Below, one piece after another: positions 1-64,000 of a DNA stretch of 64,000 bases (its first letter is position 1; each line of letters opens with the position of its first letter). The stretch comes from an alpha proteobacterium IMCC14465 (GTDB taxonomy: Bacteria > Pseudomonadota > Alphaproteobacteria > RS24). The stretch lies in the NCBI GenBank assembly GCA_000293845.2, contig ALYF01000003.1:682001-746000 (forward strand), given 5' to 3'. Made by a program: the position numbers and the translations under genes. Below the pieces are notes generated by a model. That model made no database searches. It saw only the letters and a list, made by a program, of their open reading frames with translations, and was not told the origin of the DNA.

Positions 1-1
1 G

Positions 2-895
2 GACTCGTGGGTCATTGTCGATACTGGCCTTAATAATGACCGCACCAAAGAGATTTGGGAAAATGTTTTTGATAAGACATTTCAAGGTAAGCCCGTCAGC
101 AGAATTTTGGTGACGCATATGCATCCAGACCATATTGGGCTTGCAGGTTGGATGGTTGAGAAATTCGACGTCATGCTCACCATGACGCGATTGGAATATC
201 TGACCTGCCGCGTGCTTGCTGCCGATACGGATAAGGAAGCCCCAAAAGAGGCGCTTGATTTTCTTTATCAGGCAGGTGTGCCGGATGAGATTATCGAGGG
301 CTATAAAAAGCGTTTTGGTATGTTCGGTGCCGCGATTTACGACCTGCCGCAAAATTTCTATCGTGTGAGTGATGAAGAAGAGATTGTTATTAACGGGCGC
401 ATCTGGAAAGTGGCTGTTGGAAATGGGCATTCGCCAGAACATGCGTGTTTTTTCTGCCCGTCTTTGAAAGTCGTGATTTCCGGTGATCAAATTTTGCCGC
501 GTATCTCTTCACATGTCGGTGTGTTTCCAAATGAACCAGATGCCAATAATCTTGAAGACTGGATTGGGAGTTGCAAGAAACTCCAAACTGTATTTCCAGA
601 AGATTTGCTGGTTCTGCCGTCACATAATGAACCATTTTACGGTGTCCATAACCGATTGCAGTCTTTGATAGATGGTCATGAAAAAAGGCTGGCAAAGTTG
701 CTGGCCGCATGCGATACGCCGCGCAGCCCTGCTGACCCTGCGCTATTTTCAATTCTGTTTAAGCGCACTATCGACAAAGGCTTGTTTATCATGGCCATAA
801 GTGAGAGCATAGCGCACTTAAATTGCCTCTATCGTCGCGGGCTTGTGAACAAGTCGCTGGATGAGGATGGCAGGTTGAGGTTTGTAGCAAGCTGA
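2..895 (+). CDS. MBL-fold metallo-hydrolase (5' end outside window)
   Basis: The reading frame is open from the first bases of the window, so the start lies upstream. The visible 297 residues show a metallo-beta-lactamase fold: an early DTG strand end, the zinc-binding HMHPDH motif (HxHxDH) encoded at about 116-133, a further metal-ligand candidate in GHSPEH (about 427), and SGDQ (about 481) at the place of the bridging Asp. The C-terminal third is helical and resembles the winged-helix tail of MBL hydrolases of the glyoxalase II/LACTB2 type. The substrate cannot be told. It lies 51 bp upstream of xseB on the same strand and may be cotranscribed with it. Fold is certain, function open. Confidence 0.8.
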   Translation, partial: DSWVIVDTGLNNDRTKEIWENVFDKTFQGKPVSRILVTHMHPDHIGLAGWMVEKFDVMLTMTRLEYLTCRVLAADTDKEAPKEALDFLYQAGVPDEIIEGYKKRFGMFGAAIYDLPQNFYRVSDEEEIVINGRIWKVAVGNGHSPEHACFFCPSLKVVISGDQILPRISSHVGVFPNEPDANNLEDWIGSCKKLQTVFPEDLLVLPSHNEPFYGVHNRLQSLIDGHEKRLAKLLAACDTPRSPADPALFSILFKRTIDKGLFIMAISESIAHLNCLYRRGLVNKSLDEDGRLRFVAS

Positions 896-946
896 GTCAC
901 CCTCGTTTTACGGTCGTGATTTAGAATAAAGTGTCAGGATAACGAT

Positions 947-1234
947 ATGTCTGATCAAACTGAAATGGAGAAAGAAATCTCCCAAATGAGTTTTGAGCAA
1001 GCGCTCGAGGCTCTCGAAGAAATCGTGGATAGTCTGGAAAGTGGCAATGTGGCACTTGAGCAGTCTATTCAGATTTATCAGCGCGGCAATTTATTGCGCT
1101 TGCATTGTGAGGCGAAGCTGAAAGACGCACAAAGCAAAATTGAAAAAATCACAGGCGAAGGTGATGGTGGTGCAGGTGATGGTGGCGCAGGTGATGGTGA
1201 AAATCCCGGAACTGAGCCGCTCGATATAGGCTAA
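947..1234 (+). CDS. xseB: Exodeoxyribonuclease VII small subunit
   Basis: XseB binds the large subunit XseA to form exonuclease VII, which degrades single-stranded DNA from both ends. The 95-residue product has the family core at about residues 13-70 (MSFEQALEALEEIVDSLESG, then a helix ending in LKDAQSKI). The usual length is about 80. The extra is a C-terminal tail of GDGGA units (about residues 75-90) made by a short in-frame tandem repeat. ATG 947 follows AGGATAACGAT. It is the first gene of an xseB-ispA-dxs-tlyA row, an order common in proteobacteria. xseA is not in the window. Confidence 0.93.
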   Translation: MSDQTEMEKEISQMSFEQALEALEEIVDSLESGNVALEQSIQIYQRGNLLRLHCEAKLKDAQSKIEKITGEGDGGAGDGGAGDGENPGTEPLDIG

Positions 1235-1251
1235 AGCTATAGGCTGATTTT

Positions 1252-2145
1252 ATGGGTACCCCGAAACTAGAGACCGCTCTGAAAAATGCTTCCGAGCTCA
1301 TTGACCAGAGGCTCAGGGATATTTTGAGTGTACCTGACGCGCCAGAGGGTCGGGTGGTTGAAGCCATGAAATATACGCTAATGGGTGGCGGCAAACGCCT
1401 TCGCGGTTTTTTATGTATTGAAACTGCCAAATTATTTGATGTTGAAGAAACACATTATGCGCGTGTTGCCACCTCTATAGAATGCGCCCATTCTTACTCA
1501 TTGGTGCATGATGATCTTCCCGCTATGGATGATGATGATATGCGCCGCGGGCGCCCGAGCCTGCATAAGGCTTTTGATGAGGCAACGGCTATTCTTGCTG
1601 GAGACGCATTGGTGACCCTAGCCTTTGAAATTCTGGCGGATGAGCAAACCCACCCGCGCAAAGCCGTCCGGCTGGACTTGATTTCCAGCTTTTCCAAGGC
1701 ACTTGGTACGCGCGGAATGGTTGGCGGGCAGATGTTTGACCTGATGAGCCCGGAGCTTGAATTGGATGCAGGCGCGCTCACAAGATTGCAAAAAATGAAA
1801 ACAGGCGCGCTGATTGAATTCTCGGTAGAAGCAGGGTGTATATTGGGGCAAGTGCCAGACAACACCCGTATCGCCTTAAATGCTTATGCGCATGACATCG
1901 GTTTAGCTTTCCAAATTGCTGATGATTTGCTAGATGTCGAAGCCTGTCAGGATGATATAGGCAAAACACCCGGTAAGGATGAAGCGTCAGGTAAGGTAAC
2001 TTTTGTGTCACTGCTTGGCCTTGATCGCGCCAAAGACCAGGCTCGTATTCTGGTTGACCAAGCTGTAGGTCATCTTGAAAATTTTGGAAGTGAAGCCGAC
2101 GCATTACGCGAGGCGGCGCATTATGTGATTATCAGAGGGCATTAA
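1252..2145 (+). CDS. ispA: Polyprenyl (farnesyl/geranyl) diphosphate synthase
   Basis: Condenses isopentenyl diphosphate with allylic diphosphates to give farnesyl (or geranylgeranyl) diphosphate, the precursor of quinones and undecaprenyl phosphate. The 297-residue protein has both Mg-binding Asp motifs: the first in DDLPAMDDDDMRRGR (about residues 88-102; the two residues inserted inside the DDxxxxD pattern are typical of bacterial FPP synthases) and the second in DDLLD (about 225), plus the early GGGKRLR substrate motif. It starts 17 bp after xseB and ends 15 bp before dxs, so the three are probably one operon feeding isoprenoid synthesis. Exact chain length of the product cannot be told from sequence. 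Confidence 0.92.
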   Translation: MGTPKLETALKNASELIDQRLRDILSVPDAPEGRVVEAMKYTLMGGGKRLRGFLCIETAKLFDVEETHYARVATSIECAHSYSLVHDDLPAMDDDDMRRGRPSLHKAFDEATAILAGDALVTLAFEILADEQTHPRKAVRLDLISSFSKALGTRGMVGGQMFDLMSPELELDAGALTRLQKMKTGALIEFSVEAGCILGQVPDNTRIALNAYAHDIGLAFQIADDLLDVEACQDDIGKTPGKDEASGKVTFVSLLGLDRAKDQARILVDQAVGHLENFGSEADALREAAHYVIIRGH

Positions 2146-2160
2146 CCTCTTGAATAGTGG

Positions 2161-4104
2161 TTGAATTTAGACGTGACTAAGAAACTTGAAACGCCCTTAC
2201 TTGATAAAATTAAGCTTCCTGAAGATGTGCGCGCTTTATCAGAAGAACAACTTGGCCAACTCGCCGAAGAGTTACGCGCGGAAACTGTCTCAGCTGTTTC
2301 TGAAACCGGCGGGCATTTGGGTGCCGGGCTTGGTGTTGTCGAGCTGACTGTGGCACTGCACTATGTTTTCAATACGCCTGATGACCGGCTCATTTGGGAT
2401 GTGGGGCATCAGGCTTATCCGCATAAAATTCTGACGGGTCGGCGTGACCGTATACGGACGTTGCGTCAAGGCGGCGGTCTCTCCGGTTTTACCAAGCGTG
2501 CTGAAAGCCCTTATGACCCGTTTGGGGCGGCGCATAGTTCTACATCTATCTCTGCAGGTTTGGGCATGGCTGTGGCGCGGGATTTAAAAGAAACCGACAA
2601 TAATGTTGTCGCGGTTATCGGTGATGGTGCGATGAGTGCAGGCATGGCCTATGAAGCGATGAATAATGCCGGTGCGATGGATGGGCGTCTGATTGTTATT
2701 CTCAATGATAATGATATGTCGATTGCGCCGCCAGTTGGCGCGATGAGTGCTTATCTGGCGCGTCTCTTATCAGGCAGTGGCTACCGAAAACTGAGAAAAT
2801 CTCTAAAAGGTATCGCCTCTAAAATGCCCCGTTCCATTAAGGAAGCCAGCCGGAAAATGGAAGAATATACGCGGGGCTTTTGGACGGGCGGCACGCTGTT
2901 TGAGGAAATCGGATTTTATTATGTCGGGCCGATTGACGGGCATAATCTTGACCATCTTTTGCCTGTTCTTCAAAATGTCAGGGATAGTGTCGAAGGACCA
3001 ATATTGGTGCATGTTGTCACTCAAAAAGGCCATGGCTACGCCCCTGCGGAAGCTGCGGCTGACAAATATCACGGCGTTTCAAAATTTGATATTGTGACGG
3101 GGCTTCAATCTAAGCCAAGCACGAATATCCCAAGCTATACGTCTGTCTTTGCGGATAGTCTGATTAAGGAAGCCGAAACAGATAAAAATATTGTTGCGGT
3201 AACAGCGGCGATGCCGGACGGCACAGGGCTGGATAAATTTGCCCATATCTATCCGGATAGATGTTTTGATGTCGGTATTGCCGAGCAACATGCCGTGACA
3301 TTTGCCGCTGGTATGGCGACGGAAGGGTTGAAGCCTTTTGTTGCGATTTACTCAACTTTTTTGCAACGCGGCTATGACCAGATTGTTCACGATGTTGCCA
3401 TCCAGAAATTGCCGGTTCGTTTTGCGATAGACCGTGCGGGTCTGGTTGGGGCAGATGGTCCGACCCATGCGGGGTCATTTGATATGGCTTATCTCGGCGC
3501 GTTACCGGATTTTGTTTTGATGGCGGCGGCTGATGAAGCCGAGTTGGTCAATATGGTGCATACCGCTGCTCAAATAAATGACCGCCCGTCGGCTTTCCGT
3601 TATCCACGCGGGTCAGCAACGGGTATTGCGATGCCTGAAAAACCTCAACTGCTCGAAATCGGTAAAGGCCGGATTATTCGTGAAGGCCAACAGATTGCCA
3701 TTTTAAGTTACGGCACACGACTTGGCGAAGCCAGCCTCGCTGCTGACAGGCTGGATAAGGAAGGTCATAGTACGACGGTTGCTGATGCCCGTTTTATGAA
3801 GCCGCTGGATAAAGAGCTTATTTTGCAACTCGCGCGTGAGCATGAGATTTTAATCACGGTTGAAGAGGGTGGTCTTGGTGGTTTTGGCGCACATGTTTTG
3901 CATTTTCTTGCTGAAGAGGGCGTGTTGGATGCGGGGCTTAAAGTGCGCACCCTAACTTTGCCAGATATTTTTATCGATCAAGACTCGCCGGAGCGCATGT
4001 ATGATGCTGCGGGTCTTAATAGCGATAATATTTATGATGCCGTGAAGGATGTTATTGGGCGTGGCGAGAAAACAATTATCGACCTCAACCCAAAGCGCGC
4101 TTAA
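2161..4104 (+). CDS. dxs: 1-deoxy-D-xylulose-5-phosphate synthase
   Basis: First enzyme of the MEP isoprenoid pathway: joins pyruvate and glyceraldehyde 3-phosphate using thiamine diphosphate. 647 residues, close to the usual 620-640. Seen: the N-terminal TPLLD segment, the TPP-binding [15 protein letters not shown] motif (about residue 155), the H-rich [11 protein letters not shown] segment, a central pyrimidine-binding domain ([13 protein letters not shown]) and a C-terminal transketolase domain. The start is uncertain: TTG 2161 is used here and GTG 2173 is in frame; neither has a clear Shine-Dalgarno. Its position directly after ispA links supply of IPP to its use. Confidence 0.95.
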
Positions 4105-4164
4105 AACCCAACACACAGTTTACCCGACATGCAGAAAACTGGTCACGATTCTTTCTCACCTTCT

Positions 4165-4899
4165 ATGCGTCTCGACACGTTGCTTGTCGACCAAGGTTTT
4201 TTCACCAGCCGATCTCAGGCGCAGGCCGCCATTAAAGACGGGCATGTGCAGATTGATGGGCAAATTATTGATAAAGTTGCCGCCAAGGTAAAACCCAACG
4301 TGTCGCTTGAAGTGACAGGCCACAGCCATGATTATGTTTCGCGTGGCGGGTTGAAGCTTGTGCATGGGCTTAAGACTTTTGGCTTTCCCGTTCTGGGGCG
4401 CATGGTCGTCGATTTAGGGGCGTCAACTGGCGGGTTCACCGATGTCGTTCTAAAACAAGGGGCGGCGCATTGTCTGGCGGTAGATGTGGGCCATGGACAA
4501 TTACATTCAAGCCTCCTAGATGATACCCGCGTCACCTCGCTGGAAAAAGTGAATGCGCGACGCCTCACATCAAATCATTTGCCATCAGGGTTTCAGGTTA
4601 CGGCGATTATTTGTGATGTGAGTTTTATTTCGCTGGCGCTTGCCTTACCTCCGGTTATGGAGATGGCGCAGCCTGGTAGCTGGTTGATTGCGCTTATCAA
4701 GCCGCAATTTGAAGCCGGACGCGGGGCGCTGGGTAAGGGTGGGGTTATCCGCGATGAGGGTGTGCATCAGCAGGTCTGTGATAAAATTGAACGCTGGCTG
4801 GTGACACAATCCGGCTGGTCCGTGAAAGGTATCACGCCCAGCCCGATTGAGGGCCCGAAGGGTAATAAGGAATTTTTACTTGGCGCGGTGAAAGCCTGA
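4165..4899 (+). CDS. tlyA: TlyA-family rRNA 2'-O-methyltransferase
   Basis: Methylates ribose 2'-OH groups of rRNA; in mycobacteria TlyA acts at 16S C1409 and 23S C1920. The product has an N-terminal S4 RNA-binding domain (MRLDTLLVDQGFF to about residue 60) and an FtsJ-like SAM domain with DLGASTGGFT as the SAM-binding loop, CDVSFISL and LIKPQFEAG. Lys, Asp, Lys and Glu at the usual catalytic-tetrad places are present. ATG 4165 is chosen because homologues begin at MRLD; an in-frame ATG at 4129 would add 12 residues with no family match. Last gene of the xseB row; its stop codon lies inside a terminator hairpin. Confidence 0.88.
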   Translation: MRLDTLLVDQGFFTSRSQAQAAIKDGHVQIDGQIIDKVAAKVKPNVSLEVTGHSHDYVSRGGLKLVHGLKTFGFPVLGRMVVDLGASTGGFTDVVLKQGAAHCLAVDVGHGQLHSSLLDDTRVTSLEKVNARRLTSNHLPSGFQVTAIICDVSFISLALALPPVMEMAQPGSWLIALIKPQFEAGRGALGKGGVIRDEGVHQQVCDKIERWLVTQSGWSVKGITPSPIEGPKGNKEFLLGAVKA

Positions 4900-4919
4900 A
4901 CAGCAATGAGGCTTTTTTT
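4891..4919 (+). terminator. Rho-independent terminator after tlyA
   Basis: AAAGCCT (4891-4897) pairs perfectly with AGGCTTT (4909-4915) across an 11-nt loop, and seven T residues run through 4913-4919. The stem overlaps the tlyA stop codon, and the T run touches the stop codon of the convergent aldolase gene. The element ends rightward transcription of the xseB-tlyA row. Confidence 0.75.
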
Positions 4920-5937
4920 AAGCTTTTTCTAAAGTGGCGTCCCATTCACCCAAAGCTGCCAATTTGTTCATCATGGCGCGATGTGTGAAAGCGGCTTGCG
5001 CTGCCGCAACATTTTCAGGCTTGCCATGCCATGTTTTGAGCGGGGCAGCTTGCAAGGCGCGGCCATATGAGAAGCTGATTTTCCAGCTATGCGGTCCCAT
5101 TTTATTAATCGCATCGAGATGCGCTGTCGCTAACTCATCAGCCTGTCCGCCGGATAAGAAAATAATACCTGGCACAGCTTTGGGGACGCATTTATTAAAA
5201 CAATCCAATGTCATCTCAGCGACTTGGGCAACACTTGCCTGTGTCGAACATTCGGTGCCTGACACAATCATATTGGGTTTTAAAATTGAACCTTCTAAAT
5301 GCACATTTTGTTCGTCAAGCTGTGTATAGAGCGCGGTGAGAACATTTGACGTGACCTCAAAACATGTCTCGGCTGTGTGCGCGCCGTCCATAATCACTTC
5401 CGGTTCGACAATTGGGACAATGCCATTCTCCTGACACAGTGCCGCATATCGGGCGAGCGCGTGCGTGTTTGCGGCGATACATCCTTGGCTCGGTATGCCG
5501 TCACCAATATTGATAACCGCCCGCCATTTAGCGAAACGCGCACCAAGTTCGAAATATTCTTCAAGGCGTTCGCGCAAACCATCCAGCCCTTCCGTGACTT
5601 TTTCATGCGGGTGACCTGCCATGTCTTTGGCGCCGGTATCGACTTTGATGCCGGGAATGGCGCCTGCTTGTTCGATAAGGCTGACAAGGGATGAGCCGTC
5701 TGCGGCTTTCTGACGGATGGTTTCATCATAAAGAATAACGCCTGAAATAGCCGACTGCATGGCATCATTTGAACGAAACAGCATTTCGCGGTAATCGCGG
5801 CGGCTATCTTGTGTCGACTCCAAGGCAATCGTATCAAAGCGTTTTTTGATTGTGCCGGTGCTTTCATCAGCGGCAAGTATTCCCTTGCCATCTGCGACCA
5901 TTTTCTGAGCTATCTCTTCAAGTGATTTTTTATCCAT
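4918..5937 (-). CDS. fba: Class I fructose-bisphosphate aldolase
   Basis: Cleaves fructose 1,6-bisphosphate to triose phosphates (and the reverse) through a Schiff base. 339 residues, normal for the animal/plant-like class I enzyme. Seen: LAADESTGT near the N-terminus, FAKWRAVI, and LKPNM, whose Lys forms the Schiff base. It is therefore metal-independent, unlike the class II enzymes of many bacteria. It ends the leftward tkt-gap-pgk-fba row and starts 2 bp after the pgk stop. The set serves gluconeogenesis, glycolysis or pentose interconversion. Confidence 0.95.
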   Translation of the reverse strand: MDKKSLEEIAQKMVADGKGILAADESTGTIKKRFDTIALESTQDSRRDYREMLFRSNDAMQSAISGVILYDETIRQKAADGSSLVSLIEQAGAIPGIKVDTGAKDMAGHPHEKVTEGLDGLRERLEEYFELGARFAKWRAVINIGDGIPSQGCIAANTHALARYAALCQENGIVPIVEPEVIMDGAHTAETCFEVTSNVLTALYTQLDEQNVHLEGSILKPNMIVSGTECSTQASVAQVAEMTLDCFNKCVPKAVPGIIFLSGGQADELATAHLDAINKMGPHSWKISFSYGRALQAAPLKTWHGKPENVAAAQAAFTHRAMMNKLAALGEWDATLEKA

Positions 5938-5939
5938 CT

Positions 5940-7172
5940 CTAACCTACGCGTTTCTCAAGTTTATTATGCTGTAAAGTATCAATCGCCGGAAGTGTTTTT
6001 CCTTCTAGCCATTCAAGAAATGCGCCGCCAGCTGTGGAAATATAAGTAAAGCCATTGGCGGCATCTGCATGGTTGAGCGCGGCGACTGTGTCGCCACCAC
6101 CTGCGACCGATACAAGGTCACCGGCAATCGTCTGTTGCGCCGCAAATTGTGCCGCGATTTTCGTGCCTTCATCAAAAGGCGTTAACTCGAAAGCGCCAAG
6201 AGGGCCATTCCAGACCAGTGTTTTTGATTTGACTATTGCCGCTTTGATTTTGCTAACTGCGAGTGGGCCGGCATCGAGTATCATCATATCTTCCGGAACT
6301 TGTGTCGCCTGACAACTGATAGGGGAATCTGTGGCGGCAAAGTTTTCTGCCAATACAACATCGTCGGGCAGTAATATCTCACAGCCACTATTTTGTGCAG
6401 CCTGCAGAATGTCTCGTACCTTATCGAACATGGTTTCTTCGCATAAAGAACGCCCAATGGCGATGCCTTGAGCCGCCATAAATGTATTGGCCATGCCGCC
6501 GCCAATAACTAACGTGTCGACTTTGCTGATAAGGTTAAATAACAAATCGAGTTTCGTGGAAATCTTCGCGCCGCCGACAACAGCCATGACCGGACGTGTC
6601 GGGTTACCAAGAACTGTTTCCAATGCTTCCAATTCTCTTTGCAAAGACCGGCCAGCATATGACGGCAAGTGGCGTGCCAGCCCTTCGGTTGAGGCATGGG
6701 CGCGGTGGGCGGTAGAAAAAGCATCATTCACAAAAGCATCTGCAGGCGCAGATAGTGATTTTATAAAAGCGGCGTCATTGGCTTCTTCGCCGGCATGGAA
6801 GCGTGTGTTTTCCAAAACGGTCAGCCCACCTGCGGCGAGATTATCCATGCCTGTCATGGCAGGATGTCCGATACAGTCGGAACAAAAACCAACCTGTTTT
6901 GCCAAAATTGACGATAGCGCCCGTGCGATAGGTTCGAGAGACATGGCGGCGTTTTTTGTCCCATTGGGTCTGCCAAAATGAGACAGTATGCCAATCCGTG
7001 CGCCGGCTTGTGATAGCTCTTCTAATGTCGGCAGCAGACGGTCAAGGCGCGTTGCATCGCGTATTGTGCCTTGAGCTGTGACGGGGACATTTAAATCTGC
7101 CCGTACAAAAACCTTTTTACCCTGTATGTCCGATTGTGACAGAAGATCATCCAGAGGTCGGGGTGTGGTCAT
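5940..7172 (-). CDS. pgk: Phosphoglycerate kinase
   Basis: Transfers phosphate between 1,3-bisphosphoglycerate and ADP. The 410-residue product (start at M of MTTPRPLDDL) shows FVRADLNVP, the HFGRP segment, LENTRFH, GGAKISTKL, NGPLGAFE and the nucleotide-binding AGGGDT. The frame stays open 24 codons further upstream into gap, but those residues are not PGK-like and would overlap the gap 3' end, so ATG at 7172, 4 bp after the gap stop, is preferred. Second to last gene of the leftward row, likely coupled to gap and fba. Confidence 0.95.
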   Translation of the reverse strand: MTTPRPLDDLLSQSDIQGKKVFVRADLNVPVTAQGTIRDATRLDRLLPTLEELSQAGARIGILSHFGRPNGTKNAAMSLEPIARALSSILAKQVGFCSDCIGHPAMTGMDNLAAGGLTVLENTRFHAGEEANDAAFIKSLSAPADAFVNDAFSTAHRAHASTEGLARHLPSYAGRSLQRELEALETVLGNPTRPVMAVVGGAKISTKLDLLFNLISKVDTLVIGGGMANTFMAAQGIAIGRSLCEETMFDKVRDILQAAQNSGCEILLPDDVVLAENFAATDSPISCQATQVPEDMMILDAGPLAVSKIKAAIVKSKTLVWNGPLGAFELTPFDEGTKIAAQFAAQQTIAGDLVSVAGGGDTVAALNHADAANGFTYISTAGGAFLEWLEGKTLPAIDTLQHNKLEKRVG

Positions 7173-7176
7173 TCTT

Positions 7177-8184
7177 TTAGCCCAGTTTTCCCATGGCAGC
7201 GGCAGTATCAAGCATACGCATTGAGAAGCCCCATTCATTATCATACCAAGCTAATATGCGCACAAGGTCTTCGCCCACGAGTTGGGTTTGCGTTGTGTCA
7301 AATATGCAGGAATGCGGGTTGTGGTTAAAATCGCACGACACAAGGGGCAACTCACAAATGCCCATAATGCCTTTAAGATTAGTCTCACTGGCTTGCATCA
7401 TTATTTTGTTTACAGCGTCAATGCTTATTTTTTTCTTTGCTTTGAAAACAAAATCAATCATGGAGACATTTGGCGTCGGGACACGAATAGCAGTCCCCCC
7501 CAGACGACCTTCCATATTCGGGATGACCTGCCCAAGTGACTTTGCGGCACCCGTCGAGGTCGGAATCATAGATTGACCTGCGGCGCGCGCGCGGCGTGGG
7601 TCATTATGGCGATTATCGACCAGACGTTGATCACCTGTATAGGCGTGAACGGTGGTCATAAAGCCATTTTCAATACCAATTTTTTTGTCCAGAACGGCAA
7701 CGAGTGGCGCCAAGGCATTCGTCGTACAAGACGCGTTGGAAACAATCTGATGGTTTTTACGAAGCTTGTTATGGTTCACGCCATAAACAACCGTCAAATC
7801 AGCAGTTTTGGCAGGCGCGCTAATCAGGACGCGTTTACATCCGGCATCAATATGCGCCATGCTTTGTTCTTTGGTGTTAAACGCGCCGGTACATTCCAGC
7901 ACAACGTCAATGCCGAGCTTTTCCCACGGCAAATCTTTTGGGTCACGGGCGCTTACCAGCTTAACCGCCCCATTGCCAAAATTAATACTATTGCCAGTGG
8001 TTTTAATATTGCCCTGATACCGCCCGTGAACTGAGTCATATTCAAACAGATGCGCGACGCGCTCGGGTGTGCCGGTAGCATTCAGAGCAACGAGTTTTAT
8101 GTCTTTTCTTTTGCTTTCAAGTAAAGCGCGCAGTGTTAGGCGTCCAATACGCCCAAAGCCGGTAATTGCAACCCTCGTAACCAT
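7177..8184 (-). CDS. gap: Type I glyceraldehyde-3-phosphate dehydrogenase
   Basis: Oxidises glyceraldehyde 3-phosphate to 1,3-bisphosphoglycerate with NAD(P). 335 residues, usual length. Rossmann start GFGRIGR, catalytic Cys in SNASCTTN (about residue 152), substrate segment STGAAK, and RVPTPNVSMIDF. At the end of the second beta strand, where NAD-specific enzymes carry Asp in an ND pair, this protein reads ALNATG. Cofactor preference should therefore not be assumed; an NADP-using or dual enzyme is possible. It lies between tkt and pgk on the same strand with short gaps. Confidence 0.95.
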   Translation of the reverse strand: MVTRVAITGFGRIGRLTLRALLESKRKDIKLVALNATGTPERVAHLFEYDSVHGRYQGNIKTTGNSINFGNGAVKLVSARDPKDLPWEKLGIDVVLECTGAFNTKEQSMAHIDAGCKRVLISAPAKTADLTVVYGVNHNKLRKNHQIVSNASCTTNALAPLVAVLDKKIGIENGFMTTVHAYTGDQRLVDNRHNDPRRARAAGQSMIPTSTGAAKSLGQVIPNMEGRLGGTAIRVPTPNVSMIDFVFKAKKKISIDAVNKIMMQASETNLKGIMGICELPLVSCDFNHNPHSCIFDTTQTQLVGEDLVRILAWYDNEWGFSMRMLDTAAAMGKLG

Positions 8185-8202
8185 TTAACCCCTCAGGACA
8201 AT

Positions 8203-10197
8203 CTATGTGTTCAGCCCGTCTTTAGCATTTTTTACAATTGCATCAACAGTGATTCCAAAATGTTCAAATAGCCTGTCCGCCGGTGCGCTGGCGCCAAAGC
8301 TCTCCATGCCGATAAAGCGATCACCCGGTCTGAGATAGGCATCCCAGCCTTGCCGAATGGCGGCTTCAATCGCAATGCGCACAGGCGTATCGCCTAACAC
8401 ATCTTCACGGTAGCCAGGCTTTTGTTGGTCAAAAAGCTCAAAACACGGCATAGAGATAACGCGTGTGCCGATATTTTCGGCTTCAAGCTGTTGTTTGGCT
8501 TCCATAGCAAGATGGACTTCCGAGCCGGTTGCCAAAAGCGTAACTTGAGCTTCGCCGTCTGCAGAGGCCAATTCATAAGCCCCTTTGGCCGATAGGTTTT
8601 TCTCAGCATATTCGAGCCTTAAGGCCGGCAGACCTTGACGGGTCAGCGCCATGGCAGATGGTGTATGTGATTGCTCCAGCGCGATTTGCCAGCATTCGAG
8701 TGTTTCTGTTGCATCCGCAGGGCGCAGAGTCAGCAGATTAGGAATGGCGCGTAAAGCCGCGAGATGTTCGACAGGCTGATGGGTCGGGCCGTCTTCACCA
8801 AGCCCGATTGAGTCATGCGTTAATACATGGATAACGCGCTGTCCCATGAGCGCGGCAAGCCTCAAGGCCGGGCGGGAATAGTCCGAGAACACAAGAAATG
8901 TGCCGGAATAAGGAATAAATCCGCCATGTAAAGCCATGCCGTTCATGGCCGCCGCCATGCCGAATTCCCTAATGCCGTAATGAATGAAGCTACCGCCATA
9001 ATTATCGGCGCTGACGGCCTCTTGTTCGGGCGTTCGGGTATTATTTGAACCGGTCAAATCTGCTGAACCGCCAATCATTTCGGGTACGGATGGCACGATA
9101 GCTTTCAACGCATCCTCTGATGATTTCCGGGTTGCTAATTTGGGTGCGTTTTCGGCAAGGCTTTTCTTATAGTCCTGAATGGCCTTTTCCAAACGTGTAG
9201 GTAAATCGCCAGACATGACGCGTTTAAAGCGGTTGCTGATTTCACTATCTTGCGCATCGAGACGTTCTTGCCATGCCTTGCGTTCTGACACATGCTTTAA
9301 GCCTGCCATACGCCAGCTATCAAGAATATCAGATGGAATATCAAATGGTTCGGAGGTCCAGCCAAGTGCCTCGCGTGTCAGGTCAATTTCTTCATCTCCC
9401 AAAGGCGCCCCGTGAACACCTGACGTTCCTTGTTTGTTGGGCGCGCCATAACCAATGGTGGTCTTACAGGCAATCAAGCTTGGCTTATCGCGGGTTTGTG
9501 CGGCTGAAATAGCGGCCTCAATCGCGTCGGGGTCATGACCGTCAATACGTTCGGCAAACCAGCCAGCGGCTTCAAACCGCCCTAGGGCATCACCGGATTC
9601 GGCAAGGTCAAGCGGGCCGTCAATCGAGATGTCATTATCATCATAAAGCACAATCAGCTTAGACAATTTCAAATGCCCGGCAAGGCTGATGGCTTCGTGG
9701 CTGATACCTTCCATAAGGTCGCCATCAGAAGCCAGCACATAAGTATAGTGATTAACCAAATCATCACCGAAACGGCTATTCATCATACGTTCGGCAAGCG
9801 CCATGCCGACGGATGTAGCAAGACCCTGCCCCAATGGGCCCGTTGTGGTTTCGATACCTGCGGCGTGACCATATTCGGGGTGACCTGCGGTACGTGAACC
9901 GAGCTGGCGGAAATTTTTAATCTCATCCAGCGTCATATCTTCAAAGCCCATCAAATAGTGAAGCGCGTAAAGCAGCATTGAGCCATGTCCGGCTGAGAGA
10001 ACAAATCTGTCTCTATCCGCCCAGTTGGGTTGGCGTGGGTCAATTTTAAGGAATTTGGTGAACAGCACGGTGGCAATATCAGCGGCCCCCATAGGTAGCC
10101 CGGGATGCCCGGAATTCGCGGCTTGTACCGCGTCCATGGAGAGGGCTCTTATGGCATTTGCCATCATATTATGTCTGATATTTGGATTGTCGCTCAT
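8203..10197 (-). CDS. tkt: Transketolase
   Basis: Moves two-carbon ketol units between sugar phosphates using thiamine diphosphate. 664 residues, typical. N-terminal [16 protein letters not shown]-binding SDGDLMEG followed by DDNDISIDG, a central domain with [15 protein letters not shown], and a C-terminal domain ending near GASAP. It is the first gene of the leftward row, with a 355-bp divergent region upstream that must hold the promoter. With gap, pgk and fba it forms a lower glycolysis/pentose phosphate unit usual in Alphaproteobacteria. Confidence 0.96.
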
Positions 10198-10552
10198 GGG
10201 ATGGAAATCTGAGTTCTGTTTCTACGCAAACTTATAGCATCTCGTCTTGTTGAATGCGAACCATTAAAGTGCGCCTGATTATAAGTGGCCTATTTGAAGT
10301 GTTCTGATTTAAGTGACATCTATGACAAATCAATCTAATTCGGGAATACACTCGCCACGACGTCGCTACAATGGCGACCGACTGACAAGGAGTCAATGTA
10401 AGATTTAAAATGCGTGACAAGCTTATCGTTAACATCAAATAACTGACTGATTTTGTGGTAGTTATTTAAATTATACTAAATTTGCGAAAAGCTAGGTGGT
10501 TGACCGAATTCCTATCAACGCCCTATGCTTGTGCAATGGAGAATCAAAGATA
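10198..10552. promoter_or_regulatory. Divergent intergenic region between tkt and the zapA operon
   Basis: 355 bp without a convincing gene. It must carry the leftward tkt promoter and a rightward promoter for the zapA group. TCGCCA and TGGCGA form an inverted repeat near 10349-10375, closely followed by AAGGAG and an ATG-TAA pair at 10396-10401. The last 100 bp are AT-rich (TTATTTAAATTATACT, about 10462-10477), as expected of a promoter. No specific operator was recognised. Confidence 0.4.
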
Positions 10553-10822
10553 ATGCAGGATATCCAAACGGCTTTGAAAAATTTTACTGAAGCTTTGCAA
10601 AAGCTGGAAGATCGTCTGCCTGAACGTATGGCCAAGGCGGCTCAAGCCAAATCCGAGCTGGAGTCTCTGACGATTGAAGCGGCGCATATGCGCAGCGAAA
10701 TTTCAGCGCTAAAAAAACAGATTTCTGCCGGCGCGTCAGCGCAAGGCAAGGCTGAACAGCAAATAGATGCTGCGATGAAGCAGTTGGATGAACTTATGAA
10801 TGGTGCGGGCGAACATGGCTGA
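10553..10822 (+). CDS. Coiled-coil protein, DUF4164/ZapB-like
   Basis: 89-residue, nearly all-helical protein rich in Ala, Glu, Lys and Gln (KNFTEALQKLEDRL, then LESLTIEAAHMRSEISALKK). In Alphaproteobacteria a short DUF4164 coiled coil often sits directly upstream of zapA and is thought to play a ZapB-like part in Z-ring organisation; that role is inference here. ATG 10553 is preferred over an in-frame GTG at 10496 because GGAG stands 12 bp upstream and the family begins here. Its 3' end overlaps zapA by 8 bp, which suggests translational coupling. Confidence 0.75.
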   Translation: MQDIQTALKNFTEALQKLEDRLPERMAKAAQAKSELESLTIEAAHMRSEISALKKQISAGASAQGKAEQQIDAAMKQLDELMNGAGEHG

Positions 10823-11171
10823 ACTGACAATATCTATTAATAGCAGACCCTTTGCCATTGCTTGTGCCGATGGGGATGAGCAACGCGTTAGCCGGCTGGC
10901 AGAAGACTTGGCGGCCAGGCTGGGTGAGGTCAAGAAGCATGTCAAAGGTGCGGGGGACTCGCATTTGCTGGTTCTGGTCGGGCTGACCTTATGCGACGAG
11001 CTTAACCTGCTTAATAATCAGATTGAGGGTGTGCGTCAGGATGTTGAGGCCGCCGGTAAAACGCGACTGGAGCTTGAAAAACAGGTTAAAGAATTTGAAA
11101 AACTTATCGCGACGTCTTTGGTGAGTGCGACAGAGAAAATTCAATCCCTTTCAGAGCATCTTGAAACCTAA
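10815..11171 (+). CDS. zapA: Cell division protein ZapA
   Basis: ZapA bundles FtsZ protofilaments at the division site. The 118-residue product begins MAELTISINSRPFAIACADG, the beta-strand head of the family, continues with DEQRVSRLAEDLAARL, and ends in a long coiled coil that forms the ZapA tetramer. ATG 10815 is chosen; an upstream in-frame GTG at 10800 would add five residues unlike the family. It overlaps the coiled-coil gene before it and is followed by a probable 6S RNA and the cyclo-ligase gene, the zapA-ssrS-ygfA order seen in many proteobacteria. Confidence 0.9.
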   Translation: MAELTISINSRPFAIACADGDEQRVSRLAEDLAARLGEVKKHVKGAGDSHLLVLVGLTLCDELNLLNNQIEGVRQDVEAAGKTRLELEKQVKEFEKLIATSLVSATEKIQSLSEHLET

Positions 11172-11174
11172 CCG

Positions 11175-11357
11175 CCTTTTAATTGCCGCCTTGAACGGGG
11201 GAAGTCTTCGTTCTATGTTCTGTTCAGGAGTTGTCCTGAATGGCGGGTCAATAACGCTCGGGACCTTACAATCCTTAAGGGAACTGTCCCTGCGCTAGAT
11301 CGTGGTCTGTTGCATATGGTGCCCACCTACTTATGTAGGTCTCCGGGGATCTGGCTC
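11175..11357 (+). ncRNA. ssrS: Probable 6S RNA
   Basis: 6S RNA mimics an open promoter and sequesters sigma-70 RNA polymerase in stationary phase. The call rests on position (between zapA and the 5-formyl-THF cyclo-ligase gene, the standard 6S locus) and on structure: an arm TTCAGGA-GTTG-TCCTGAA at 11223-11240, CGGGACC and GGGAACTGTCCC segments in the middle, and ACCTAC-TTAT-GTAGGT at 11325-11340 followed by TCCGGGGAT, which resembles the 3' arm of alphaproteobacterial 6S RNAs. Ends are approximate. A covariance search would settle it. Confidence 0.72.
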
Positions 11358-11372
11358 GTTGTCAGTGACAAC
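11358..11372. repeat. Perfect 7-bp inverted repeat after the 6S RNA
   Basis: GTTGTCA-G-TGACAAC is a palindrome with one central base, leading straight into the first tandem repeat copy. It has no T run, so it is not a typical terminator. It could mark 3' processing of the 6S transcript or be a protein site. Confidence 0.5.
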
Positions 11373-11460
11373 TCCGACTAAGAGTTGCACAAAAACATAA
11401 GCGACAACTCCGACTAGGCGTTGCACAAAAACATAAGTGACAACTCCGACTAGGCGTTGC
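11365..11460. repeat. 36-bp tandem repeat, 2.7 copies
   Basis: Copies at 11365-11400, 11401-11436 and a 24-bp partial at 11437-11460, at least 90 percent alike by eye. Each holds GACAACTCCGACTA and, when complete, ends in TTGCACAAAAACATAA. Within copy 1 CAACTC and GAGTTG can form a small hairpin; copies 2 and 3 weaken it to CAAC/GTTG. A related CAACGCCGAGCTT word follows at 11488. The array fills the gap between the 6S RNA and the cyclo-ligase gene and would be part of a shared transcript. Confidence 0.8.
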
Positions 11461-11519
11461 GCCATATATTGCGATATATAAGTACTCAACGCCGAGCTTA
11501 GAAAGATACATATATATTT

Positions 11520-12158
11520 ATGACATCCATCGATCAGGCCGCATCATCGTCTCGTGATATTCAGACGCATAAAAAAGATATCCGTCGCATTGCCGTGCAA
11601 ACGCGAAGGGCCGCCAAAAAAACAGAAACTGATAACCTCAAACTTAAGCTGCTGAATGTATTTTGTAGCTTCGCTTCAGATATATTGCCCGGCGCGTTTA
11701 ACATCACAAACAGGCCATTGGTTGCTGCGGCATATATGGCAGATGCATCAGAAATTGACCCATCTCAGATTTTGTCTTATCTGCGGGATACGGGCTGGCA
11801 AACAGCTCTCCCGTGTATTGAAGATGATGCGTCGCTTTCTTTTAGGGCGTGGCAGTTTGGAGATGCTTTGGCCATAGGCAAATATGATATGCAAGAACCC
11901 GCATCCGAGGCTGCGATAGTGATACCAGATTTGGTGATTGCGCCTCTTTTGGCCTTTGACCGCCAAGGCAATCGTCTTGGTCGCGGTGGCGGCTATTATG
12001 ACCGTGCGCTGAAAACACTCAGGGCGCAGGGACAGGTTCTGGTTGTGGGAATCGGGTTTGACGCGCAATTATTTGAGAAAGTGCCTCATGAACAGCATGA
12101 TGAGAAACTTGATTTTGCCCTTACACCTTCTGGGGTTCACGAATTTGAGGCGGCGTAA
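11520..12158 (+). CDS. ygfA: 5-formyltetrahydrofolate cyclo-ligase
   Basis: Converts 5-formyl-THF to 5,10-methenyl-THF with ATP, returning stored folate to one-carbon metabolism. 212 residues, usual length. The N-terminal helix HKKDIRRIAVQTRRAA matches the family pattern with its basic ATP-binding residues, and GRGGGYYDRAL (about residue 156) is the signature loop. ATG 11520 follows an AT-rich leader with no strong Shine-Dalgarno. It stands behind the 6S RNA gene, with which it is cotranscribed in enterobacteria, and overlaps the next gene by one base (TAATG). Confidence 0.88.
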   Translation: MTSIDQAASSSRDIQTHKKDIRRIAVQTRRAAKKTETDNLKLKLLNVFCSFASDILPGAFNITNRPLVAAAYMADASEIDPSQILSYLRDTGWQTALPCIEDDASLSFRAWQFGDALAIGKYDMQEPASEAAIVIPDLVIAPLLAFDRQGNRLGRGGGYYDRALKTLRAQGQVLVVGIGFDAQLFEKVPHEQHDEKLDFALTPSGVHEFEAA

Positions 12159-12961
12159 TGAAAATATTATTTTTGGGTGATATTGTTGGACGCGCGGCAC
12201 GCGAGGCTGTGCTTGAGGAATTGCCGGCCTTGCGCCGCGATATGAACATTGATTTTGTGGTTGTGAATGGTGAAAATGCTGCCGGTGGGTTTGGCATTAC
12301 CGAGGCCATTTCCAATAGCCTGTTTGATGCGGGGGCAGATGTCATCACATTGGGCAATCACGCTTGGGACCAGCGGGAAACGCTGACCCATATTGATAGA
12401 GAACCGCGACTGCTGCGTCCGGCAAATTTTCCTGCCAGCACACCGGGCAAAGGCGCCGGGCTTTTTACAACCGAAAATGGCGCGCAGGTACTTGTTGTTA
12501 CCGTGCAGGGGCAGGTTTATATGGAAACGCTGGAAGACCCGTTTGCTGCCGTTGAAAGAGAGCTTGCTGCCTGCCCATTGGGTGAGGCAACAGATGCCGT
12601 GATTGTAGAGATTCACGGGGAGGCGAGTTCGGAAAAAATGGCGATGGGGCATTTTTGCGATGGCCGCGCCAGTCTGGTGGTCGGGACACATACGCATGTA
12701 CCGACAGCGGATGTGCAAGTCTTTGACAATGGCACAGCCTATCAGACAGATGCCGGCATGTGCGGTGATTATGACAGTGTTATCGGTATGGAAAAAGAAG
12801 AACCGATGCGCCGTTTTATGACCAAAATGCGCAGTGGGCCGTTTAAACCGGCAATGGGTGCGGTGACGCTTTGTGGGCTGGTGGTAGAGACAGGACCGGA
12901 TGGGCTTGCCGTTTCCGCAAAACCTTTCCGCTCTGGTGGCCGGCTGGAACAGACTGTATAG
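12158..12961 (+). CDS. TIGR00282-family metallophosphoesterase (YmdB-like)
   Basis: Members of this family hydrolyse cyclic nucleotides such as cAMP in vitro; in Bacillus subtilis YmdB affects biofilm and motility choice. The 267-residue protein has the metal-binding set: LGDIVG at the N-terminus, NGENAAGG, LGNHAWDQ, EIHGEASSEK and GTHTHVPTAD. The start codon overlaps the cyclo-ligase stop, so the two are coupled. The role in this organism is not shown by the sequence. Confidence 0.87.
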   Translation: MKILFLGDIVGRAAREAVLEELPALRRDMNIDFVVVNGENAAGGFGITEAISNSLFDAGADVITLGNHAWDQRETLTHIDREPRLLRPANFPASTPGKGAGLFTTENGAQVLVVTVQGQVYMETLEDPFAAVERELAACPLGEATDAVIVEIHGEASSEKMAMGHFCDGRASLVVGTHTHVPTADVQVFDNGTAYQTDAGMCGDYDSVIGMEKEEPMRRFMTKMRSGPFKPAMGAVTLCGLVVETGPDGLAVSAKPFRSGGRLEQTV

Positions 12962-13027
12962 CTTGCGTCTTGTGAAAGCGGGTTGCTTTTCTCCTTTGGT
13001 CAGTCGTGAACAACAGGTAAAATAAGC

Positions 13028-13045
13028 GAATCATGGATATGATTC
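13028..13045. repeat. Inverted repeat upstream of yebC
   Basis: GAATCAT-GGAT-ATGATTC, a perfect 7-bp stem with a 4-nt loop, 65 bp before the yebC start. It has no T tail. It could be an operator or an mRNA-leader hairpin. Confidence 0.4.
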
Positions 13046-13109
13046 ACTGAATTAAACGCCGAACAAGGCATGTTGGGCATATTTAGTTTTAAAAAACCGG
13101 AACACATTA

Positions 13110-13868
13110 ATGGCAGGTCACTCCAAATTTAAAAATATTCAGCACCGTAAAGGCGCACAGGACAAAAAAAGAGCTAAAGTTTTCTCTCGTTTGTCTAAAG
13201 AAATTACCATAGCTGCGAAAATGGGCATGCCTGACCCGGACTCCAATCCGCGTCTGCGGACTGCTATTAACGCCGCCCGCGCCCAGAATATGCCGAAAGA
13301 TAATATTGAGCGCGCCATTAAAAAGAGTGCCGATGCAGGTGGCGAAAACTATGAAGAAGTTCGCTATGAGGGGTTTGGCCCAGGCGGGATTGGCGTCATT
13401 GTTGAAACTTTAACCGATAATCGCAACCGCACGGCTGGCGATGTGCGGACTGTTTTTACCAAATCCGGGGGGAATCTCGGGGAAACGGGATCCGTGTCAT
13501 TCATGTTTGACCGCCGAGGAGCTGTTGAATATCCGGGTGACGTCGCCGATGCGGATGCCGTGTTTGAAGCCGCGATTGAAGCCGGCGCTGAAGATGTTGA
13601 GAGCAGTGATGATACGCATGAAATTTTATGCGCCATGGAAGAATTGCATAATGTTGCCGCAGCGCTTGAAGGCGCACTTGACGGCTTATTAGGCCCACCC
13701 CCGTCGGCGCAAATTGTGTGGAAGCCGCAAAATGAAATTTCTGTCGATGAGGAAACGGCTGAAAAAGTTTTGCGCATGATGGAAGCGTTGGATGATTTGG
13801 ATGATGTGCAAAATGTCTATGCCAATTTTGATATTGCTGACGAGATTATGGAAAAACTCTCCGCCTGA
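13110..13868 (+). CDS. yebC: YebC/PmpR-family protein
   Basis: YebC/TACO1 proteins help ribosomes through polyproline stretches; some members are described as transcriptional regulators upstream of ruvC. The 252-residue product has the invariant start [18 protein letters not shown], the basic [10 protein letters not shown] helix, NIERAIKK and the [10 protein letters not shown] motif. It is 39 bp upstream of ruvC, the usual yebC-ruvCAB order. ATG 13110 is fixed by the conserved N-terminus. Confidence 0.93.
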
Positions 13869-13907
13869 TGCGGCGTGTTTCATCACCATGCGCCTGAAGG
13901 AAATGTA

Positions 13908-14435
13908 ATGACCCAATCGCGCCGATTGATAGGACTGGATCCGGGGCTCAGAAATCTGGGCTGGGGTGTGATTGATGTCTCTCGCGGCAAGCTGGTTCAT
14001 ATTGCGAATGGCACGATTAGTTCAAATGCCAAAGACAGCCTCGCAGACAGGCTGGTTCAGCTCATGCTGGGGCTGGAAGACGTCGTTGATACCCATCAGC
14101 CCAATCAAGCCGCCGTTGAAAATAGTTTCGTCAATAAAGATGGCGCCGCGACCCTAAAGCTGGGGCAAGCGCGAGCCGTGTGTCTGATTGTTCCGGCGCG
14201 CAAGGGGCTGAAGGTTTTTGAATATGCGCCGAATTTTATAAAGCGCAGTGTCACGGGAGCAGGGCATGCGGATAAGCACCAAATAAACGCGATGGTAAAA
14301 ACGCTTCTGCCGCAAGCCAAACCTGAAAGCGAGCATGCCGCTGATGCACTCGCCATTGCGATAACGCATGCGCATGCGGGTGACCTTGATGAAAGACTTT
14401 CAAATCAAGCCGAACGGCTGAAGGTGAAATCATGA
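13908..14435 (+). CDS. ruvC: Holliday junction resolvase RuvC
   Basis: Endonuclease that cuts Holliday junctions within RuvABC. 175 residues, usual length. Acidic active-site residues are visible in LIGLDPGLRNLGWG (first Asp), AAVENSF (Glu) and EHAADALAIA (C-terminal Asp pair region). ATG 13908 follows GAAGGAAATGTA; an in-frame upstream start near 13875 would add 11 non-conserved residues. The last four bases overlap ruvA, so translation is coupled. Confidence 0.93.
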   Translation: MTQSRRLIGLDPGLRNLGWGVIDVSRGKLVHIANGTISSNAKDSLADRLVQLMLGLEDVVDTHQPNQAAVENSFVNKDGAATLKLGQARAVCLIVPARKGLKVFEYAPNFIKRSVTGAGHADKHQINAMVKTLLPQAKPESEHAADALAIAITHAHAGDLDERLSNQAERLKVKS

Positions 14436-15139
14436 TTGGGCGTCTCAAAGGATTGGTTGACGGTGTTGGCGATGGCTGGGTTCTGATTGATGTGAATGGC
14501 GTGTGTTATCTGGTTGAAGGGTCCGGGCGGATGCTTTCCAGCCTCCCTGGGCAGGGCGAAAGGGTGACGCTGGCCATAGAAACTTATGTGCGTGAAGACC
14601 AGTTCCGACTGTTTGGCTTTTTATCAGAAGAAGAAAGAAGCTGGTTTAAACTTTTACTTGGCGTACAGGGTGTTGGGGCGAAAGTTGCACTCGCTATTCA
14701 AAGCGTTTTATCGGTGGGTGAGTTATCACAAGCGGTGATGGCACAAGATAAAACGATGGTGTCCCGTGCGCCGGGTGTTGGGCCTAAAGTTGCTCAACGG
14801 ATTGTCCAGGAGCTCAAAGACAAAATACCGGAAACATCTTTTGTCGTGGCGGGTCAACATATGACTGGTGGTGAGATTGGCAGTGAAATTAGGGGTGAAG
14901 TTGGGGGTGCCGGTATAAGCGATAACCCCGCCGTGAACACGGCAGTAAGCGATGCTCTGTCAGCGCTTACCAATCTGGGTTATGCCAGAAGTCAGGCGCA
15001 TGTCGCTGTGATGACGGTTATGGGACAAATAAATCAATCTTCTGGTGAGGCAGGTGGTGAGGCAGGTGGTGGCTCTGAAGATATCAGCACACAAGATTTG
15101 ATTAAACGCGCCCTTAAGGAGCTTGCCGAAAATGCCTAA
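14432..15139 (+). CDS. ruvA: Holliday junction DNA helicase subunit RuvA
   Basis: RuvA binds the four-way junction and recruits the RuvB motor. 235 residues, longer than the roughly 203 of E. coli. N-terminal OB fold ([12 protein letters not shown]), two helix-hairpin-helix motifs ([13 protein letters not shown] and [12 protein letters not shown]), a long linker, and a C-terminal domain III ([16 protein letters not shown]). Extra length comes from the linker and from a [10 protein letters not shown] repeat near the C-terminus (about residue 210), made by a short in-frame tandem repeat. It overlaps ruvB by 8 bp. Confidence 0.93.
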
Positions 15140-16241
15140 GAAAAATAATGAGAAAAATGATGATAAAGATGATGAGAGAGAAATCTCCGCGCCCGCTCAA
15201 CGCGACGATCAGGACTCCGCCATGCGCCCGCAAATGCTTTCGGATTTTGTCGGTCAGCATAAGGGGCGGGATAATCTCTCGATCTTTATTCAAGCTGCAA
15301 AATCGCGCGGAGATGCGATGGACCATGTGCTGTTTGCCGGACCACCCGGGCTGGGTAAGACGACATTGGCACAAATTGTATCGCGTGAATTGGGCGTTGG
15401 CTTTCGAGCTACGTCAGGTCCGGTGATTACAAAAGCGGGAGACCTCGCCGCTTTGCTGACGAATCTTGAAAGCAATGATGTTTTGTTTATTGATGAAATT
15501 CACCGCCTCAGCCCTGCTGTGGAAGAAGTCCTATATCCGGCGATGGAAGATTTTGAATTGGATTTGATGATTGGCGAAGGGCCTGCGGCGCGGTCCGTCA
15601 AAATTGACCTGCCGCCCTTCACGCTTGTCGGGGCAACTACGCGGGCTGGTTTGCTGACGACACCTTTGAGAGACAGGTTTGGTATTCAAATTTATCTCGG
15701 CTTTTATGAGTTGGATGAGCTGGAGCATATTGTCCGGCGCAATGCGAAGCTGATGGGATTGGCGATTAATGATGCGGGGGCGCGCGAAGTGGCAAGACGC
15801 TCACGTGGGACGCCGCGCGTTGCCGGAAGGCTTCTCCGCCGTGTTCGGGATTTTGCCACCGTTGCAAATGCTGGCGAAATTACGGCGCAAATTGCCGATG
15901 AAGCCCTTGTGAAACTTGAGGTTGATAGCCGTGGTCTTGATGCGCTAGACCACCGCTATCTTTCTACGGTGGCTGAGAAGTTTCTCGGTGGGCCTGTTGG
16001 GATTGATACGATTTCAGCCGCGCTCGGTGAACCGCGTGATGCGTTAGAAGATATTGTAGAACCCTTTCTGATACAGCTTGGATTTTTAAATCGCACGCCA
16101 CGAGGCCGCATGTTAATGCCCGTAGCCTTCACGCATTTGGGGTTAACGCCGCCGTCAAATATGGGTGCCTCAGATATGACCCCTAATAAAGGTGGTGATA
16201 AAGGTGATGATTTGTTTCATGCCCAACCGGAAGAAAACTGA
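15132..16241 (+). CDS. ruvB: Holliday junction DNA helicase motor RuvB
   Basis: AAA+ ATPase that drives branch migration. 369 residues from ATG 15132, somewhat long because of a charged N-terminal extension ([15 protein letters not shown]) and a C-terminal extension after the winged helix. Seen: [11 protein letters not shown], Walker [10 protein letters not shown], Walker B LFIDEIHR, sensor GATTRAG, arginine-finger region LRDRFGI, and the winged-helix end [10 protein letters not shown]. Start codon and N-terminus overlap ruvA. Its stop codon lies in a 19-bp tandem duplication that runs into ybgC. Confidence 0.95.
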
Positions 16242-16264
16242 CATGCCGGAAGATAACTGAAATG
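16227..16264 (+). repeat. 19-bp tandem duplication across the ruvB-ybgC junction
   Basis: CCGGAAGAAAACTGACATG (16227-16245) is followed at once by CCGGAAGATAACTGAAATG (16246-16264), two mismatches. Each copy carries a ribosome-binding-like GGAAGA, a stop TGA and an ATG. In copy 1 the TGA ends ruvB and the ATG (16243) opens a five-codon frame ending at the TGA of copy 2; the ATG of copy 2 starts ybgC. Confidence 0.85.
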
Positions 16265-16723
16265 AATGACCTGTCTCAAAACGGCATTCATCGCTTGCCG
16301 GTTCGCGTCTATTACGAGGATACGGATTTTTCGGGTGTGGTATATCACGCTAATTATTTGCGTTTTGCCGAGCGCGGGCGGTCAGAGTTTCTTCATGCAT
16401 GCGGCATTCATCACGCGGAGCTGTTTAATCGCCCCGACCCGCTGGCCTTTACGGTCGTGACGATGAATATTGATTTTCTTTCTCCTGCAAAAATCGATGA
16501 CAAGCTGGATGTGATATCCGCTTATCTATCCATTAAAGGCGCGCGCCTGCTGATTAAGCAGGCCATTATGCTGGAGCGCAAAATTTTGTGGCGGGCAGAT
16601 GTGACTGTCGCTTGCATTTCAGCCACCGGGCGTCCGGTGCGGATGCCGAATGATGTTTTGAGCCTGCTTAAGCCGCATTTGACGCAAGAAGAAGATTTCC
16701 TGAATTTCTTAGATAAGCCCTAG
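16262..16723 (+). CDS. ybgC: Tol-Pal-associated acyl-CoA thioesterase YbgC
   Basis: Hot-dog-fold thioesterase encoded at the head of tol-pal operons, linked to phospholipid handling. 153 residues; YYEDTDFSGVVYHANYLRF contains the catalytic Asp and the His/Asn of the family, followed by ERGRSEFL. ATG 16262 lies in the second copy of a 19-bp duplication and is preceded by GGAAGA. tolQ begins 55 bp later. Confidence 0.92.
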   Translation: MNDLSQNGIHRLPVRVYYEDTDFSGVVYHANYLRFAERGRSEFLHACGIHHAELFNRPDPLAFTVVTMNIDFLSPAKIDDKLDVISAYLSIKGARLLIKQAIMLERKILWRADVTVACISATGRPVRMPNDVLSLLKPHLTQEEDFLNFLDKP

Positions 16724-16778
16724 TTTGGTCACATTTATCCGGCAAAACATCATGACATAATGCAGGAGATGTAAACGG

Positions 16779-17549
16779 ATGAATGAATTGCTTGATGTTG
16801 TGAGTGATCCAGCACTGGTGGAGCAGGCTACGGCGCTCTCAAATGCAGATTTCAGTCTCTATTCTTTGTTTTTGCGCGCTGATTGGGTCGTCAAAATTGT
16901 CATGATTGGTCTTGTGATGGCGTCTGTTCAGAGTTGGGCAATTATTATTGAAAAAACAATGACGTTGCGTCGCCTGTCCCGCAAGGCAACGGATTTTGAA
17001 AAATTTTTCTGGTCGGGTGAAAATCTCTCCACTCTCTATAAACGTGTCAATGAGCGGGCTGACCACCCTATGGCGCGGGTGTTTCTTTCCGGTATGAAAG
17101 AATGGGTCAGAAGTACCTCGGATGGTTCAAATGGCTCAGGCGGTTCAGATGGATTGGGCGGCGGTAAAGATAAAAAAATCACGCCCGAACTGATTAACCG
17201 CGTCGACCGCACGCTTAATGGCGCGGTGGCGCAGGAAGCCGGCACGCTCTCCAATCGCTTGCTGTTTCTCGCAACGGTTGGAGCTATCGCGCCATTTGTC
17301 GGTCTGTTTGGCACAGTATGGGGCATTATGAATAGCTTTCAGGCGATTGCCATGAGCCAAAACACCAATCTTGCAGTTGTTGCGCCCGGCATTGCGGAAG
17401 CGCTTTTCGCAACAGGCCTCGGCTTGCTTGCCGCGATACCCGCGGTTATCGCTTATAATAAATTCACCTCGGATATTAACCTTTATGTGGCACGTCTGGA
17501 TTATTTCGCAGATGAATTTTCAATTTTTCTGGACCGTCAATCCGGTTAG
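16779..17549 (+). CDS. tolQ: Tol-Pal system proton channel subunit TolQ
   Basis: Inner-membrane protein that with TolR uses the proton gradient to energise TolA during constriction. 256 residues with three membrane segments: about 32-52, then VGAIAPFVGLFGTVWGIM (about 168-185) and APGIAEALFATGLGLLAAIPAVIAY. The cytoplasmic loop carries a Gly/Ser/Asp-rich insertion (SNGSGGSDGLGGG, about residues 113-130). RBS AGGAG lies just upstream of ATG 16779. It leads the tolQRAB-pal-cpoB row. Confidence 0.94.
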   Translation: MNELLDVVSDPALVEQATALSNADFSLYSLFLRADWVVKIVMIGLVMASVQSWAIIIEKTMTLRRLSRKATDFEKFFWSGENLSTLYKRVNERADHPMARVFLSGMKEWVRSTSDGSNGSGGSDGLGGGKDKKITPELINRVDRTLNGAVAQEAGTLSNRLLFLATVGAIAPFVGLFGTVWGIMNSFQAIAMSQNTNLAVVAPGIAEALFATGLGLLAAIPAVIAYNKFTSDINLYVARLDYFADEFSIFLDRQSG

Positions 17550-17567
17550 CACCCTGAAGGGTATCTC

Positions 17568-18068
17568 ATGGCAGTCAATATGAACTCACATCAAAATGCC
17601 GCCTCTGGGAGAAACTCTTCCCGGCATGGTCACCATCATCAGGCGAGACGTTATCAAGCGCGTCGGCATCAGGCGCCGATGAGTGAGATTAACGTCACAC
17701 CCATGGTGGATGTGATGTTGGTTCTGCTCATTGTCTTTATGGTTGCCGCCCCCCTGCTGACGGTAGGTGTGCCGGTTAATTTGCCCAAATCAGCCGCGAA
17801 GCCGTTGACCGGCGATAGCGAGCCATTGGCGATAACCGTAAAGGCTGACGGTAAGGTTTTCTTGCAAGATACCGCTATTGAGGCATCTAATTTGGTTGTC
17901 AAACTGCGCGCCATTGCTGGTACGGGCTATGAGGAACGGATTTATGTGCGCGGCGATAAGGATGTTGCTTATGGTGATGTGGCGGATATCGTGGCGCGTA
18001 TTAATGCTGCTGGTTTTTCCAAAGTTGCGCTGGTCACGGATTTAAAATCCAGTCAGGGTAAAAAATAA
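17568..18068 (+). CDS. tolR: Tol-Pal system protein TolR
   Basis: ExbD/TolR-family partner of TolQ. 166 residues: a His/Arg-rich cytoplasmic N-terminus, then MSEINVTPMVDVMLVLLIVF, whose transmembrane Asp takes part in proton passage, and a periplasmic domain. It starts 18 bp after tolQ, and its stop codon is directly followed by the tolA ATG (TAAATG). The N-terminal stretch (QARRYQARRHQAP) is a small internal repeat. Confidence 0.93.
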   Translation: MAVNMNSHQNAASGRNSSRHGHHHQARRYQARRHQAPMSEINVTPMVDVMLVLLIVFMVAAPLLTVGVPVNLPKSAAKPLTGDSEPLAITVKADGKVFLQDTAIEASNLVVKLRAIAGTGYEERIYVRGDKDVAYGDVADIVARINAAGFSKVALVTDLKSSQGKK

Positions 18069-18974
18069 ATGGTGCGGCAGAACATAGCTCGCCAGTCTCA
18101 TGTCGGTGGCGGCTATTATCTCCGGCCATCCTCTCTTAATCGGGAGATTGCTCTTTCGGTTGTTTTGCACACTCTTATTGTTCTTTCTGCCTTTATCGCT
18201 TTGCCGACACCGGAGAAAATCAGCCTGCCCGATTATGCATTGCCGATTGACGTCATCACGATTGACGAATTTACCCGCATGACAAACCAAGACTTAAAAC
18301 CTGAAGTCAAGCCGGAAGATAAAATTGAGCCGACGCGCGACAAAGAAAAACCTCTTGCGACTATGCGCGAAGAAGTCGCGCAACCCCCAGCGCCACCACA
18401 AGCTAATGAAGCGGATGCGATGCCGCTACCCGAACCCAAATCAGCCGCGACGCCTAAACCCACAACCACAACCAAAGCGACAGACACCCTTCCTGAACCG
18501 GTTAATTTAGTCGGGGATGCTGTGCCACTGGCGCGCCCTCAACCTGTGAAGCCAAAACGAAAGCCGCTTCTGGATACGTCTGCGGTGCAAGCCCTATTGG
18601 ATAAAACCCCCGACTTGCCTGAGCCAGCGCCGCCCAAGCCTGTAGCGGATTTACCCCCCGGCGAAAGGATGAGCTTGAGTGAAATTGATGCCTTTAGAGC
18701 GCAAATTCGTGCCTGCTGGTCTGTCCCTGCAGGTGCTAAAAATGCTGAAAGTTTGGTGGTGCGGGTGCGCGTTCAACTGGACCCGTCAGGTCGCCCAATC
18801 GCGAAAAAAGTGATGAACCGCGCACAGCTCACAGATAGTTTTTTCCTGAGTGCCGCTGAAAGCGTTTTGCGCGCGATTGAAAGATGTCAGCCCTATAAAA
18901 TGCCAGCTGAAAAATATGAGAGCTGGCGTGATATGGAGCTTAATTTTGACCCAAGTACGATGTTAAATGGATAG
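18069..18974 (+). CDS. tolA: Tol-Pal system protein TolA
   Basis: TolA spans the periplasm from TolQR to TolB/Pal. 301 residues: one N-terminal membrane helix ([20 protein letters not shown], about 26-45), a Pro/Lys/Glu/Thr-rich stalk (about 75-195), and a C-terminal domain ([20 protein letters not shown]) of the TolA/TonB kind. It is short for TolA and the stalk is Pro-rich rather than the long Ala-rich helix of E. coli, as is common in Alphaproteobacteria. Between tolR and tolB with no gap. Confidence 0.88.
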
Positions 18975-18996
18975 AGAAAATAAAAGGATCGAAGAA

Positions 18997-20322
18997 ATGA
19001 TAAAAACCATAATGCGCACCATGATTGCGGTTCTGGTGGTGTTGGCGACCCAGGTTTCGGTCAGCTTTGCTCAGAATCTTCTGCGTATTGATATCACGCA
19101 GGGGAATGTCGACCCCTTGCCCATCGCGATTAACCCTTTTCAGGGGCAGAACGACCAGCCCAGCATGATTGGGGCGGATATTGCGAATGTCGTAAAATCC
19201 GACCTTAACCGTTCCGGCCTATTTCAATCAATCAATCCGGCCGGTTTCATTGAGAAGGATTTGCGGGTCAATGCACGGCCTCGCTTTGGCGACTGGCGCA
19301 TTATCAATACGCAAGCCTTGGTTATCGGGAAAGTCTCCAATCTGGAAGATGGAAGAATAAGTATTGAGTTCCGTTTGTGGGATGTTGTCGCCGAACAGCA
19401 AATGATGGGTCTCCAACTTATCTCTACCCCGTCAAATTGGCGTTGGGTTGGGCATTTGGTGGCAGATGCCATTTATGAACGCCTCACCGGTGAAACTGGA
19501 TATTTTGATAGCCGCATAGTTTATGTGGATGAAACGGGTCCCAAAAACAGACGCGTGAAACGCCTTGCTATTATGGATCAGGATGGTCACAATCCGCGCC
19601 TGATTACGACGGGTCAGTCGCTGGCGCTCACGCCGCGTTTCAGCCCGACTGCCCAAGAGATAACATATCTTTCCTATGCCAACCGCCAGCCGCGTGTCTT
19701 TCTTTTGAATATTGAAACCGGTCAGCAAGAAATTGTCGGCGATTTTCCGGGCATGACTTTCGCGCCGCGTTTCTCACCTGATGGGCAAAAAATCATTATG
19801 AGTCTGGAGCGTAACGGCAATTCAAATATTTATACGCTTGATTTGCGGACACGTGTCTCACGTCGCCTCACCAATACGCTTGCGATTGATACAGCACCTT
19901 GTTATGCGCCCGATGGCGAACGCATTGTTTTTGAAAGCGACAGGGCTGGACGTCAGCAACTATATGTCATGGATGCCGATGGTAAAAATGTACAAAGAAT
20001 TAGCTATGGTGAAGGTCGCTACGCCACGCCGGTCTGGTCACCGCGGGGTGATTTGATTGCATTCACCAAGCAACTCAAGGGACGATTCTTAATTGGTGTT
20101 ATGAAACCCGACGGGTCAGGCGAGAGAATTCTGACTGAGGGTTATCACAATGAAGGCCCAGCCTGGTCACCAAATGGACGTGTCCTGACCTTCTTCCGTG
20201 AACAAAAAGGCGAGAAAGCAGGTCCGGGTCTGTGGACAGTGGATGTAACCGGATATAATGAGCGCCCGTTAAAAACGCCAGGTTTTGCCTCAGATCCGGC
20301 TTGGTCGCCGCTCATCAGATAA
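18997..20322 (+). CDS. tolB: Tol-Pal system translocation protein TolB
   Basis: Periplasmic protein that binds Pal and TolA. The 441-residue precursor has a signal peptide ([20 protein letters not shown], cleavage after about SFA-QN), an N-terminal alpha/beta domain, and a six-bladed beta-propeller with repeats of the form [16 protein letters not shown] and [11 protein letters not shown] 18997 follows AGGATCGAAGAA and gives a normal signal peptide. An in-frame ATG at 18967 would overlap tolA and place charged residues before it, so it is less likely. Confidence 0.94.
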
Positions 20323-20400
20323 GTAAATCGCAACAGTGATTAAAAAAAGGATTTTATGCGTTGAAAATGCTTGTTTTTTTGATTAAGAGTAATCCTGTTA

Positions 20401-20417
20401 GCGAATAAATTATTCGC
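20401..20417. repeat. Palindrome between tolB and pal
   Basis: GCGAATAA-A-TTATTCGC, a perfect 8-bp inverted repeat, followed by a T-rich stretch (ACTTATTATTTTTCTCTC). It could be a partial terminator or attenuator within the tol-pal operon, allowing extra Pal synthesis, or an operator for a pal promoter. It lies 45 bp before the pal start. Confidence 0.45.
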
Positions 20418-20461
20418 ACTTATTATTTTTCTCTCTTTTTGGGCTGATTTAGGAGCTGGTT

Positions 20462-20929
20462 ATGAGAAAGTTATTTAGATCTTCTAATATTTTTGTTGCC
20501 TTAGGGGCAAGTATCCTTCTCGCGGCTTGTGCTGCCAGCGGAACAGGCACTAGTAGTTACGGTAGTTCCAAAGATGAAAGCGCAGTTAAAGAACTTGTCA
20601 GAAATGTTGGTGATAGAGTTTTCTTTGCGACTGATTCTGCGGCTCTTTCTGCAGATGCCCGTTCTACAATCATGCGTCAGGCAGATTGGCTTAGAACGAA
20701 CAGCAAATCTCTCACAATTGAAGGTCATGCCGATGAGCGTGGTACGAGAGAGTATAATATTGCTCTTGGTGCGCGTCGTGCGAATGCCGTCAAAGATTAT
20801 ATGATTAGCTTGGGTGTTGACGGCTCTCGTCTCGAGACTGTCTCATGGGGTAAGGAACGCCCTGTGTCACTATGTGCAGAAGATGCGTGCTGGTCGAAAA
20901 ACCGCCGTTCGGTTTCTGTCATCCAGTAG
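20462..20929 (+). CDS. pal: Peptidoglycan-associated lipoprotein Pal
   Basis: Outer-membrane lipoprotein that binds peptidoglycan and TolB. 155 residues: lipoprotein signal with lipobox LLAAC near residue 24, a short linker, then an OmpA-like domain with VFFATDSAAL and GHADERGTREYNIALGARRA, which holds the diaminopimelate-binding Asp and Arg. RBS GGAG stands just before ATG 20462. A clear terminator follows. Confidence 0.96.
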   Translation: MRKLFRSSNIFVALGASILLAACAASGTGTSSYGSSKDESAVKELVRNVGDRVFFATDSAALSADARSTIMRQADWLRTNSKSLTIEGHADERGTREYNIALGARRANAVKDYMISLGVDGSRLETVSWGKERPVSLCAEDACWSKNRRSVSVIQ

Positions 20930-20953
20930 ACAGCAATTAAATTTTTAAATTAA

Positions 20954-20978
20954 AGGGCACTTTCGGGTGCCCTTTTTT
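20954..20978 (+). terminator. Rho-independent terminator after pal
   Basis: AGGGCAC (20954-20960) pairs with GTGCCCT (20967-20973) over a TTTCGG loop, followed by six T residues ending at 20978. A classic intrinsic terminator that separates pal from cpoB, so cpoB needs its own promoter or readthrough. Confidence 0.88.
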
Positions 20979-21031
20979 ATGCCTTATATTGGCCTTTTTT
21001 CTGTATATATTGGCTGCGATGGAGGTTGATT

Positions 21032-22285
21032 ATGCGTGCTAGATTTATGACTCGAAAAAGCCTGAAAACCCTGAAGAGAATGACCACCCCTGTTGTGAGG
21101 TTGTCTCAGCTTGCTTTATTGCTGGTGGTTTGGGGTGCGTCTATCTCTCAAACCGTTGCACAAACAAATAACACGTTAAATAATCCCTCAGGTGATGTGC
21201 AAGAGACGGTTCAGTTTCTGGATTTGTCTAATCCTGACATTAACTCTAACACTCAACTTCTAAACAATCAGGCCGCATCTGATTTGTCTCTCGACCAACG
21301 TATGGCTGCCATTGACGAGGCCCTACAAGTTTTGAATAGACGTTTGGAAATGATGCCTATGGGGCCTGGCCTTTCCGGCGCAGATACAGCGTCACAAGGC
21401 AGTACGGGTCAGGCGTTATTGGGGCGGCTGGAAAGTATTGAAAACCGACTTTCAGCCCTTGCGTCTCTGCCAGGTGGTGCGTTTCAAGGGGATAGCATGT
21501 CGTCGGGGGATACAGCCGCGGGAGGTGCTGCGATTGCAGATTTGCGCGTCAGACTGACCCAGATTGAGGAAGTCATGCGCGCGCTTAATGGTAAGCTGGA
21601 TGATGTTTCTTTCCGCCTTACGAAATTCAGCGAGCGCTTTGAGCAGGTCTCGGCTGACTCCGAATTTCGTTTTCAACAGTTAGAGCTTGCCGCGACGGGG
21701 GGTGGGGCGACTACCCAGCAAAATACATCATCTGAGCCGCAGGTTTTGGGAACGATGCCCGTGAGCAAGCCAGAGGCTGTTGAATTACTCACTAAGGCCG
21801 ATACGATTACTCTGATTGGTGAAACCACGCCAGAAAACCAGCCTATTACGCTGCAAGGAAATAGGTCTGCGTCGTCAACACCAAGTGACGAAACAGGCAC
21901 ACCAAAAGAAATTTACGACATGGCATTAAAGCAGCTTCAAATGGGCGCCTATCAGGAGGCGCAAGCCGCATTGCAGAATTTTCTGGACCTTTATCCGCGC
22001 GACCGGCTTGCCGGCAACGCGCAATACTGGCTGGGGGAAACCTTTTATGTGCAGCGCGATTATAAAAATGCGACGGCCGCCTTTCTTGCCGGATACACCA
22101 ATTATGGTGATAGCATCAAAGCGCCGGACAGCCTTTTAAAGCTGGGTATGACACTTGTGGTTATGGGAGAGAAAAAGACGGGGTGTGATGCCTTTGCTGA
22201 ACTTTCTGCCCGTTTCCCAGATGCGCCACAGGCAATCATTCGCCGCGCTGAAATTGAAAGTCAGCGCGCAGAATGTTCTGGCTAA
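21032..22285 (+). CDS. cpoB: Cell division coordinator CpoB (YbgF)
   Basis: Periplasmic protein that in E. coli links Tol-Pal to PBP1B during septation. 417 residues, well above the roughly 260 of E. coli. A long N-terminus holds a signal peptide (hydrophobic LALLLVVWGASI, ending near TVAQ), an N-terminal coiled coil (SLDQRMAAIDEALQVL), a second coiled-coil block (about 180-225), and C-terminal TPRs (IYDMALKQLQMGAYQEAQAA onward). ATG 21032 with GGAGG six bases upstream is preferred. Its final stretch overlaps no other chosen start; tilS begins 11 bp later. Confidence 0.88.
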   Translation: MRARFMTRKSLKTLKRMTTPVVRLSQLALLLVVWGASISQTVAQTNNTLNNPSGDVQETVQFLDLSNPDINSNTQLLNNQAASDLSLDQRMAAIDEALQVLNRRLEMMPMGPGLSGADTASQGSTGQALLGRLESIENRLSALASLPGGAFQGDSMSSGDTAAGGAAIADLRVRLTQIEEVMRALNGKLDDVSFRLTKFSERFEQVSADSEFRFQQLELAATGGGATTQQNTSSEPQVLGTMPVSKPEAVELLTKADTITLIGETTPENQPITLQGNRSASSTPSDETGTPKEIYDMALKQLQMGAYQEAQAALQNFLDLYPRDRLAGNAQYWLGETFYVQRDYKNATAAFLAGYTNYGDSIKAPDSLLKLGMTLVVMGEKKTGCDAFAELSARFPDAPQAIIRRAEIESQRAECSG

Positions 22286-22295
22286 GGTTGTCCTT

Positions 22296-23687
22296 ATGGC
22301 GCCGAATTCCTCTACAGGCCCTTCCACAAGTTCCTCCACAGGCCGATCCACAAGCTCTCCCGCAAGCATGACATCTTTTACGGCGACAGCATTTATAAAA
22401 AAACTGGCTGACCTAACCCCTTTTTCTGGAAATCAGGCCAAAAATCAAAATATGCATTTTGCACTAGCCGTTTCCGGCGGTGCGGATTCTTTGTCGTTGC
22501 TTGTGCTGGCGGCGGCAGCAAAAAAGAAAACCCCGCATTGGCGCTTTACGGTTCTGACCGTCAATCATGGCTTGCGCGCGGCGGCTGTTAAAGAAACCCG
22601 CCATGTCGCCAAGCTGGCAAAAGCCGCCGGTTTAGCTAGTCAAATTCTAACTTATAAAGGCACCATCCCCGATAAAGACATTCAGGCCGCGGCACGCGAT
22701 ATTCGCTATGGCTTGATGTCTGACTGGTGTGTGAAGCATAAAGCCGACTATTTGGTAACAGCGCATCATCTAGAAGATCAGGCGGAGACATTTTTATTAC
22801 GACTGGCGCGTGGCTCGGGGCTGGATGGCCTGTCTGCCATGCAGAGTGTCGGCAATCGAAATGGGGTGACGCTTCTGCGCCCATTTCTGGATGTGCCGCG
22901 GGCGCGTCTCCACAAAACGGTTGCCAAGGCCGGGCTAGAGGCGATTTCAGATCCAAGTAATATGAACCGCCGTTTTGCGCGTGTTCGCATGAGAGAAAAA
23001 ATGGATTTACTCGCTGAGGAGGGGCTGACCGCGCCGCGTCTGGCAGAAACGGCAGGGCGACTTTTACAGGCAAGAAAGGCTTTAGAGCACGTCGCGGATA
23101 CGGTGATGCAGTCTGCTGTGCGGGTGGATGATTATGACATAGCGCATCTCGACCATGCCGCTTTGCGTGACCAGCCGGAAGAAATTTTGCGCCGCATCCT
23201 CAATAGAATTCTGACACCCTATGGGGGGTATCCGCCGCGCGCGGAGTCGGTGCAACGCATTCTGGATGAGGTTTTTCTGACGTCCCGATACCCCCAAAAA
23301 GGTGCAACGCAAGGCGGGAAGACTGTGAACGGCTTTATTATTCGCTACAGGCGCGATGGTGTGCTGGTTTTCCGTGAGGCGAGTGGTTTGCCCGCCGCAC
23401 TGACCATAAAAGCTGGGCAATCTTTGATTTGGGATGACAGTCATATTGTGCGTGTCGCCAAAAAATCTGGGCTTAAGGGTATACTCGACATTAAACCGCT
23501 GGGTTCGGAAGGGTTAAAGTCACTTCGGCATCAATTTGAGGATGATTTACCGAAAAACCTGCCTGCCGCCGCATTACATGCGTTGCCGTCTGTTTGGCTG
23601 ACATATCGCAAAAAAAGCCATCTCGTCGCGGTAAAGGCGGTTTTATCGCATCCGGATGTTCAATTTGAGGATAAGTTTTGGCTCTAA
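22296..23687 (+). CDS. tilS: tRNA(Ile)-lysidine synthetase TilS
   Basis: Attaches lysine to C34 of the CAU tRNA-Ile, letting it read AUA. 463 residues. The PP-loop motif SGGADS lies near residue 60, followed by VNHGLR, AHHLEDQAET and RPFLDVPR; C-terminal substrate domains are less conserved. The first 25 residues are a Ser/Thr-rich repeat made of TCCACA-type DNA units. ATG 22296 is taken; ATG 22368 (MTSFTATAF) would skip this tail and is a fair alternative. An upstream open frame inside cpoB is not TilS-like. Gene order pal-cpoB-tilS-ftsH is common in Alphaproteobacteria. Confidence 0.9.
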   Translation: MAPNSSTGPSTSSSTGRSTSSPASMTSFTATAFIKKLADLTPFSGNQAKNQNMHFALAVSGGADSLSLLVLAAAAKKKTPHWRFTVLTVNHGLRAAAVKETRHVAKLAKAAGLASQILTYKGTIPDKDIQAAARDIRYGLMSDWCVKHKADYLVTAHHLEDQAETFLLRLARGSGLDGLSAMQSVGNRNGVTLLRPFLDVPRARLHKTVAKAGLEAISDPSNMNRRFARVRMREKMDLLAEEGLTAPRLAETAGRLLQARKALEHVADTVMQSAVRVDDYDIAHLDHAALRDQPEEILRRILNRILTPYGGYPPRAESVQRILDEVFLTSRYPQKGATQGGKTVNGFIIRYRRDGVLVFREASGLPAALTIKAGQSLIWDDSHIVRVAKKSGLKGILDIKPLGSEGLKSLRHQFEDDLPKNLPAAALHALPSVWLTYRKKSHLVAVKAVLSHPDVQFEDKFWL

Positions 23688-23787
23688 ATGCCGCAGGAGA
23701 AAATAAAATCCGTTAGGTACTGGCATTTTGATGATGGTATTCCTATCTTATAGGTATCTATAACCGCTAATGTTGAAGGGTGAGCCT

Positions 23788-25701
23788 TTGAATAATATGA
23801 GAAATCTTATTGTCTGGGTTGTTGTAGGGTTACTGCTGGTAACTCTGTTTAACTTTTTTCAGGAAAGTCCAACAACTTCAGACGCGCGTGAAATTAATTT
23901 CTCTCAATTCGTTGCCGAAGTTGAAGCCGGTAATGTTGAAGAAGTTGTGATTTCTGGTGACTCTATTACCGGTAGGCTTGCCGATGGTCGTCGGTTCAGT
24001 TCCTATGCGCCGCCCAATGATCCAACTCTGGTTAACAGGCTGACAGAGCGCGGTGTGAGCATTACTGCGAAGCCGGATATGAGCAACTCGCCGACTATTT
24101 GGGGTGTTTTGCTGTCATGGTTCCCGATGTTGCTTTTGATTGGCGTCTGGGTGTTTTTCATGCGTCAAATGCAATCTGGCGGCGGCAAGGCGATGGGTTT
24201 TGGTAAGTCCAAAGCGAAACTTCTCAATGAAACGCATGGGCGTGTCACCTTTGAAGATGTCGCGGGCATTGATGAGGCCAAGGACGACCTTCAGGAAATC
24301 GTAGAATTTTTGAAAGACCCGGGTAAATTCCAAAAACTCGGTGGGCGTATTCCTAAAGGTGCGCTCTTAGTAGGCCCCCCGGGGACAGGTAAAACATTGT
24401 TGGCGCGTGCGATTGCAGGCGAAGCAAATGTGCCTTTCTTTTCTATCTCCGGTTCAGATTTTGTTGAAATGTTTGTCGGCGTCGGCGCAAGCCGTGTGCG
24501 GGACATGTTCGAACAGGCTAAATCTAATGCCCCTTGCATTATCTTTATTGACGAGATTGATGCTGTCGGTCGCCACAGAGGTGCAGGCCTCGGCGGTGGC
24601 AATGATGAGCGCGAGCAGACCTTGAACCAGCTTCTGGTTGAGATGGACGGCTTTGAGGCGAATGAAGGTATTATTTTGATTGCCGCAACGAACCGTCCTG
24701 ACGTGCTGGACCCAGCGCTGTTGCGTCCAGGGCGTTTTGACCGTCAGGTTGTCGTGCCGAACCCGGATATTATCGGTCGTGAGCGCATTTTGCAGGTTCA
24801 CATGAAAAAAGTGCCTTTGGCGGCTGATGTCGAACCGCGCACCATTGCCCGCGGCACACCGGGTTTTTCTGGTGCGGATTTGGCTAATTTGGTCAATGAG
24901 GCAGCTTTGTTGGCAGCGCGTCGGAATAAACGCACTGTTGCAATGGCAGAATTCGAAGACGCTAAGGATAAAGTTATGATGGGTGCCGAAAGGCGTTCCA
25001 TGGTGATGTCGGATGAAGAAAGAAAGCTGACAGCCTATCATGAGGGCGGCCACGCACTGGTCGCGCTCAACCTTGAGGCGTCAGACCCGATTCATAAGGC
25101 GACGATTATCCCAAGAGGGCGCGCGCTTGGCATGGTGATGCGCCTGCCCGAACGTGACCAACTCTCTGTGACGCGCGCCAAGCTCAAAGCTGATTTGGCT
25201 GTCGCTATGGGCGGTCGTATTGCCGAAGAAGTGATTTTTGGTCATGATAAAGTCACCTCTGGTGCGTCATCTGACATCCAAATGGCTACCAATATGGCAA
25301 AGGCTATGGTGACCCAGTTCGGCATGAGTGATGAGCTTGGGCCGCTTGCTTACGGCGATAATGAGCAAGAGGTTTTCTTAGGTCATTCCGTCACGCGGAC
25401 ACAGAACACGTCTGACGAAACGCAAAGCAAGATTGACTCTGAGACCCGTAAATTTGTTGATGAAGGTTACCAGAAGGCTGAAAGCATTATTCGCGAGAAT
25501 ATTGATGATCTTCATACGATTGCGAATGGTCTGCTCGAATATGAGACCTTGAGCGGTGACGAGATTGAGGGTTTGCTGAGAGGCGAGCCGCCGCATAGGC
25601 CTGAGCCTACGGATACGGATTCCGGTCCGGGTGCGTTGTCTGCGGTTCCTTCTGTCGGTAAATCGAAAAATGTCGGTGATGCCAAGCCTCAAAGCACTTG
25701 A
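23788..25701 (+). CDS. ftsH: ATP-dependent zinc metalloprotease FtsH
   Basis: Membrane-anchored AAA+ protease that degrades unfolded membrane proteins and, in many proteobacteria, LpxC and RpoH. 637 residues: membrane helices at about residues 4-23 and 97-120, Walker A GPPGTGKT, Walker [15 protein letters not shown] region [15 protein letters not shown], zinc motif HEGGH, and a short disordered C-terminus. TTG 23788 (NNMRNLIVW, matching the family start) has AAGGGTGAG just upstream; ATG 23770 and ATG 23797 are in frame but have weaker signals. RpoH, a known FtsH substrate elsewhere, is encoded at 41.4-42.4 kb. Confidence 0.95.
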
Positions 25702-25707
25702 TTTGTG

Positions 25708-26523
25708 ATGACGGATATTCCCGGTCTATTTGGGATTTTAAACATTACAACGGATAGCTTTTCGGATGGCGGCGCTTTTCTAGAGCCTGAAAAAGCCCTC
25801 GAACAAGCGCTTAGCTTACAGGCGGGCGGTGCTGATATTATTGATATTGGTCCCGCCTCTAGCCACCCCGATAGCGCGCCAGTTTCGGCACAAACCGAGA
25901 TTGACCGCCTTACGGCCATTGTTCCTGATTTGCAATCCCGAGGGATTACCGTCAGCATTGACAGCTACCAGACGCAAACCCAAAGATGGGCTTTACAAAA
26001 TAATGTCGACTGGATGAATGATATTCATGGTTTTGCCGACCCCGGCTTTTATCCGGAGCTTGCGTCATCAGATTGTCGACTTATTGTGATGCATGCCATT
26101 CAATCTGCTGGGGCGGCCACCCGAACCGCGCCACCTGAAGGGGATATTTTTGATCATATTTGCCGGTTTTTCGATGCACGGCTGGCGGCACTCACCAAAG
26201 CTGGAATTTCTCAAGACCGCTTGGTGATTGACCCCGGTATGGGGTTCTTTCTGGGGGACAGACCGGAGCCCTCTTTAACCATGCTGGCGCGTATTGGTGA
26301 TTTGAAAACCACATTCGGCCTTCCGGTCTTGGTTTCGGTCTCGCGCAAAAGTTTTTTACGTGTGTTAAGCGGGCGTTCTGTATCAGAAAGCGCGCCTGTG
26401 ACACTGGCTGCAGAATTGTGGGCCGCGGCGAAAGGTGCTGATTACATCCGCACGCATGACCCGTCTCAAATTCGAGATGCACTGAAAATACAGGCGCATA
26501 TTTCGAATTTTGTAATGAACTGA
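25708..26523 (+). CDS. folP: Dihydropteroate synthase
   Basis: Joins p-aminobenzoate to dihydropterin pyrophosphate in folate synthesis; target of sulfonamides. 271 residues with GILNITTDSFSDGG at the N-terminus, GADIIDIGPASS, DPGMGFF (about 175) and VSRKSFL (about 212). The stretch usually reading MHM appears as MHAIQSAG. It starts 6 bp after ftsH; the ftsH-folP-glmM order is conserved in proteobacteria. Confidence 0.93.
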   Translation: MTDIPGLFGILNITTDSFSDGGAFLEPEKALEQALSLQAGGADIIDIGPASSHPDSAPVSAQTEIDRLTAIVPDLQSRGITVSIDSYQTQTQRWALQNNVDWMNDIHGFADPGFYPELASSDCRLIVMHAIQSAGAATRTAPPEGDIFDHICRFFDARLAALTKAGISQDRLVIDPGMGFFLGDRPEPSLTMLARIGDLKTTFGLPVLVSVSRKSFLRVLSGRSVSESAPVTLAAELWAAAKGADYIRTHDPSQIRDALKIQAHISNFVMN

Positions 26524-26602
26524 AATTTAGAGTGACTTGAAATAAGCGCGACAGTTTGGCACTAATAAGCAGTTAATTCGTTTACTTAATTAAGGTCAAG
26601 CA

Positions 26603-27949
26603 ATGGTCCGTAAATATTTTGGTACTGATGGCATCCGTGGCACGGTTAATAAAGGCAATATGACCGGTGAAATGGCGCTCAGGTTAGGCATGGCGACGGG
26701 TCGGGTGTTCCGGCGTGGCAGCTACCGGCATAGGGTTGTTATCGGCAAGGATACCCGTCTCTCCGGCTATATGATTGAGCCTGCGCTGGTTGCTGGCTTT
26801 ACCTCTATGGGTATGGATGTGTTTTTGTTTGGCCCTATTCCGACACCTGCAGTGGCTTTTCTGACGCGAAGTCTGCGTGCCGATGTTGGTGTGATGATTT
26901 CAGCCTCGCATAATAAATTTGAAGATAACGGCATTAAGCTGTTTGGGCCGGATGGGTATAAGCTGTCTGATGAGATTGAAGCAGAAATCGAAGCCTATAT
27001 GGATGATGGCGTTGGGGAGCATGTCGCACCCTCTGAAGGTCTTGGACGCGCGAAGAGAATTGACGACGCGCAGGCGCGATATATTGAATTTGCCAAACGG
27101 ACATTTCCGAGGCGCGGTAATCTTGGTGGTGTGAAAATCGTTATCGATTGTGCGCATGGGGCGGCTTATAAGGTTGCGCCGACAGCACTTTGGGAACTAG
27201 GTGCGGATATCATCACAATTGGCGTCGACCCGGATGGCACGAATATCAATAAGGGCTGCGGATCGACAGATACGGCACTTTTGCAGGCAACTGTCTTGCA
27301 GGAAAATGCTGATATTGGCATTTCGCTTGATGGTGATGCGGACCGCGTTATTATTTGCGATGAAAAAGGCAAAATCGTTGATGGAGACCAGATTATGGGT
27401 CTGATTGCAACGGACTGGAAACGCCATGATCGCCTTTCAGCGCCTGGTGTGGTGGCAACTGTTATGTCCAATCTCGGGCTAGAGCGATATCTGCAAAGCA
27501 ATGACCTGGATCTTATCCGCACCAATGTGGGTGACCGCTATGTTGTTGAGCGCATGCGCGCGCTTGGTTTTAATCTCGGTGGCGAGCAATCCGGTCACAT
27601 GATTATGAGCGATTATTCCACGACAGGAGATGGCCTGATAGCCGCGTTACAGGTATTGGCCGTGATGCAGCAATCTGGTCAGCCAATGAGTGAGATTGGC
27701 AATATGTTCGAGCCATTGCCACAATTGCTGGAAAATGTGCGCTTTAATTCAGGGGCGCCTTTAGATAATGACCGCGTTCAGGCGGCTATTCGTGATGCTG
27801 AGGCTAAGCTGGGTAATCAAGGACGCTTATTAGTGCGCCCATCCGGCACAGAACCGGTCATCCGCGTAATGGGCGAGGGCGATGATGAAGCACTTGTCCG
27901 CCAGCTTGTGGGCGAGATTGTCACCACGATTGAGGAAGTTGCCGCGTGA
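26603..27949 (+). CDS. glmM: Phosphoglucosamine mutase
   Basis: Interconverts glucosamine 6-phosphate and 1-phosphate for UDP-GlcNAc, cell wall and lipid A. 448 residues, family length. Seen: [10 protein letters not shown] at the N-terminus, phosphoserine loop [13 protein letters not shown] (about residue 100), metal loop DGDADR (about 245), sugar-binding GGEQSGH, and phosphate loop [15 protein letters not shown] 26603 is unambiguous. The stop codon overlaps the GTG start of thiD (GTGA). Confidence 0.96.
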
Positions 27950-28791
27950 TCGCAAATGATACGTCCCAACTAGACTCCCCCCTAAATGGAAGAATTTTGA
28001 TTGTCGCCGGTTCTGACTCCGGTGGCGGGGCGGGCTTGCAGGCAGACATCAAAACAGTAACCGCTTTAGGTGGTTTTGCCATGACAGCAGCGACGGCGCT
28101 AACTGTGCAGAACACGCATGGAGTGCAGGATATTATGGACGTGCCGCCTCCATTTGTGGCGGCGCAAATGATGGCGGTGCTTTCGGACCTTGGGGCGGAT
28201 GCGATAAAAACGGGCATGCTGGCACGCACAGAAATCATTGAAGCAGTTGCGCCTTTGCTGGATGATTTCACCAACCCTGCCGTGATTGATCCGGTAATGG
28301 TGGCGAGTTCTGGCGATAGATTGCTGACAGAACAGGCGGTGAGTGCCATGCAAAGCCTGATGTTGCCGCAAGCGGCATTGGTGACGCCAAATATGCCCGA
28401 GGCAGAGATTCTGACCAAGCGCAGCGTTGAAACGCTGGATGATATGAAACATGCCGCTGACCGGTTAATGACGGATGGCGCGCAGGCCGCGTTGATTAAG
28501 GGCGGTCACGGTCATGATGCGGTGGTGACGGATTTACTCGCCCAGCAATCGGGCTTTACGGTTTTTGAAAACCCGCGCCTCGATAGCAAGAACACGCATG
28601 GTACGGGCTGTACGCTGGCTTCGTCTATCGCGACGGGTTTGGGGCAAGGTCTGGCGCTGGCGGCGGCGGTTGAGCGTGGCTTAGTTTATGTCCGCCGGGC
28701 GATTGCGACGGCGAACCCGTCTTTGGGGGCAGGGCATAATAAGCCGTTGAACCATGCGCATCCTGTGTTGGATAAGTCTCAAGACGCTTAA
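27946..28791 (+). CDS. thiD: Hydroxymethylpyrimidine/phosphomethylpyrimidine kinase
   Basis: Phosphorylates HMP and HMP-phosphate in thiamine synthesis. 281 residues. [17 protein letters not shown] near the N-terminus and the ribokinase-family signature [11 protein letters not shown] (about residue 220) identify it. GTG at 27946 overlaps the glmM stop by four bases. The thiamine diphosphate product serves the Dxs and transketolase genes elsewhere in the window; no TPP riboswitch was seen before it. Confidence 0.92.
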
Positions 28792-28918
28792 GATAAAACC
28801 GTAAAAATTAACTATTCACCTGAACGCTCATCACCCGCTTCAGATAACGCCTTGCATCTGGCAGAACACTTGGCATAGTTTCACTCAGTAATTTGTTGCG
28901 TAAATAAGAGTCGCGTAT

Positions 28919-29830
28919 ATGGCTGTTTCTGATCGTTTGTCTGCACGAAGTGAGTTGACGGCTCCTTCACAAATCCCTGTCGATGATATAAGCGACTTTG
29001 GGTCACGCAAGCCCTCTGCTGTGACGGCGGGGCTGATATCTCTCACGCAAAATCTTGGGCTGAGTTGGTTGGGTAAGCGGCTGATTTATCTCTTGCGCCG
29101 TATCGGTTTGCTGATGATGGGAGACTGCGCTGACGTCACGGTGTTTGGCGCACGCTTGCGGATTTACCCGCATAATAATGTGTCGGAGAAGCGGGTTTTA
29201 TTTGCCACCCAGCTTTTTGACCCTGCCGAGCGGGATGCGCTTAAGGCGCTTGCGGCGCCAGGGGCAGTGTTTCTCGATATTGGGGCGAATGTTGGCCTGT
29301 ATAGTATTTCGGTGGGGGAGGCGTTTGCCGCGCATCCTGAGACGCGCATTGTGGCGGTTGAACCGCATCCCTATATTTATCGGCGACTGGCGTTTAATGC
29401 CGGTCTGAACCCGGCCTATAATATCACGGCGGTTGAGGCAGGCATTGCCGATTGTGAAGGCACGCTGTCCCTGACCTTACACGGCGATAATCTTGGCGAA
29501 ACAAGAATGGTGCAGCCAGGCATGACGGCTTCTGCTGAGGCGATTACGGCAGAGAAAGTCGTGGATGTGCCTGTAATCTCCCTCATGCAGTTGGTCGCCG
29601 CGCAGGGGCTGACGCGAATTGACGGGATGAAGGTCGATGTAGAGGGCTTTGAAGAAAAGGTGCTCTTGCCATTTTTTGACACCGCGCCCGACGCGCTTTT
29701 GCCGCGTGTGATTATTATCGAGAATAATGTCCGATATTGGGATGTCGATATCGTCGCCGTCGCCGCAAAGCGCGGCTATGCCAGCCACCGCATTAGCAAA
29801 AATAATCTCCTGCTCTCGCGCGACTCTTGA
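28919..29830 (+). CDS. FkbM-family methyltransferase
   Basis: SAM-dependent methyltransferase of the FkbM family, often used on glycans or secondary metabolites. 303 residues: SAM-binding FLDIGANVGLYSI (about residue 120), AVEPHPYIYRRL, and the family motif MKVDVEGFEEKVL (about 240). The first 75 residues are a family-variable, partly hydrophobic extension. No sugar-transfer genes lie beside it, so its substrate is unknown. The 127 bp upstream show no clear feature. Confidence 0.83.
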   Translation: MAVSDRLSARSELTAPSQIPVDDISDFGSRKPSAVTAGLISLTQNLGLSWLGKRLIYLLRRIGLLMMGDCADVTVFGARLRIYPHNNVSEKRVLFATQLFDPAERDALKALAAPGAVFLDIGANVGLYSISVGEAFAAHPETRIVAVEPHPYIYRRLAFNAGLNPAYNITAVEAGIADCEGTLSLTLHGDNLGETRMVQPGMTASAEAITAEKVVDVPVISLMQLVAAQGLTRIDGMKVDVEGFEEKVLLPFFDTAPDALLPRVIIIENNVRYWDVDIVAVAAKRGYASHRISKNNLLLSRDS

Positions 29831-29914
29831 AATCATAAACTGTTATAATTAAGTGATATATATTGGGGTTTTAAGCCCTGCTGTTGCGTATGAATAATCA
29901 CAAGAAGGAATGCC

Positions 29915-31606
29915 ATGCGCTTAATTCTATTTATCACCTATTTTATTATTACTGTTCTAAGCCAAGCAGTTAAGCCTACTTATGCGGATGTCAGTGCTGT
30001 GCCAGCGACGCAAAATCAGCCAGAAGTTCAAGTTATCGAGTTATTGGATTGGTCTAAAATTTTTAATTTTCTTCTAGATCTGAAAGAAAATGCGCTTAAC
30101 AAAGTTTTGTCAGTTTACGAATTATTATTTTCCAAGATTATTGCAACAGTATTTGTGGTTTGGCAATTCATAATACAAAGTGTCGATATTCTTGTATTTA
30201 TTTTAACCTTAAGTGTCCCCCTTATTTTATTTGGTTATGAACAAATTAAGTCTGCTCGTAAAGAGGACAAAAATAATCTAGCTCACAAGGAAACCCAGGA
30301 TAAGATAGATGGTTTGTTAAATAGATCTCCGGTCAATGTAAACCAGATAGTACTACCGCCTGTCTCCAGTCTAATTGTCGGGCTAAATCACTCTTTTGAT
30401 ATGAGTGAGGATGCTATAAAGCAAGATATAATTAATCTAAATAAACACATACATCTGAATGAACATGATGATGTTGCGTTCAATAACCGAGGTTTAAGGC
30501 ATCTACATCTAAAAGATTATCAGAATGCAATTTTAGATATAAATAAGGCAATAAAGTTAAACCCGACCATGCCTGTATATTTTTATAATCTAGGTTTGGT
30601 TTATTTGAACTCAGAAGATTTAATTAATGCAGAGATTAATTTTAAAGAAGCGATTAAAATTAATGAATCAATTGCTGCATTCCATAATGAATTAGGCCTT
30701 GTAAGGCTTAGACATCAAAAATTTGATAAAGCTCTTAAGAATTTTAACCGTGCGATTATGTTGAATAAAAAGTTATTTATTCCATTTAAAAATAGAGCTT
30801 TTGTAAAATACCGCTTAAAAAAGTATGCCAGTTCAATAAAAGATTATAGTCGTGCTCTCAAAATTAAGGATGACGATTTCCGCATTTATTTAAACAGAGG
30901 GCATTTATATTTACTATTAGAAGACTTTGAAAACGGTATACGAGATTTAACGATTTTTATTAATCAGATTGATAAAAAAAAATTTCCTTCAGATTTCTCA
31001 ATAGCATTGCTTAATAGAGGGCACGCTTACGAAAGATTAGATAAGTTATCCGAAGCTTTGGAAGACATGCAGGTTGCAGAAGGTTTGGGTATACACTTAG
31101 CTGAGGTTTATCTAACGAATGCTAGAATTTTTTTTAAACAAGAAAAATTTACAGAGGCTAAAAATCAAATCGAATTAATTTATAAGTCTGATAGTGACTA
31201 CAAAAAAGATAAAGTCTTAGTCGAGATAATTAAAATAAATTATTCTCTTGGTGAATTTGATGAGGTAATTGCTCGTTCGGATGAATTATTGATTTATGAA
31301 CCCGATGATTTTACTGCTAATTGTTATCGAGGTTTGGCTAATGTGTGATTAGAAAAAATCGAGGAGTCGATTAAAGATTTTGAAAAATTGGTTAGTAAGC
31401 ATCCAGATAGTGCTGAGGGTCTTACAAACCTGGGTTTTGCAAAAGCTGAGAGCGGAGATTTTGTTGGAGCCCGTGAATGTTTAGTTAAAGCGCGTGAACT
31501 TTTTCATCTACAAAATCGGCCTCTAGATGTTGAAGACATAAATTTTAACATAAGCCAATTAGATGAAATGAACAGCATCCCCAATTCACCCGAATCCGAC
31601 GCCTAA
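29915..31606 (+). pseudogene. TPR-repeat membrane protein split by in-frame TGA
   Basis: Codons 1-477 encode a signal-like N-terminus (hydrophobic LILFITYFIITVL), one or two membrane segments (to about residue 107), and at least seven TPRs of about 34 residues (FNNRGLRHLHLKDYQNAI and similar). A TGA at 31346-31348 interrupts the eighth TPR between CYRGLANV and LEKIEESIKDF. The same frame continues, with perfect TPR spacing, to a TAA at 31604-31606, giving 563 residues if read through. One change (CGA or TGG to TGA) explains it. It is much more AT-rich than its neighbours, so it is probably acquired. Nonsense mutation is most likely; readthrough or a sequencing error is possible. Confidence 0.75.
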
Positions 31607-31739
31607 CGCCCTGATGTCATCTCAAAAATAATTCCCTCTGTTATGTGCGGAAAGTGCCGGATATTACTGAATTATCCTCACGCAAACGCCATTTTACATT
31701 TCCTGCTTGTTCTATACGTCAAAAAGCCCTATATCACGC

Positions 31740-31788
31740 GTGGGACACCCTTCCCCACCGAAGGGCAACTATCTGAAAGGGTAGAGAT
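31740..31788 (+). promoter_or_regulatory. Leader hairpins resembling the serC RNA motif
   Basis: Two hairpins stand right before the serC start: CCCTTC (31748-31753) with GAAGGG (31760-31765), and CTATCT-GAAA-GGGTAG (31769-31784, with G-U pairs), ending 4 nt before ATG 31789. A conserved serC RNA motif made of two short hairpins before serC is described for Alphaproteobacteria. The position and form fit, and the second stem would hide the ribosome-binding GGGTAGAG. The identification is by memory of form, not by a search. Confidence 0.6.
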
Positions 31789-32952
31789 ATGACTAACTTG
31801 ACCAAGCCGGAGATGTCTCCGGTAAATCCCGATTTCTCATCGGGTCCCTGCGCAAAGCGTCCGGGTTACGACCTCTCACATCTTCAAAACGCCGTTCTCG
31901 GTAGATCGCACCGCTCCAAGCCGGGCAAGGCGCGTCTGCTGGAAGCCATTACACGCACCCGCGATATTCTGAATGTGCCGGAAGGCTGGCATATTGGCAT
32001 CGTACCCGCCTCGGATACGGGCGCCTATGAAATGGCTATGTGGTCTCTGCTCGGGGAGCGCGGGCTTGATATTCTAGGCTGGGAAAGCTTTGGCAAGGGC
32101 TGGATTACTGATGCCGTTAAGCAGCTTAAACTTGACGATATCCGTGTGATGGAAGCCGCATATGGCGCGCTACCTGACCTCTCTGCTGTGGATTTCAGCC
32201 GTGATGTTGCCTTCACATGGAATGGCACGACAAGCGGCGTCAAAGTGCCTGATGGTGACTGGATTGACGATAATCGCACCGGCCTGACGCTGTGTGATGC
32301 GACCTCCGCCGCTTTTGCCATGGATTTGCCATGGGAAAAACTCGATGTCACCACCTTTAGCTGGCAAAAAGTCATGGGCAGTGAAGCCGCACACGGCATG
32401 CTTATTCTTTCACCCCGCGCGGTGGAACGGCTCGAAAATTACACACCGCCATGGCCTCTGCCGAAAATCTTCCGTCTTACAAAAGGCGGTAAGCTGATAG
32501 AGGGCATTTTTAAAGGCGAAACGATTAATACGCCGTCCATGCTGGCCGTCGAGGATTATGTTGATGCGCTGAAATGGGCTGAAGATATAGGCGGCCTGCC
32601 GCGCTTGTTGCAACGCTCGGCTGATAATCTTGCCGTGCTGTCTAGCTGGGTGGGGCTAACGGGTTGGGTTGATTTCCTCTGCACCGAGGAAGCTAATCGC
32701 TCCAACACCTCTATCTGCCTGAAAATCGTTGACCCCGATGTCACCGCGCTTGATGACGACGCACAAGCCGCTTTTGCTAAACGCATTGCTGCTTTATTGG
32801 ATGCTGAAGGCGCGGCCTATGATATTGGCGCTTACCGCGACGCACCTCCCGGACTTCGTATCTGGGGCGGGGCAACCGTGGAAACCGCCGATCTTGAAAT
32901 TCTTACACAATGGCTCGATTGGGCTTTTGCAACCGCTAAAGAGGAGCTGTAA
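31789..32952 (+). CDS. serC: Phosphoserine aminotransferase
   Basis: PLP enzyme that makes 3-phosphoserine from 3-phosphohydroxypyruvate and glutamate. 387 residues, the longer alphaproteobacterial/archaeal type. N-terminal [32 protein letters not shown] with the PLP-ring Asp, and [17 protein letters not shown] with the Schiff-base Lys. It stands 2 bp upstream of serA, so the two consecutive steps of serine synthesis are coupled. A structured leader suggests RNA-level control. Confidence 0.93.
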
Positions 32953-32954
32953 TC

Positions 32955-34532
32955 ATGCCAAAAGTTCTTATTGCAGATAAAATGAGCCCACGGGCCGAAG
33001 AAATTTTTAAAGAACGCGGCCTTGAGGTCGATGTTAATGTCGGGCTGGAGCGCGACGAGCTGATTAAGATTATCGGTGATTATGATGGTCTTGCTGTGCG
33101 GTCTGCGACGAAAGTCACACCGCCTGTCCTCGAAGCCGCCACCAAGTTGAAAGTTATTGGTCGTGCGGGTATTGGGGTGGATAATATCGATTTGCCAACC
33201 GCTACAAATAATGGCGTTGTCGTTATGAATACGCCATTCGGTAATTCCATAACAACGGCTGAACACGCGATTGCGATGATGTTCGCGCTGGCGCGTCAAA
33301 TCCCCGAAGCGGATGCCTCAACACAGGCGAGCAAATGGGAAAAATCCAAATTTATGGGTGTCGAGCTGACTGGCAAAATACTGGGCGTTATCGGCTGCGG
33401 CAATATTGGATCGATTGTGGCCTCGCGTGGCATTGGTCTGAAGATGAAAGTCATCGCCTTTGATCCATTCCTGACCCCTGAGCGCGCGGTTGATATAGGC
33501 GTTGAGAAAGTCGATCTTGATGAATTGCTGGCTCGTGCGGACTTCATCACCATGCATACGCCACTGACGGATAAAACCCGTAACATCATTAATGCTGATG
33601 CCTTGGCAAAATGTAAAAAAGGCGTGCGGATTATTAATTGTGCGCGGGGCGGGTTGATTGTCGAGAGCGACCTTAAAGTTGCGCTTGAAAGCGGGCAAGT
33701 GGCTGGTGCTGCGCTGGATGTGTTCGAGGAAGAACCCGCCAAAGAAAACCCGCTTTTTGGTATGGATAATGTTGTCTGTACCCCGCATCTGGGTGCAGCA
33801 ACTGAAGAAGCGCAGGTCAATGTTGCCATTCAGGTCGCCGAGCAGCTTTCTGACTATTTGATGTCAGGCGCGGTGACCAATGCCATTAACATGCCGAGTA
33901 TTTCGGCCGAGGAAGCACCTAGGCTGAAGCCATTTGTAACGCTTGCCGAACAGTTGGGTCTGTTGGCGGGTCAGGTGACGGCGAGCAGCATCAAGGAAGT
34001 CAATATCGAATATGCAGGTGAGGTTAGCGAGTTGAATTGTGCGCCGCTCAGTTCTGCGATGATTTCGGGTCTGTTGCGGCCTCTCATGTCGGAAGTCAAT
34101 ATGGTGAGTGCGCCTGCGATTGCCAAAGATCGCGGCATGGATGTGGCGGAAACAAAGCGCGGCTCTACGGGTGCTTTTGACAGCTATATCCGTCTTGTTG
34201 TCAAAACCGAAAATTCCGAGCGTTCTTTTGCCGGCACTGTGTTTTCTGATGGTAAGCCGCGTATTATTCAGTTGACGGGCATTAACATGGAAGCCGAACT
34301 TGCGCCGCGTATGCTGTTCATCACCAATAATGACCAGCCGGGGATTATTGGCAGTATCGGTTCCTTACTCGGGACGCATGGCATTAATATCGCCTCGTTC
34401 AATTTGGGGCGTGAAAAGCCAGGTGGCAGTGCGATTGCGTTGATTGCCGTTGATAATGAAATCAGCGCGGATGTACTTGACGAAGTGATGGCTCTGGAGC
34501 AGGTTACACAAGCAAAAGCACTCGTTTTTTAA
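32955..34532 (+). CDS. serA: D-3-phosphoglycerate dehydrogenase
   Basis: First step of serine synthesis, oxidising 3-phosphoglycerate. 525 residues, the long form with an intervening domain and a C-terminal ACT domain (LFITNNDQPGIIGSIG, about 455 on), which commonly senses serine. NAD-binding GCGNIGSIVA (about 147), catalytic-Arg region NCARGGLI (about 232) and His region TPHLGAAT (about 277) are present. ATG 32955 has GAGGAG upstream inside the serC 3' end. Phosphoglycerate is supplied by the pgk product. Confidence 0.96.
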   Translation: MPKVLIADKMSPRAEEIFKERGLEVDVNVGLERDELIKIIGDYDGLAVRSATKVTPPVLEAATKLKVIGRAGIGVDNIDLPTATNNGVVVMNTPFGNSITTAEHAIAMMFALARQIPEADASTQASKWEKSKFMGVELTGKILGVIGCGNIGSIVASRGIGLKMKVIAFDPFLTPERAVDIGVEKVDLDELLARADFITMHTPLTDKTRNIINADALAKCKKGVRIINCARGGLIVESDLKVALESGQVAGAALDVFEEEPAKENPLFGMDNVVCTPHLGAATEEAQVNVAIQVAEQLSDYLMSGAVTNAINMPSISAEEAPRLKPFVTLAEQLGLLAGQVTASSIKEVNIEYAGEVSELNCAPLSSAMISGLLRPLMSEVNMVSAPAIAKDRGMDVAETKRGSTGAFDSYIRLVVKTENSERSFAGTVFSDGKPRIIQLTGINMEAELAPRMLFITNNDQPGIIGSIGSLLGTHGINIASFNLGREKPGGSAIALIAVDNEISADVLDEVMALEQVTQAKALVF

Positions 34533-34565
34533 GGGGTCTTAAAAGGGTTTAATAAGAGGTGAAGC

Positions 34566-35861
34566 ATGGCCAATGTGGTCGTTGTCGGATCGCAATGGGG
34601 CGATGAAGGCAAAGGGAAAATCGTTGACTGGCTGTCAGAACGCGCCGATATCGTTGCGCGTTTCCAAGGTGGTCATAATGCGGGTCATACGCTGGTCATT
34701 GACGGTACGGTCTATAAGCTTTCTCTGCTTCCATCGGGCATAGTGCGTGAGGGTAAAATCTCTGTCATTGGCAATGGTGTGGTGATTGACCCATGGGCGT
34801 TACTTGCCGAGATTGAAACCTTACATAATCAGGGCGTTACCATATCGCCGGAGAATCTGAAAATCGCTGAAAATGCGGTGCTTATTCTGCCTGTTCACCA
34901 AGATTTGGATGCGGCGCGCGAAAGTGCGGCTTCTGAGGGCAGTAAAATCGGCACGACCAAGCGTGGTATCGGCCCGGCCTATGAAGATAAAGTCGGGCGT
35001 CGTGCTTTGCGGGTGCGCGATTTAACCGATCTGGACGCTTTACCTGCCAAGATTGAGCATTTGCTCCAGCACCATAATGCGTTGCGGCGCGGTTTTGGTC
35101 AGCCGGATGCGGATGCGGATGCGCTGTTACAAAAACTGTGCGATGTGGCGGATAAAATCACTCCCTATGCTGAACCTGTTTGGCGTTTATTGCATGAGGC
35201 ACGCCGCCAGGGTAAGCGCATTTTGTTTGAAGGCGCGCAGGGTACGCTTCTTGATATTGACCACGGCACGTATCCGTTTGTGACCTCTTCCAATACGGTG
35301 GCTGGGCAGGCGGCGATTGGCTCGGGCATTGGCCCGTCGGCACTGTCGCATGTGCTGGGGATTACTAAGGCTTATACAACCCGTGTGGGGGAAGGGCCGT
35401 TTCCAACCGAGCAGGATAATGAAGTTGGTCAAAAGCTTGGGGAGCGCGGGCATGAGTTTGGCACAGTCACGGGGCGCAAGCGGCGTTGCGGTTGGTTTGA
35501 TGCTGTGCTGGTTAAACAAGCTGTGCAGACTGGCGGTATTGACGGCATTGCCCTTACCAAGCTTGATGTGCTGGACGGTTTAGACGAGATTAAGATTTGC
35601 ACGGGCTATATGCTGGATGGCGAACCGATGAGTTGGTTGCCGGCTGATGCGGCGGCGCAGGCGCGGATTGAACCGGTTTATGAGACCCTGCAAGGCTGGC
35701 ACGAAACCAGCTTTGGGGCGCGTAGTTGGGCGGATTTACCTGCCAATGCTGTGCGCTATGTGCGCTATATTGAAGAGCTTATCGGCGCGCCGGTGACACT
35801 GCTCTCCACCAGCCCCGAACGCGACGATACAATTTTAGTCAAAGACCCGTTTGAAGACTGA
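34566..35861 (+). CDS. purA: Adenylosuccinate synthetase
   Basis: Joins IMP and aspartate with GTP on the way to AMP. 431 residues, family length. N-terminal [16 protein letters not shown] carries the catalytic Asp and the phosphate loop, followed by [22 protein letters not shown] and [12 protein letters not shown]. It is 33 bp after serA, a neighbour order (serA-purA) common in Alphaproteobacteria. RBS GAGGTGAAGC before ATG 34566. Confidence 0.96.
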
Positions 35862-35910
35862 TTTTTGGAACTAAGTTCTAAAAACAGCCCCAAAAACCCA
35901 GCCCTATAAA

Positions 35911-37347
35911 TTAAGCCGCTTTCATGCGGGCTTTTTCAATGACTGAGAACACAGCGATTGTGGCGATATTCATCCCCAATCCGACAATGCCGGCATGCCA
36001 GCCGCCTAGGTCAACATCTACGCCCCATCTAAACATAAAGGTTGCGCTACACCCAACCACCAGGCCTGCGATTAACGGGCGGGCAGAGAGTTTTTGCGTA
36101 TGAATCCCCAACACCATAACGGGGAGGATTTGGCTCATAATCTCCAGCTTAATGACCATCAGACTCCAAATAGATTGCGGCAACATGGTCGCCAGCACAG
36201 CCATTATCAGCATGAGCGCCCATGACAGGCTTTTGCCTATTCTGGTGAGTGTCGCTTGTGATGTTTCGGGTGCGAGGGGGCGGAAAATATCTTGCGTGAA
36301 TATCGAGCCAAGCGAGAGAAGCGCAGAGTCAATGGTCGACATAATCGCCGCAATCGCCGCTGCCATAAATAAAGCAAGCAGAAGTTTCAGCATCGGGAAT
36401 TCATCTATCAGCAAAAACAGCAGACGCGGAATGGTCTGGTCGGCTTCGGCGTCTGCCATGCCGGGGAGGAGTTGTTGTGCCGCCATCGCGGTCAGGATAA
36501 TCGGCACGGTGGTAAGAAGCGGCGCCATAAACATAAAGCGGAAACTGTTCCGCAAAGCAGGCCAGCTTTTGGCGGCATAAATGCGTTGAATGGCATGGGG
36601 GTACATGGCGACGCCCGTGCCAAAGAGCAACATCACCGATAGGCCGCGCGTCCATTGCCTTTGGTCAAAGCCTTGTTCGGTGGCAGGGTGAGTGGCGATA
36701 GCTGAGACGAGCGCATCTGGCCCGCCCAGTGTCACAATCGTCGCCGCCAGCACACCGAGACAGCCAATGAGCAAAAGACTGCCTTGAATCACATCTGTCA
36801 TGACGACGCTCCGCATGCCGCCAAGGCTTTCATAAAACGCCATAACGACAGCCAGCCCCAGCACGGCATAGAGCATGGGCAGTTCGCCATCAGTGAGGCG
36901 TTCGGCAAGCAGGCCGACAGCTTTAAAATTGGTCAGAATATAACTGGCCAGCGTCGCGACAAGGAGCAGGTTCACCACCCGCACCAGCCATGCGCTGTTA
37001 AACCGATGGCGTAGAAAGTCAGCAGGGGTCACAAAGCCGTTTTTATGCGCGCGCTCCTGCAAGGGGCGGGCAAACAGCCAGTAGGAGGCAATCACCATCG
37101 CCATGCCGAGTGCGGAGAAGAACATGACCGGCCCTTCGCGGTAAGCATTGCCTGCAAATCCGAACATCGTATTGCCGCTATATTGCGTGGCATAAAGCGT
37201 GAAGAAAAGCGGCACAACAGACAGCCCGCCACCAGCCAGATAGAAATCACGCAATGTTTGTTCTTTGGACATACGCCGCCCCAGCAAGCCGATAACGGGG
37301 AGCATGAGAAGGTAAAGGCCAATGGTGATGAGAAGTGTGGTTTGCAT
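35911..37347 (-). CDS. Sodium:solute symporter family protein
   Basis: Inner-membrane transporter of the SSS family (TC 2.A.21), which imports solutes such as sugars, amino acids or acetate with Na+. 478 residues with about 13 hydrophobic segments. The N-terminal part has DFYLAGGGLSVVPLFFTLYATQYSGNT (the LeuT-fold helix 1 region, broken into pieces by polar residues), and IMSTIDSALLSLGS (about residue 336) is the helix-8 Na+-site signature. Substrate cannot be told. It is monocistronic, convergent to purA, and borders the accessory patch. Confidence 0.85.
   Translation of the reverse strand: MQTTLLITIGLYLLMLPVIGLLGRRMSKEQTLRDFYLAGGGLSVVPLFFTLYATQYSGNTMFGFAGNAYREGPVMFFSALGMAMVIASYWLFARPLQERAHKNGFVTPADFLRHRFNSAWLVRVVNLLLVATLASYILTNFKAVGLLAERLTDGELPMLYAVLGLAVVMAFYESLGGMRSVVMTDVIQGSLLLIGCLGVLAATIVTLGGPDALVSAIATHPATEQGFDQRQWTRGLSVMLLFGTGVAMYPHAIQRIYAAKSWPALRNSFRFMFMAPLLTTVPIILTAMAAQQLLPGMADAEADQTIPRLLFLLIDEFPMLKLLLALFMAAAIAAIMSTIDSALLSLGSIFTQDIFRPLAPETSQATLTRIGKSLSWALMLIMAVLATMLPQSIWSLMVIKLEIMSQILPVMVLGIHTQKLSARPLIAGLVVGCSATFMFRWGVDVDLGGWHAGIVGLGMNIATIAVFSVIEKARMKAA
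35913..35936 (+). terminator. Probable terminator for purA
   Basis: AAGCCGC (35913-35919) pairs with GCGGGCTT (35926-35933, one bulge) and is followed by a T run to 35936. It lies in the 3' end of the convergent symporter gene. A second weak hairpin, TTTTTGGAAC-TAA-GTTCTAAAAA at 35862-35884, precedes it directly after the purA stop. Confidence 0.55.
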
Positions 37348-37467
37348 AACGTGTCCTTATTGGATTCTTTTGGGCTGAAGTCTTCTGGTTTGGAGTCTTC
37401 CAATTTTTTATTAAAGGCGAGCATGCCAAAACCACGAAAGCGATGCAAGAGGGGGGGATAAGGCAAA

Positions 37468-37479
37468 TTTGGGCTTGTC
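37468..37479 (+). repeat. 12-bp direct repeat, left copy
   Basis: TTTGGGCTTGTC, identical to 38479-38490. The two copies flank the AT-rich two-gene module almost exactly 1 kb apart. Confidence 0.6.
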
Positions 37480-37516
37480 AAACTAACGGTTATCCCCGCC
37501 CAATTAAAGCGAATTA

Positions 37517-37542
37517 TAATATCTAAATAATATTAGATATTA
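37517..37542. repeat. AT palindrome upstream of the two-gene module
   Basis: TAATATCTAA-ATAATA-TTAGATATTA, a perfect 10-bp inverted repeat 126 bp before the first gene. The half-site words (ATCTAA/TTAGAT) recur in a larger palindrome within that gene (37730-37757), which suggests a shared binding protein. Confidence 0.5.
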
Positions 37543-37667
37543 ATATATTGAAAAATAGATGGTAAAAATCAATATTATAATATACCAATGATTGACTGTT
37601 ATCTTCTGTTGCTTGGAGTTGCGGACTAGTCACAAAGTTTAAAAATAATAAAAGAAACGGAAACCAA

Positions 37668-37997
37668 GTGACCTCAAAAGCAGATATTTTTGTTATTCTT
37701 TTCAAAGATAAGGATACAGGAGTTATTGCATCTAATATTTTAAATAAAATATTAGATAATGCTTCTAGAGATACATACCATCTAGAGGCATGTGGTAATA
37801 TTTGGATTGCTAAAGTTAGTGGCTGGACTTTGGAAAAGTTGCGCGAGTCAATTCAAAATAAAATTAAAGATATTAAAGATATTGAAGGGGATAAATTTGA
37901 CCCCGCATTTGTTGTGTTTGAAGTAAAAGATAAGGTTAGTGGGTATTATTATGAAAGCCTCTGGGACTGGTTACGGGCAGGTGATAAAAATGACTGA
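37668..37997 (+). CDS. Small alpha/beta protein, possibly Cas2/SinR-like fold
   Basis: 109 residues, not recognised by family. Predicted order is strand (ADIFVILFK), helix (IASNILNKILDNA), strand (YHLEACGNIWIAKVS), helix (TLEKLRESIQNKIK), strand (PAFVVFEVKD), then an aromatic end (YYYESLWDWLR). This beta-alpha-beta-alpha-beta order with a terminal short-helix WL motif recalls the ferredoxin-like SinR/Cas2-related proteins, but no catalytic residue set is evident and the link is inference. GTG 37668 follows CGGAAACCA. AT-rich and unlike the neighbouring core genes. It overlaps the next gene by 8 bp, so the two are probably made together. Confidence 0.65.
   Translation: MTSKADIFVILFKDKDTGVIASNILNKILDNASRDTYHLEACGNIWIAKVSGWTLEKLRESIQNKIKDIKDIEGDKFDPAFVVFEVKDKVSGYYYESLWDWLRAGDKND
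37730..37757. repeat. 28-bp palindrome inside the small alpha/beta gene
   Basis: ATCTAATATTTTA, then AA, then TAAAATATTAGAT: a perfect 13-bp inverted repeat within coding sequence (about codons 21-30). It shares ATCTAA/TTAGAT with the upstream palindrome and could be an autoregulatory operator or an mRNA hairpin that slows translation. Confidence 0.6.
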
Positions 37998-38412
37998 GAA
38001 GTCACAGGCTGCATACGACACGGGTAACTTAGAGAGCGGTGAAAATGATACTTTAACTACTTCCGGCTCCGTAGATTCCTTTTCTTTAAAACGGTATCTG
38101 CGTACAATGGTAAAAATAATTCCTATATTATGTACATTTCTAGCTGGTGTGTGGATAGTAATGAGTGCTTGGGGTGGAGTTTCAGGTTCTTTAGGAAGAA
38201 TAGAAGAGAGGACAATAAACACTCAAAAAGATGTGGGTGAATTAAAGATCGGGATTATGGGTAATCAGTCAAGTATTGAAGAGTCTACGAAGACTCTTAC
38301 AGATAAACTTCACGATGTAGATAAAAGATTATCTATTATAGAAGATAGACTTTCTAGTATATCGGATGATGAGCATAAACCTAATCAGGCTGATTTGTCG
38401 GTTACTCATTAA
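37990..38412 (+). CDS. Single-pass membrane protein with C-terminal coiled coil
   Basis: 140 residues, family not recognised. A polar N-terminal stretch (about 1-38), one membrane helix (IIPILCTFLAGVWIVMSAWG, about 40-60), then a predicted coiled coil (RIEERTINTQKDVGEL to DKRLSIIEDRLSSI). ATG 37990 lies inside the stop region of the preceding gene (ATGACTGA), an arrangement that implies translational coupling; an earlier in-frame start at 37939 would overlap 59 bp. The likely placement is inner membrane with the coil either side. With its partner it forms a compact unit of the kind seen in accessory defence or toxin modules, but nothing proves that role. Confidence 0.65.
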   Translation: MTEKSQAAYDTGNLESGENDTLTTSGSVDSFSLKRYLRTMVKIIPILCTFLAGVWIVMSAWGGVSGSLGRIEERTINTQKDVGELKIGIMGNQSSIEESTKTLTDKLHDVDKRLSIIEDRLSSISDDEHKPNQADLSVTH

Positions 38413-38476
38413 ATTTAGTTGCTAATTCAAAATAATTAACTTCATTAACCTCATTAACCTCATTAAACTTCATTAA

Positions 38477-38631
38477 TCTTTGGGCTTGTCGGGGGTTGCG
38501 CATCGCCCAAAGAGCAGGGTGAAACCTGAATGGTGTGCCTCCCCTCGTCCATTCTCACATAAGGGGGACACACGGACGATATGGCGTATTCGAAAGGCCT
38601 AGTCTGTTCTATTTCGCCATACCCCCGACAA
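38477..38631 (+). ncRNA. Possible structured RNA with pseudoknot-like pairing
   Basis: Perfect stems: TCTTTGGGC (38477-38485) with GCCCAAAGA (38505-38513), and TTGTCGGGGG (38486-38495) with CCCCCGACAA (38622-38631). The second stem uses the loop of the first, so both together form a pseudoknot, or one replaces the other. Inside are GTGTG with CACAC flanking TCCCC/GGGGA (38534-38573), TCGTCC with GGACGA, and TATGGCG (38580-38586) with CGCCATA (38615-38621), stacked directly on the closing stem. No known RNA family was recognised; no SRP, tmRNA or RNase P signature was found. Strand is not certain because the structure is symmetric. Confidence 0.5.
38479..38490 (+). repeat. 12-bp direct repeat, right copy
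   Basis: TTTGGGCTTGTC, identical to 37468-37479. This copy is built into the 5' half of the folded element, where its bases take part in two competing stems. Confidence 0.6.
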
Positions 38632-38698
38632 ATTCAATAAGTCAAAATCAATAAGTCAAAATCAAACCGCAAAAAAACTACAAAAAAACCGGCACCGG

Positions 38699-38774
38699 TT
38701 ATAAGCACTCGCTTTTCCGAAGGGAAAGCCCAGTGCGCCTTGCCCCGCGTAGCCGTTTCGTTTGATGAAACGGC
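38699..38774. repeat. Hairpin pair in the gene-free region
   Basis: GCACT/AGTGC (near 38706-38736) enclose GCTTTTCC-GAA-GGGAAAGC, and GCCGTTTC (38752-38759) pairs with GAAACGGC (38767-38774) over a 7-nt loop. Both are preceded on the left by ACAAAAAAACCGG, the same A-tract word found before the next hairpin. Confidence 0.5.
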
Positions 38775-38822
38775 GAAGTGGTTGTTCCCGTAAACGCCGA
38801 GAAAGCCTTACATACAAAAAAA

Positions 38823-38860
38823 CCACAAAAAAACCGACGCCACTCAAAGAATGGCGTCGG
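38823..38860 (-). terminator. Terminator-like hairpin on the minus strand
   Basis: CCGACGCCA (38834-38842) pairs perfectly with TGGCGTCGG (38852-38860). On the minus strand the stem is followed by a T7 run (A7 at 38827-38833), the form of an intrinsic terminator for leftward transcripts coming from the toxin-antitoxin locus. Confidence 0.6.
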
Positions 38861-39125
38861 GGCGCTTACAAACCGGTTATTAGATCGGCTACGACGTATT
38901 CAGCGTCAGCCTTATTTCGCCGTCACCCCGACATATCGGAGTGAACGGATTTTGTGCGCAAAACATAAAAAAAGGCCTAACGCCCCTAACAGAGCATCAA
39001 GCCGCATACGCCTTATGAATTGCAGCTAATAACGAGGCTGTAAGACCCCACCTACACGCCGTCCGCGCCTGAGCAAAATAAGTATAACAGAAATTACCAG
39101 TGAAAAAAGAGAATAAATGGGGTTG

Positions 39126-39626
39126 TCAAAAAGAAGCGTTTAAGTCTTCTAGTACATCATAAAAACTTTTGTAATTAACCCCGAAGTGTTTGCATACATT
39201 TGGTATAGAGGGTTTAGATGTGCTTCGATTTGGAGTTTCGGCGTTAATAATACAGTGCTTATCGTTATCACTCGACAAGGCTAGCGTTTTTGCAATTAAT
39301 TTTGCATCTGCTTTTATTGGGCTTAAAAAATTATTTCTTGCATCACCTGCTTCATAATTTGCCATAACATGCTCTGACACTTCTCCATAATAGTATTGAG
39401 TGTCTATATCTGTAGAGACTAAAAACTTTTCTGGATTTAATTCATGTAAATTTATAACCCAGTCTTTTAATTCATCATCTTGGCGAAGAATTTCTGTGAA
39501 TACAGCATCAAGTATCTTTACTTCGCTCGTTTCTTGAAGCCATTGCCAAATACATGAAAAAGTACTCATTCGATAATGAATATTTTTTGCTTGTATCAAA
39601 ATGTTCGTGTCAATTAGGTATTTCAT
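39126..39626 (-). CDS. DUF4411 PIN-like toxin
   Basis: 166 residues from MKYLIDTNIL. PIN-fold acidic residues are seen: the N-terminal Asp in LIDTN, Glu in VFTEIL, and ADAKLIAKTLA with the third Asp; the end has the family word IPNVCKHFGV. DUF4411 proteins are predicted RNases paired with XRE-ImmA/IrrE regulators. The frame is intact. ATG 39626 lies inside the last codons of the regulator pseudogene, the usual coupled arrangement; a start at 39665 would add 13 polar residues. AT-rich. As its partner gene is broken, the toxin may be silent, tolerated or controlled otherwise. Confidence 0.78.
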   Translation of the reverse strand: MKYLIDTNILIQAKNIHYRMSTFSCIWQWLQETSEVKILDAVFTEILRQDDELKDWVINLHELNPEKFLVSTDIDTQYYYGEVSEHVMANYEAGDARNNFLSPIKADAKLIAKTLALSSDNDKHCIINAETPNRSTSKPSIPNVCKHFGVNYKSFYDVLEDLNASF

Positions 39627-40832
39627 TTGATGGTATTGTTTCTTTGTTTTCTTGTAACCACTCATCTAATTTGATTATTGTCTTATATTTGGGGGTGTCC
39701 AAAAGATCCCCAGCCTCTCTAATAGAAATCCTTTGTTCGTGCATTGAATTTATAACAGCCCTTGCAAAGTTTTTACCTTTACGACTAGTTTGATTGGCAT
39801 AATAATTACCACCAGAAGGTTGACCGGAAACTGACGTGACAATCTTTGTTATGAGTTTCTTACGAGTGTCAAAATAATCCTTATCAGAGATTAGAGATAA
39901 GCTGCGCATCTTGTTTAAAATAACAAAACGACTAACACCGAAATAGGTATTTAGTTTATCTAAGTCGTCTGAAAGTAATCCAGTTTTTATCCATAAATTA
40001 GTTAAGTCATTTCTTGGAACAAGCAGTTCGGAAGCTACCATATCGCAAAGCTTTTCAATATTATTTGAGGCTTTTTGGTTGTCTAGATTTTCGTTTCTTG
40101 GGTTTAAGTTAGAAAGCCCCTCTTGCCCTATCCATAGATGTGCAAGTTCATGAGCAAGTGTAAATACTTTAACAGAGGTATAACTTTTGGCGTTAATCCA
40201 AATCATTGGACTGTACATACTTTTTAATGTAAAGCCGTTACAGACCTCCGGAGGAATTGTATTTCTAGTGTTTGTACCCGGAAAACTATTACTGACAATC
40301 CATATTCCGAAGTCTTCGCATTTTTCTTTGAATTCTTTAAAAAAGGTTTTAGGGACTCCTCGTTTTTTTCTTTTGTAACAGCATCTAATTTCAATTGTTT
40401 TCTAATGTCTGAAGCTATTTCTTCAAAGTGAGTAGTAACATCGAATTTATCTAAATTATGGCTGCTGTTATAATTTGTGCCAATATCTTTTAGATAATCT
40501 TCATACCAATCAATTTTATATTTATAAGAATTAACAAGGTCATAAAGATTTGCATTATCGATATTATTCTTTTTTGCATCATCACCTAAACGAAAATCCG
40601 CTGCAGGCATTTCCATATTTGGTGGTGAATTAAGATAGAGGAAACCAAAAGGAATTTTCGTTTGCTTTGCAAATTTATCTGCCTCTTCAATAGAAGGCTT
40701 TATTTCACCAGTTTCCTATTTTTGGATATGCTCGCTTGGTAGACCAAAAACATTGGCTAAAGTTGGAATGTCAAAACCAACTCTTTCTCTTGCCCAAGTT
40801 ATTATTCTTTCATTTATTAGGGCCTCAGCCAT
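39610..40832 (-). pseudogene. Broken XRE HTH-ImmA/IrrE metallopeptidase antitoxin
   Basis: Reading leftward from ATG 40832 gives a helix-turn-helix head (NERIITWARERVGFDI onward, LPSEHIQK), then TAG at 40718-40716 exactly where family members have Trp of the W-E-x-G motif (TGG to TAG). The frame continues (ETGEIKPSIEEADKF and FGFLYLNSPPN) to about 40345, where a one-base deletion in or beside an A or T run shifts it. The restored frame reads FGIWIVSN, then the metallopeptidase zinc motif HELAH (about 40150) and runs to 39610. Two independent lesions make a whole protein unlikely. The C-terminal part alone (start 40218) could still be translated. Confidence 0.85.
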
Positions 40833-40941
40833 AATATAATCTCCCTAAGCGGAAGTTAGCTGTATTTGAGTCAACGTGTCAAATTTCAGGTATTTTCCAA
40901 AATTCTATTATTAATTACCCAAACACGCGCCCTTACTTATC

Positions 40942-41301
40942 TTAAGGTTTTGGGGGTGGTTGGAAGGTCAAGTCGCACTCTTTTTTGTCCGCGAGGCGTT
41001 TGAGGACTTTAGTGCGCGCTTCCATCGCGCGGAGATGGACATTTAGCGGGTCTGTTAAGTCCAGCACAAACCAGAGGGGGACAAACATAACCCCCGTGGA
41101 TTTTTTCTTTTCATCTTCGGGGATGGCTGCATCTTCTGCAATCATTCGTTCAGCGCGTTTCTGAATTTCAGTCGCCTCAAATTCAATATCGCTACATGTT
41201 AGGTTTTCATCATTATATCGGAAGGGTGTATCGGGGTATTTCGCATCAAAGGCGCACCCTGCCATAAGTATAAATACAAAAACGAAATAAAAATGTCTCA
41301 T
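40942..41301 (-). CDS. Small lipoprotein of unknown function
   Basis: 119 residues with a lipoprotein signal (MRHFYFVFVFILMAGC, lipobox LMAGC near residue 16), then a polar domain and a KKKSTGVMFVPLWFVLDLTDP segment and a Lys/Glu-rich helix (LRAMEARTKVLKRLADKKEC). The middle resembles small outer-membrane lipoproteins that accompany metabolic genes, but the family is not recognised. A longer in-frame start at 41337 would hide the signal peptide. It borders the right edge of the AT-rich patch. Confidence 0.65.
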   Translation of the reverse strand: MRHFYFVFVFILMAGCAFDAKYPDTPFRYNDENLTCSDIEFEATEIQKRAERMIAEDAAIPEDEKKKSTGVMFVPLWFVLDLTDPLNVHLRAMEARTKVLKRLADKKECDLTFQPPPKP

Positions 41302-41397
41302 AAGCCACTCTCTGTGATGTGAGTGGTAAAGTAACATGTAAATATGCTTAGGTAAAAAACAATAATGAATAATACTATTAAAAAATATTATAAAAAA

Positions 41398-42381
41398 TTA
41401 GTCCAGCACTTCGCCTTCAATAACGCCGCTGTTTTGGCTGGCATTGTCGGCGACCATATCGGCAACCATGGCGTCGCGGAGTTTTTCAAAAGCGCGGGTC
41501 TCAATCTGGCGGATGCGCTCGCGGCTTACATCATGTTTCTGGCTCAGCTCTTCCAGCGTGGCGGCGGGTTCGCTCAGGCGGCGCGCCGTTAAAATATCAA
41601 TCTCGCGTTCATTTAAAACCGACATGGCCTGTTGCATCATCTCGCGGCGCACATCCATTTCATCACTGACCACAAGCGCGGCTTCCGGGTCATCACGGTC
41701 ATCTTCCAACCAGTCCTGCCACTCGCCGCTATCATCTTCGCCATGTGAAATTGGCGCGTTGAGCGAGCGATCACTGCCGGACATGCGCCCGTCCATCTGC
41801 TTGACATCCTCTGGTGACACATTCAGGCGGTCCGATATTTCTGTCACTTGCTCAGGCGTTAACTGCCCGCCATCAATGGCATCAATTTGGCCTTTTACCT
41901 TACGCAGATTGAAAAATAGCTTTTTTTGCGCCGCCGTTGTCCCGATTTTCACCAGTGACCAGCTTCGCAAAATATATTCTTGAATGGATGCGCGTATCCA
42001 CCACATCGCATAGGTCGCCAGCCTAAAACCGCGCTCGGCGTCGAATTTCTTGACCGCTTGCATCAGGCCGACATTGCCCTCCTGAATCACCTCGCCAAGG
42101 GGCAGGCCATAGCCGCGATAGCCCATGGCGATTTTGGCAACAAGGCGCAAATGGCTGGTGACAAGCTGGTGCGCGGCGTCAGTGTCGTGGTGGTCGGCAT
42201 AACGCTTCGCTAGCATGTATTCTTGTTGGGCTTCCAGCATTGGATATTTGCGGATTTCGCGTAAATAACGCGACAGACTGCCATCTGGAGACAGGCTAGC
42301 AGTCAGCGCGGTAGACCGTGCCGGTTTTTTGCTCTTATTCGCCGCTTTTGCAGGTTTTTTAACAATATCCGTCATATCCAA
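41398..42381 (-). CDS. rpoH: RNA polymerase sigma-32 factor RpoH
   Basis: Heat-shock sigma factor. 327 residues with an N-terminal Lys/Ala-rich extension, then region 1.2/2 (LSRYLREIRKYPMLEAQQEY, HLRLVAKIAMGYRGYGLPLGEV, YAMWWIRASIQEYI) and the RpoH box QKKLFFNLRK, which separates it from other group 3 sigma factors. Region 4 (HDVSRERIRQIETRAFEKLR) ends it. ATG 42381. It lies 23 bp downstream of rluD in the same direction. FtsH, which degrades RpoH in E. coli, is encoded in the window. Confidence 0.93.
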   Translation of the reverse strand: MDMTDIVKKPAKAANKSKKPARSTALTASLSPDGSLSRYLREIRKYPMLEAQQEYMLAKRYADHHDTDAAHQLVTSHLRLVAKIAMGYRGYGLPLGEVIQEGNVGLMQAVKKFDAERGFRLATYAMWWIRASIQEYILRSWSLVKIGTTAAQKKLFFNLRKVKGQIDAIDGGQLTPEQVTEISDRLNVSPEDVKQMDGRMSGSDRSLNAPISHGEDDSGEWQDWLEDDRDDPEAALVVSDEMDVRREMMQQAMSVLNEREIDILTARRLSEPAATLEELSQKHDVSRERIRQIETRAFEKLRDAMVADMVADNASQNSGVIEGEVLD

Positions 42382-42404
42382 ACATATATGGAGACTATTC
42401 AGCC

Positions 42405-43433
42405 CTAAAACAAGGGGGACTCGTCTTCAGGACGCGTTTCAATCTCATTCAGAATGTCCAGCACGGCTTGCATATCGGCGGGGAGGGGCGCGGTAAAGGC
42501 CATGGCTTCCTTTGTTTCGGGATGCTCAAAGCCCAGTAATTCCGCATGAAGCGCTTGGCGCCCAAGCGCGGCAATCGTGGCGGCGGTTTTTTCGGGCAAT
42601 GTGTTGAGGCGACTGCGCTGGCCGCTGCCATACATCTCGTCGCCAATCACCGGATGCCCGATATGCGCCATATGCACCCTTATCTGATGCGTGCGGCCTG
42701 TCTCCAGCATGCAAGTGAGATGGGTGATGGGCACATGCTTCCAATTATGCAGCGCGGTGTAGTCCGTCGCGGCAAAACGTGCGGATTCGTGCCGCGAGAC
42801 AGCCATTTTCTTGCGGTTCGCCGGATGGCGCGCCAAAGCCGCCTCTACGCGTCCGATTGGCGGCATAAGTTGACCCCAAACCAGCGCCTGATAGCGCCGC
42901 TGTAACCGCCCGTCGCGCCCATGGGCGGCAAACTGCGCGGCAAGCGCGTTATGGGCGTTATCTGTCTTGGCGGCAATCATCACGCCGCTTGTGTCCTTGT
43001 CTAGGCGATGCACAATGCCGGGGCGCTTTTCCCCACCAATGCCCGATAGGCTATCGCCGCAATGGGCGAGCAGGGCATTCACCAGCGTGCCGTCCGGACT
43101 GCCAGGTGCTGGATGTACCACCAGCCCCGCCGCTTTGTTAATCACAATCACACTGTCATCTTCAAACAGAATATCCAGCGCGATGTTTTCGGGTTTGACC
43201 GAACTGTCTTTTAACGGCGGAAGGATGAGGTTGATGTCGTCTTCGGGTTTGACCCGCCATGAAGGGTCTTTTATGGTGTGACCCTGTTGCTGGCGCGTGA
43301 CTTCGACCTGACCTTCACGGATTAACCCTTGCAGGCGGGCGCGAGAAAACTCAAGCTGAGACGCCAGTAAAGCATCTAAACGTTTGCCGTCATCTTCGTC
43401 TGTGGCGATGTAGGTAAAACAGGTATCGGACAT
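42405..43433 (-). CDS. rluD: RluA/RluD-family 23S rRNA pseudouridine synthase
   Basis: Makes pseudouridines in 23S rRNA (RluD: 1911, 1915, 1917). 342 residues: N-terminal S4 domain (GKRLDALLASQLEFSRARLQGLI), catalytic Asp in HRLDKDTSG (about residue 143), and GRTHQIRVHMAHIGHPVIGD. Start codon 43433-43431 overlaps, base for base on opposite strands, that of the divergent DUF6476 gene (CATG). The RluD-versus-RluC assignment rests on length and the S4 domain. Confidence 0.88.
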   Translation of the reverse strand: MSDTCFTYIATDEDDGKRLDALLASQLEFSRARLQGLIREGQVEVTRQQQGHTIKDPSWRVKPEDDINLILPPLKDSSVKPENIALDILFEDDSVIVINKAAGLVVHPAPGSPDGTLVNALLAHCGDSLSGIGGEKRPGIVHRLDKDTSGVMIAAKTDNAHNALAAQFAAHGRDGRLQRRYQALVWGQLMPPIGRVEAALARHPANRKKMAVSRHESARFAATDYTALHNWKHVPITHLTCMLETGRTHQIRVHMAHIGHPVIGDEMYGSGQRSRLNTLPEKTAATIAALGRQALHAELLGFEHPETKEAMAFTAPLPADMQAVLDILNEIETRPEDESPLF

Positions 43434-43836
43434 GACTCAGAATAAACCAGAAAACGCAGCGAATGAAAATGCTGAAACAGAAATAGATATGCCAGAACGT
43501 ACAGGCTGTGTCAGGGCATTGCTCATCACGGTCATTGTACTGGGTGTCCTGCTAGTTGGTGGGCTTGCCGTGGTCGTCGGCACGATTATTAAGCGCGTCA
43601 CCGATGATACGCCGCCTCCAAGCGTTGACAGCAGTAAAGGCTCTCTTTCTATGGCGGATACGGGCTTTGAAAGTGTCATTAGCGTCCCTGAAGGTGCAAA
43701 GCTGATAGCAACACAAACCAATGACAAGCAAATTGTCCTGCATCTGCGTGATGATGAGGGTGACTTTTTGTTAGTGGTAAATGTGAAGACCGGGCAGGAA
43801 ATCGGACGCGTCCGATTTGAGGCTCAGAAAAACTAA
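43432..43836 (+). CDS. DUF6476-like single-pass membrane protein
   Basis: 134 residues: a polar, acidic N-terminus, one membrane helix (ALLITVIVLGVLLVGGLAVVVGTI, about 29-52, broken here by no charges), and a small periplasmic domain (SVPEGAKLIATQTNDKQIVL). Short proteins of this form, often divergent to rluD, are common in Alphaproteobacteria and labelled DUF6476; function unknown. The gene has no free space on either side: its start shares CATG with rluD, and its stop (43834-43836) overlaps the stop of the convergent DUF1134 gene. Confidence 0.75.
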   Translation: MTQNKPENAANENAETEIDMPERTGCVRALLITVIVLGVLLVGGLAVVVGTIIKRVTDDTPPPSVDSSKGSLSMADTGFESVISVPEGAKLIATQTNDKQIVLHLRDDEGDFLLVVNVKTGQEIGRVRFEAQKN

Positions 43837-44456
43837 AACGGTATCTTCCCGGCTTTACGCGAATATTTCAGATAACCGACATTCACCCCAAGACGCCCGC
43901 CAACACCTGCGCGGATAGGGGCGAGAATAACATCTCCGCGTTCCTGAAAATTGACCGCCAATCCGGCAATGAAAAACGCTGAACCGTCAACACCGGGATA
44001 GCGCCGGAATAAATCGTCAGGGTTTTGCAGATTGTAAATCAATGTAAAGGTCTTTGCGGCATTACCGCCATAATCAGGGCCTATGGTCGGGCCACGCCAA
44101 TAGACGGGCTCCGAATGACCGTCCGACATGACCAACTCACCACGCCCATAGCGCGCGCCGATAACAAAAGCGCCACCCGCTTCCTCGCCGCGAATATAGG
44201 CTGAAGGGCCGCCATGTTTGTTAAAAATAACATCCATCACCTCGGCAACAGACTCCGAGGACATGCCAAACCATCGGCTGGCAATTTTTACGACTTCGCT
44301 CTGGGTCATATTCTCAACTTGGTTAACCTGTTGAGCATTTGATTTATTAATGACACTCAGCACTAAGATAGCGAGCAAGGCGAAAATACTTGCAATGTGA
44401 ATTAAGCTGATACGTCCTCTATCAAGACGCTTTTCACGCATATTGGTTATTAGCAT
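43833..44456 (-). CDS. DUF1134 secreted protein (SYLF/Ysc84-like)
   Basis: 207 residues with an N-terminal membrane or signal segment (HIASIFALLAILVLSVI) and a domain of DUF1134: FNKHGGPSAYIRGEEAGGAF, GGNAAKTFTLIYN, FFIAGLAVNFQERGD and the ending GGRLGVNVGYLKYSRKAG. The family is nearly restricted to Alphaproteobacteria and resembles lipid-binding SYLF proteins. ATG 44456 follows GGAAG; TTG 44468 is also possible. Function unknown. Confidence 0.82.
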   Translation of the reverse strand: MLITNMREKRLDRGRISLIHIASIFALLAILVLSVINKSNAQQVNQVENMTQSEVVKIASRWFGMSSESVAEVMDVIFNKHGGPSAYIRGEEAGGAFVIGARYGRGELVMSDGHSEPVYWRGPTIGPDYGGNAAKTFTLIYNLQNPDDLFRRYPGVDGSAFFIAGLAVNFQERGDVILAPIRAGVGGRLGVNVGYLKYSRKAGKIPF

Positions 44457-44569
44457 TTTTCTTCCCAATCTTTGTTTCGATTAGGTGACTAATATACCAC
44501 TTTAAAAAACGATTCGGTTAACCCGCGCGCATAAAGGAAGGCAGATTAAGTGAAAGATTGTGAAAAAAT

Positions 44570-44878
44570 TTACTCTTTTTTGCAGCGGAATTCAGCCTGA
44601 CAAATAACGCTTTCGTCAATTTTTATGACGACGTCACGCCCTCCGGTCTGGCGGGAATAAACGCAGCTATTGCCTTCTTCTTCTCTTAATAATTCCTTGA
44701 GTCTGCACAGTTCATACTCTGGTTTTTCTTCATCTTTTGGAGATTTATAAGTGCGTCCAGCGGCAGATACTTGCGTTACCGATAAAGACAGCACTACCAA
44801 ACACAATGACACTAAAGACATTAACACCAAAGAAAATGACACAAAATTAAGGGTTCCCACCCGAATGACTAAACGCAT
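44570..44878 (-). CDS. Small secreted Cys-containing protein
   Basis: 102 residues, unknown. A long hydrophobic signal (SFSLVLMSLVSLCLVVLSL, about 15-33, ending near VSA-AG) and a mature part with four Cys (CRLKELL, SCVYSR, ICQAEFRCKK), suggesting disulfides in the periplasm. It starts 2 bp after the preceding gene. Belongs to a leftward row of small unknown genes next to the flagellar region. Confidence 0.55.
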   Translation of the reverse strand: MRLVIRVGTLNFVSFSLVLMSLVSLCLVVLSLSVTQVSAAGRTYKSPKDEEKPEYELCRLKELLREEEGNSCVYSRQTGGRDVVIKIDESVICQAEFRCKKE

Positions 44879-44880
44879 TT

Positions 44881-45081
44881 TTATTCTTCCTCTGTACCTT
44901 CTCCCGAACCTGCAAGATAGCCCTTGCCTTGAATGGCGCGTGCGCCAAGCATGTCAAAAATATCGGGGTTTTCAGATACCACCTTATTGAGAGTTTCGTT
45001 GACGATTTGCTCGGCTTCTTCAAGTGAAGCTGCGTCCATTTCGGCAATTCCGTCAATAATCCACTGAACTTTTACCTGCAT
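44881..45081 (-). CDS. Hypothetical 66-residue protein
   Basis: Acidic small protein: VKVQWIIDGIAEMDAASLEE, a helix, then FDMLGARAIQGKGYLAG and EEE. No signal peptide or recognised domain. The N-terminal strand-helix pattern looks like a small alpha/beta domain. ATG 45081 has GGAGT upstream. It stands between a Sel1-like gene and a secreted Cys protein and is probably cotranscribed with them. Confidence 0.55.
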   Translation of the reverse strand: MQVKVQWIIDGIAEMDAASLEEAEQIVNETLNKVVSENPDIFDMLGARAIQGKGYLAGSGEGTEEE

Positions 45082-45122
45082 AACTTACTCCTTAAACAGA
45101 TTCATATTTTAGACTGCTTTGG

Positions 45123-45758
45123 TCACTTAGGAGAAGTAAGATTTTGAAAAATCTCGCTGGCTTCGTCCTGCAGTTCGACGAGTTTTTCTGGGTCTATTTC
45201 GTCTATGACGTTTTCTCGCCCTCTAATGCCACCGCGCATTTTTAAGGCGGCGGCTACCGAATACCAGCTATAAGCCGTTTCATAATCCGGCTCGACGAGA
45301 ACGTCGAGGTGAAATCTGGCAAATTGGGTCAGCGCGGTTAAATCACCCGACTCAATACGAGCGGTCAAAATTTCGGCGACGTCATCTCTGGTTTTGTCTT
45401 GGCGTTTTTCTGGAACTAAGTCCAACAGCATATCGGCCAGCCCTTGCGCTTTTTTGACGCCGCCAAGATGAGCCAACCAGGTCCATTTTAGGGCTTCGGG
45501 ATAATTTTGCGGTATCCCTAATCCCTGTTTCATGAGCAAAGCGAGATTATATTGCGCGTCATATTGGGATTGTTCAGCCAGCTTTGTAAAATGCTCGACA
45601 GCGACAGTGTAACGCTTATCTCTGACGGCTTCCACAGCGACACTATACGCCTTATCTGGATCAATGACTTTTTGATGAAGCGTGTCTTCATGACCGTCAC
45701 TTAATGCAGAAAAACTGGCTGTTATTGTGAGAAAAAATCCAAAAAAAAGTGCGCGCAT
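45123..45758 (-). CDS. Secreted Sel1-like repeat protein
   Basis: 211 residues: a signal peptide (MRALFFGFFLTITASFSALS), then a TPR/Sel1-like region: DKRYTVAVEHFTKLAEQ, AQYNLALLMKQGLGIPQNYPEALKWTWLAHLGG, and a third AYSWYSVAAALKMRG. Sel1 repeats are scaffolds, often in envelope or motility-linked proteins. Its ATG overlaps the stop of the upstream gene by one base (coupling). Exact role unknown. Confidence 0.7.
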   Translation of the reverse strand: MRALFFGFFLTITASFSALSDGHEDTLHQKVIDPDKAYSVAVEAVRDKRYTVAVEHFTKLAEQSQYDAQYNLALLMKQGLGIPQNYPEALKWTWLAHLGGVKKAQGLADMLLDLVPEKRQDKTRDDVAEILTARIESGDLTALTQFARFHLDVLVEPDYETAYSWYSVAAALKMRGGIRGRENVIDEIDPEKLVELQDEASEIFQNLTSPK

Positions 45759-46144
45759 TATTTGCCGGCCATCATGACAAGTTGTAAATAAAAGACCCGA
45801 ACTTTAAATTTTGAGTTCGGTTTGCGTTCATAAACAACAATGCGCGGGCGGTCTGCGTCTGGTTTTTGAAATTCGAGATACATATTTTCAGGCAAATGAA
45901 CGCCATTTTCAGCGAGTGTCCCTTGTGGATCCTTAGAAAACAAATCATGAAAATCAACATCAATCCAGATGCGGGCAAGAACTTTGCCAAGAATATCAGG
46001 TAGATAGCGTCGCACCATGGCGCGGTCGCGAAGAAATACGTCTTTTTCGACAAGCGCAAAAGCGTTACCATTTTTGCGTTTTTTACGATGCAAAGACGGT
46101 AATTTCTTCTCAACTGGAACTAAAGCACGAGAACTGTCAGACAC
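45758..46144 (-). CDS. Hypothetical protein with an NHLP-leader-like domain
   Basis: 128 residues. N-terminal half is basic (LHRKKRKNG). The C-terminal half (about 47-112: LARIWIDVDFHDLFSKDPQG, AENGVHLPENMYLEF, RIVVYERKP) closely follows the nitrile-hydratase alpha-subunit/NHLP leader pattern (helix, F-x-x-L-x-x-DP-x-x-x-L-x-x-x-G-hydrophobic-P, strands). No maturation enzyme genes lie near, so this may be a fold reuse rather than a peptide-precursor. It overlaps the Sel1-like gene start. First gene of a leftward row, 134 bp from the divergent flagellar gene. Confidence 0.6.
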   Translation of the reverse strand: MSDSSRALVPVEKKLPSLHRKKRKNGNAFALVEKDVFLRDRAMVRRYLPDILGKVLARIWIDVDFHDLFSKDPQGTLAENGVHLPENMYLEFQKPDADRPRIVVYERKPNSKFKVRVFYLQLVMMAGK

Positions 46145-46232
46145 GATACACCTTATGAAGAAAGCTCAACTTTTTTTAAAGCAAAAATAAATTAAGAAAT
46201 CAACAACGATTAAGTTTTTTAAAAAAATCTGT

Positions 46233-46249
46233 TTGGCACGGAATTTGAA
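46233..46249 (+). promoter_or_regulatory. Sigma-54-like promoter before the hook/rod gene
   Basis: TTGGCACGGAATTTGAA: the -24 half (TTGGCACG) matches the consensus perfectly; the -12 half has GA where GC is usual, with the right 10-base spacing. ATG 46279 is 30 bp away. Good but not perfect. Confidence 0.55.
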
Positions 46250-46278
46250 CAATATCGCTGAGTTAATAGGACAGAAAT

Positions 46279-47067
46279 ATGGTTGCTATATATAAATCAG
46301 GTATGGGCGCAGCGCTCCAGGACATTGCGGTAATCTCGAATAATATTGCTAATGCGGGAACCGTTTCTTTTAAGCGCAGTGATACGATTTTTGAAGATAT
46401 CTATGCCACAGAGAAAAGCCGGACATCAGATGTGAAACTCGGTAATGGTGTGCAAAGGCTTGAACCAAGACGAGCTCATCAGCAAGGGTCTTTCATTATG
46501 ACCAATGCGGCGCTTGATTTGGCGATTAATGGTGAAGGCTTTTTTGCCATTAAGAACCCTAGCAATCCTGATGAATTAAAATATACCCGTAATGGCTCCA
46601 TCAATTTAACCAATGAAGGCGATTTGGTTACGATGGAAGGCTTTAAATATTTGGATACTGCAGGCAATGATATCAAAATTCCGTTCTCGGTTGTCGATAA
46701 TGATGAAAATGTAAGACGTCTGTCAGCAATTAATGTTGCCGCGAATGGTCAGATTCAAGTTGATTACGGTCAAGGTGTTTCCGTCAATGTGGCGACGATT
46801 GGTCTTTCAACTTTTAAAGATGAGACAAAATTGCGCAGTGACGGAAATACAAATTATATTGTGACCCCGGAGTCAGGTCAGGCAGTTACGTCTGCACCGC
46901 AGGATAGTGCTACGAGTACAGGTTCAATTCAGGCCGGCGCGCTTGAAGCTGCCAATGTGGACACAACAAATGAAATTGCTAGGCTTTTACGCGCCCAGCA
47001 GGCTTTTTCCGGCACATCACGGATCATGCAGGCTGATGTCGATATGATCCGTCGTCTTATTGATTAA
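46279..47067 (+). CDS. Flagellar hook-basal body protein (FlgE/F/G family)
   Basis: 262 residues. The N-terminal helix (MVAIYKSGMGAALQDIAVIS, then NNIANAGTVSFKRS) and the C-terminal motif NVDTTNEIARLLRAQQAFSGTSRIMQAD mark the axial-protein family of rod (FlgF, FlgG) and hook (FlgE). The middle has a hook/rod LAINGEGFFAIKNP motif. It stands alone, away from the flgBCDEF row, which has its own flgF, so it may be a second rod protein or a FlgG-like one. A sigma-54-like promoter precedes it. Unlike FlgG, it lacks no obvious family segment; the subtype is uncertain. Confidence 0.8.
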   Translation: MVAIYKSGMGAALQDIAVISNNIANAGTVSFKRSDTIFEDIYATEKSRTSDVKLGNGVQRLEPRRAHQQGSFIMTNAALDLAINGEGFFAIKNPSNPDELKYTRNGSINLTNEGDLVTMEGFKYLDTAGNDIKIPFSVVDNDENVRRLSAINVAANGQIQVDYGQGVSVNVATIGLSTFKDETKLRSDGNTNYIVTPESGQAVTSAPQDSATSTGSIQAGALEAANVDTTNEIARLLRAQQAFSGTSRIMQADVDMIRRLID

Positions 47068-47085
47068 GTTACGCTGTCGCGCTGA

Positions 47086-47493
47086 TTAGCAAAGCGGAAT
47101 TCGCCAGCTTAAATCCCGTACATTATGTGTTTCTTTTTCCTGAATAGACAGGTCACCATCAATGGTCACTTGGAGCGGGTTATCGAGTAAAATTATCAAA
47201 TCGACGGGGCGTGGCTGATGCTGGGCTAAGGCATCGCATAATTTGTCAAATGAGGCTTGCTGAAGATTAAAAGCGAGATTCATAACAGGCCGCCGCACTT
47301 CAATCTCAAGCGAGCCGGATGGGGTGGCAAAATCAGCAATCGGATAAATACTGACCGCGCAATTACCCCGAGCAATATTCACCAATGTGCAGCTTAAATT
47401 AAGCTCAGCATCTGCCTTATAGCCGAGCAAACGCTTCTCAGCTGTTTGGACAGTCATGTGAATGGTGCGAGTCAGTTGAAGGTCAGCGCTCAT
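47086..47493 (-). CDS. Hypothetical protein downstream of fliA
   Basis: 135 residues, unknown, no signal peptide or membrane segment. Predicted mostly beta with one helix: LNLSCTLVNIARGNCAVSIY, RPVMNLAFNLQQASFDKLCDAL, VDLIILLDNPLQVTIDGDL. ATG 47493 lies 14 bp after the fliA stop, so it is probably the last gene of the flhA-flhF-flhG-fliA row and may serve flagellar control or assembly. Its stop lies 18 bp from the convergent hook/rod gene. Confidence 0.6.
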   Translation of the reverse strand: MSADLQLTRTIHMTVQTAEKRLLGYKADAELNLSCTLVNIARGNCAVSIYPIADFATPSGSLEIEVRRPVMNLAFNLQQASFDKLCDALAQHQPRPVDLIILLDNPLQVTIDGDLSIQEKETHNVRDLSWRIPLC

Positions 47494-47507
47494 TTAATTC
47501 TCAAAAC

Positions 47508-48230
47508 TTATTCGAAGCCCTGAGACTGCGCTTCTGCAATATGGGTGCGGAGCTTTTTCACTGCTTCGGATTTAATTTGGGAGACGCGCCCGATGGTAAC
47601 CTCCAACACTTCGGCGATTTCATAGACGTTTAATTCCTCTACATAATAAAGCTGTATCACCAGAGCCATTTTCTCAGGTAATTTTTGCAAAGCGTCCATA
47701 AGGAGTTTCTTAAGGTCCTTATTTTGTAATTCTTCCTCGGGATTATTGGTATTTGAGGCAAAAACGATGGAGAAATCATCATAGACCTGATCCATGGATT
47801 CATGATGATTGGCGGCAAAATTTTTCAACCATTCCTGCAATTCAGAAAGCGGCATATCCATTGCGTCGGCAATTTCGATTTGTTCAGGCTGACGCCCATG
47901 AGTTTTAATGAGTTTTTGTTCAGCGTGATTATATCTTTGCTGCATTTTGATGGTGGTGCGGCAAAGATTTGAATTTTTTCTAAGATGGTCAACCATGGCG
48001 CCGCGAATACGAAGGCTGGCATAATTGGAAAAATTAACGCCCTCATGCGGGGTATATTTCTGGGCAGCGGTTACCAACCCGTAATAGCCAATCTGGATGA
48101 GGTCATCAATTTCCACGACTTTACTGACGCGGGCGTGGAGGTGCCAGGCAATAGACTGCACAAGCCGTAAATTGTCAGTTATCAGCTCTTCAATTTCCGG
48201 CTTGGTTTGATATTTGACTGACATGGTCAT
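47508..48230 (-). CDS. fliA: Flagellar sigma factor FliA (sigma-28)
   Basis: Directs late flagellar gene transcription. 240 residues, with region 2 (RLVQSIAWHLHARVSKVVEIDDLIQIGYYGLVTA, then FSNYASLRIRGAMVDHLR) and region 4 (ALVIQLYYVEELNVYEIAEVLEVTIGRVSQI) of the FliA/WhiG type. It follows flhG with an 8-bp gap. FlgM, its anti-sigma partner, is encoded at 55.65 kb. FliA/FlgM are absent from the classical Caulobacter and Rhizobium flagellar systems. Confidence 0.92.
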   Translation of the reverse strand: MTMSVKYQTKPEIEELITDNLRLVQSIAWHLHARVSKVVEIDDLIQIGYYGLVTAAQKYTPHEGVNFSNYASLRIRGAMVDHLRKNSNLCRTTIKMQQRYNHAEQKLIKTHGRQPEQIEIADAMDMPLSELQEWLKNFAANHHESMDQVYDDFSIVFASNTNNPEEELQNKDLKKLLMDALQKLPEKMALVIQLYYVEELNVYEIAEVLEVTIGRVSQIKSEAVKKLRTHIAEAQSQGFE

Positions 48231-48238
48231 CCGCTTCC

Positions 48239-49018
48239 TTACTTCAGACCGAGGAAACGCAATCCGGGCGTTTCATTTTCAGGGGCTTGGGCAACTGCCA
48301 GTGCCAGTTTTTTGAATGATTGCTGCTCTGGTGTCTCTCCGCTATCGGACATAATCGGGCGGCGTTTGACAATGGAATCGCGTAGCGCACCCGATAGGGG
48401 TAAATAGCCGGCGAATTTCAGGTCAATATCCAAAAACCGGTCAGTGATGTTCTTGAAGCGGTCAAAAGTATCTTTCGCATGGCTGCTATTATTCGCCATA
48501 TTAACGACAACCGAAAAATGATGCGTGTTTTTTTCCATTGAACAGGCTTTAATGAGTGTATAGGCATCGGTGAAACTTGTTGGTTCTCCGACCAAAACGA
48601 CCAGCACTCTGTCGGCTGCAGCGATAATATCAATCGCGCTGTCATTCGCACCAGCAGGCACATCGACAATCAGAACATCGAGATCATCTCGCAAGGCTTC
48701 AGTCGAGCGAATGATTTGATTGCGGATATTTTCATCAATTTTAAGCAAATCCGTCAGGCCGGACCCGCCTGCAACCAGCTTTAATCCGGCTGGGCCATTG
48801 CATGGCAATTCCGCCATTGAGGCGCGGCCATTTAATAAATCACTGATTGTTTTTTGAGGGTTCACGCCCAACAGAATATGGGCGTTTGCAAGACCAAAAT
48901 CCGTGTCGAGTAAGCAAACACGCTGACCCTCACGTGCCAGGGTCATGCCAAGGTTAATGGCGATGCTGGTTTTGCCAACACCCCCTTTACCGCTTGTTAC
49001 TGCTACCGAATATGCCAT
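48239..49018 (-). CDS. flhG: Flagellar number regulator FlhG (MinD-like ATPase)
   Basis: MinD/ParA-type ATPase that with FlhF sets the number and place of polar flagella. 259 residues: deviant Walker A KGGVGKTSIAINLG (about residue 10), DTDFGLANAHILLG (switch I/II-like with Asp), and IVDVPAGANDSAID. It lies between flhF and fliA, as in Vibrio and Pseudomonas. C-terminal amphipathic end (about residue 240 on) is shortened but helical. Confidence 0.9.
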   Translation of the reverse strand: MAYSVAVTSGKGGVGKTSIAINLGMTLAREGQRVCLLDTDFGLANAHILLGVNPQKTISDLLNGRASMAELPCNGPAGLKLVAGGSGLTDLLKIDENIRNQIIRSTEALRDDLDVLIVDVPAGANDSAIDIIAAADRVLVVLVGEPTSFTDAYTLIKACSMEKNTHHFSVVVNMANNSSHAKDTFDRFKNITDRFLDIDLKFAGYLPLSGALRDSIVKRRPIMSDSGETPEQQSFKKLALAVAQAPENETPGLRFLGLK

Positions 49019-49031
49019 GAAAACTCTTTAC

Positions 49032-50270
49032 TTACTCTTCAGTACAATAATCTTCCAAGTATTGCGCTAATGCAGGCATACTTGCAAATATTATTGAGTC
49101 GACCAAGCCGCGTGAGCCTGTAAAGACGCCAATCTTCATGCCCATTTCAGCCAATACGGAAAATTCTTCCGGGCCTGTTTCACATTCATCAAGGCGCGTC
49201 AGCGCAATGACAGGGTTAAAGGATTGAAAAAGCGCGCATTGTTGGCGAATAAGCCTTGCACTTGCGCCACCGGGCAGGGCGACTAAAACAGTCATGTTTT
49301 CCGCGCCGAGTTTCTTTTCTAACCCGTTCAGCACAGCAGGAATATCATGCGGATTGATGCAGATATCCGAAATGGTTGGGGCGGTGCTGTCGATATATTC
49401 ATCGGCAGCATTTTCCGGCGTGGTCTTAATGATTTGCATATTCAATAGCCGCCCATGATATTTCAGACCATCACATGGTGTAACGCCAGGCCTATCAATT
49501 TCAATCAGACGCACACGCGCATCCATGCTCATTTCACGCCGCTTAACGGCCAGCTTTGCTGTCAGCGAAGATTTGCCGCTCCCCGCAGGGCCAACAACAA
49601 AAATATGTTTTTGCTCCATTAGGCTTGCGGGCTCGGCGACAATCAATCTTTCCGATAGTGCCCGCAGAAATGATTTGTAACCAAGTTTCTCGTCGCGCGC
49701 ATTTAAAGTGTCGCGCAATGAAGACACAAGCTCGGCAGAAAACCCGGCCTGCTGCATGGCGATATAAGAATTTCTACCAATACCAAGTTCAGCTTCTTCC
49801 CGCCGTGTCAGTATCATGCCGTCGAGCATATGAGTGATTTTGTTCAGTCTTGTTTCAAGCTTTTCAAGCTCGCCAATACGAGGTGAGGGGTCGCTATGAA
49901 AATTATGCCCGCTTTTCTCGCCACTTGATTGAACAGATGATTGTGAAGCAGAATGTGCAGCTGGCTTTTGTGCAGGCGACGCACCACTCCCACCCGACAG
50001 GGTGACGATATTGGGTTCGAGCGCCATATCATTGTGAACCAAATCTATTGGTGCCAAGCTATTATCTGCATGGGTCATGGCGTCCTGAAAGGCCTTTTTA
50101 CGCTTAAGCGCGGGGCGACCAATATCAGGTTTAATATCATTGGTGGCTTTAATATGGATTTTGCCGCCGGTCCTTTCGGTTGAAAGTATGTAAGAGTCCT
50201 CGCCCAGCTTTCGAACAATCTCTTCCATTGCTGTGGCCGAGTCGTCGGCACTCACGGTTAAAGTCGGCAT
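49032..50270 (-). CDS. flhF: Flagellar localisation SRP-like GTPase FlhF
   Basis: FlhF marks the cell pole for flagellum assembly. 412 residues: an N-terminal variable basic domain, a helical N domain (about 150-215), and a G domain with P-loop GPAGSGKSSLTAKLAV (about residue 228). Later motifs depart from the family: the G3 box, usually DTAG, reads LPGG (about 330), the DTYR-type loop reads EIDRPGVTP, and TKLD reads TRLD. GTP hydrolysis may be weakened or absent. It lies in the leftward row flhA-flhF-flhG-fliA, so identity by context is firm. Confidence 0.88.
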   Translation of the reverse strand: MPTLTVSADDSATAMEEIVRKLGEDSYILSTERTGGKIHIKATNDIKPDIGRPALKRKKAFQDAMTHADNSLAPIDLVHNDMALEPNIVTLSGGSGASPAQKPAAHSASQSSVQSSGEKSGHNFHSDPSPRIGELEKLETRLNKITHMLDGMILTRREEAELGIGRNSYIAMQQAGFSAELVSSLRDTLNARDEKLGYKSFLRALSERLIVAEPASLMEQKHIFVVGPAGSGKSSLTAKLAVKRREMSMDARVRLIEIDRPGVTPCDGLKYHGRLLNMQIIKTTPENAADEYIDSTAPTISDICINPHDIPAVLNGLEKKLGAENMTVLVALPGGASARLIRQQCALFQSFNPVIALTRLDECETGPEEFSVLAEMGMKIGVFTGSRGLVDSIIFASMPALAQYLEDYCTEE

Positions 50271-50282
50271 AATCTAACTCCT

Positions 50283-52397
50283 CTACTCAGTTTCTTGATT
50301 GGCATTGCCAATCGAGGCAACAACTTCAATTTTGCGGCTATCCGGTAATTCCTTGAAGGACAGCACATGTACATCTTCAATATTTTGACGCACCAGTTTT
50401 GAGAAGGCACGACGAATGAAGGGTGAAACAACAATGACGGGCTGACGTCCTTCGGAGGCCAGCTTTTCATTCACAGCATTAATTTCGCCAAGAATTTGTT
50501 GGGCGAGGCCGGTATCTATAATCAAATCGCTTTCATTTTGCTGTCGATAAGTCGTAATCAGCATTTGCTCAAGTTCGGCATCAAGGGTGATCACCGGCAA
50601 GGTCGAGCTGAGAGGCGCGACTTGTTGGATGAGCAGACCGCTTAAAGCAGGGCGCAGTGTTTCTGCGGAATCCGTGATGCTGAGATTCTTATCAGCATAA
50701 TTGGCAAGTTCTTCTAGGATGCGCTTAAGGTCGCTAATCGGCACATTTTCGGTCAGCAATTCGCGTAAAATTCCGGTTAAATGATGCAGCGGTACCAGTT
50801 TAGGAACGACAGACTGCACCAAATTAGGAGACGAATTGGCCAGATTATCGAGAAGCAGTTGAACATCATCCTGCCCGATAAGGTCGCCTGCAAATTTGTT
50901 CAATAATTTATTAAGATGAGTGGCCATGACTGACTCTGGCGCAACGACAACATAGCTGTCGCCTTCGGCTTTGGTTTTCTCGGTTGCTTTAATCCAGACG
51001 GCATCCATCCCGAAGGTCGGGTCTTTGGTGTCAATGCCTTCAAGTTTAATTTTCGAATTCTCACCCGGAATAGCCAGCAGGCGATCCGGATATATTTTAT
51101 CGTCGCCGACAATCGTATGCCCCATGCGAATACGATATTGATTGGACTCAAGCGTTAGGTCATCGCGGATGCGCACCGGTGGGACAACAAAGCCCAAGGC
51201 GCGTGATACTTGCTTACGAATGCTCGTTATCCGGTTTATCAAAGGCCCCCCGGATTCTTCATCGACCATTTCAACCAGTCCAAATCCGAGTTGAATGGAA
51301 ACGGCAGAATTATCTGTTACATCATCAAGCTCAATTTGATCGGGTTTTTTCTCCGCCTCGGCTTCTGCCGCAGCTTCGGCTTCGGCTTGTGCCTCTTCTT
51401 TTGGTTGGTTTTGTTCCTTACGGAATATGAAAAATCCAGCAGCGCCAGCCAGTGCAGCAGCCGTTAAAAACAGAAAATTTGGCATGCCCGGCACAAAGCC
51501 AATCAGCATTAAAACGCCCGCTACAGGAACCCAAGCGCGGGATATGCTGATTTGATTGCCGATATGCTTTGCCATGTCCTGCGTTGTTGATACGCGGGTT
51601 ACGATAATGGCTGTCGAAATCGCCAATAGCAAAGACGGTATCTGAGCAACCAGCCCGTCACCGATAGATAAGAGTATGTAATTACTGGCGGCCTCTTGAA
51701 CACCGAGACCATGTTGCGCCATGCCGATAATTAAACCGCCAATTATATTTATGGCCAAAATGAGAATGCCGGCGACCGCGTCACCTTTCACGAATTTGGA
51801 GGCACCATCCATAGCGCCATAAAAATCAGCTTCGCTAGAGATTTCTTCGCGGCGGATTTTGGCTTCTTCATTTGTCAGAACACCGGCGTTTAAATCTGCA
51901 TCAATGGCCATTTGTTTGCCGGGCATGGCATCCAGCGTAAATCTGGCGGAAACTTCTGATACGCGGCCAGCCCCGCGGGTAATGACAACGAGATTGATAA
52001 TGACAAGGATGATAAAAACAAAAATACCGACAGCATAATTGCCGGAGATAACAAATTGCCCAAAGGCTTCAATCACCTTACCAGCAGCATCCGTTCCCGT
52101 ATGACCTTCATTCAAGACAATCCGTGTCGATGCGACATTCAGACCAAGACGCAAAATAGTGGCAATCAGCAAAAGTGACGGGAAACTTGAAAAATCGAGC
52201 GGCCGATAAGTATTAATGGCAACCATCAAAATCAGTAATGACACCAGAATGTTTCCGACAAAAAAGACATCGAGCATGAAAACCGGAACGGGCAAAACCA
52301 TCATGGTAATAAGTGATAATATACCGATTGGCATGACCATGCTGGTCAGTATCATTTTCGAATTCTGGCTTCTCAAAAAATTGAGCGTCATTTCCAT
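50283..52397 (-). CDS. flhA: Flagellar export gate protein FlhA
   Basis: Large membrane component of the flagellar type III export gate. 704 residues, family length. Eight membrane segments in the first half, the conserved cytoplasmic FHIPEP-family loop VSARFTLDAMPGKQMAIDAD (about 145-165), then a linker enriched in Glu/Ala (EEAQAEAEAAAEAEAEK, about 335) and the cytosolic domain (GFGLVEMVD, LTEIR-like segments). First gene of the leftward row; a strong sigma-54-type promoter lies 148 bp upstream. Confidence 0.95.
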   Translation of the reverse strand: MEMTLNFLRSQNSKMILTSMVMPIGILSLITMMVLPVPVFMLDVFFVGNILVSLLILMVAINTYRPLDFSSFPSLLLIATILRLGLNVASTRIVLNEGHTGTDAAGKVIEAFGQFVISGNYAVGIFVFIILVIINLVVITRGAGRVSEVSARFTLDAMPGKQMAIDADLNAGVLTNEEAKIRREEISSEADFYGAMDGASKFVKGDAVAGILILAINIIGGLIIGMAQHGLGVQEAASNYILLSIGDGLVAQIPSLLLAISTAIIVTRVSTTQDMAKHIGNQISISRAWVPVAGVLMLIGFVPGMPNFLFLTAAALAGAAGFFIFRKEQNQPKEEAQAEAEAAAEAEAEKKPDQIELDDVTDNSAVSIQLGFGLVEMVDEESGGPLINRITSIRKQVSRALGFVVPPVRIRDDLTLESNQYRIRMGHTIVGDDKIYPDRLLAIPGENSKIKLEGIDTKDPTFGMDAVWIKATEKTKAEGDSYVVVAPESVMATHLNKLLNKFAGDLIGQDDVQLLLDNLANSSPNLVQSVVPKLVPLHHLTGILRELLTENVPISDLKRILEELANYADKNLSITDSAETLRPALSGLLIQQVAPLSSTLPVITLDAELEQMLITTYRQQNESDLIIDTGLAQQILGEINAVNEKLASEGRQPVIVVSPFIRRAFSKLVRQNIEDVHVLSFKELPDSRKIEVVASIGNANQETE

Positions 52398-52544
52398 GAC
52401 ATGTCCCTTTCTTAACCCGTTATTGTCAAAAACCCGACAGCGCTTAAAGAGCTGCTCATTTGGTCTTTAACTTGCATAAACAGCGAAAAAGCGTGCTTTA
52501 AGGATTAAAATTCAGCTTTTTCGCGCGTCAGCACATAGGGGTAA

Positions 52545-52561
52545 GGCAAAATGCATGCCAA
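52545..52561 (-). promoter_or_regulatory. Sigma-54 promoter for the flhA-flhF-flhG-fliA row
   Basis: On the minus strand: TTGGCATGCATTTTGCC, with GG and GC exactly ten bases apart, a near-perfect -24/-12 element. Transcription would start near 52534 and reach flhA ATG 52397 after a leader of about 137 nt. Confidence 0.8.
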
Positions 52562-52662
52562 TCAGTTATCCGCCTTAATATTTCAGGCTTATTTGGCGGA
52601 AAAGTGCAAAAAATAAGGTTTATTGTGTCCGCGCCTTATAATTCAGCAAGGCAAAGGGGGCC

Positions 52663-52679
52663 TTGGCATGAAAGATGCA
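52663..52679 (+). promoter_or_regulatory. Sigma-54 promoter for the flgP-flgT row
   Basis: TTGGCATGAAAGATGCA, with GG-N10-GC spacing and the -24 half matching the consensus. The start would be near 52690, with flgP ATG at 52718. It is divergent to the flhA promoter 100 bp away. Confidence 0.78.
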
Positions 52680-52717
52680 TCTGCTTCTACAGTCATTTTT
52701 GTCACGGAGTACGTATT

Positions 52718-53230
52718 ATGACACGACGTTTTACAAAGTTTTTTGCCGCAATCGCCATTTCCTGTGTGGTCGCAGCATGCGGATATGAGCTTCAGGTGGT
52801 TGATACCGCCGCTAATGCCATTAATCCAGAAGATAGCAAAGCTTTTCAGCAGGAGCTTAAATCTTATTCCATGGTTTCCGGCGGTAACGTCCAAACCATC
52901 CCAACGCTCACAGCGGTTGGATATGCCGTTGTATCAACACAGCCCGGTAAATCCGATGCCCAGCGCCGTCTTATGGCTATTCGTGCCGCCCGTATGGCTG
53001 CCATTCGCGAATTGGCCGAGCAAATTCATGGTCTGCAAGTAGACAGTAACACTACGGTTGTCGATCTGATGGTTCAGAATGACACATTTAGAGGTGTTGT
53101 AACCGGCATTATTCGCGGTGCGCGCACTGTTCGGATTAATCCGACCGGTTCAGATACTTATGAGATTGTTCTGGAAATCGACAGAGATGTCATTGCCCGC
53201 CTGATACAGGCTGCCGATAGATATACCTGA
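52718..53230 (+). CDS. flgP: Flagellar outer-membrane lipoprotein FlgP (LPP20 family)
   Basis: FlgP is an outer-membrane-linked basal-disk or ring protein of polar flagella in Vibrio and Campylobacter. 170 residues: a lipoprotein signal (MTRRFTKFFAAIAISCVVAAC, lipobox VAAC near residue 20) and an LPP20-like domain (AQRRLMAIRAARMAAIRELAEQIHGL, TVVDLM, FRGVVTGIIRGAR). ATG 52718 follows GGAG; an upstream in-frame start at 52604 would lie before the sigma-54 promoter and hide the signal. It leads the flgT-LysM-flgA row. Confidence 0.82.
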   Translation: MTRRFTKFFAAIAISCVVAACGYELQVVDTAANAINPEDSKAFQQELKSYSMVSGGNVQTIPTLTAVGYAVVSTQPGKSDAQRRLMAIRAARMAAIRELAEQIHGLQVDSNTTVVDLMVQNDTFRGVVTGIIRGARTVRINPTGSDTYEIVLEIDRDVIARLIQAADRYT

Positions 53231-53271
53231 TTATATCAAAAGCTTTAGCACAAAGGGAAAGGGGTGAGATT

Positions 53272-54402
53272 ATGCGCAACATATTGAAGTCATGTGTCTT
53301 TATGTTTGTTTTGACTCTTGCCTCTTTTTTTGAGCCTGCGCATGCGGGGGTAAATATTGTCGAAGTAACCGGACGTGCGGCTTTGTCAGATCAATATACA
53401 TCTGATGAGTTGCGGCGCATGGCGTTAGAAGACGCGCTTTATCTTGCCGCCTTACAAGGGGAAGCCCGTGTAGACGGTTTCAGCTTTATTGACGAGATGA
53501 CAAACCTAACCGAACAGGTATTGGTGCGCCCCGGCGATACTATTCTGGATTATAGCTTGCTGGAAGAAAATCAGACTGAGCATCATTTTGAAGTCAAAAT
53601 TCGTGCCGTGACAGGTCACATTGATGACACCTGCAGCTCCTCCATGAAAAGCAGATTAAATATTTATCGCCCGCAAATTAATATGGCGCGTAATGCGCCT
53701 GCATGGGCGGCCGGTCTGGCACAAAAAATGGTCAGTATTCTGGTCGAGGCCATCGACACGTCGGAAAATCTTGAGCCAGTCAATCAGATGTATATGGATT
53801 ATGACCCCGTAAAAGCCCAACGTGTGGGTAGTGCGATGGATTATAATACGATTATGACATCTAGCGCTGTTGCGGCGGGTGATTTTGCCGTTGCGCCGCG
53901 GGTTGAAATTCGTCAACGCCGCGAAAATTTGGGTTATGTGGCTAAAAGCAAGCAGCTTGATATTATCGTGCATATTGATGTGTACGACCATATTGGTGCT
54001 TTGGTGACGCGCAAGTCTTTTCCCGTGACTCATCGCGCAGGGTTCGAGTTTTATCTTGATACGGTCAATATTCTGACCGCGCCTTCCAGAGACAATCTGC
54101 TGGATCAGTTTTCGTCAGACTTCAAACATTTTATTATGGATTTTGGTCAGGAATTTTCTTGTCGTCCTGTGACCGGTAAGCTGACGCTTGATAAGGATAA
54201 TCGTTTGCGGGTTGATTTTGGCGTTGCCAAGGGTGTATCTCAAAACCATCTAGCGGTGGTTGCGGGGAATGAAACACCTTGGACGGTCTTACGGGTTGTT
54301 GAAGCGCGGATGAATAGTGTATTTCTGGAAACACTTGATAAGCGCCGGGAGAATGCGGTGTTTGACGGCAAAACAGTCCGCTTCATGGAGTTAGGTCAAT
54401 GA
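53272..54402 (+). CDS. flgT: Flagellar H-ring protein FlgT
   Basis: FlgT forms the H-ring around the LP rings of the Na+-driven polar motor in Vibrio. 376 residues: signal peptide (MFVLTLASFFEPAHA, near 10-25), an N-terminal domain VEVTGRAALSDQYTSDELRRMALEDALYLA, a middle domain with paired Cys, and a C-terminal domain (LTLDKDNRLRVDFGVAKGVSQNHLAVVAG). Length and domain order fit FlgT. ATG 53272 has GGGAAAGGGGTGAG upstream. Its stop codon overlaps the LysM gene start (ATGA). Confidence 0.85.
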   Translation: MRNILKSCVFMFVLTLASFFEPAHAGVNIVEVTGRAALSDQYTSDELRRMALEDALYLAALQGEARVDGFSFIDEMTNLTEQVLVRPGDTILDYSLLEENQTEHHFEVKIRAVTGHIDDTCSSSMKSRLNIYRPQINMARNAPAWAAGLAQKMVSILVEAIDTSENLEPVNQMYMDYDPVKAQRVGSAMDYNTIMTSSAVAAGDFAVAPRVEIRQRRENLGYVAKSKQLDIIVHIDVYDHIGALVTRKSFPVTHRAGFEFYLDTVNILTAPSRDNLLDQFSSDFKHFIMDFGQEFSCRPVTGKLTLDKDNRLRVDFGVAKGVSQNHLAVVAGNETPWTVLRVVEARMNSVFLETLDKRRENAVFDGKTVRFMELGQ

Positions 54403-54872
54403 ACATATTTGTGAGCAGACCATCTAATCATTTTATGAAAATTTTTTTGGGTTTGAGTTTTGGTGCGTTACTGGTCTTTACGCCAGTACAAACCTCAGCT
54501 GAGGCGCTCATCGTGTTGGAATATAGCGGCACACAGTCTGGCGCACGTGCGGGCAATGACAGCGATAACGCTTTTGTTCAGGATCATAATCATTCTGCAG
54601 AACATGTGGTTGGACGCAATGAGACGTTATCGACCATTATGAATAAGTTCTATCGTAATAGCGGTCTGAATAAAGAGTTTTTGTCTCTGGCGATTGTGCA
54701 GGCCAACCCAAAGGCATTTGTGCGGCAAAACCCGAATTATCTTTATGCAGGCAGAAAACTTCGTTTGCCATCTGTGAATGAAATTCAATCTATGATTCTT
54801 GGGCAAAAAACCTCATCTACAAGCATGTCGTCAGGAAAGGTTAATGATGAAATTTTCTTTTTCGGCAATTAG
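54399..54872 (+). CDS. LysM/FimV-like periplasmic protein
   Basis: 157 residues: a signal peptide (MKIFLGLSFGALLVFTPVQTSA, from an internal Met at 54435, or a short extension from 54399) and a LysM-like segment (VVGRNETLSTIMNKFY) followed by IVQANPKAFVRQNPNYLYAGRKLRLPSVNEI, the FimV-type continuation. Such proteins sit in the periplasm near polar machinery; in Vibrio a LysM protein is encoded beside flgT/flgP. ATG 54399 overlaps the flgT stop. The end overlaps flgA by 29 bp. Confidence 0.7.
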   Translation: MNIFVSRPSNHFMKIFLGLSFGALLVFTPVQTSAEALIVLEYSGTQSGARAGNDSDNAFVQDHNHSAEHVVGRNETLSTIMNKFYRNSGLNKEFLSLAIVQANPKAFVRQNPNYLYAGRKLRLPSVNEIQSMILGQKTSSTSMSSGKVNDEIFFFGN

Positions 54873-55620
54873 TCTTTTATGCGGTATGGCGCTTTTTCTG
54901 ACCCCGACGCCGGGGTTGGGGGCGCTTAATGATACGACGCATGATATTGTAGAAGACGAAATTATCCGCGATGTGGTTGGTGTCGAAGTTAAAGAGGCTG
55001 TTACCGCCTATTTAAAAACGCATCAAATTCAAGGGACGCCAATGGTGCGTGACGATAAATTCTATTTCACCTGTGCGGATGATTTGGAGACAGTCGCCAC
55101 CAATGAGACGTTTAAAACGATTAGGGTTTCGTGTGCGCACCCAGTTGAACGTAACGCTTATATCCGCACGCGTGTGACGGGGTCGGTTAGCGTCGCCAAA
55201 GATGCAAACACACAAAATGATACCCAAGCGGCGCGCATTGTGTTGGCTCATAGTGTGTCTGCGGGTGATTTGCTGACTGAAGAAAACCTCAAATCTGTCG
55301 TATTACCTCACCATAGCGGCTATGGCGGGTATTTTGATTTGTCGCATGTCCTCGGGCGCAAAACGAAGACACCTTTGCGTGAGGGAACGGTACTGTTATC
55401 GCGTCATCTGGTGCCAAATTGGACGATTCAGGCGGAACAACAGGTCGATATTGAGAATACGATATCTGGTATTAACGTCACAACTGTTGGGGTTGCGCTG
55501 GAAAACGGTCATATCGGCGATATTATTAAGGTTAAAAACCTCAATAGCGACACTGTTATTGAGGGTTTTGTGATTAATAGAAAAAAAATTAAAATAAATG
55601 CTAAAATGGAACTCATGTAA
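54844..55620 (+). CDS. flgA: Flagellar P-ring assembly protein FlgA
   Basis: Periplasmic chaperone for the P ring protein FlgI. 258 residues: signal peptide (FSFSAISLLCGMALFLTP), an N-terminal domain, and a C-terminal SAF domain (VLAHSVSAGDLLTEENLKSV, GRKTKTPLREGTVL, DIIKVKNLNSDTVIEG). ATG 54844 or ATG 54847, side by side, are both possible; the longer upstream frame is not FlgA-like. flgI is not in the window. Confidence 0.86.
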   Translation: MMKFSFSAISLLCGMALFLTPTPGLGALNDTTHDIVEDEIIRDVVGVEVKEAVTAYLKTHQIQGTPMVRDDKFYFTCADDLETVATNETFKTIRVSCAHPVERNAYIRTRVTGSVSVAKDANTQNDTQAARIVLAHSVSAGDLLTEENLKSVVLPHHSGYGGYFDLSHVLGRKTKTPLREGTVLLSRHLVPNWTIQAEQQVDIENTISGINVTTVGVALENGHIGDIIKVKNLNSDTVIEGFVINRKKIKINAKMELM

Positions 55621-55649
55621 GTCGTTAGTGTTAGTGTAGGAGATTAACA

Positions 55650-55943
55650 ATGGTTGATTCAGTAAAAAACTTGGTCAGTCGCATCGATCCACAAAACAAA
55701 TCTGTGGTTCAAAAAGCGTCAGTAGAAACAGAAGCAAAAACTTCTGCTGCCGGACGTGTCACTTCTCCGGGTCAAGAGGCTTCTGTTAAGGTTTCAGATC
55801 TCTCAAATCTTTCCAAAGAGCCGCCTGTTGACTTTGAGGCAGTTGAACGGATTAAAACCGCTATTTCAAAAGGTCAGTATCCTATTGATTTAGAACGTGT
55901 TTCCGATGCTTTATTGGATGCTTATGTGGAGTTAAAAAGTTAG
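55650..55943 (+). CDS. flgM: Anti-sigma-28 factor FlgM
   Basis: FlgM holds FliA inactive until hook completion lets it be exported. 97 residues: a disordered N-terminus and a C-terminal FliA-binding helical pair (DFEAVERIKTAISKGQYPIDLERVSDALLDAYVEL). ATG 55650 has GGAG at 55639-55642. In the row flgA-flgM-flgN-like, the order known from other bacteria. Confidence 0.88.
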   Translation: MVDSVKNLVSRIDPQNKSVVQKASVETEAKTSAAGRVTSPGQEASVKVSDLSNLSKEPPVDFEAVERIKTAISKGQYPIDLERVSDALLDAYVELKS

Positions 55944-55956
55944 ATATATCTAGCTC

Positions 55957-56355
55957 ATGACTCCCAGCATTCATTTTGACGATTTTTTATTAGCTTTTGA
56001 ACAAAGTCTTGAGCGTGCCCTATCGTATGCGTCAAATTCCACACCATCTTCATCATTAACTTCATCATCATCTGGTGATAGTTCCGCCGGTACGACTGGC
56101 CTCAATCATTCTGAAATTGCAAAAGCTATCCAAGAGCTTGGTGCGGTGCTTGAAGAGCATCTACCCCAGCAAATCGCCGCGATTACCAGTGGTGAGGTTC
56201 GTTTGACAGATGAACAAGCCGCCAGGCTTAAAGATAATTTAAAGCAGCTTGAAAAACTTGAAATTATAGCCCAATCTCGTCTGGATTGGGTGAATTCACT
56301 CGGCACAGAAATGGCCGAATGGGTTGATAAACTCGATAGTCAGCGTAAAGAATAA
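55957..56355 (+). CDS. flgN: FlgN-like flagellar export chaperone
   Basis: 132 residues, mostly helical with a Ser/Thr-rich stretch near the N-terminus (SSSLTSSSSGDSSAG). FlgN is a chaperone for hook-filament junction proteins FlgK/FlgL. Its position directly after flgM and its size fit; sequence similarity is weak, so the call is mainly positional. Helical LKDNLKQLEKLEIIAQSRLDWVNSL is its clearest segment. Confidence 0.6.
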   Translation: MTPSIHFDDFLLAFEQSLERALSYASNSTPSSSLTSSSSGDSSAGTTGLNHSEIAKAIQELGAVLEEHLPQQIAAITSGEVRLTDEQAARLKDNLKQLEKLEIIAQSRLDWVNSLGTEMAEWVDKLDSQRKE

Positions 56356-56407
56356 GCATTAAGATGAAATATTAGGATTAAGCATTCAGGAATTTGGTTT
56401 CAGTAAT

Positions 56408-56866
56408 TTGTCCGATTTTATCACATCACCAACTGGTATAGCCTTTCTGCTTCAAATCGCGGCGCTGTTTTTCTTTGTCTTTGCAATTTTGGCGCTTTGG
56501 CAGCAATCACGCACGATGCGGCGCAATATTGATGATGTGTATCGCATTAATGATCAGGCCACCCAGAAGCTTCAGGCCATGATTGCTCTTTTGGCAGATT
56601 TGAAACAGGAATTTGTTACGAAAAATCAAGAGATTAGCGATTTACATAGAATCCCGACCGATCTTGCCGATTTATCGCGCCGGATGAAAAATGTTGAAAG
56701 CGAATTTACGCGTATGGCGGATACGTTTCAGCAGCAGGAACAAATCAGCAAGGCGATTGCCATGGCGCAACGTGGTTCAAAACGTGCAGATATTGTTGAG
56801 GGTACGGGGCTGTCAGCCGAGCAGGCCGATACGATTGTAAGATTTCACGGGCCGGATTCCGACTAA
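56408..56866 (+). CDS. DUF2802 membrane-anchored coiled-coil protein
   Basis: 152 residues: an N-terminal membrane helix (IAFLLQIAALFFFVFAILAL, about 11-30), a long coiled coil (about 37-118), and a C-terminal domain KAIAMAQRGSKRADIVEGTGLSAEQADTIVRFHG of DUF2802, a family met in polar-flagellar gene rows of Vibrio and Pseudomonas. Starts with TTG 56408, no better start being near; the RBS is poor. Ends before a convergent lipoprotein gene with only 6 bp between stops. Confidence 0.75.
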   Translation: MSDFITSPTGIAFLLQIAALFFFVFAILALWQQSRTMRRNIDDVYRINDQATQKLQAMIALLADLKQEFVTKNQEISDLHRIPTDLADLSRRMKNVESEFTRMADTFQQQEQISKAIAMAQRGSKRADIVEGTGLSAEQADTIVRFHGPDSD

Positions 56867-56872
56867 CCCACC

Positions 56873-57214
56873 TTACATTTCAAATTCTTGTTTGCTGCAT
56901 CTCAGCGTGTAGAATAAATCATCGGTCATGGCCTGTACTTTTGATGTTTTCAAATTCACCATAATTTTTAAATCTTGATCGCCGGCTTCCAGTATATCGT
57001 CTGAAAGTGACACGGGGTTAATCTCCCACATTCCGTCCTTATCTGAAATCACGACACGTTTATTAACTGACCGGACATAGAGTTCGATGGTTTTAATGCC
57101 CAGTCGGTTATCCATGCAGGTGAAACTTATATGCTTGAATCTGGAAAGACCGTCACAGGATGAAACGAAAAACCCTGCCAAGAGAAGAAAGATGAGGTGA
57201 GGCTTACTCACGCG
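56873..57214 (-). CDS. Small lipoprotein downstream of the acidic protein
   Basis: 113 residues from ATG 57214: lipoprotein signal (MRVSKPHLIFLLLAGFFVSSC) with lipobox VSSC near residue 21, and a mature part with two more Cys (ISFTCMD, LRCSKQEF). Unknown. It overlaps the preceding acidic-protein gene by 11 bp, so the two make one short leftward row within the flagellar region. An upstream frame (57277) would read into the other gene. Confidence 0.6.
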   Translation of the reverse strand, partial: RVSKPHLIFLLLAGFFVSSCDGLSRFKHISFTCMDNRLGIKTIELYVRSVNKRVVISDKDGMWEINPVSLSDDILEAGDQDLKIMVNLKTSKVQAMTDDLFYTLRCSKQEFEM

Positions 57215-57866
57215 CATCTTCTTCAGCATCGGAGACATCTTCATTCTCTTCCTCACTCTCATCAGCTTCACTCTCATCAGCTTCAGTTTCTACTTCTTCA
57301 GTTTCTACTTCTTCACTTTCTACTTCTTCAGTTTCTTCAACTTCAGAGTCTTCTTCACCTGTTTCATCTTCTTCAGGGTCAACCGGCCTTTCAATGATTT
57401 CAGCCTGACCGGCCTCCAGCAAGCGTTCAGCATCAATTAATTTAACATCAATTTGAATGCCAGCCGGGAAGCGGACGCCATTCACTTCGCAATCCTCAAT
57501 AATTCTCAGTCGTTTCCATTCCATGTCACCGTCAAATGCGTCGCTGTCATCGTCTTCTGAAAAGTCATCTTCATAATCAAAACTCTCATCTTCGAGAGCA
57601 GCCATTTCTTCTTCTAAGAGTAAGGCCTGATTTTCTGATAATTCTGAAATAAACCGTCTGAGCAAAACAAGCCGCGCCGCGAGTGCAGCGAGACGCGTTT
57701 CTTCATTTTTCTCATTAGCGAGAAACTCTCTAATTTTCGACCGAATGTCTTTAAGAGACTCGCCTTCTAGCTTTGTGACGATTTTATCGCGGATTTCGAT
57801 GATTTCAGGCGAAAGCAACGCCATTTTCGACTGGTTATCGGATGACTCAAAATCAAACTTGTCCAT
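57204..57866 (-). CDS. Acidic repeat protein of the flagellar region
   Basis: 220 residues, unknown. A helical head (IIEIRDKIVTKLEGESLKDI, LAALAARLVLLRRFISELS), a central domain with GVRFPAGIQIDVKLIDAERLLEAG, and a C-terminal tail of about 60 residues made almost only of Glu, Asp, Ser, Thr and Val in VETEEVE/DESEADE repeats, from a repeated TCTACTTCTTCAGTT-type DNA unit. Very acidic. ATG 57866 has GAGGAG upstream. A sigma-54 promoter facing it (57900-57916) overlaps the flgB promoter. Confidence 0.65.
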   Translation of the reverse strand: MDKFDFESSDNQSKMALLSPEIIEIRDKIVTKLEGESLKDIRSKIREFLANEKNEETRLAALAARLVLLRRFISELSENQALLLEEEMAALEDESFDYEDDFSEDDDSDAFDGDMEWKRLRIIEDCEVNGVRFPAGIQIDVKLIDAERLLEAGQAEIIERPVDPEEDETGEEDSEVEETEEVESEEVETEEVETEADESEADESEEENEDVSDAEEDARE

Positions 57867-57886
57867 TTTTCACTCCTCAACGGCAC

Positions 57887-57903
57887 TTGGCATAGGAATT
57901 GCA
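57887..57903 (+). promoter_or_regulatory. Sigma-54 promoter for flgBCDEF
   Basis: TTGGCATAGGAATTGCA, GG (57889-57890) and GC (57901-57902) ten bases apart, matching the full consensus. Start near 57913; flgB ATG 57967. The leader contains a GCATG-TTTT-CATGC hairpin (57931-57944). Its -12 element is shared with an opposing promoter. Confidence 0.82.
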
Positions 57904-57916
57904 ATTTTCAGACCAA
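57900..57916 (-). promoter_or_regulatory. Opposing sigma-54 promoter for the acidic-protein gene
   Basis: Minus strand: TTGGTCTGAAAATTGCA, again GG-N10-GC. Start near 57889, 23 nt before ATG 57866. It runs toward the flgB promoter and uses the same ATTGCAAT palindrome as its -12 element. Confidence 0.75.
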
Positions 57917-57966
57917 CGGACCTTGTAATTGCATGTTTTCATGCCCTAGTGAGAAACGTAACGGAA

Positions 57967-58353
57967 ATGGACGATATTAAAGAATATCTCAATATTTACG
58001 CCTCAGCCTTATCTCTGCGCGGACGCCGCAATGAGATGATTGCGTCGAATATTGCCAATGCCGCAACACCTCATTTTAAAGCGCGGGACATAAACTTTGA
58101 CACAGAAATCCGCAAACATTTACGCGACGGGCCGCTTGAAACGACACATGGTGATCATATCCCGTTTGCTGCCCCATATTCAACAGGGCAAGCGCTTTAT
58201 CGTCAGCCACTGAACCCTTCCTTGGACGGCAATACAGTTGAGCTATCGATTGAACAGCTAGAGTTCTCCGAAAACGCGACACGCTATCAAACCACACTGA
58301 ATTTTCTTGATGGGCGCATTAAAGGCCTCATGTCCGCGATTAGGGGTGAATAA
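57967..58353 (+). CDS. flgB: Flagellar proximal rod protein FlgB
   Basis: First rod protein, contacting the MS ring. 128 residues, family length. N-terminal LNIYASALSLRGRRNEMIASNIANAATPHFKAR, C-terminal coiled coil (EQLEFSENATRYQTTLNFL). ATG 57967 follows ACGGAA. It overlaps flgC by one base (ATAATGA form), the flgBC pair being always made together. Confidence 0.92.
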   Translation: MDDIKEYLNIYASALSLRGRRNEMIASNIANAATPHFKARDINFDTEIRKHLRDGPLETTHGDHIPFAAPYSTGQALYRQPLNPSLDGNTVELSIEQLEFSENATRYQTTLNFLDGRIKGLMSAIRGE

Positions 58354-58769
58354 TGAGTGATTTGAAAAACATATTCGATATTTCCGGTCGCGCCATGTCA
58401 GCTCAGCTTGTGCGCTTGAACACGATTGCCAGTAATCTGGCCAATGCCGGTTCCATGGAAGGCTCTCGCGAGGCAGCCTATAAAGCGATACGCCCGGTTT
58501 TTGAAACTGAATATTCAGAAAATTTCAAACGTAACGGTGTTGCCAGCACGAGCGTGACAGAAATTGTCCAGCTCGAGCGCGAGCCGGAGGCCATTTATAT
58601 GCCATCGCATCCGAAATCGGATGAAAACGGCTTTGTTTATGTCGCCGCCGTTTCTCAAGAAGAAGAAATGGTCGACATGATGGAAGCCAATCGTCAGTAC
58701 CAGAATAATGTTGAAGTCATCACGACCATCAAGGCCTTGATGATGCAAACGGTCAATTTAGGAAAGTAA
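58353..58769 (+). CDS. flgC: Flagellar proximal rod protein FlgC
   Basis: 138 residues, family length. N-terminal IFDISGRAMSAQLVRLNTIASNLANAGSM, C-terminal MVDMMEANRQYQNNVEVITTIKALM. Forms the proximal rod with FlgB and FlgF. Overlaps the flgB stop and precedes flgD by 11 bp. Confidence 0.93.
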   Translation: MSDLKNIFDISGRAMSAQLVRLNTIASNLANAGSMEGSREAAYKAIRPVFETEYSENFKRNGVASTSVTEIVQLEREPEAIYMPSHPKSDENGFVYVAAVSQEEEMVDMMEANRQYQNNVEVITTIKALMMQTVNLGK

Positions 58770-58780
58770 GCAGGTAAATC

Positions 58781-59470
58781 ATGAGTACAATTGACACCAA
58801 CCAGTCTCTTAATGCCATTCTCGATAAATTGGGTGTGAACAAACAAGAGGAAGCGACAACCAAGCGCAAGGACCAGCTCGGTCAGGCCGATTTTCTGAAA
58901 CTGATGACAACTCAGCTTCAAAATCAAGATCCTTTTGCGCCAATGGATAATGCGGACTTTATTGCTCAAATGGCTCAATTCTCGACTGTGACAGGCATCA
59001 CCGATATGGGTGAAACGCTGAAGGGCATGTCTGACCAGTTACAAGAGTTCAGAATTGCGACAGCCTCCAACTTGCTTGGTCATTCTGTTCTTGTTCCCGG
59101 TAATCTGGCCCGTCCGGATGAAAATGGTGAAATCCACGGTGTGGTTGATCTGCCGTCAAGCGCGTCAATGTCCAATATTCGCTTTACGAATGAGCAGGGG
59201 GAAATCCTGCACCAAGTTGATATGGGCGCACAGTCGCGCGGTCTTGTCGGTTTTAGCTGGATGGATATTCCAATTGAGATTCTTGAATCCGGCGACGTTA
59301 TTCGTGTTGAAGCTTATGCGGATACAGGAAGTGGGCTTGAGGCTGTCTCGCCTTCAGTCTTTGCAGATGTATTGGCAGCTACCACCGGCAACGATATTGA
59401 TGGTGTCCAGTTGGATGTCCGTGATTACGGAACCATCAGCGCTGCTGAAGTAATTAAGTTTCGTAAGTAA
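58781..59470 (+). CDS. flgD: Flagellar hook cap protein FlgD
   Basis: FlgD caps the growing hook and is later replaced. 229 residues: [20 protein letters not shown] (N-terminal conserved block, about 28-50), a middle domain of FlgD Ig-like type ([19 protein letters not shown]), and a C-terminal tail. It lies 28 bp before flgE. Normal length. Confidence 0.92.
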
Positions 59471-59498
59471 GTATTAGATAAGTAACGGAGTATAGAAG

Positions 59499-62400
59499 AT
59501 GTCGTTTTATACAGCTCTGACAGGTTTGAACGGTTCACAGGCAGATATTTCTGCCACTTCCAACAATATCGCAAACGTCGGTACGACGGGCTTTAAACGA
59601 AGCCGTGCGGAATTTGGTGATATTTTCGCGACATCTCCATTGCAGAACGCGTCTTCATCGATTGGTTCAGGTACAATTCTTAAAGGGATTAAGCAGCAGT
59701 TTACACAGGGTAACATTGCTTCATCTTTGAACGCGCTTGACCTTGCGATTTCGGGACAGGGCTTCTTCTCATTGAAGCCATCCTTGACCTCAGCACAAAC
59801 CGTTTACACGCGTAATGGTTCACTGAACGTTAACAATGACCGTTACGTTGTTGATTCAGCGGGTCAGTTCTTGCTTGTTTATCCGGTTAACCAGGATGGT
59901 TCTGTTACTGCGAAAGACTTGACCAGTGCCGTGCCGTTGCAGCTTCCGGTGACATCGGGTGATCCGCAAGCGACGGCTAATATTTCTCTTGGGGTGAACT
60001 TGCCTGCTGATGCGGAGGTTGTCACAGAAAAAGCACAATTTGCGGACGGGTATAATTTTAATCCGGATAACCCGGATACTTTCACAAATTCAACTTCAAT
60101 CACCATCTTTGATGATTTGGGTAACCCTACCATTGCGACGATTTACTTTATCAAAACACAGGCCACAACTGCGGATGATCCAACCAACAAATACGATACA
60201 CGTTTGGTTATTGGCGACACAATTATTAATCCTGACCTCGTACCGGCGGTTGATGATGCGTCCAACCAGATTTTCATCGATAGATTTGGCGCGCAAACCA
60301 CAACTGTCCCGGATGATAACTACTTCTTGGAGGGTAAAGGTTCTCCGCTTTATAAGCTCGATGATTTGCAACAACAAGTAGACAGTCAACCGGCTAAAAT
60401 TCAGAGTGAAACAACAGCCTTTGACTTTGGTGATGAGGGTGACAAGCTCGTTGAGATTGTAACGGACCCTATGCAGTTCAAAGCCACGCGTGAAGCGGGT
60501 TCTGCCAATGATGTATATTGGGGTAAAGACTTCCTATTATTGAATGTTGATGATGGTGACCAGCCGGTCAGTATCGATATTCGCCCGGGCACTTACAATG
60601 CGGCCGACCTCGCCGAAGAGGTGGAGCGCGCCATTAACACAGCCTATGGTGATGATAAGAAAATTCAAATTGTTCAAAATGTTGATAACGAGATTAATAT
60701 TAATCTGAGCCGCTTGAATTCTGACGGTACAACATCAAGTTTGAAAGAGCTTGCTGGCAATGCGATTACGGTTGATTTGCTGTCTTCGTCTTATGTCACG
60801 GATATCGAGAATATTGACCTCTCCGGCGCTTCGCCTGACTTTACGAAAGAGCAGTTTCTGGCGCATACACAAGCGCGTCTGAATACGGCACTGAACCAGT
60901 TTATTGTTTCCACCGGTGACACCATTAACACAACAAACCAAAGTGCGTTTAACTTTGGTAATACGGGTCAGTTATTTGGTCGCTCGGAAGGTGCGCAAAT
61001 TACGGATATTCTGGAGCAAACTCAGATATTCAATCTGACGCATAACACACTTGATAGCTATACCGACGCCGCAAACCCCGGTGCTGTCACGGCAAATGGT
61101 AAATTTCTTGTTTATTCATTCTACGGCGAACGTCCGTCGCTCAATGTTTATGATGATAAAAAAGTGGTCAATGCTGATGGCGACGGCAACACAATTAAAT
61201 ATGATGCCACGCAAAACACATTGACTGTTAATCTTGCAGATACATCTGGCTTTACAGCGGGTGAGACAATTCAGATTGCAGGTGAATTCACCGAAGCGAA
61301 TGCCTCATTCCTAAATGGTCGGACATTCCAGATTTCAAATGTCACTGCAAACACATCCATTACAATTAATACAACCGGATTGGGTCTGCCTGATACGGGC
61401 TTTAACATTACCAGCACGACAGCTCATGTGTTGAGTGATGAATCCTCGACTGTAGAAGCCTTCTTTGAAGGTGCGGATAATGTATTTGAAGGTGCGCTGG
61501 ATAATTTCTCGAGCAAAAAGATTATTGTGCGTGAAACGGCTGCGGCCAAGCACAAATATACCAATACGGAAGTTGCGACTGTAACCGGCGCAGCTGGTAT
61601 TATCAACGTTGGCACTGAGGTTCTCACCCTTGAGGATGATACGGGTGCCGTCATTGATACGCTGGAGCAACTTGGTTTTGAGACGGCGCTTAACGCAACC
61701 GCAATGACCACGACATCAGAATGGGTAGATGAAAAAAATCCACCCCTGACGGTCTCTTATGATGAAATCAACCAAAGATTGCAGTTTCAGGTCGACCGGA
61801 CAATTCTGGGTACAGGTACTGAGCCAAACTTTAACTCTTTTGAAATTTACGGCGCTGAAAATGCGGATGTCTCCAACAATCTGGGTATCCCCGCCGAAGA
61901 AGATGCGTCCACAGTTCTTATCAGAGGTGGTGAGGTTCTCACGGCTGAAACATTGGTTGCCGATGGTGAAGAAATTCAGCTCAACGATAAGCGTTATGGT
62001 ATTCAAGTTGAATATAATAGTGACACGAAAACCTTTACTTTCGGCAGTGGTAGCACGGGTGAGAATATCGCCGCTGATGGTGCGCTTGGGGTAACTGAAG
62101 AGCAAAAAGCGTCAAATATTCAGATTGGCCGTTATGCGATTTCCGACTCGGATGGCAGTATCGTCAACAACACATTTGATCTCACGCAACGTACTATTGG
62201 TGCAGGTGATAACCAGCTCATGGGTGTTGGTTCGACGAAAACGGATATTATCTTCTCCAATGGCCGTGGCCTGGCATCACTGCCAGCTATTGCGACCAGT
62301 ACGACTGCGCAGGAAAATCTTTCTGAAGTTTTCACGCTATCCAGTCAGATTGGTGAAAATATCTTCAACGTGTCAGTGGATGGTATCAGCGGTATCATTA

Positions 62401-63296
62401 CTGTTCCCGGCGGTTCCTATGTTGGTTCGACCCTTGCAACCGCTTTGGAAGAGAGAATTAACCAGATTCAAGACTCTTCAACCGGTCAAACAGTTGGCGG
62501 TGTGACGGTGTCTTACAATACAGATACGAATAACTTTACCTTCACGACGGGTACACGCGGTAACACCTCCACGATTAAAGTGAATGGTAGTGCCAAGCTG
62601 GGTCTTGATGATGTACCTTTGGGTGTGGGGTCTATCCCTCAAATTTTCAATCTTGTTCAAGCAACAAATGCTGATGGTGTGGCGCTATATGTTAACGCCG
62701 AAGGTGAGGTTGTTGAGTCGCCACCTGCTAATTTGGTAGAAGGTTACTTCCCGCTTTACATTGATGAGGGTGAGTTAACATTTGATAAAACAGGTACGCT
62801 CGTAAGCCCGAAAAACACGGTTCATTATGAGAAACAGGAAGAGGGTGTCTCTATCTCACTGGATATTGACTTCTCAGCCTCGACCCAGTTTGCCCAGCCT
62901 TTCTCGGTTGTTGCTGTGGATCAGGATGGTTTTACCTCCGGTCGTTTGGATGGTCTGGAGATTGATGCTTCGGGTACAATTCGTGCGAACTATACGAATG
63001 GTTTGAACAATCCGCTGGGTAAAATCGTTGTTGCCAACTTTAACAACCAAAACGGTTTGAAGCAGATTGGTAACGCGACCTATGTTGAAACTGCGGTTTC
63101 GGGTTCACCTCAGGTCGGTGAGGCGGGTGCTGAGGGTTTTGGTAACATTCTCTCAGGTTCGCTGGAACGCTCAAATGTGGACATCACAGAAGAGCTGGTT
63201 AATTTGATTACGGCCCAGCGTAACTTCCAAGCGTCAGCAAAAGCGATTGAAACAACGACAACGCTGACACAGTCCATCATTAACATCCGGATGTAA
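59499..63296 (+). CDS. flgE: Giant flagellar hook protein FlgE
   Basis: 1265 residues, about three times the usual 400. N-terminal MSFYTALTGLNGSQADISAT then SNNIANVGTTGFKRSRAEFG, and C-terminal SNVDITEELVNLITAQRNFQASAKAIETT, are typical and should form the hook core. The extra about 900 residues form outer domains with internal repeats: GIQVEYNSDTKTFTFGSGSTG (about 833) and GVTVSYNTDTNNFTFTTGTRG (about 1000) are paralogous, and other IN-motif-like strand pairs recur. ATG 59499 has GGAG upstream. Hook in a large sheath or thick flagellum is possible. The reading frame is unbroken. Confidence 0.92.
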   Translation: MSFYTALTGLNGSQADISATSNNIANVGTTGFKRSRAEFGDIFATSPLQNASSSIGSGTILKGIKQQFTQGNIASSLNALDLAISGQGFFSLKPSLTSAQTVYTRNGSLNVNNDRYVVDSAGQFLLVYPVNQDGSVTAKDLTSAVPLQLPVTSGDPQATANISLGVNLPADAEVVTEKAQFADGYNFNPDNPDTFTNSTSITIFDDLGNPTIATIYFIKTQATTADDPTNKYDTRLVIGDTIINPDLVPAVDDASNQIFIDRFGAQTTTVPDDNYFLEGKGSPLYKLDDLQQQVDSQPAKIQSETTAFDFGDEGDKLVEIVTDPMQFKATREAGSANDVYWGKDFLLLNVDDGDQPVSIDIRPGTYNAADLAEEVERAINTAYGDDKKIQIVQNVDNEININLSRLNSDGTTSSLKELAGNAITVDLLSSSYVTDIENIDLSGASPDFTKEQFLAHTQARLNTALNQFIVSTGDTINTTNQSAFNFGNTGQLFGRSEGAQITDILEQTQIFNLTHNTLDSYTDAANPGAVTANGKFLVYSFYGERPSLNVYDDKKVVNADGDGNTIKYDATQNTLTVNLADTSGFTAGETIQIAGEFTEANASFLNGRTFQISNVTANTSITINTTGLGLPDTGFNITSTTAHVLSDESSTVEAFFEGADNVFEGALDNFSSKKIIVRETAAAKHKYTNTEVATVTGAAGIINVGTEVLTLEDDTGAVIDTLEQLGFETALNATAMTTTSEWVDEKNPPLTVSYDEINQRLQFQVDRTILGTGTEPNFNSFEIYGAENADVSNNLGIPAEEDASTVLIRGGEVLTAETLVADGEEIQLNDKRYGIQVEYNSDTKTFTFGSGSTGENIAADGALGVTEEQKASNIQIGRYAISDSDGSIVNNTFDLTQRTIGAGDNQLMGVGSTKTDIIFSNGRGLASLPAIATSTTAQENLSEVFTLSSQIGENIFNVSVDGISGIITVPGGSYVGSTLATALEERINQIQDSSTGQTVGGVTVSYNTDTNNFTFTTGTRGNTSTIKVNGSAKLGLDDVPLGVGSIPQIFNLVQATNADGVALYVNAEGEVVESPPANLVEGYFPLYIDEGELTFDKTGTLVSPKNTVHYEKQEEGVSISLDIDFSASTQFAQPFSVVAVDQDGFTSGRLDGLEIDASGTIRANYTNGLNNPLGKIVVANFNNQNGLKQIGNATYVETAVSGSPQVGEAGAEGFGNILSGSLERSNVDITEELVNLITAQRNFQASAKAIETTTTLTQSIINIRM

Positions 63297-63310
63297 TTAA
63301 GGGATAACTC

Positions 63311-64000
63311 ATGGATCGTCTGGTTCACCTAGCACTTAACACGATTAAGCATGCGCAAGAGGACAGCGCCATTCGCTCGAATAATTTGGCGAATGTGACT
63401 GTTCCCGGTTTCCGGCGCGATATGGAGCCTAAAAATGTTGAGAACAGCTTCCTGAAGGCTATGGAGACGCATGAGTCGCGTGCCTATGCCTTGCGTGAAG
63501 GTAAGAACCGTTTTTCCGATGAGCAAGGCCGTATTGAACATACCGGCAATGAAAGCGATGTTGCGATTAATGGTGAAGGTTATTTTGTCATCCAGCCGCT
63601 TCAAGGTGATGTCGCCTTGTCGCGTCGGGGTGATTTCAGAGTTAATAATGAAGGCTTTCTCATTGATGGGGAAGGCAATCAAATTTTGAATGATGGTATG
63701 CAGCCTGTTGTTTTACCGCCTTTTCGTGAGTTGGTTATTGGTAATGACGGTCGCATAACAATTGAACCGCTGGATGGTGAAGCCGGGCAACGCGACGAGA
63801 TTGGATTTCTCGCGACGGTGACAGCGGGTGCCGCTGACCTGAAAAAATTCATTGATGGCGAAATAAGATTTGTTGATGAACGGGCCATCCAGCCCGACGG
63901 GCAGGCCGAGATTACACAAGGGTATCTTGAAACCAGTAACGTCAATCCGGTTGACGAAATGGTGCGTATGCTCAAAAAACAACGACATTATGAGCTAAAT
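63311..64000 (+). CDS. flgF: Flagellar proximal rod protein FlgF (3' end outside window)
   Basis: 230 residues to the window edge: MDRLVHLALNTIKHAQEDS, SNNLANVTVPGFRRDM, NGEGYFVIQPL, and near the end TQGYLETSNVNPVDEMVRMLKKQRHYELN, the start of the C-terminal motif of rod proteins. The first residues match FlgF. ATG 63311 lies 14 bp after the flgE stop. It continues the flgBCDE row; flgG is expected next. Confidence 0.88.
   Translation, partial: MDRLVHLALNTIKHAQEDSAIRSNNLANVTVPGFRRDMEPKNVENSFLKAMETHESRAYALREGKNRFSDEQGRIEHTGNESDVAINGEGYFVIQPLQGDVALSRRGDFRVNNEGFLIDGEGNQILNDGMQPVVLPPFRELVIGNDGRITIEPLDGEAGQRDEIGFLATVTAGAADLKKFIDGEIRFVDERAIQPDGQAEITQGYLETSNVNPVDEMVRMLKKQRHYELN

Follow-up and report, generated by a model that had tools for sequence, protein, structure and literature searches.

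A 30-bp sequence between the flagellar operon flgBCDEF and a divergently oriented gene for an acidic protein is, to judge from its bases, very probably a single bidirectional sigma-54 promoter that serves both. It lies in the alphaproteobacterium IMCC14465, within the stretch of 64,000 nucleotides analysed here (the window), among the following features.

57204 to 57866, minus strand: divergent gene, coding for a 220-aa acidic protein; ATG at 57866, Shine-Dalgarno sequence GAGGAG within 57867-57889
57887 to 57903, plus strand: predicted sigma-54 promoter of flgBCDEF, TTGGCATAGGAATTGCA, which would start transcription at about 57914 with a leader of about 53 nt
57900 to 57916, minus strand: predicted sigma-54 promoter of the divergent gene, TTGGTCTGAAAATTGCA, which would start transcription at about 57889 with a leader of about 23 nt
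57901 to 57902, both strands: common GC, the -12 of both promoters, within AATTGCAATT (57897-57906)
57967 to 58353, plus strand: flgB, ATG at 57967
58353 to 58769, plus strand: flgC, downstream of flgB
58781 to 59470, plus strand: flgD, downstream of flgC
59499 to 63296, plus strand: flgE, downstream of flgD; unusually long, for a hook protein of 1265 aa
63311 onwards, plus strand: flgF, downstream of flgE

Read directly from the window, positions 57887-57916 are TTGG CATAGGAATT GC AATTTTCAGA CCAA, that is, TTGG-N10-GC-N10-CCAA. On the plus strand TTGG (57887-57890) is followed by ten bases, GC (57901-57902) and an A, which includes the features TTGGCAT and TTGCA. The minus strand reads in the same way, with TTGG (57916-57913), ten bases, GC (57902-57901) and an A, or TTGG TCTGAAAATT GC A. 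The sigma-54 spacing GG-N10-GC is present on both strands, accompanied on the flgB side by TGGC at -24 and TTGC at -12. The GC in AATTGCAATT is self-complementary and the two 17-mers overlap by four bases (57900-57903); here a preliminary description of the site, which had proposed a pair of sigma-54 promoters in opposite directions that use one palindromic -12, proves exact to the base. Transcription from sigma-54 promoters usually starts about 12 nt from the C of the -12. With this offset the predicted starts fall about 25 bp apart, each at the -24 of the opposite promoter. The two promoters face each other, as had been said, but their predicted starts lie outside one another, so that the transcripts would diverge and not overlap. 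The site ends 50 bases before flgB and stands 20 bases before the ATG of the divergent gene, whose short predicted leader includes GAGGAG, a plausible ribosome site.

On the evidence of this genome alone, such an arrangement does not clearly exceed chance. In pattern searches (not a weight-matrix scan), TTGG-N10-GC-N10-CCAA was found at five genomic sites, against one for a reversed control pattern, and among those five only 57887-57916 has TTGC on both strands. A stricter pattern, TTGGCAY-N5-TTGCA-N9-CCAA, gave 12 matches in 385 alphaproteobacterial genomes and one in the control; nine of those 12 are at precisely this location, with flgB on one side and the same divergent gene on the other. 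The others, two flagellin promoters and one orphan, were set aside: they read TTGCAT, which leaves no TTGC on the opposite strand, and they have no evident comparable divergent partner gene. Across 398 genomes of the phylum, a scan for the architecture gave eight matches and its control one, little beyond chance. Leaving the window aside, most of these fall within coding sequence or are one-sided, and a wider use of the architecture was not retained. One of them, a single case in another alphaproteobacterium (L216), has TGGCAC-N5-TTGCAA-N8-CCA upstream of a dctA-like gene.

The comparison among relatives is what carries the argument. Loci were gathered by homology to FlgC or to the divergent protein, without using the CCA half; in each of them the sigma-54 box before flgB was located and the bases at a fixed distance beyond it were read off. 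The two-sided set comprises 73 loci in 27 genera, made up of families f1, f9, f109, f174 and f176 (three orders) and the contig AH-326-L19, whose family is not known (f- and g- names are labels of the analysis tool). In all 73, TTGG-N10-GC-N10-CCA(A/G) lies in the intergenic region that separates flgB from the same divergent gene, with CCAA in 64 and CCAG in nine. CCA and GCAA, the source of the minus-strand TTGC, are invariant throughout, while several letters of the spacers vary, and the divergent side always has GG-N10-GC spacing with TTGC at its -12. The flgB half, TTGGCA[TC]-N5-TTGC, is found in all 106 loci when the 33 of family f175 are added; in genome G130 it reads CTGGCAT. The comparison that the preliminary description had called for thus upholds its two opposed promoters with a common -12. 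The divergent ATG in the two-sided loci lies 7-34 bases beyond the -24 of flgB, mostly 16-23, some ATG choices being automatic and maybe off by a few codons. With this ATG and its Shine-Dalgarno sequence so near the -24 of flgB, two-sided relatives have no room for a separate promoter. An inverted repeat, GCATG-TTTT-CATGC, lies in the flgB leader at window positions 57931-57944, with one loop base different in G001. As a candidate hairpin or operator it was rejected: this repeat is found in this genus and GTCCC-AGC-GGGAC in g3, and neither is kept across genera.

There is a weak point, namely that the minus-strand -24 is off consensus at -22 in nearly all relatives. It reads (T/C)TGG followed nearly always by T and rarely by A, and the C of TGGC occurs only in genus g290. 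C at -22 is a consensus preference in sigma-54 promoters, with no absolute requirement. Still, TTGGT in place of TTGGC lends itself to a different explanation, in which only the flgB promoter is real, CCAA is the site of another regulator (a flagellar activator or repressor, for example) at the flgB start, and the divergent gene relies on a sigma-70 promoter further to the right. A regulator touching the flgB start would also fix the spacing to the common GC. We nevertheless hold this to be unlikely. The closeness of the divergent ATG and its Shine-Dalgarno sequence means that any promoter for that gene must overlap the flgB promoter, and no conserved sigma-70 -10 facing the divergent gene is consistently placed in the two-sided group. 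Furthermore, GCAA on the plus strand, which gives the minus promoter its inner TTGC, is kept and relaxed together with CCA.

Family f175 speaks most directly against that explanation. All 33 of its loci, several of them recorded as SAR116 single cells, retain both flgB promoter elements, TTGGCA and TTGC; none has CCA, and GCAA persists in 20. With the flgB half intact where CCA is gone, the flgB promoter does not include the CCA half, which behaves instead as a predicted promoter of the divergent gene. Its fate tracks the layout of that gene: where the divergent ATG can be placed in f175, it is 30-31 bases (g281, g284) or 60-89 bases (g283) away. In alphaproteobacteria without the divergent gene, the sigma-54 promoters of flgB have no CCA at this place (three cases, a small sample). 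In the FlgB+FlgC tree f175 forms one clade nested within the two-sided families (support 100/98), which argues that the minus half was lost there and not gained elsewhere. The two-sided or one-sided label changes twice over this tree, the second change being G130, an uncertain long-branch genome. Most simply, then, the two-sided state would be the older one and the minus half would have been lost once, in f175.

What replaced it may be visible as well. In f175 genera g281, g282 and g284, TATAAT or TATGAT occurs at one fixed place of the flgB spacer, facing the divergent gene, in ten of ten loci. These -10-like sequences fit replacement by a sigma-70 promoter, in genomes that are AT-rich and with no -35 established. 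The loci bearing them in the spacer include L122-L135 and L190. It had been proposed at the outset that two real promoters would be put in doubt if the -12 half of one were lost in related genomes while its gene was still expressed, and this comes about in part, since f175 keeps the divergent gene and has lost its -24 and often its TTGC. But the ATG has shifted there and other -10-like sequences have appeared, so that the situation reads as a derived promoter replacement.

How would such a site work? The -12 TTGCAA is strand-symmetric and a -24 GG lies ten bases out on each side, for which reason the sigma-54 holoenzyme would fit either way, binding in one orientation or the other, one at a time. 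In one orientation, remodelling by an enhancer-binding ATPase would lead to transcription of the rod and hook operon flgBCDEF; in the opposite orientation the divergent gene would be transcribed. With TTGGT instead of TTGGC at its -24, the divergent half is predicted to be the weaker, and its protein would be made in smaller amounts and coupled to the step of flagellum assembly at which rod and hook are formed. With rather less assurance than for the promoter itself, we think it probable that the site is an ancient, selected bidirectional sigma-54 promoter, in which one palindrome feeds the rod and hook operon together with an unnamed flagellum-linked protein, in a ratio set by competition and by unequal -24 boxes, and that it was dismantled in one lineage by separation of the genes or by replacing the promoter of one side. 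If so, an unnamed protein family would become linked to the assembly of the flagellar rod and hook, and the two-sided families set against one-sided f175 would make a clean natural experiment on the keeping and losing of such promoters.

The size of the site bears on a further possibility. That 30 bp should not accommodate two holoenzymes at once, as the preliminary description already suggested, is a sound inference. The same description saw in it a two-way switch, expressing flgBCDEF or the divergent gene with the direction chosen by alternative activators. Exclusion does favour this, as does the presence near the flagellar genes of two activators, only one of which has a DNA-binding domain. 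Exclusion does not by itself entail a switch, however, which would require two opposed inputs; no sign of these can be seen. Both halves would be under a single sigma factor and probably a single activator, which makes co-expression at a fixed ratio the simpler reading. Competition, for its part, would count only where occupancy is high. Sigma-54 closed complexes can be stable, and competition may therefore be more plausible here than at bidirectional promoters of the sigma-70 type. At the latter, in Escherichia coli, basal activity is too low for competition, although strong activation one way could repress the other, and competition requires substantially increased one-way transcription (PMC12825309). 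We regard a true switch, as it had been claimed, as quite improbable and find no support for it. About as improbable is a non-productive complex, in which the reverse-bound sigma-54 polymerase would leave no transcript, its closed complex holding flgB off until the activator acts. Bound sigma-54 holoenzyme has been described as repressive in both E. coli and Yersinia (PMC4551910, PMC7657599), and the weaker -24 would be in keeping with a poised complex. Yet the site always stands beside a close divergent gene whose Shine-Dalgarno sequence is where it should be, and where the start of that gene has shifted away CCA is missing.

The genome has what such a promoter would need, encoding both sigma-54 and enhancer-binding activators. 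Its 1.9 Mb hold two rpoN genes (L001 and L002, with open frames of 513 and 559 aa), one of them near the flagellar region, and five full sigma-54 activators, two of these in the flagellar region. The genes for these two, L005 and L006, are adjacent and divergent, beyond the window (G000:C3:775.9-777.7 kb). L005 codes for an AAA+ domain plus a Fis-type helix-turn-helix (HTH) with no receiver, L006 for an N-terminal region and an AAA+ domain with no HTH; they are possibly a split or paired activator.

Bidirectional promoters of the sigma-70 type were recognised because their -10 is nearly symmetric. In work by Warman, Grainger and colleagues, one pseudo-symmetric core element serves both strands, with polymerase in either orientation, exclusive occupancy and divergent starts at or beside the common element, usually 18 bp apart (PMC10268837, PMC12825309). 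The term 'sigma54' is absent from both papers. The site described here would resemble these promoters in having one core element for both strands, exclusive occupancy, binding in either orientation and divergent starts. It differs in that the symmetry is in the -12 TTGCAA and both -24 GGs and not in a -10, the two-sided group having no consistent -10-like sequence; about 25 bp, not 18, would separate its starts, and ATP-driven activation would be needed. If the reading is right, the bidirectional principle extends to the activator-dependent polymerase, whose opening needs ATP, so that both directions could be gated by one protein.

Divergent sigma-54 promoters as such are familiar, as in Caulobacter flaN/flbG. 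To our knowledge, the cores of the promoters at zraP/zraSR, the hydrogenase-3 cluster and flaN/flbG do not overlap. At zraP/zraSR the promoters are divergent and share one activator, ZraR (PMC4987338); those of the hydrogenase-3 cluster are divergent as well. Like these three, the present site has two predicted sigma-54 promoters for divergent genes; unlike them, its cores overlap. At flgB2/fliI2 of Rhodobacter sphaeroides, too, very little intergenic sequence separates flgB from a divergent gene (there a flagellar one), but its divergent promoters are controlled by CtrA at two independent sites, in an architecture that is unconserved in relatives (PMC6180460), whereas the present site is predicted to be of the sigma-54 type, with a common core, and is conserved. 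A sigma-54 promoter with a common -12 was not found described in the literature searched, many subscription papers being outside that search.

As for the divergent protein, its AlphaFold model (mean pLDDT 75) displays three helices, a small beta domain, an acidic tail and disordered stretches. Pfam and NCBIfam gave no family above cut-off, leaving the family without a name, and a weak match to DUF7210 on the beta domain; no sequence relatives were found in the PDB, and a structural search with the model returned no significant fold match. On these grounds no functional name could be assigned. The acidic C-terminal tail is very variable in length among homologues and is absent in part of f175.

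The window has more sigma-54-like sites at 52460-52679, between flhA and a divergent gene starting near 52719.

52460 to 52475, plus strand: sigma-54-like site, TTGGTCTTTAACTTGC
52546 to 52561, minus strand: sigma-54-like site, TTGGCATGCATTTTGC
near 52663 to 52679, plus strand: sigma-54-like site, TTGGCATGAAAGATGCA

One more gene adjoins the divergent one.

56873 to 57277, minus strand: gene for a small putative lipoprotein, overlapping the 3' end of the divergent gene

Its lipobox-like VSSC was seen by eye, and it is possibly in the same transcript as the divergent gene.
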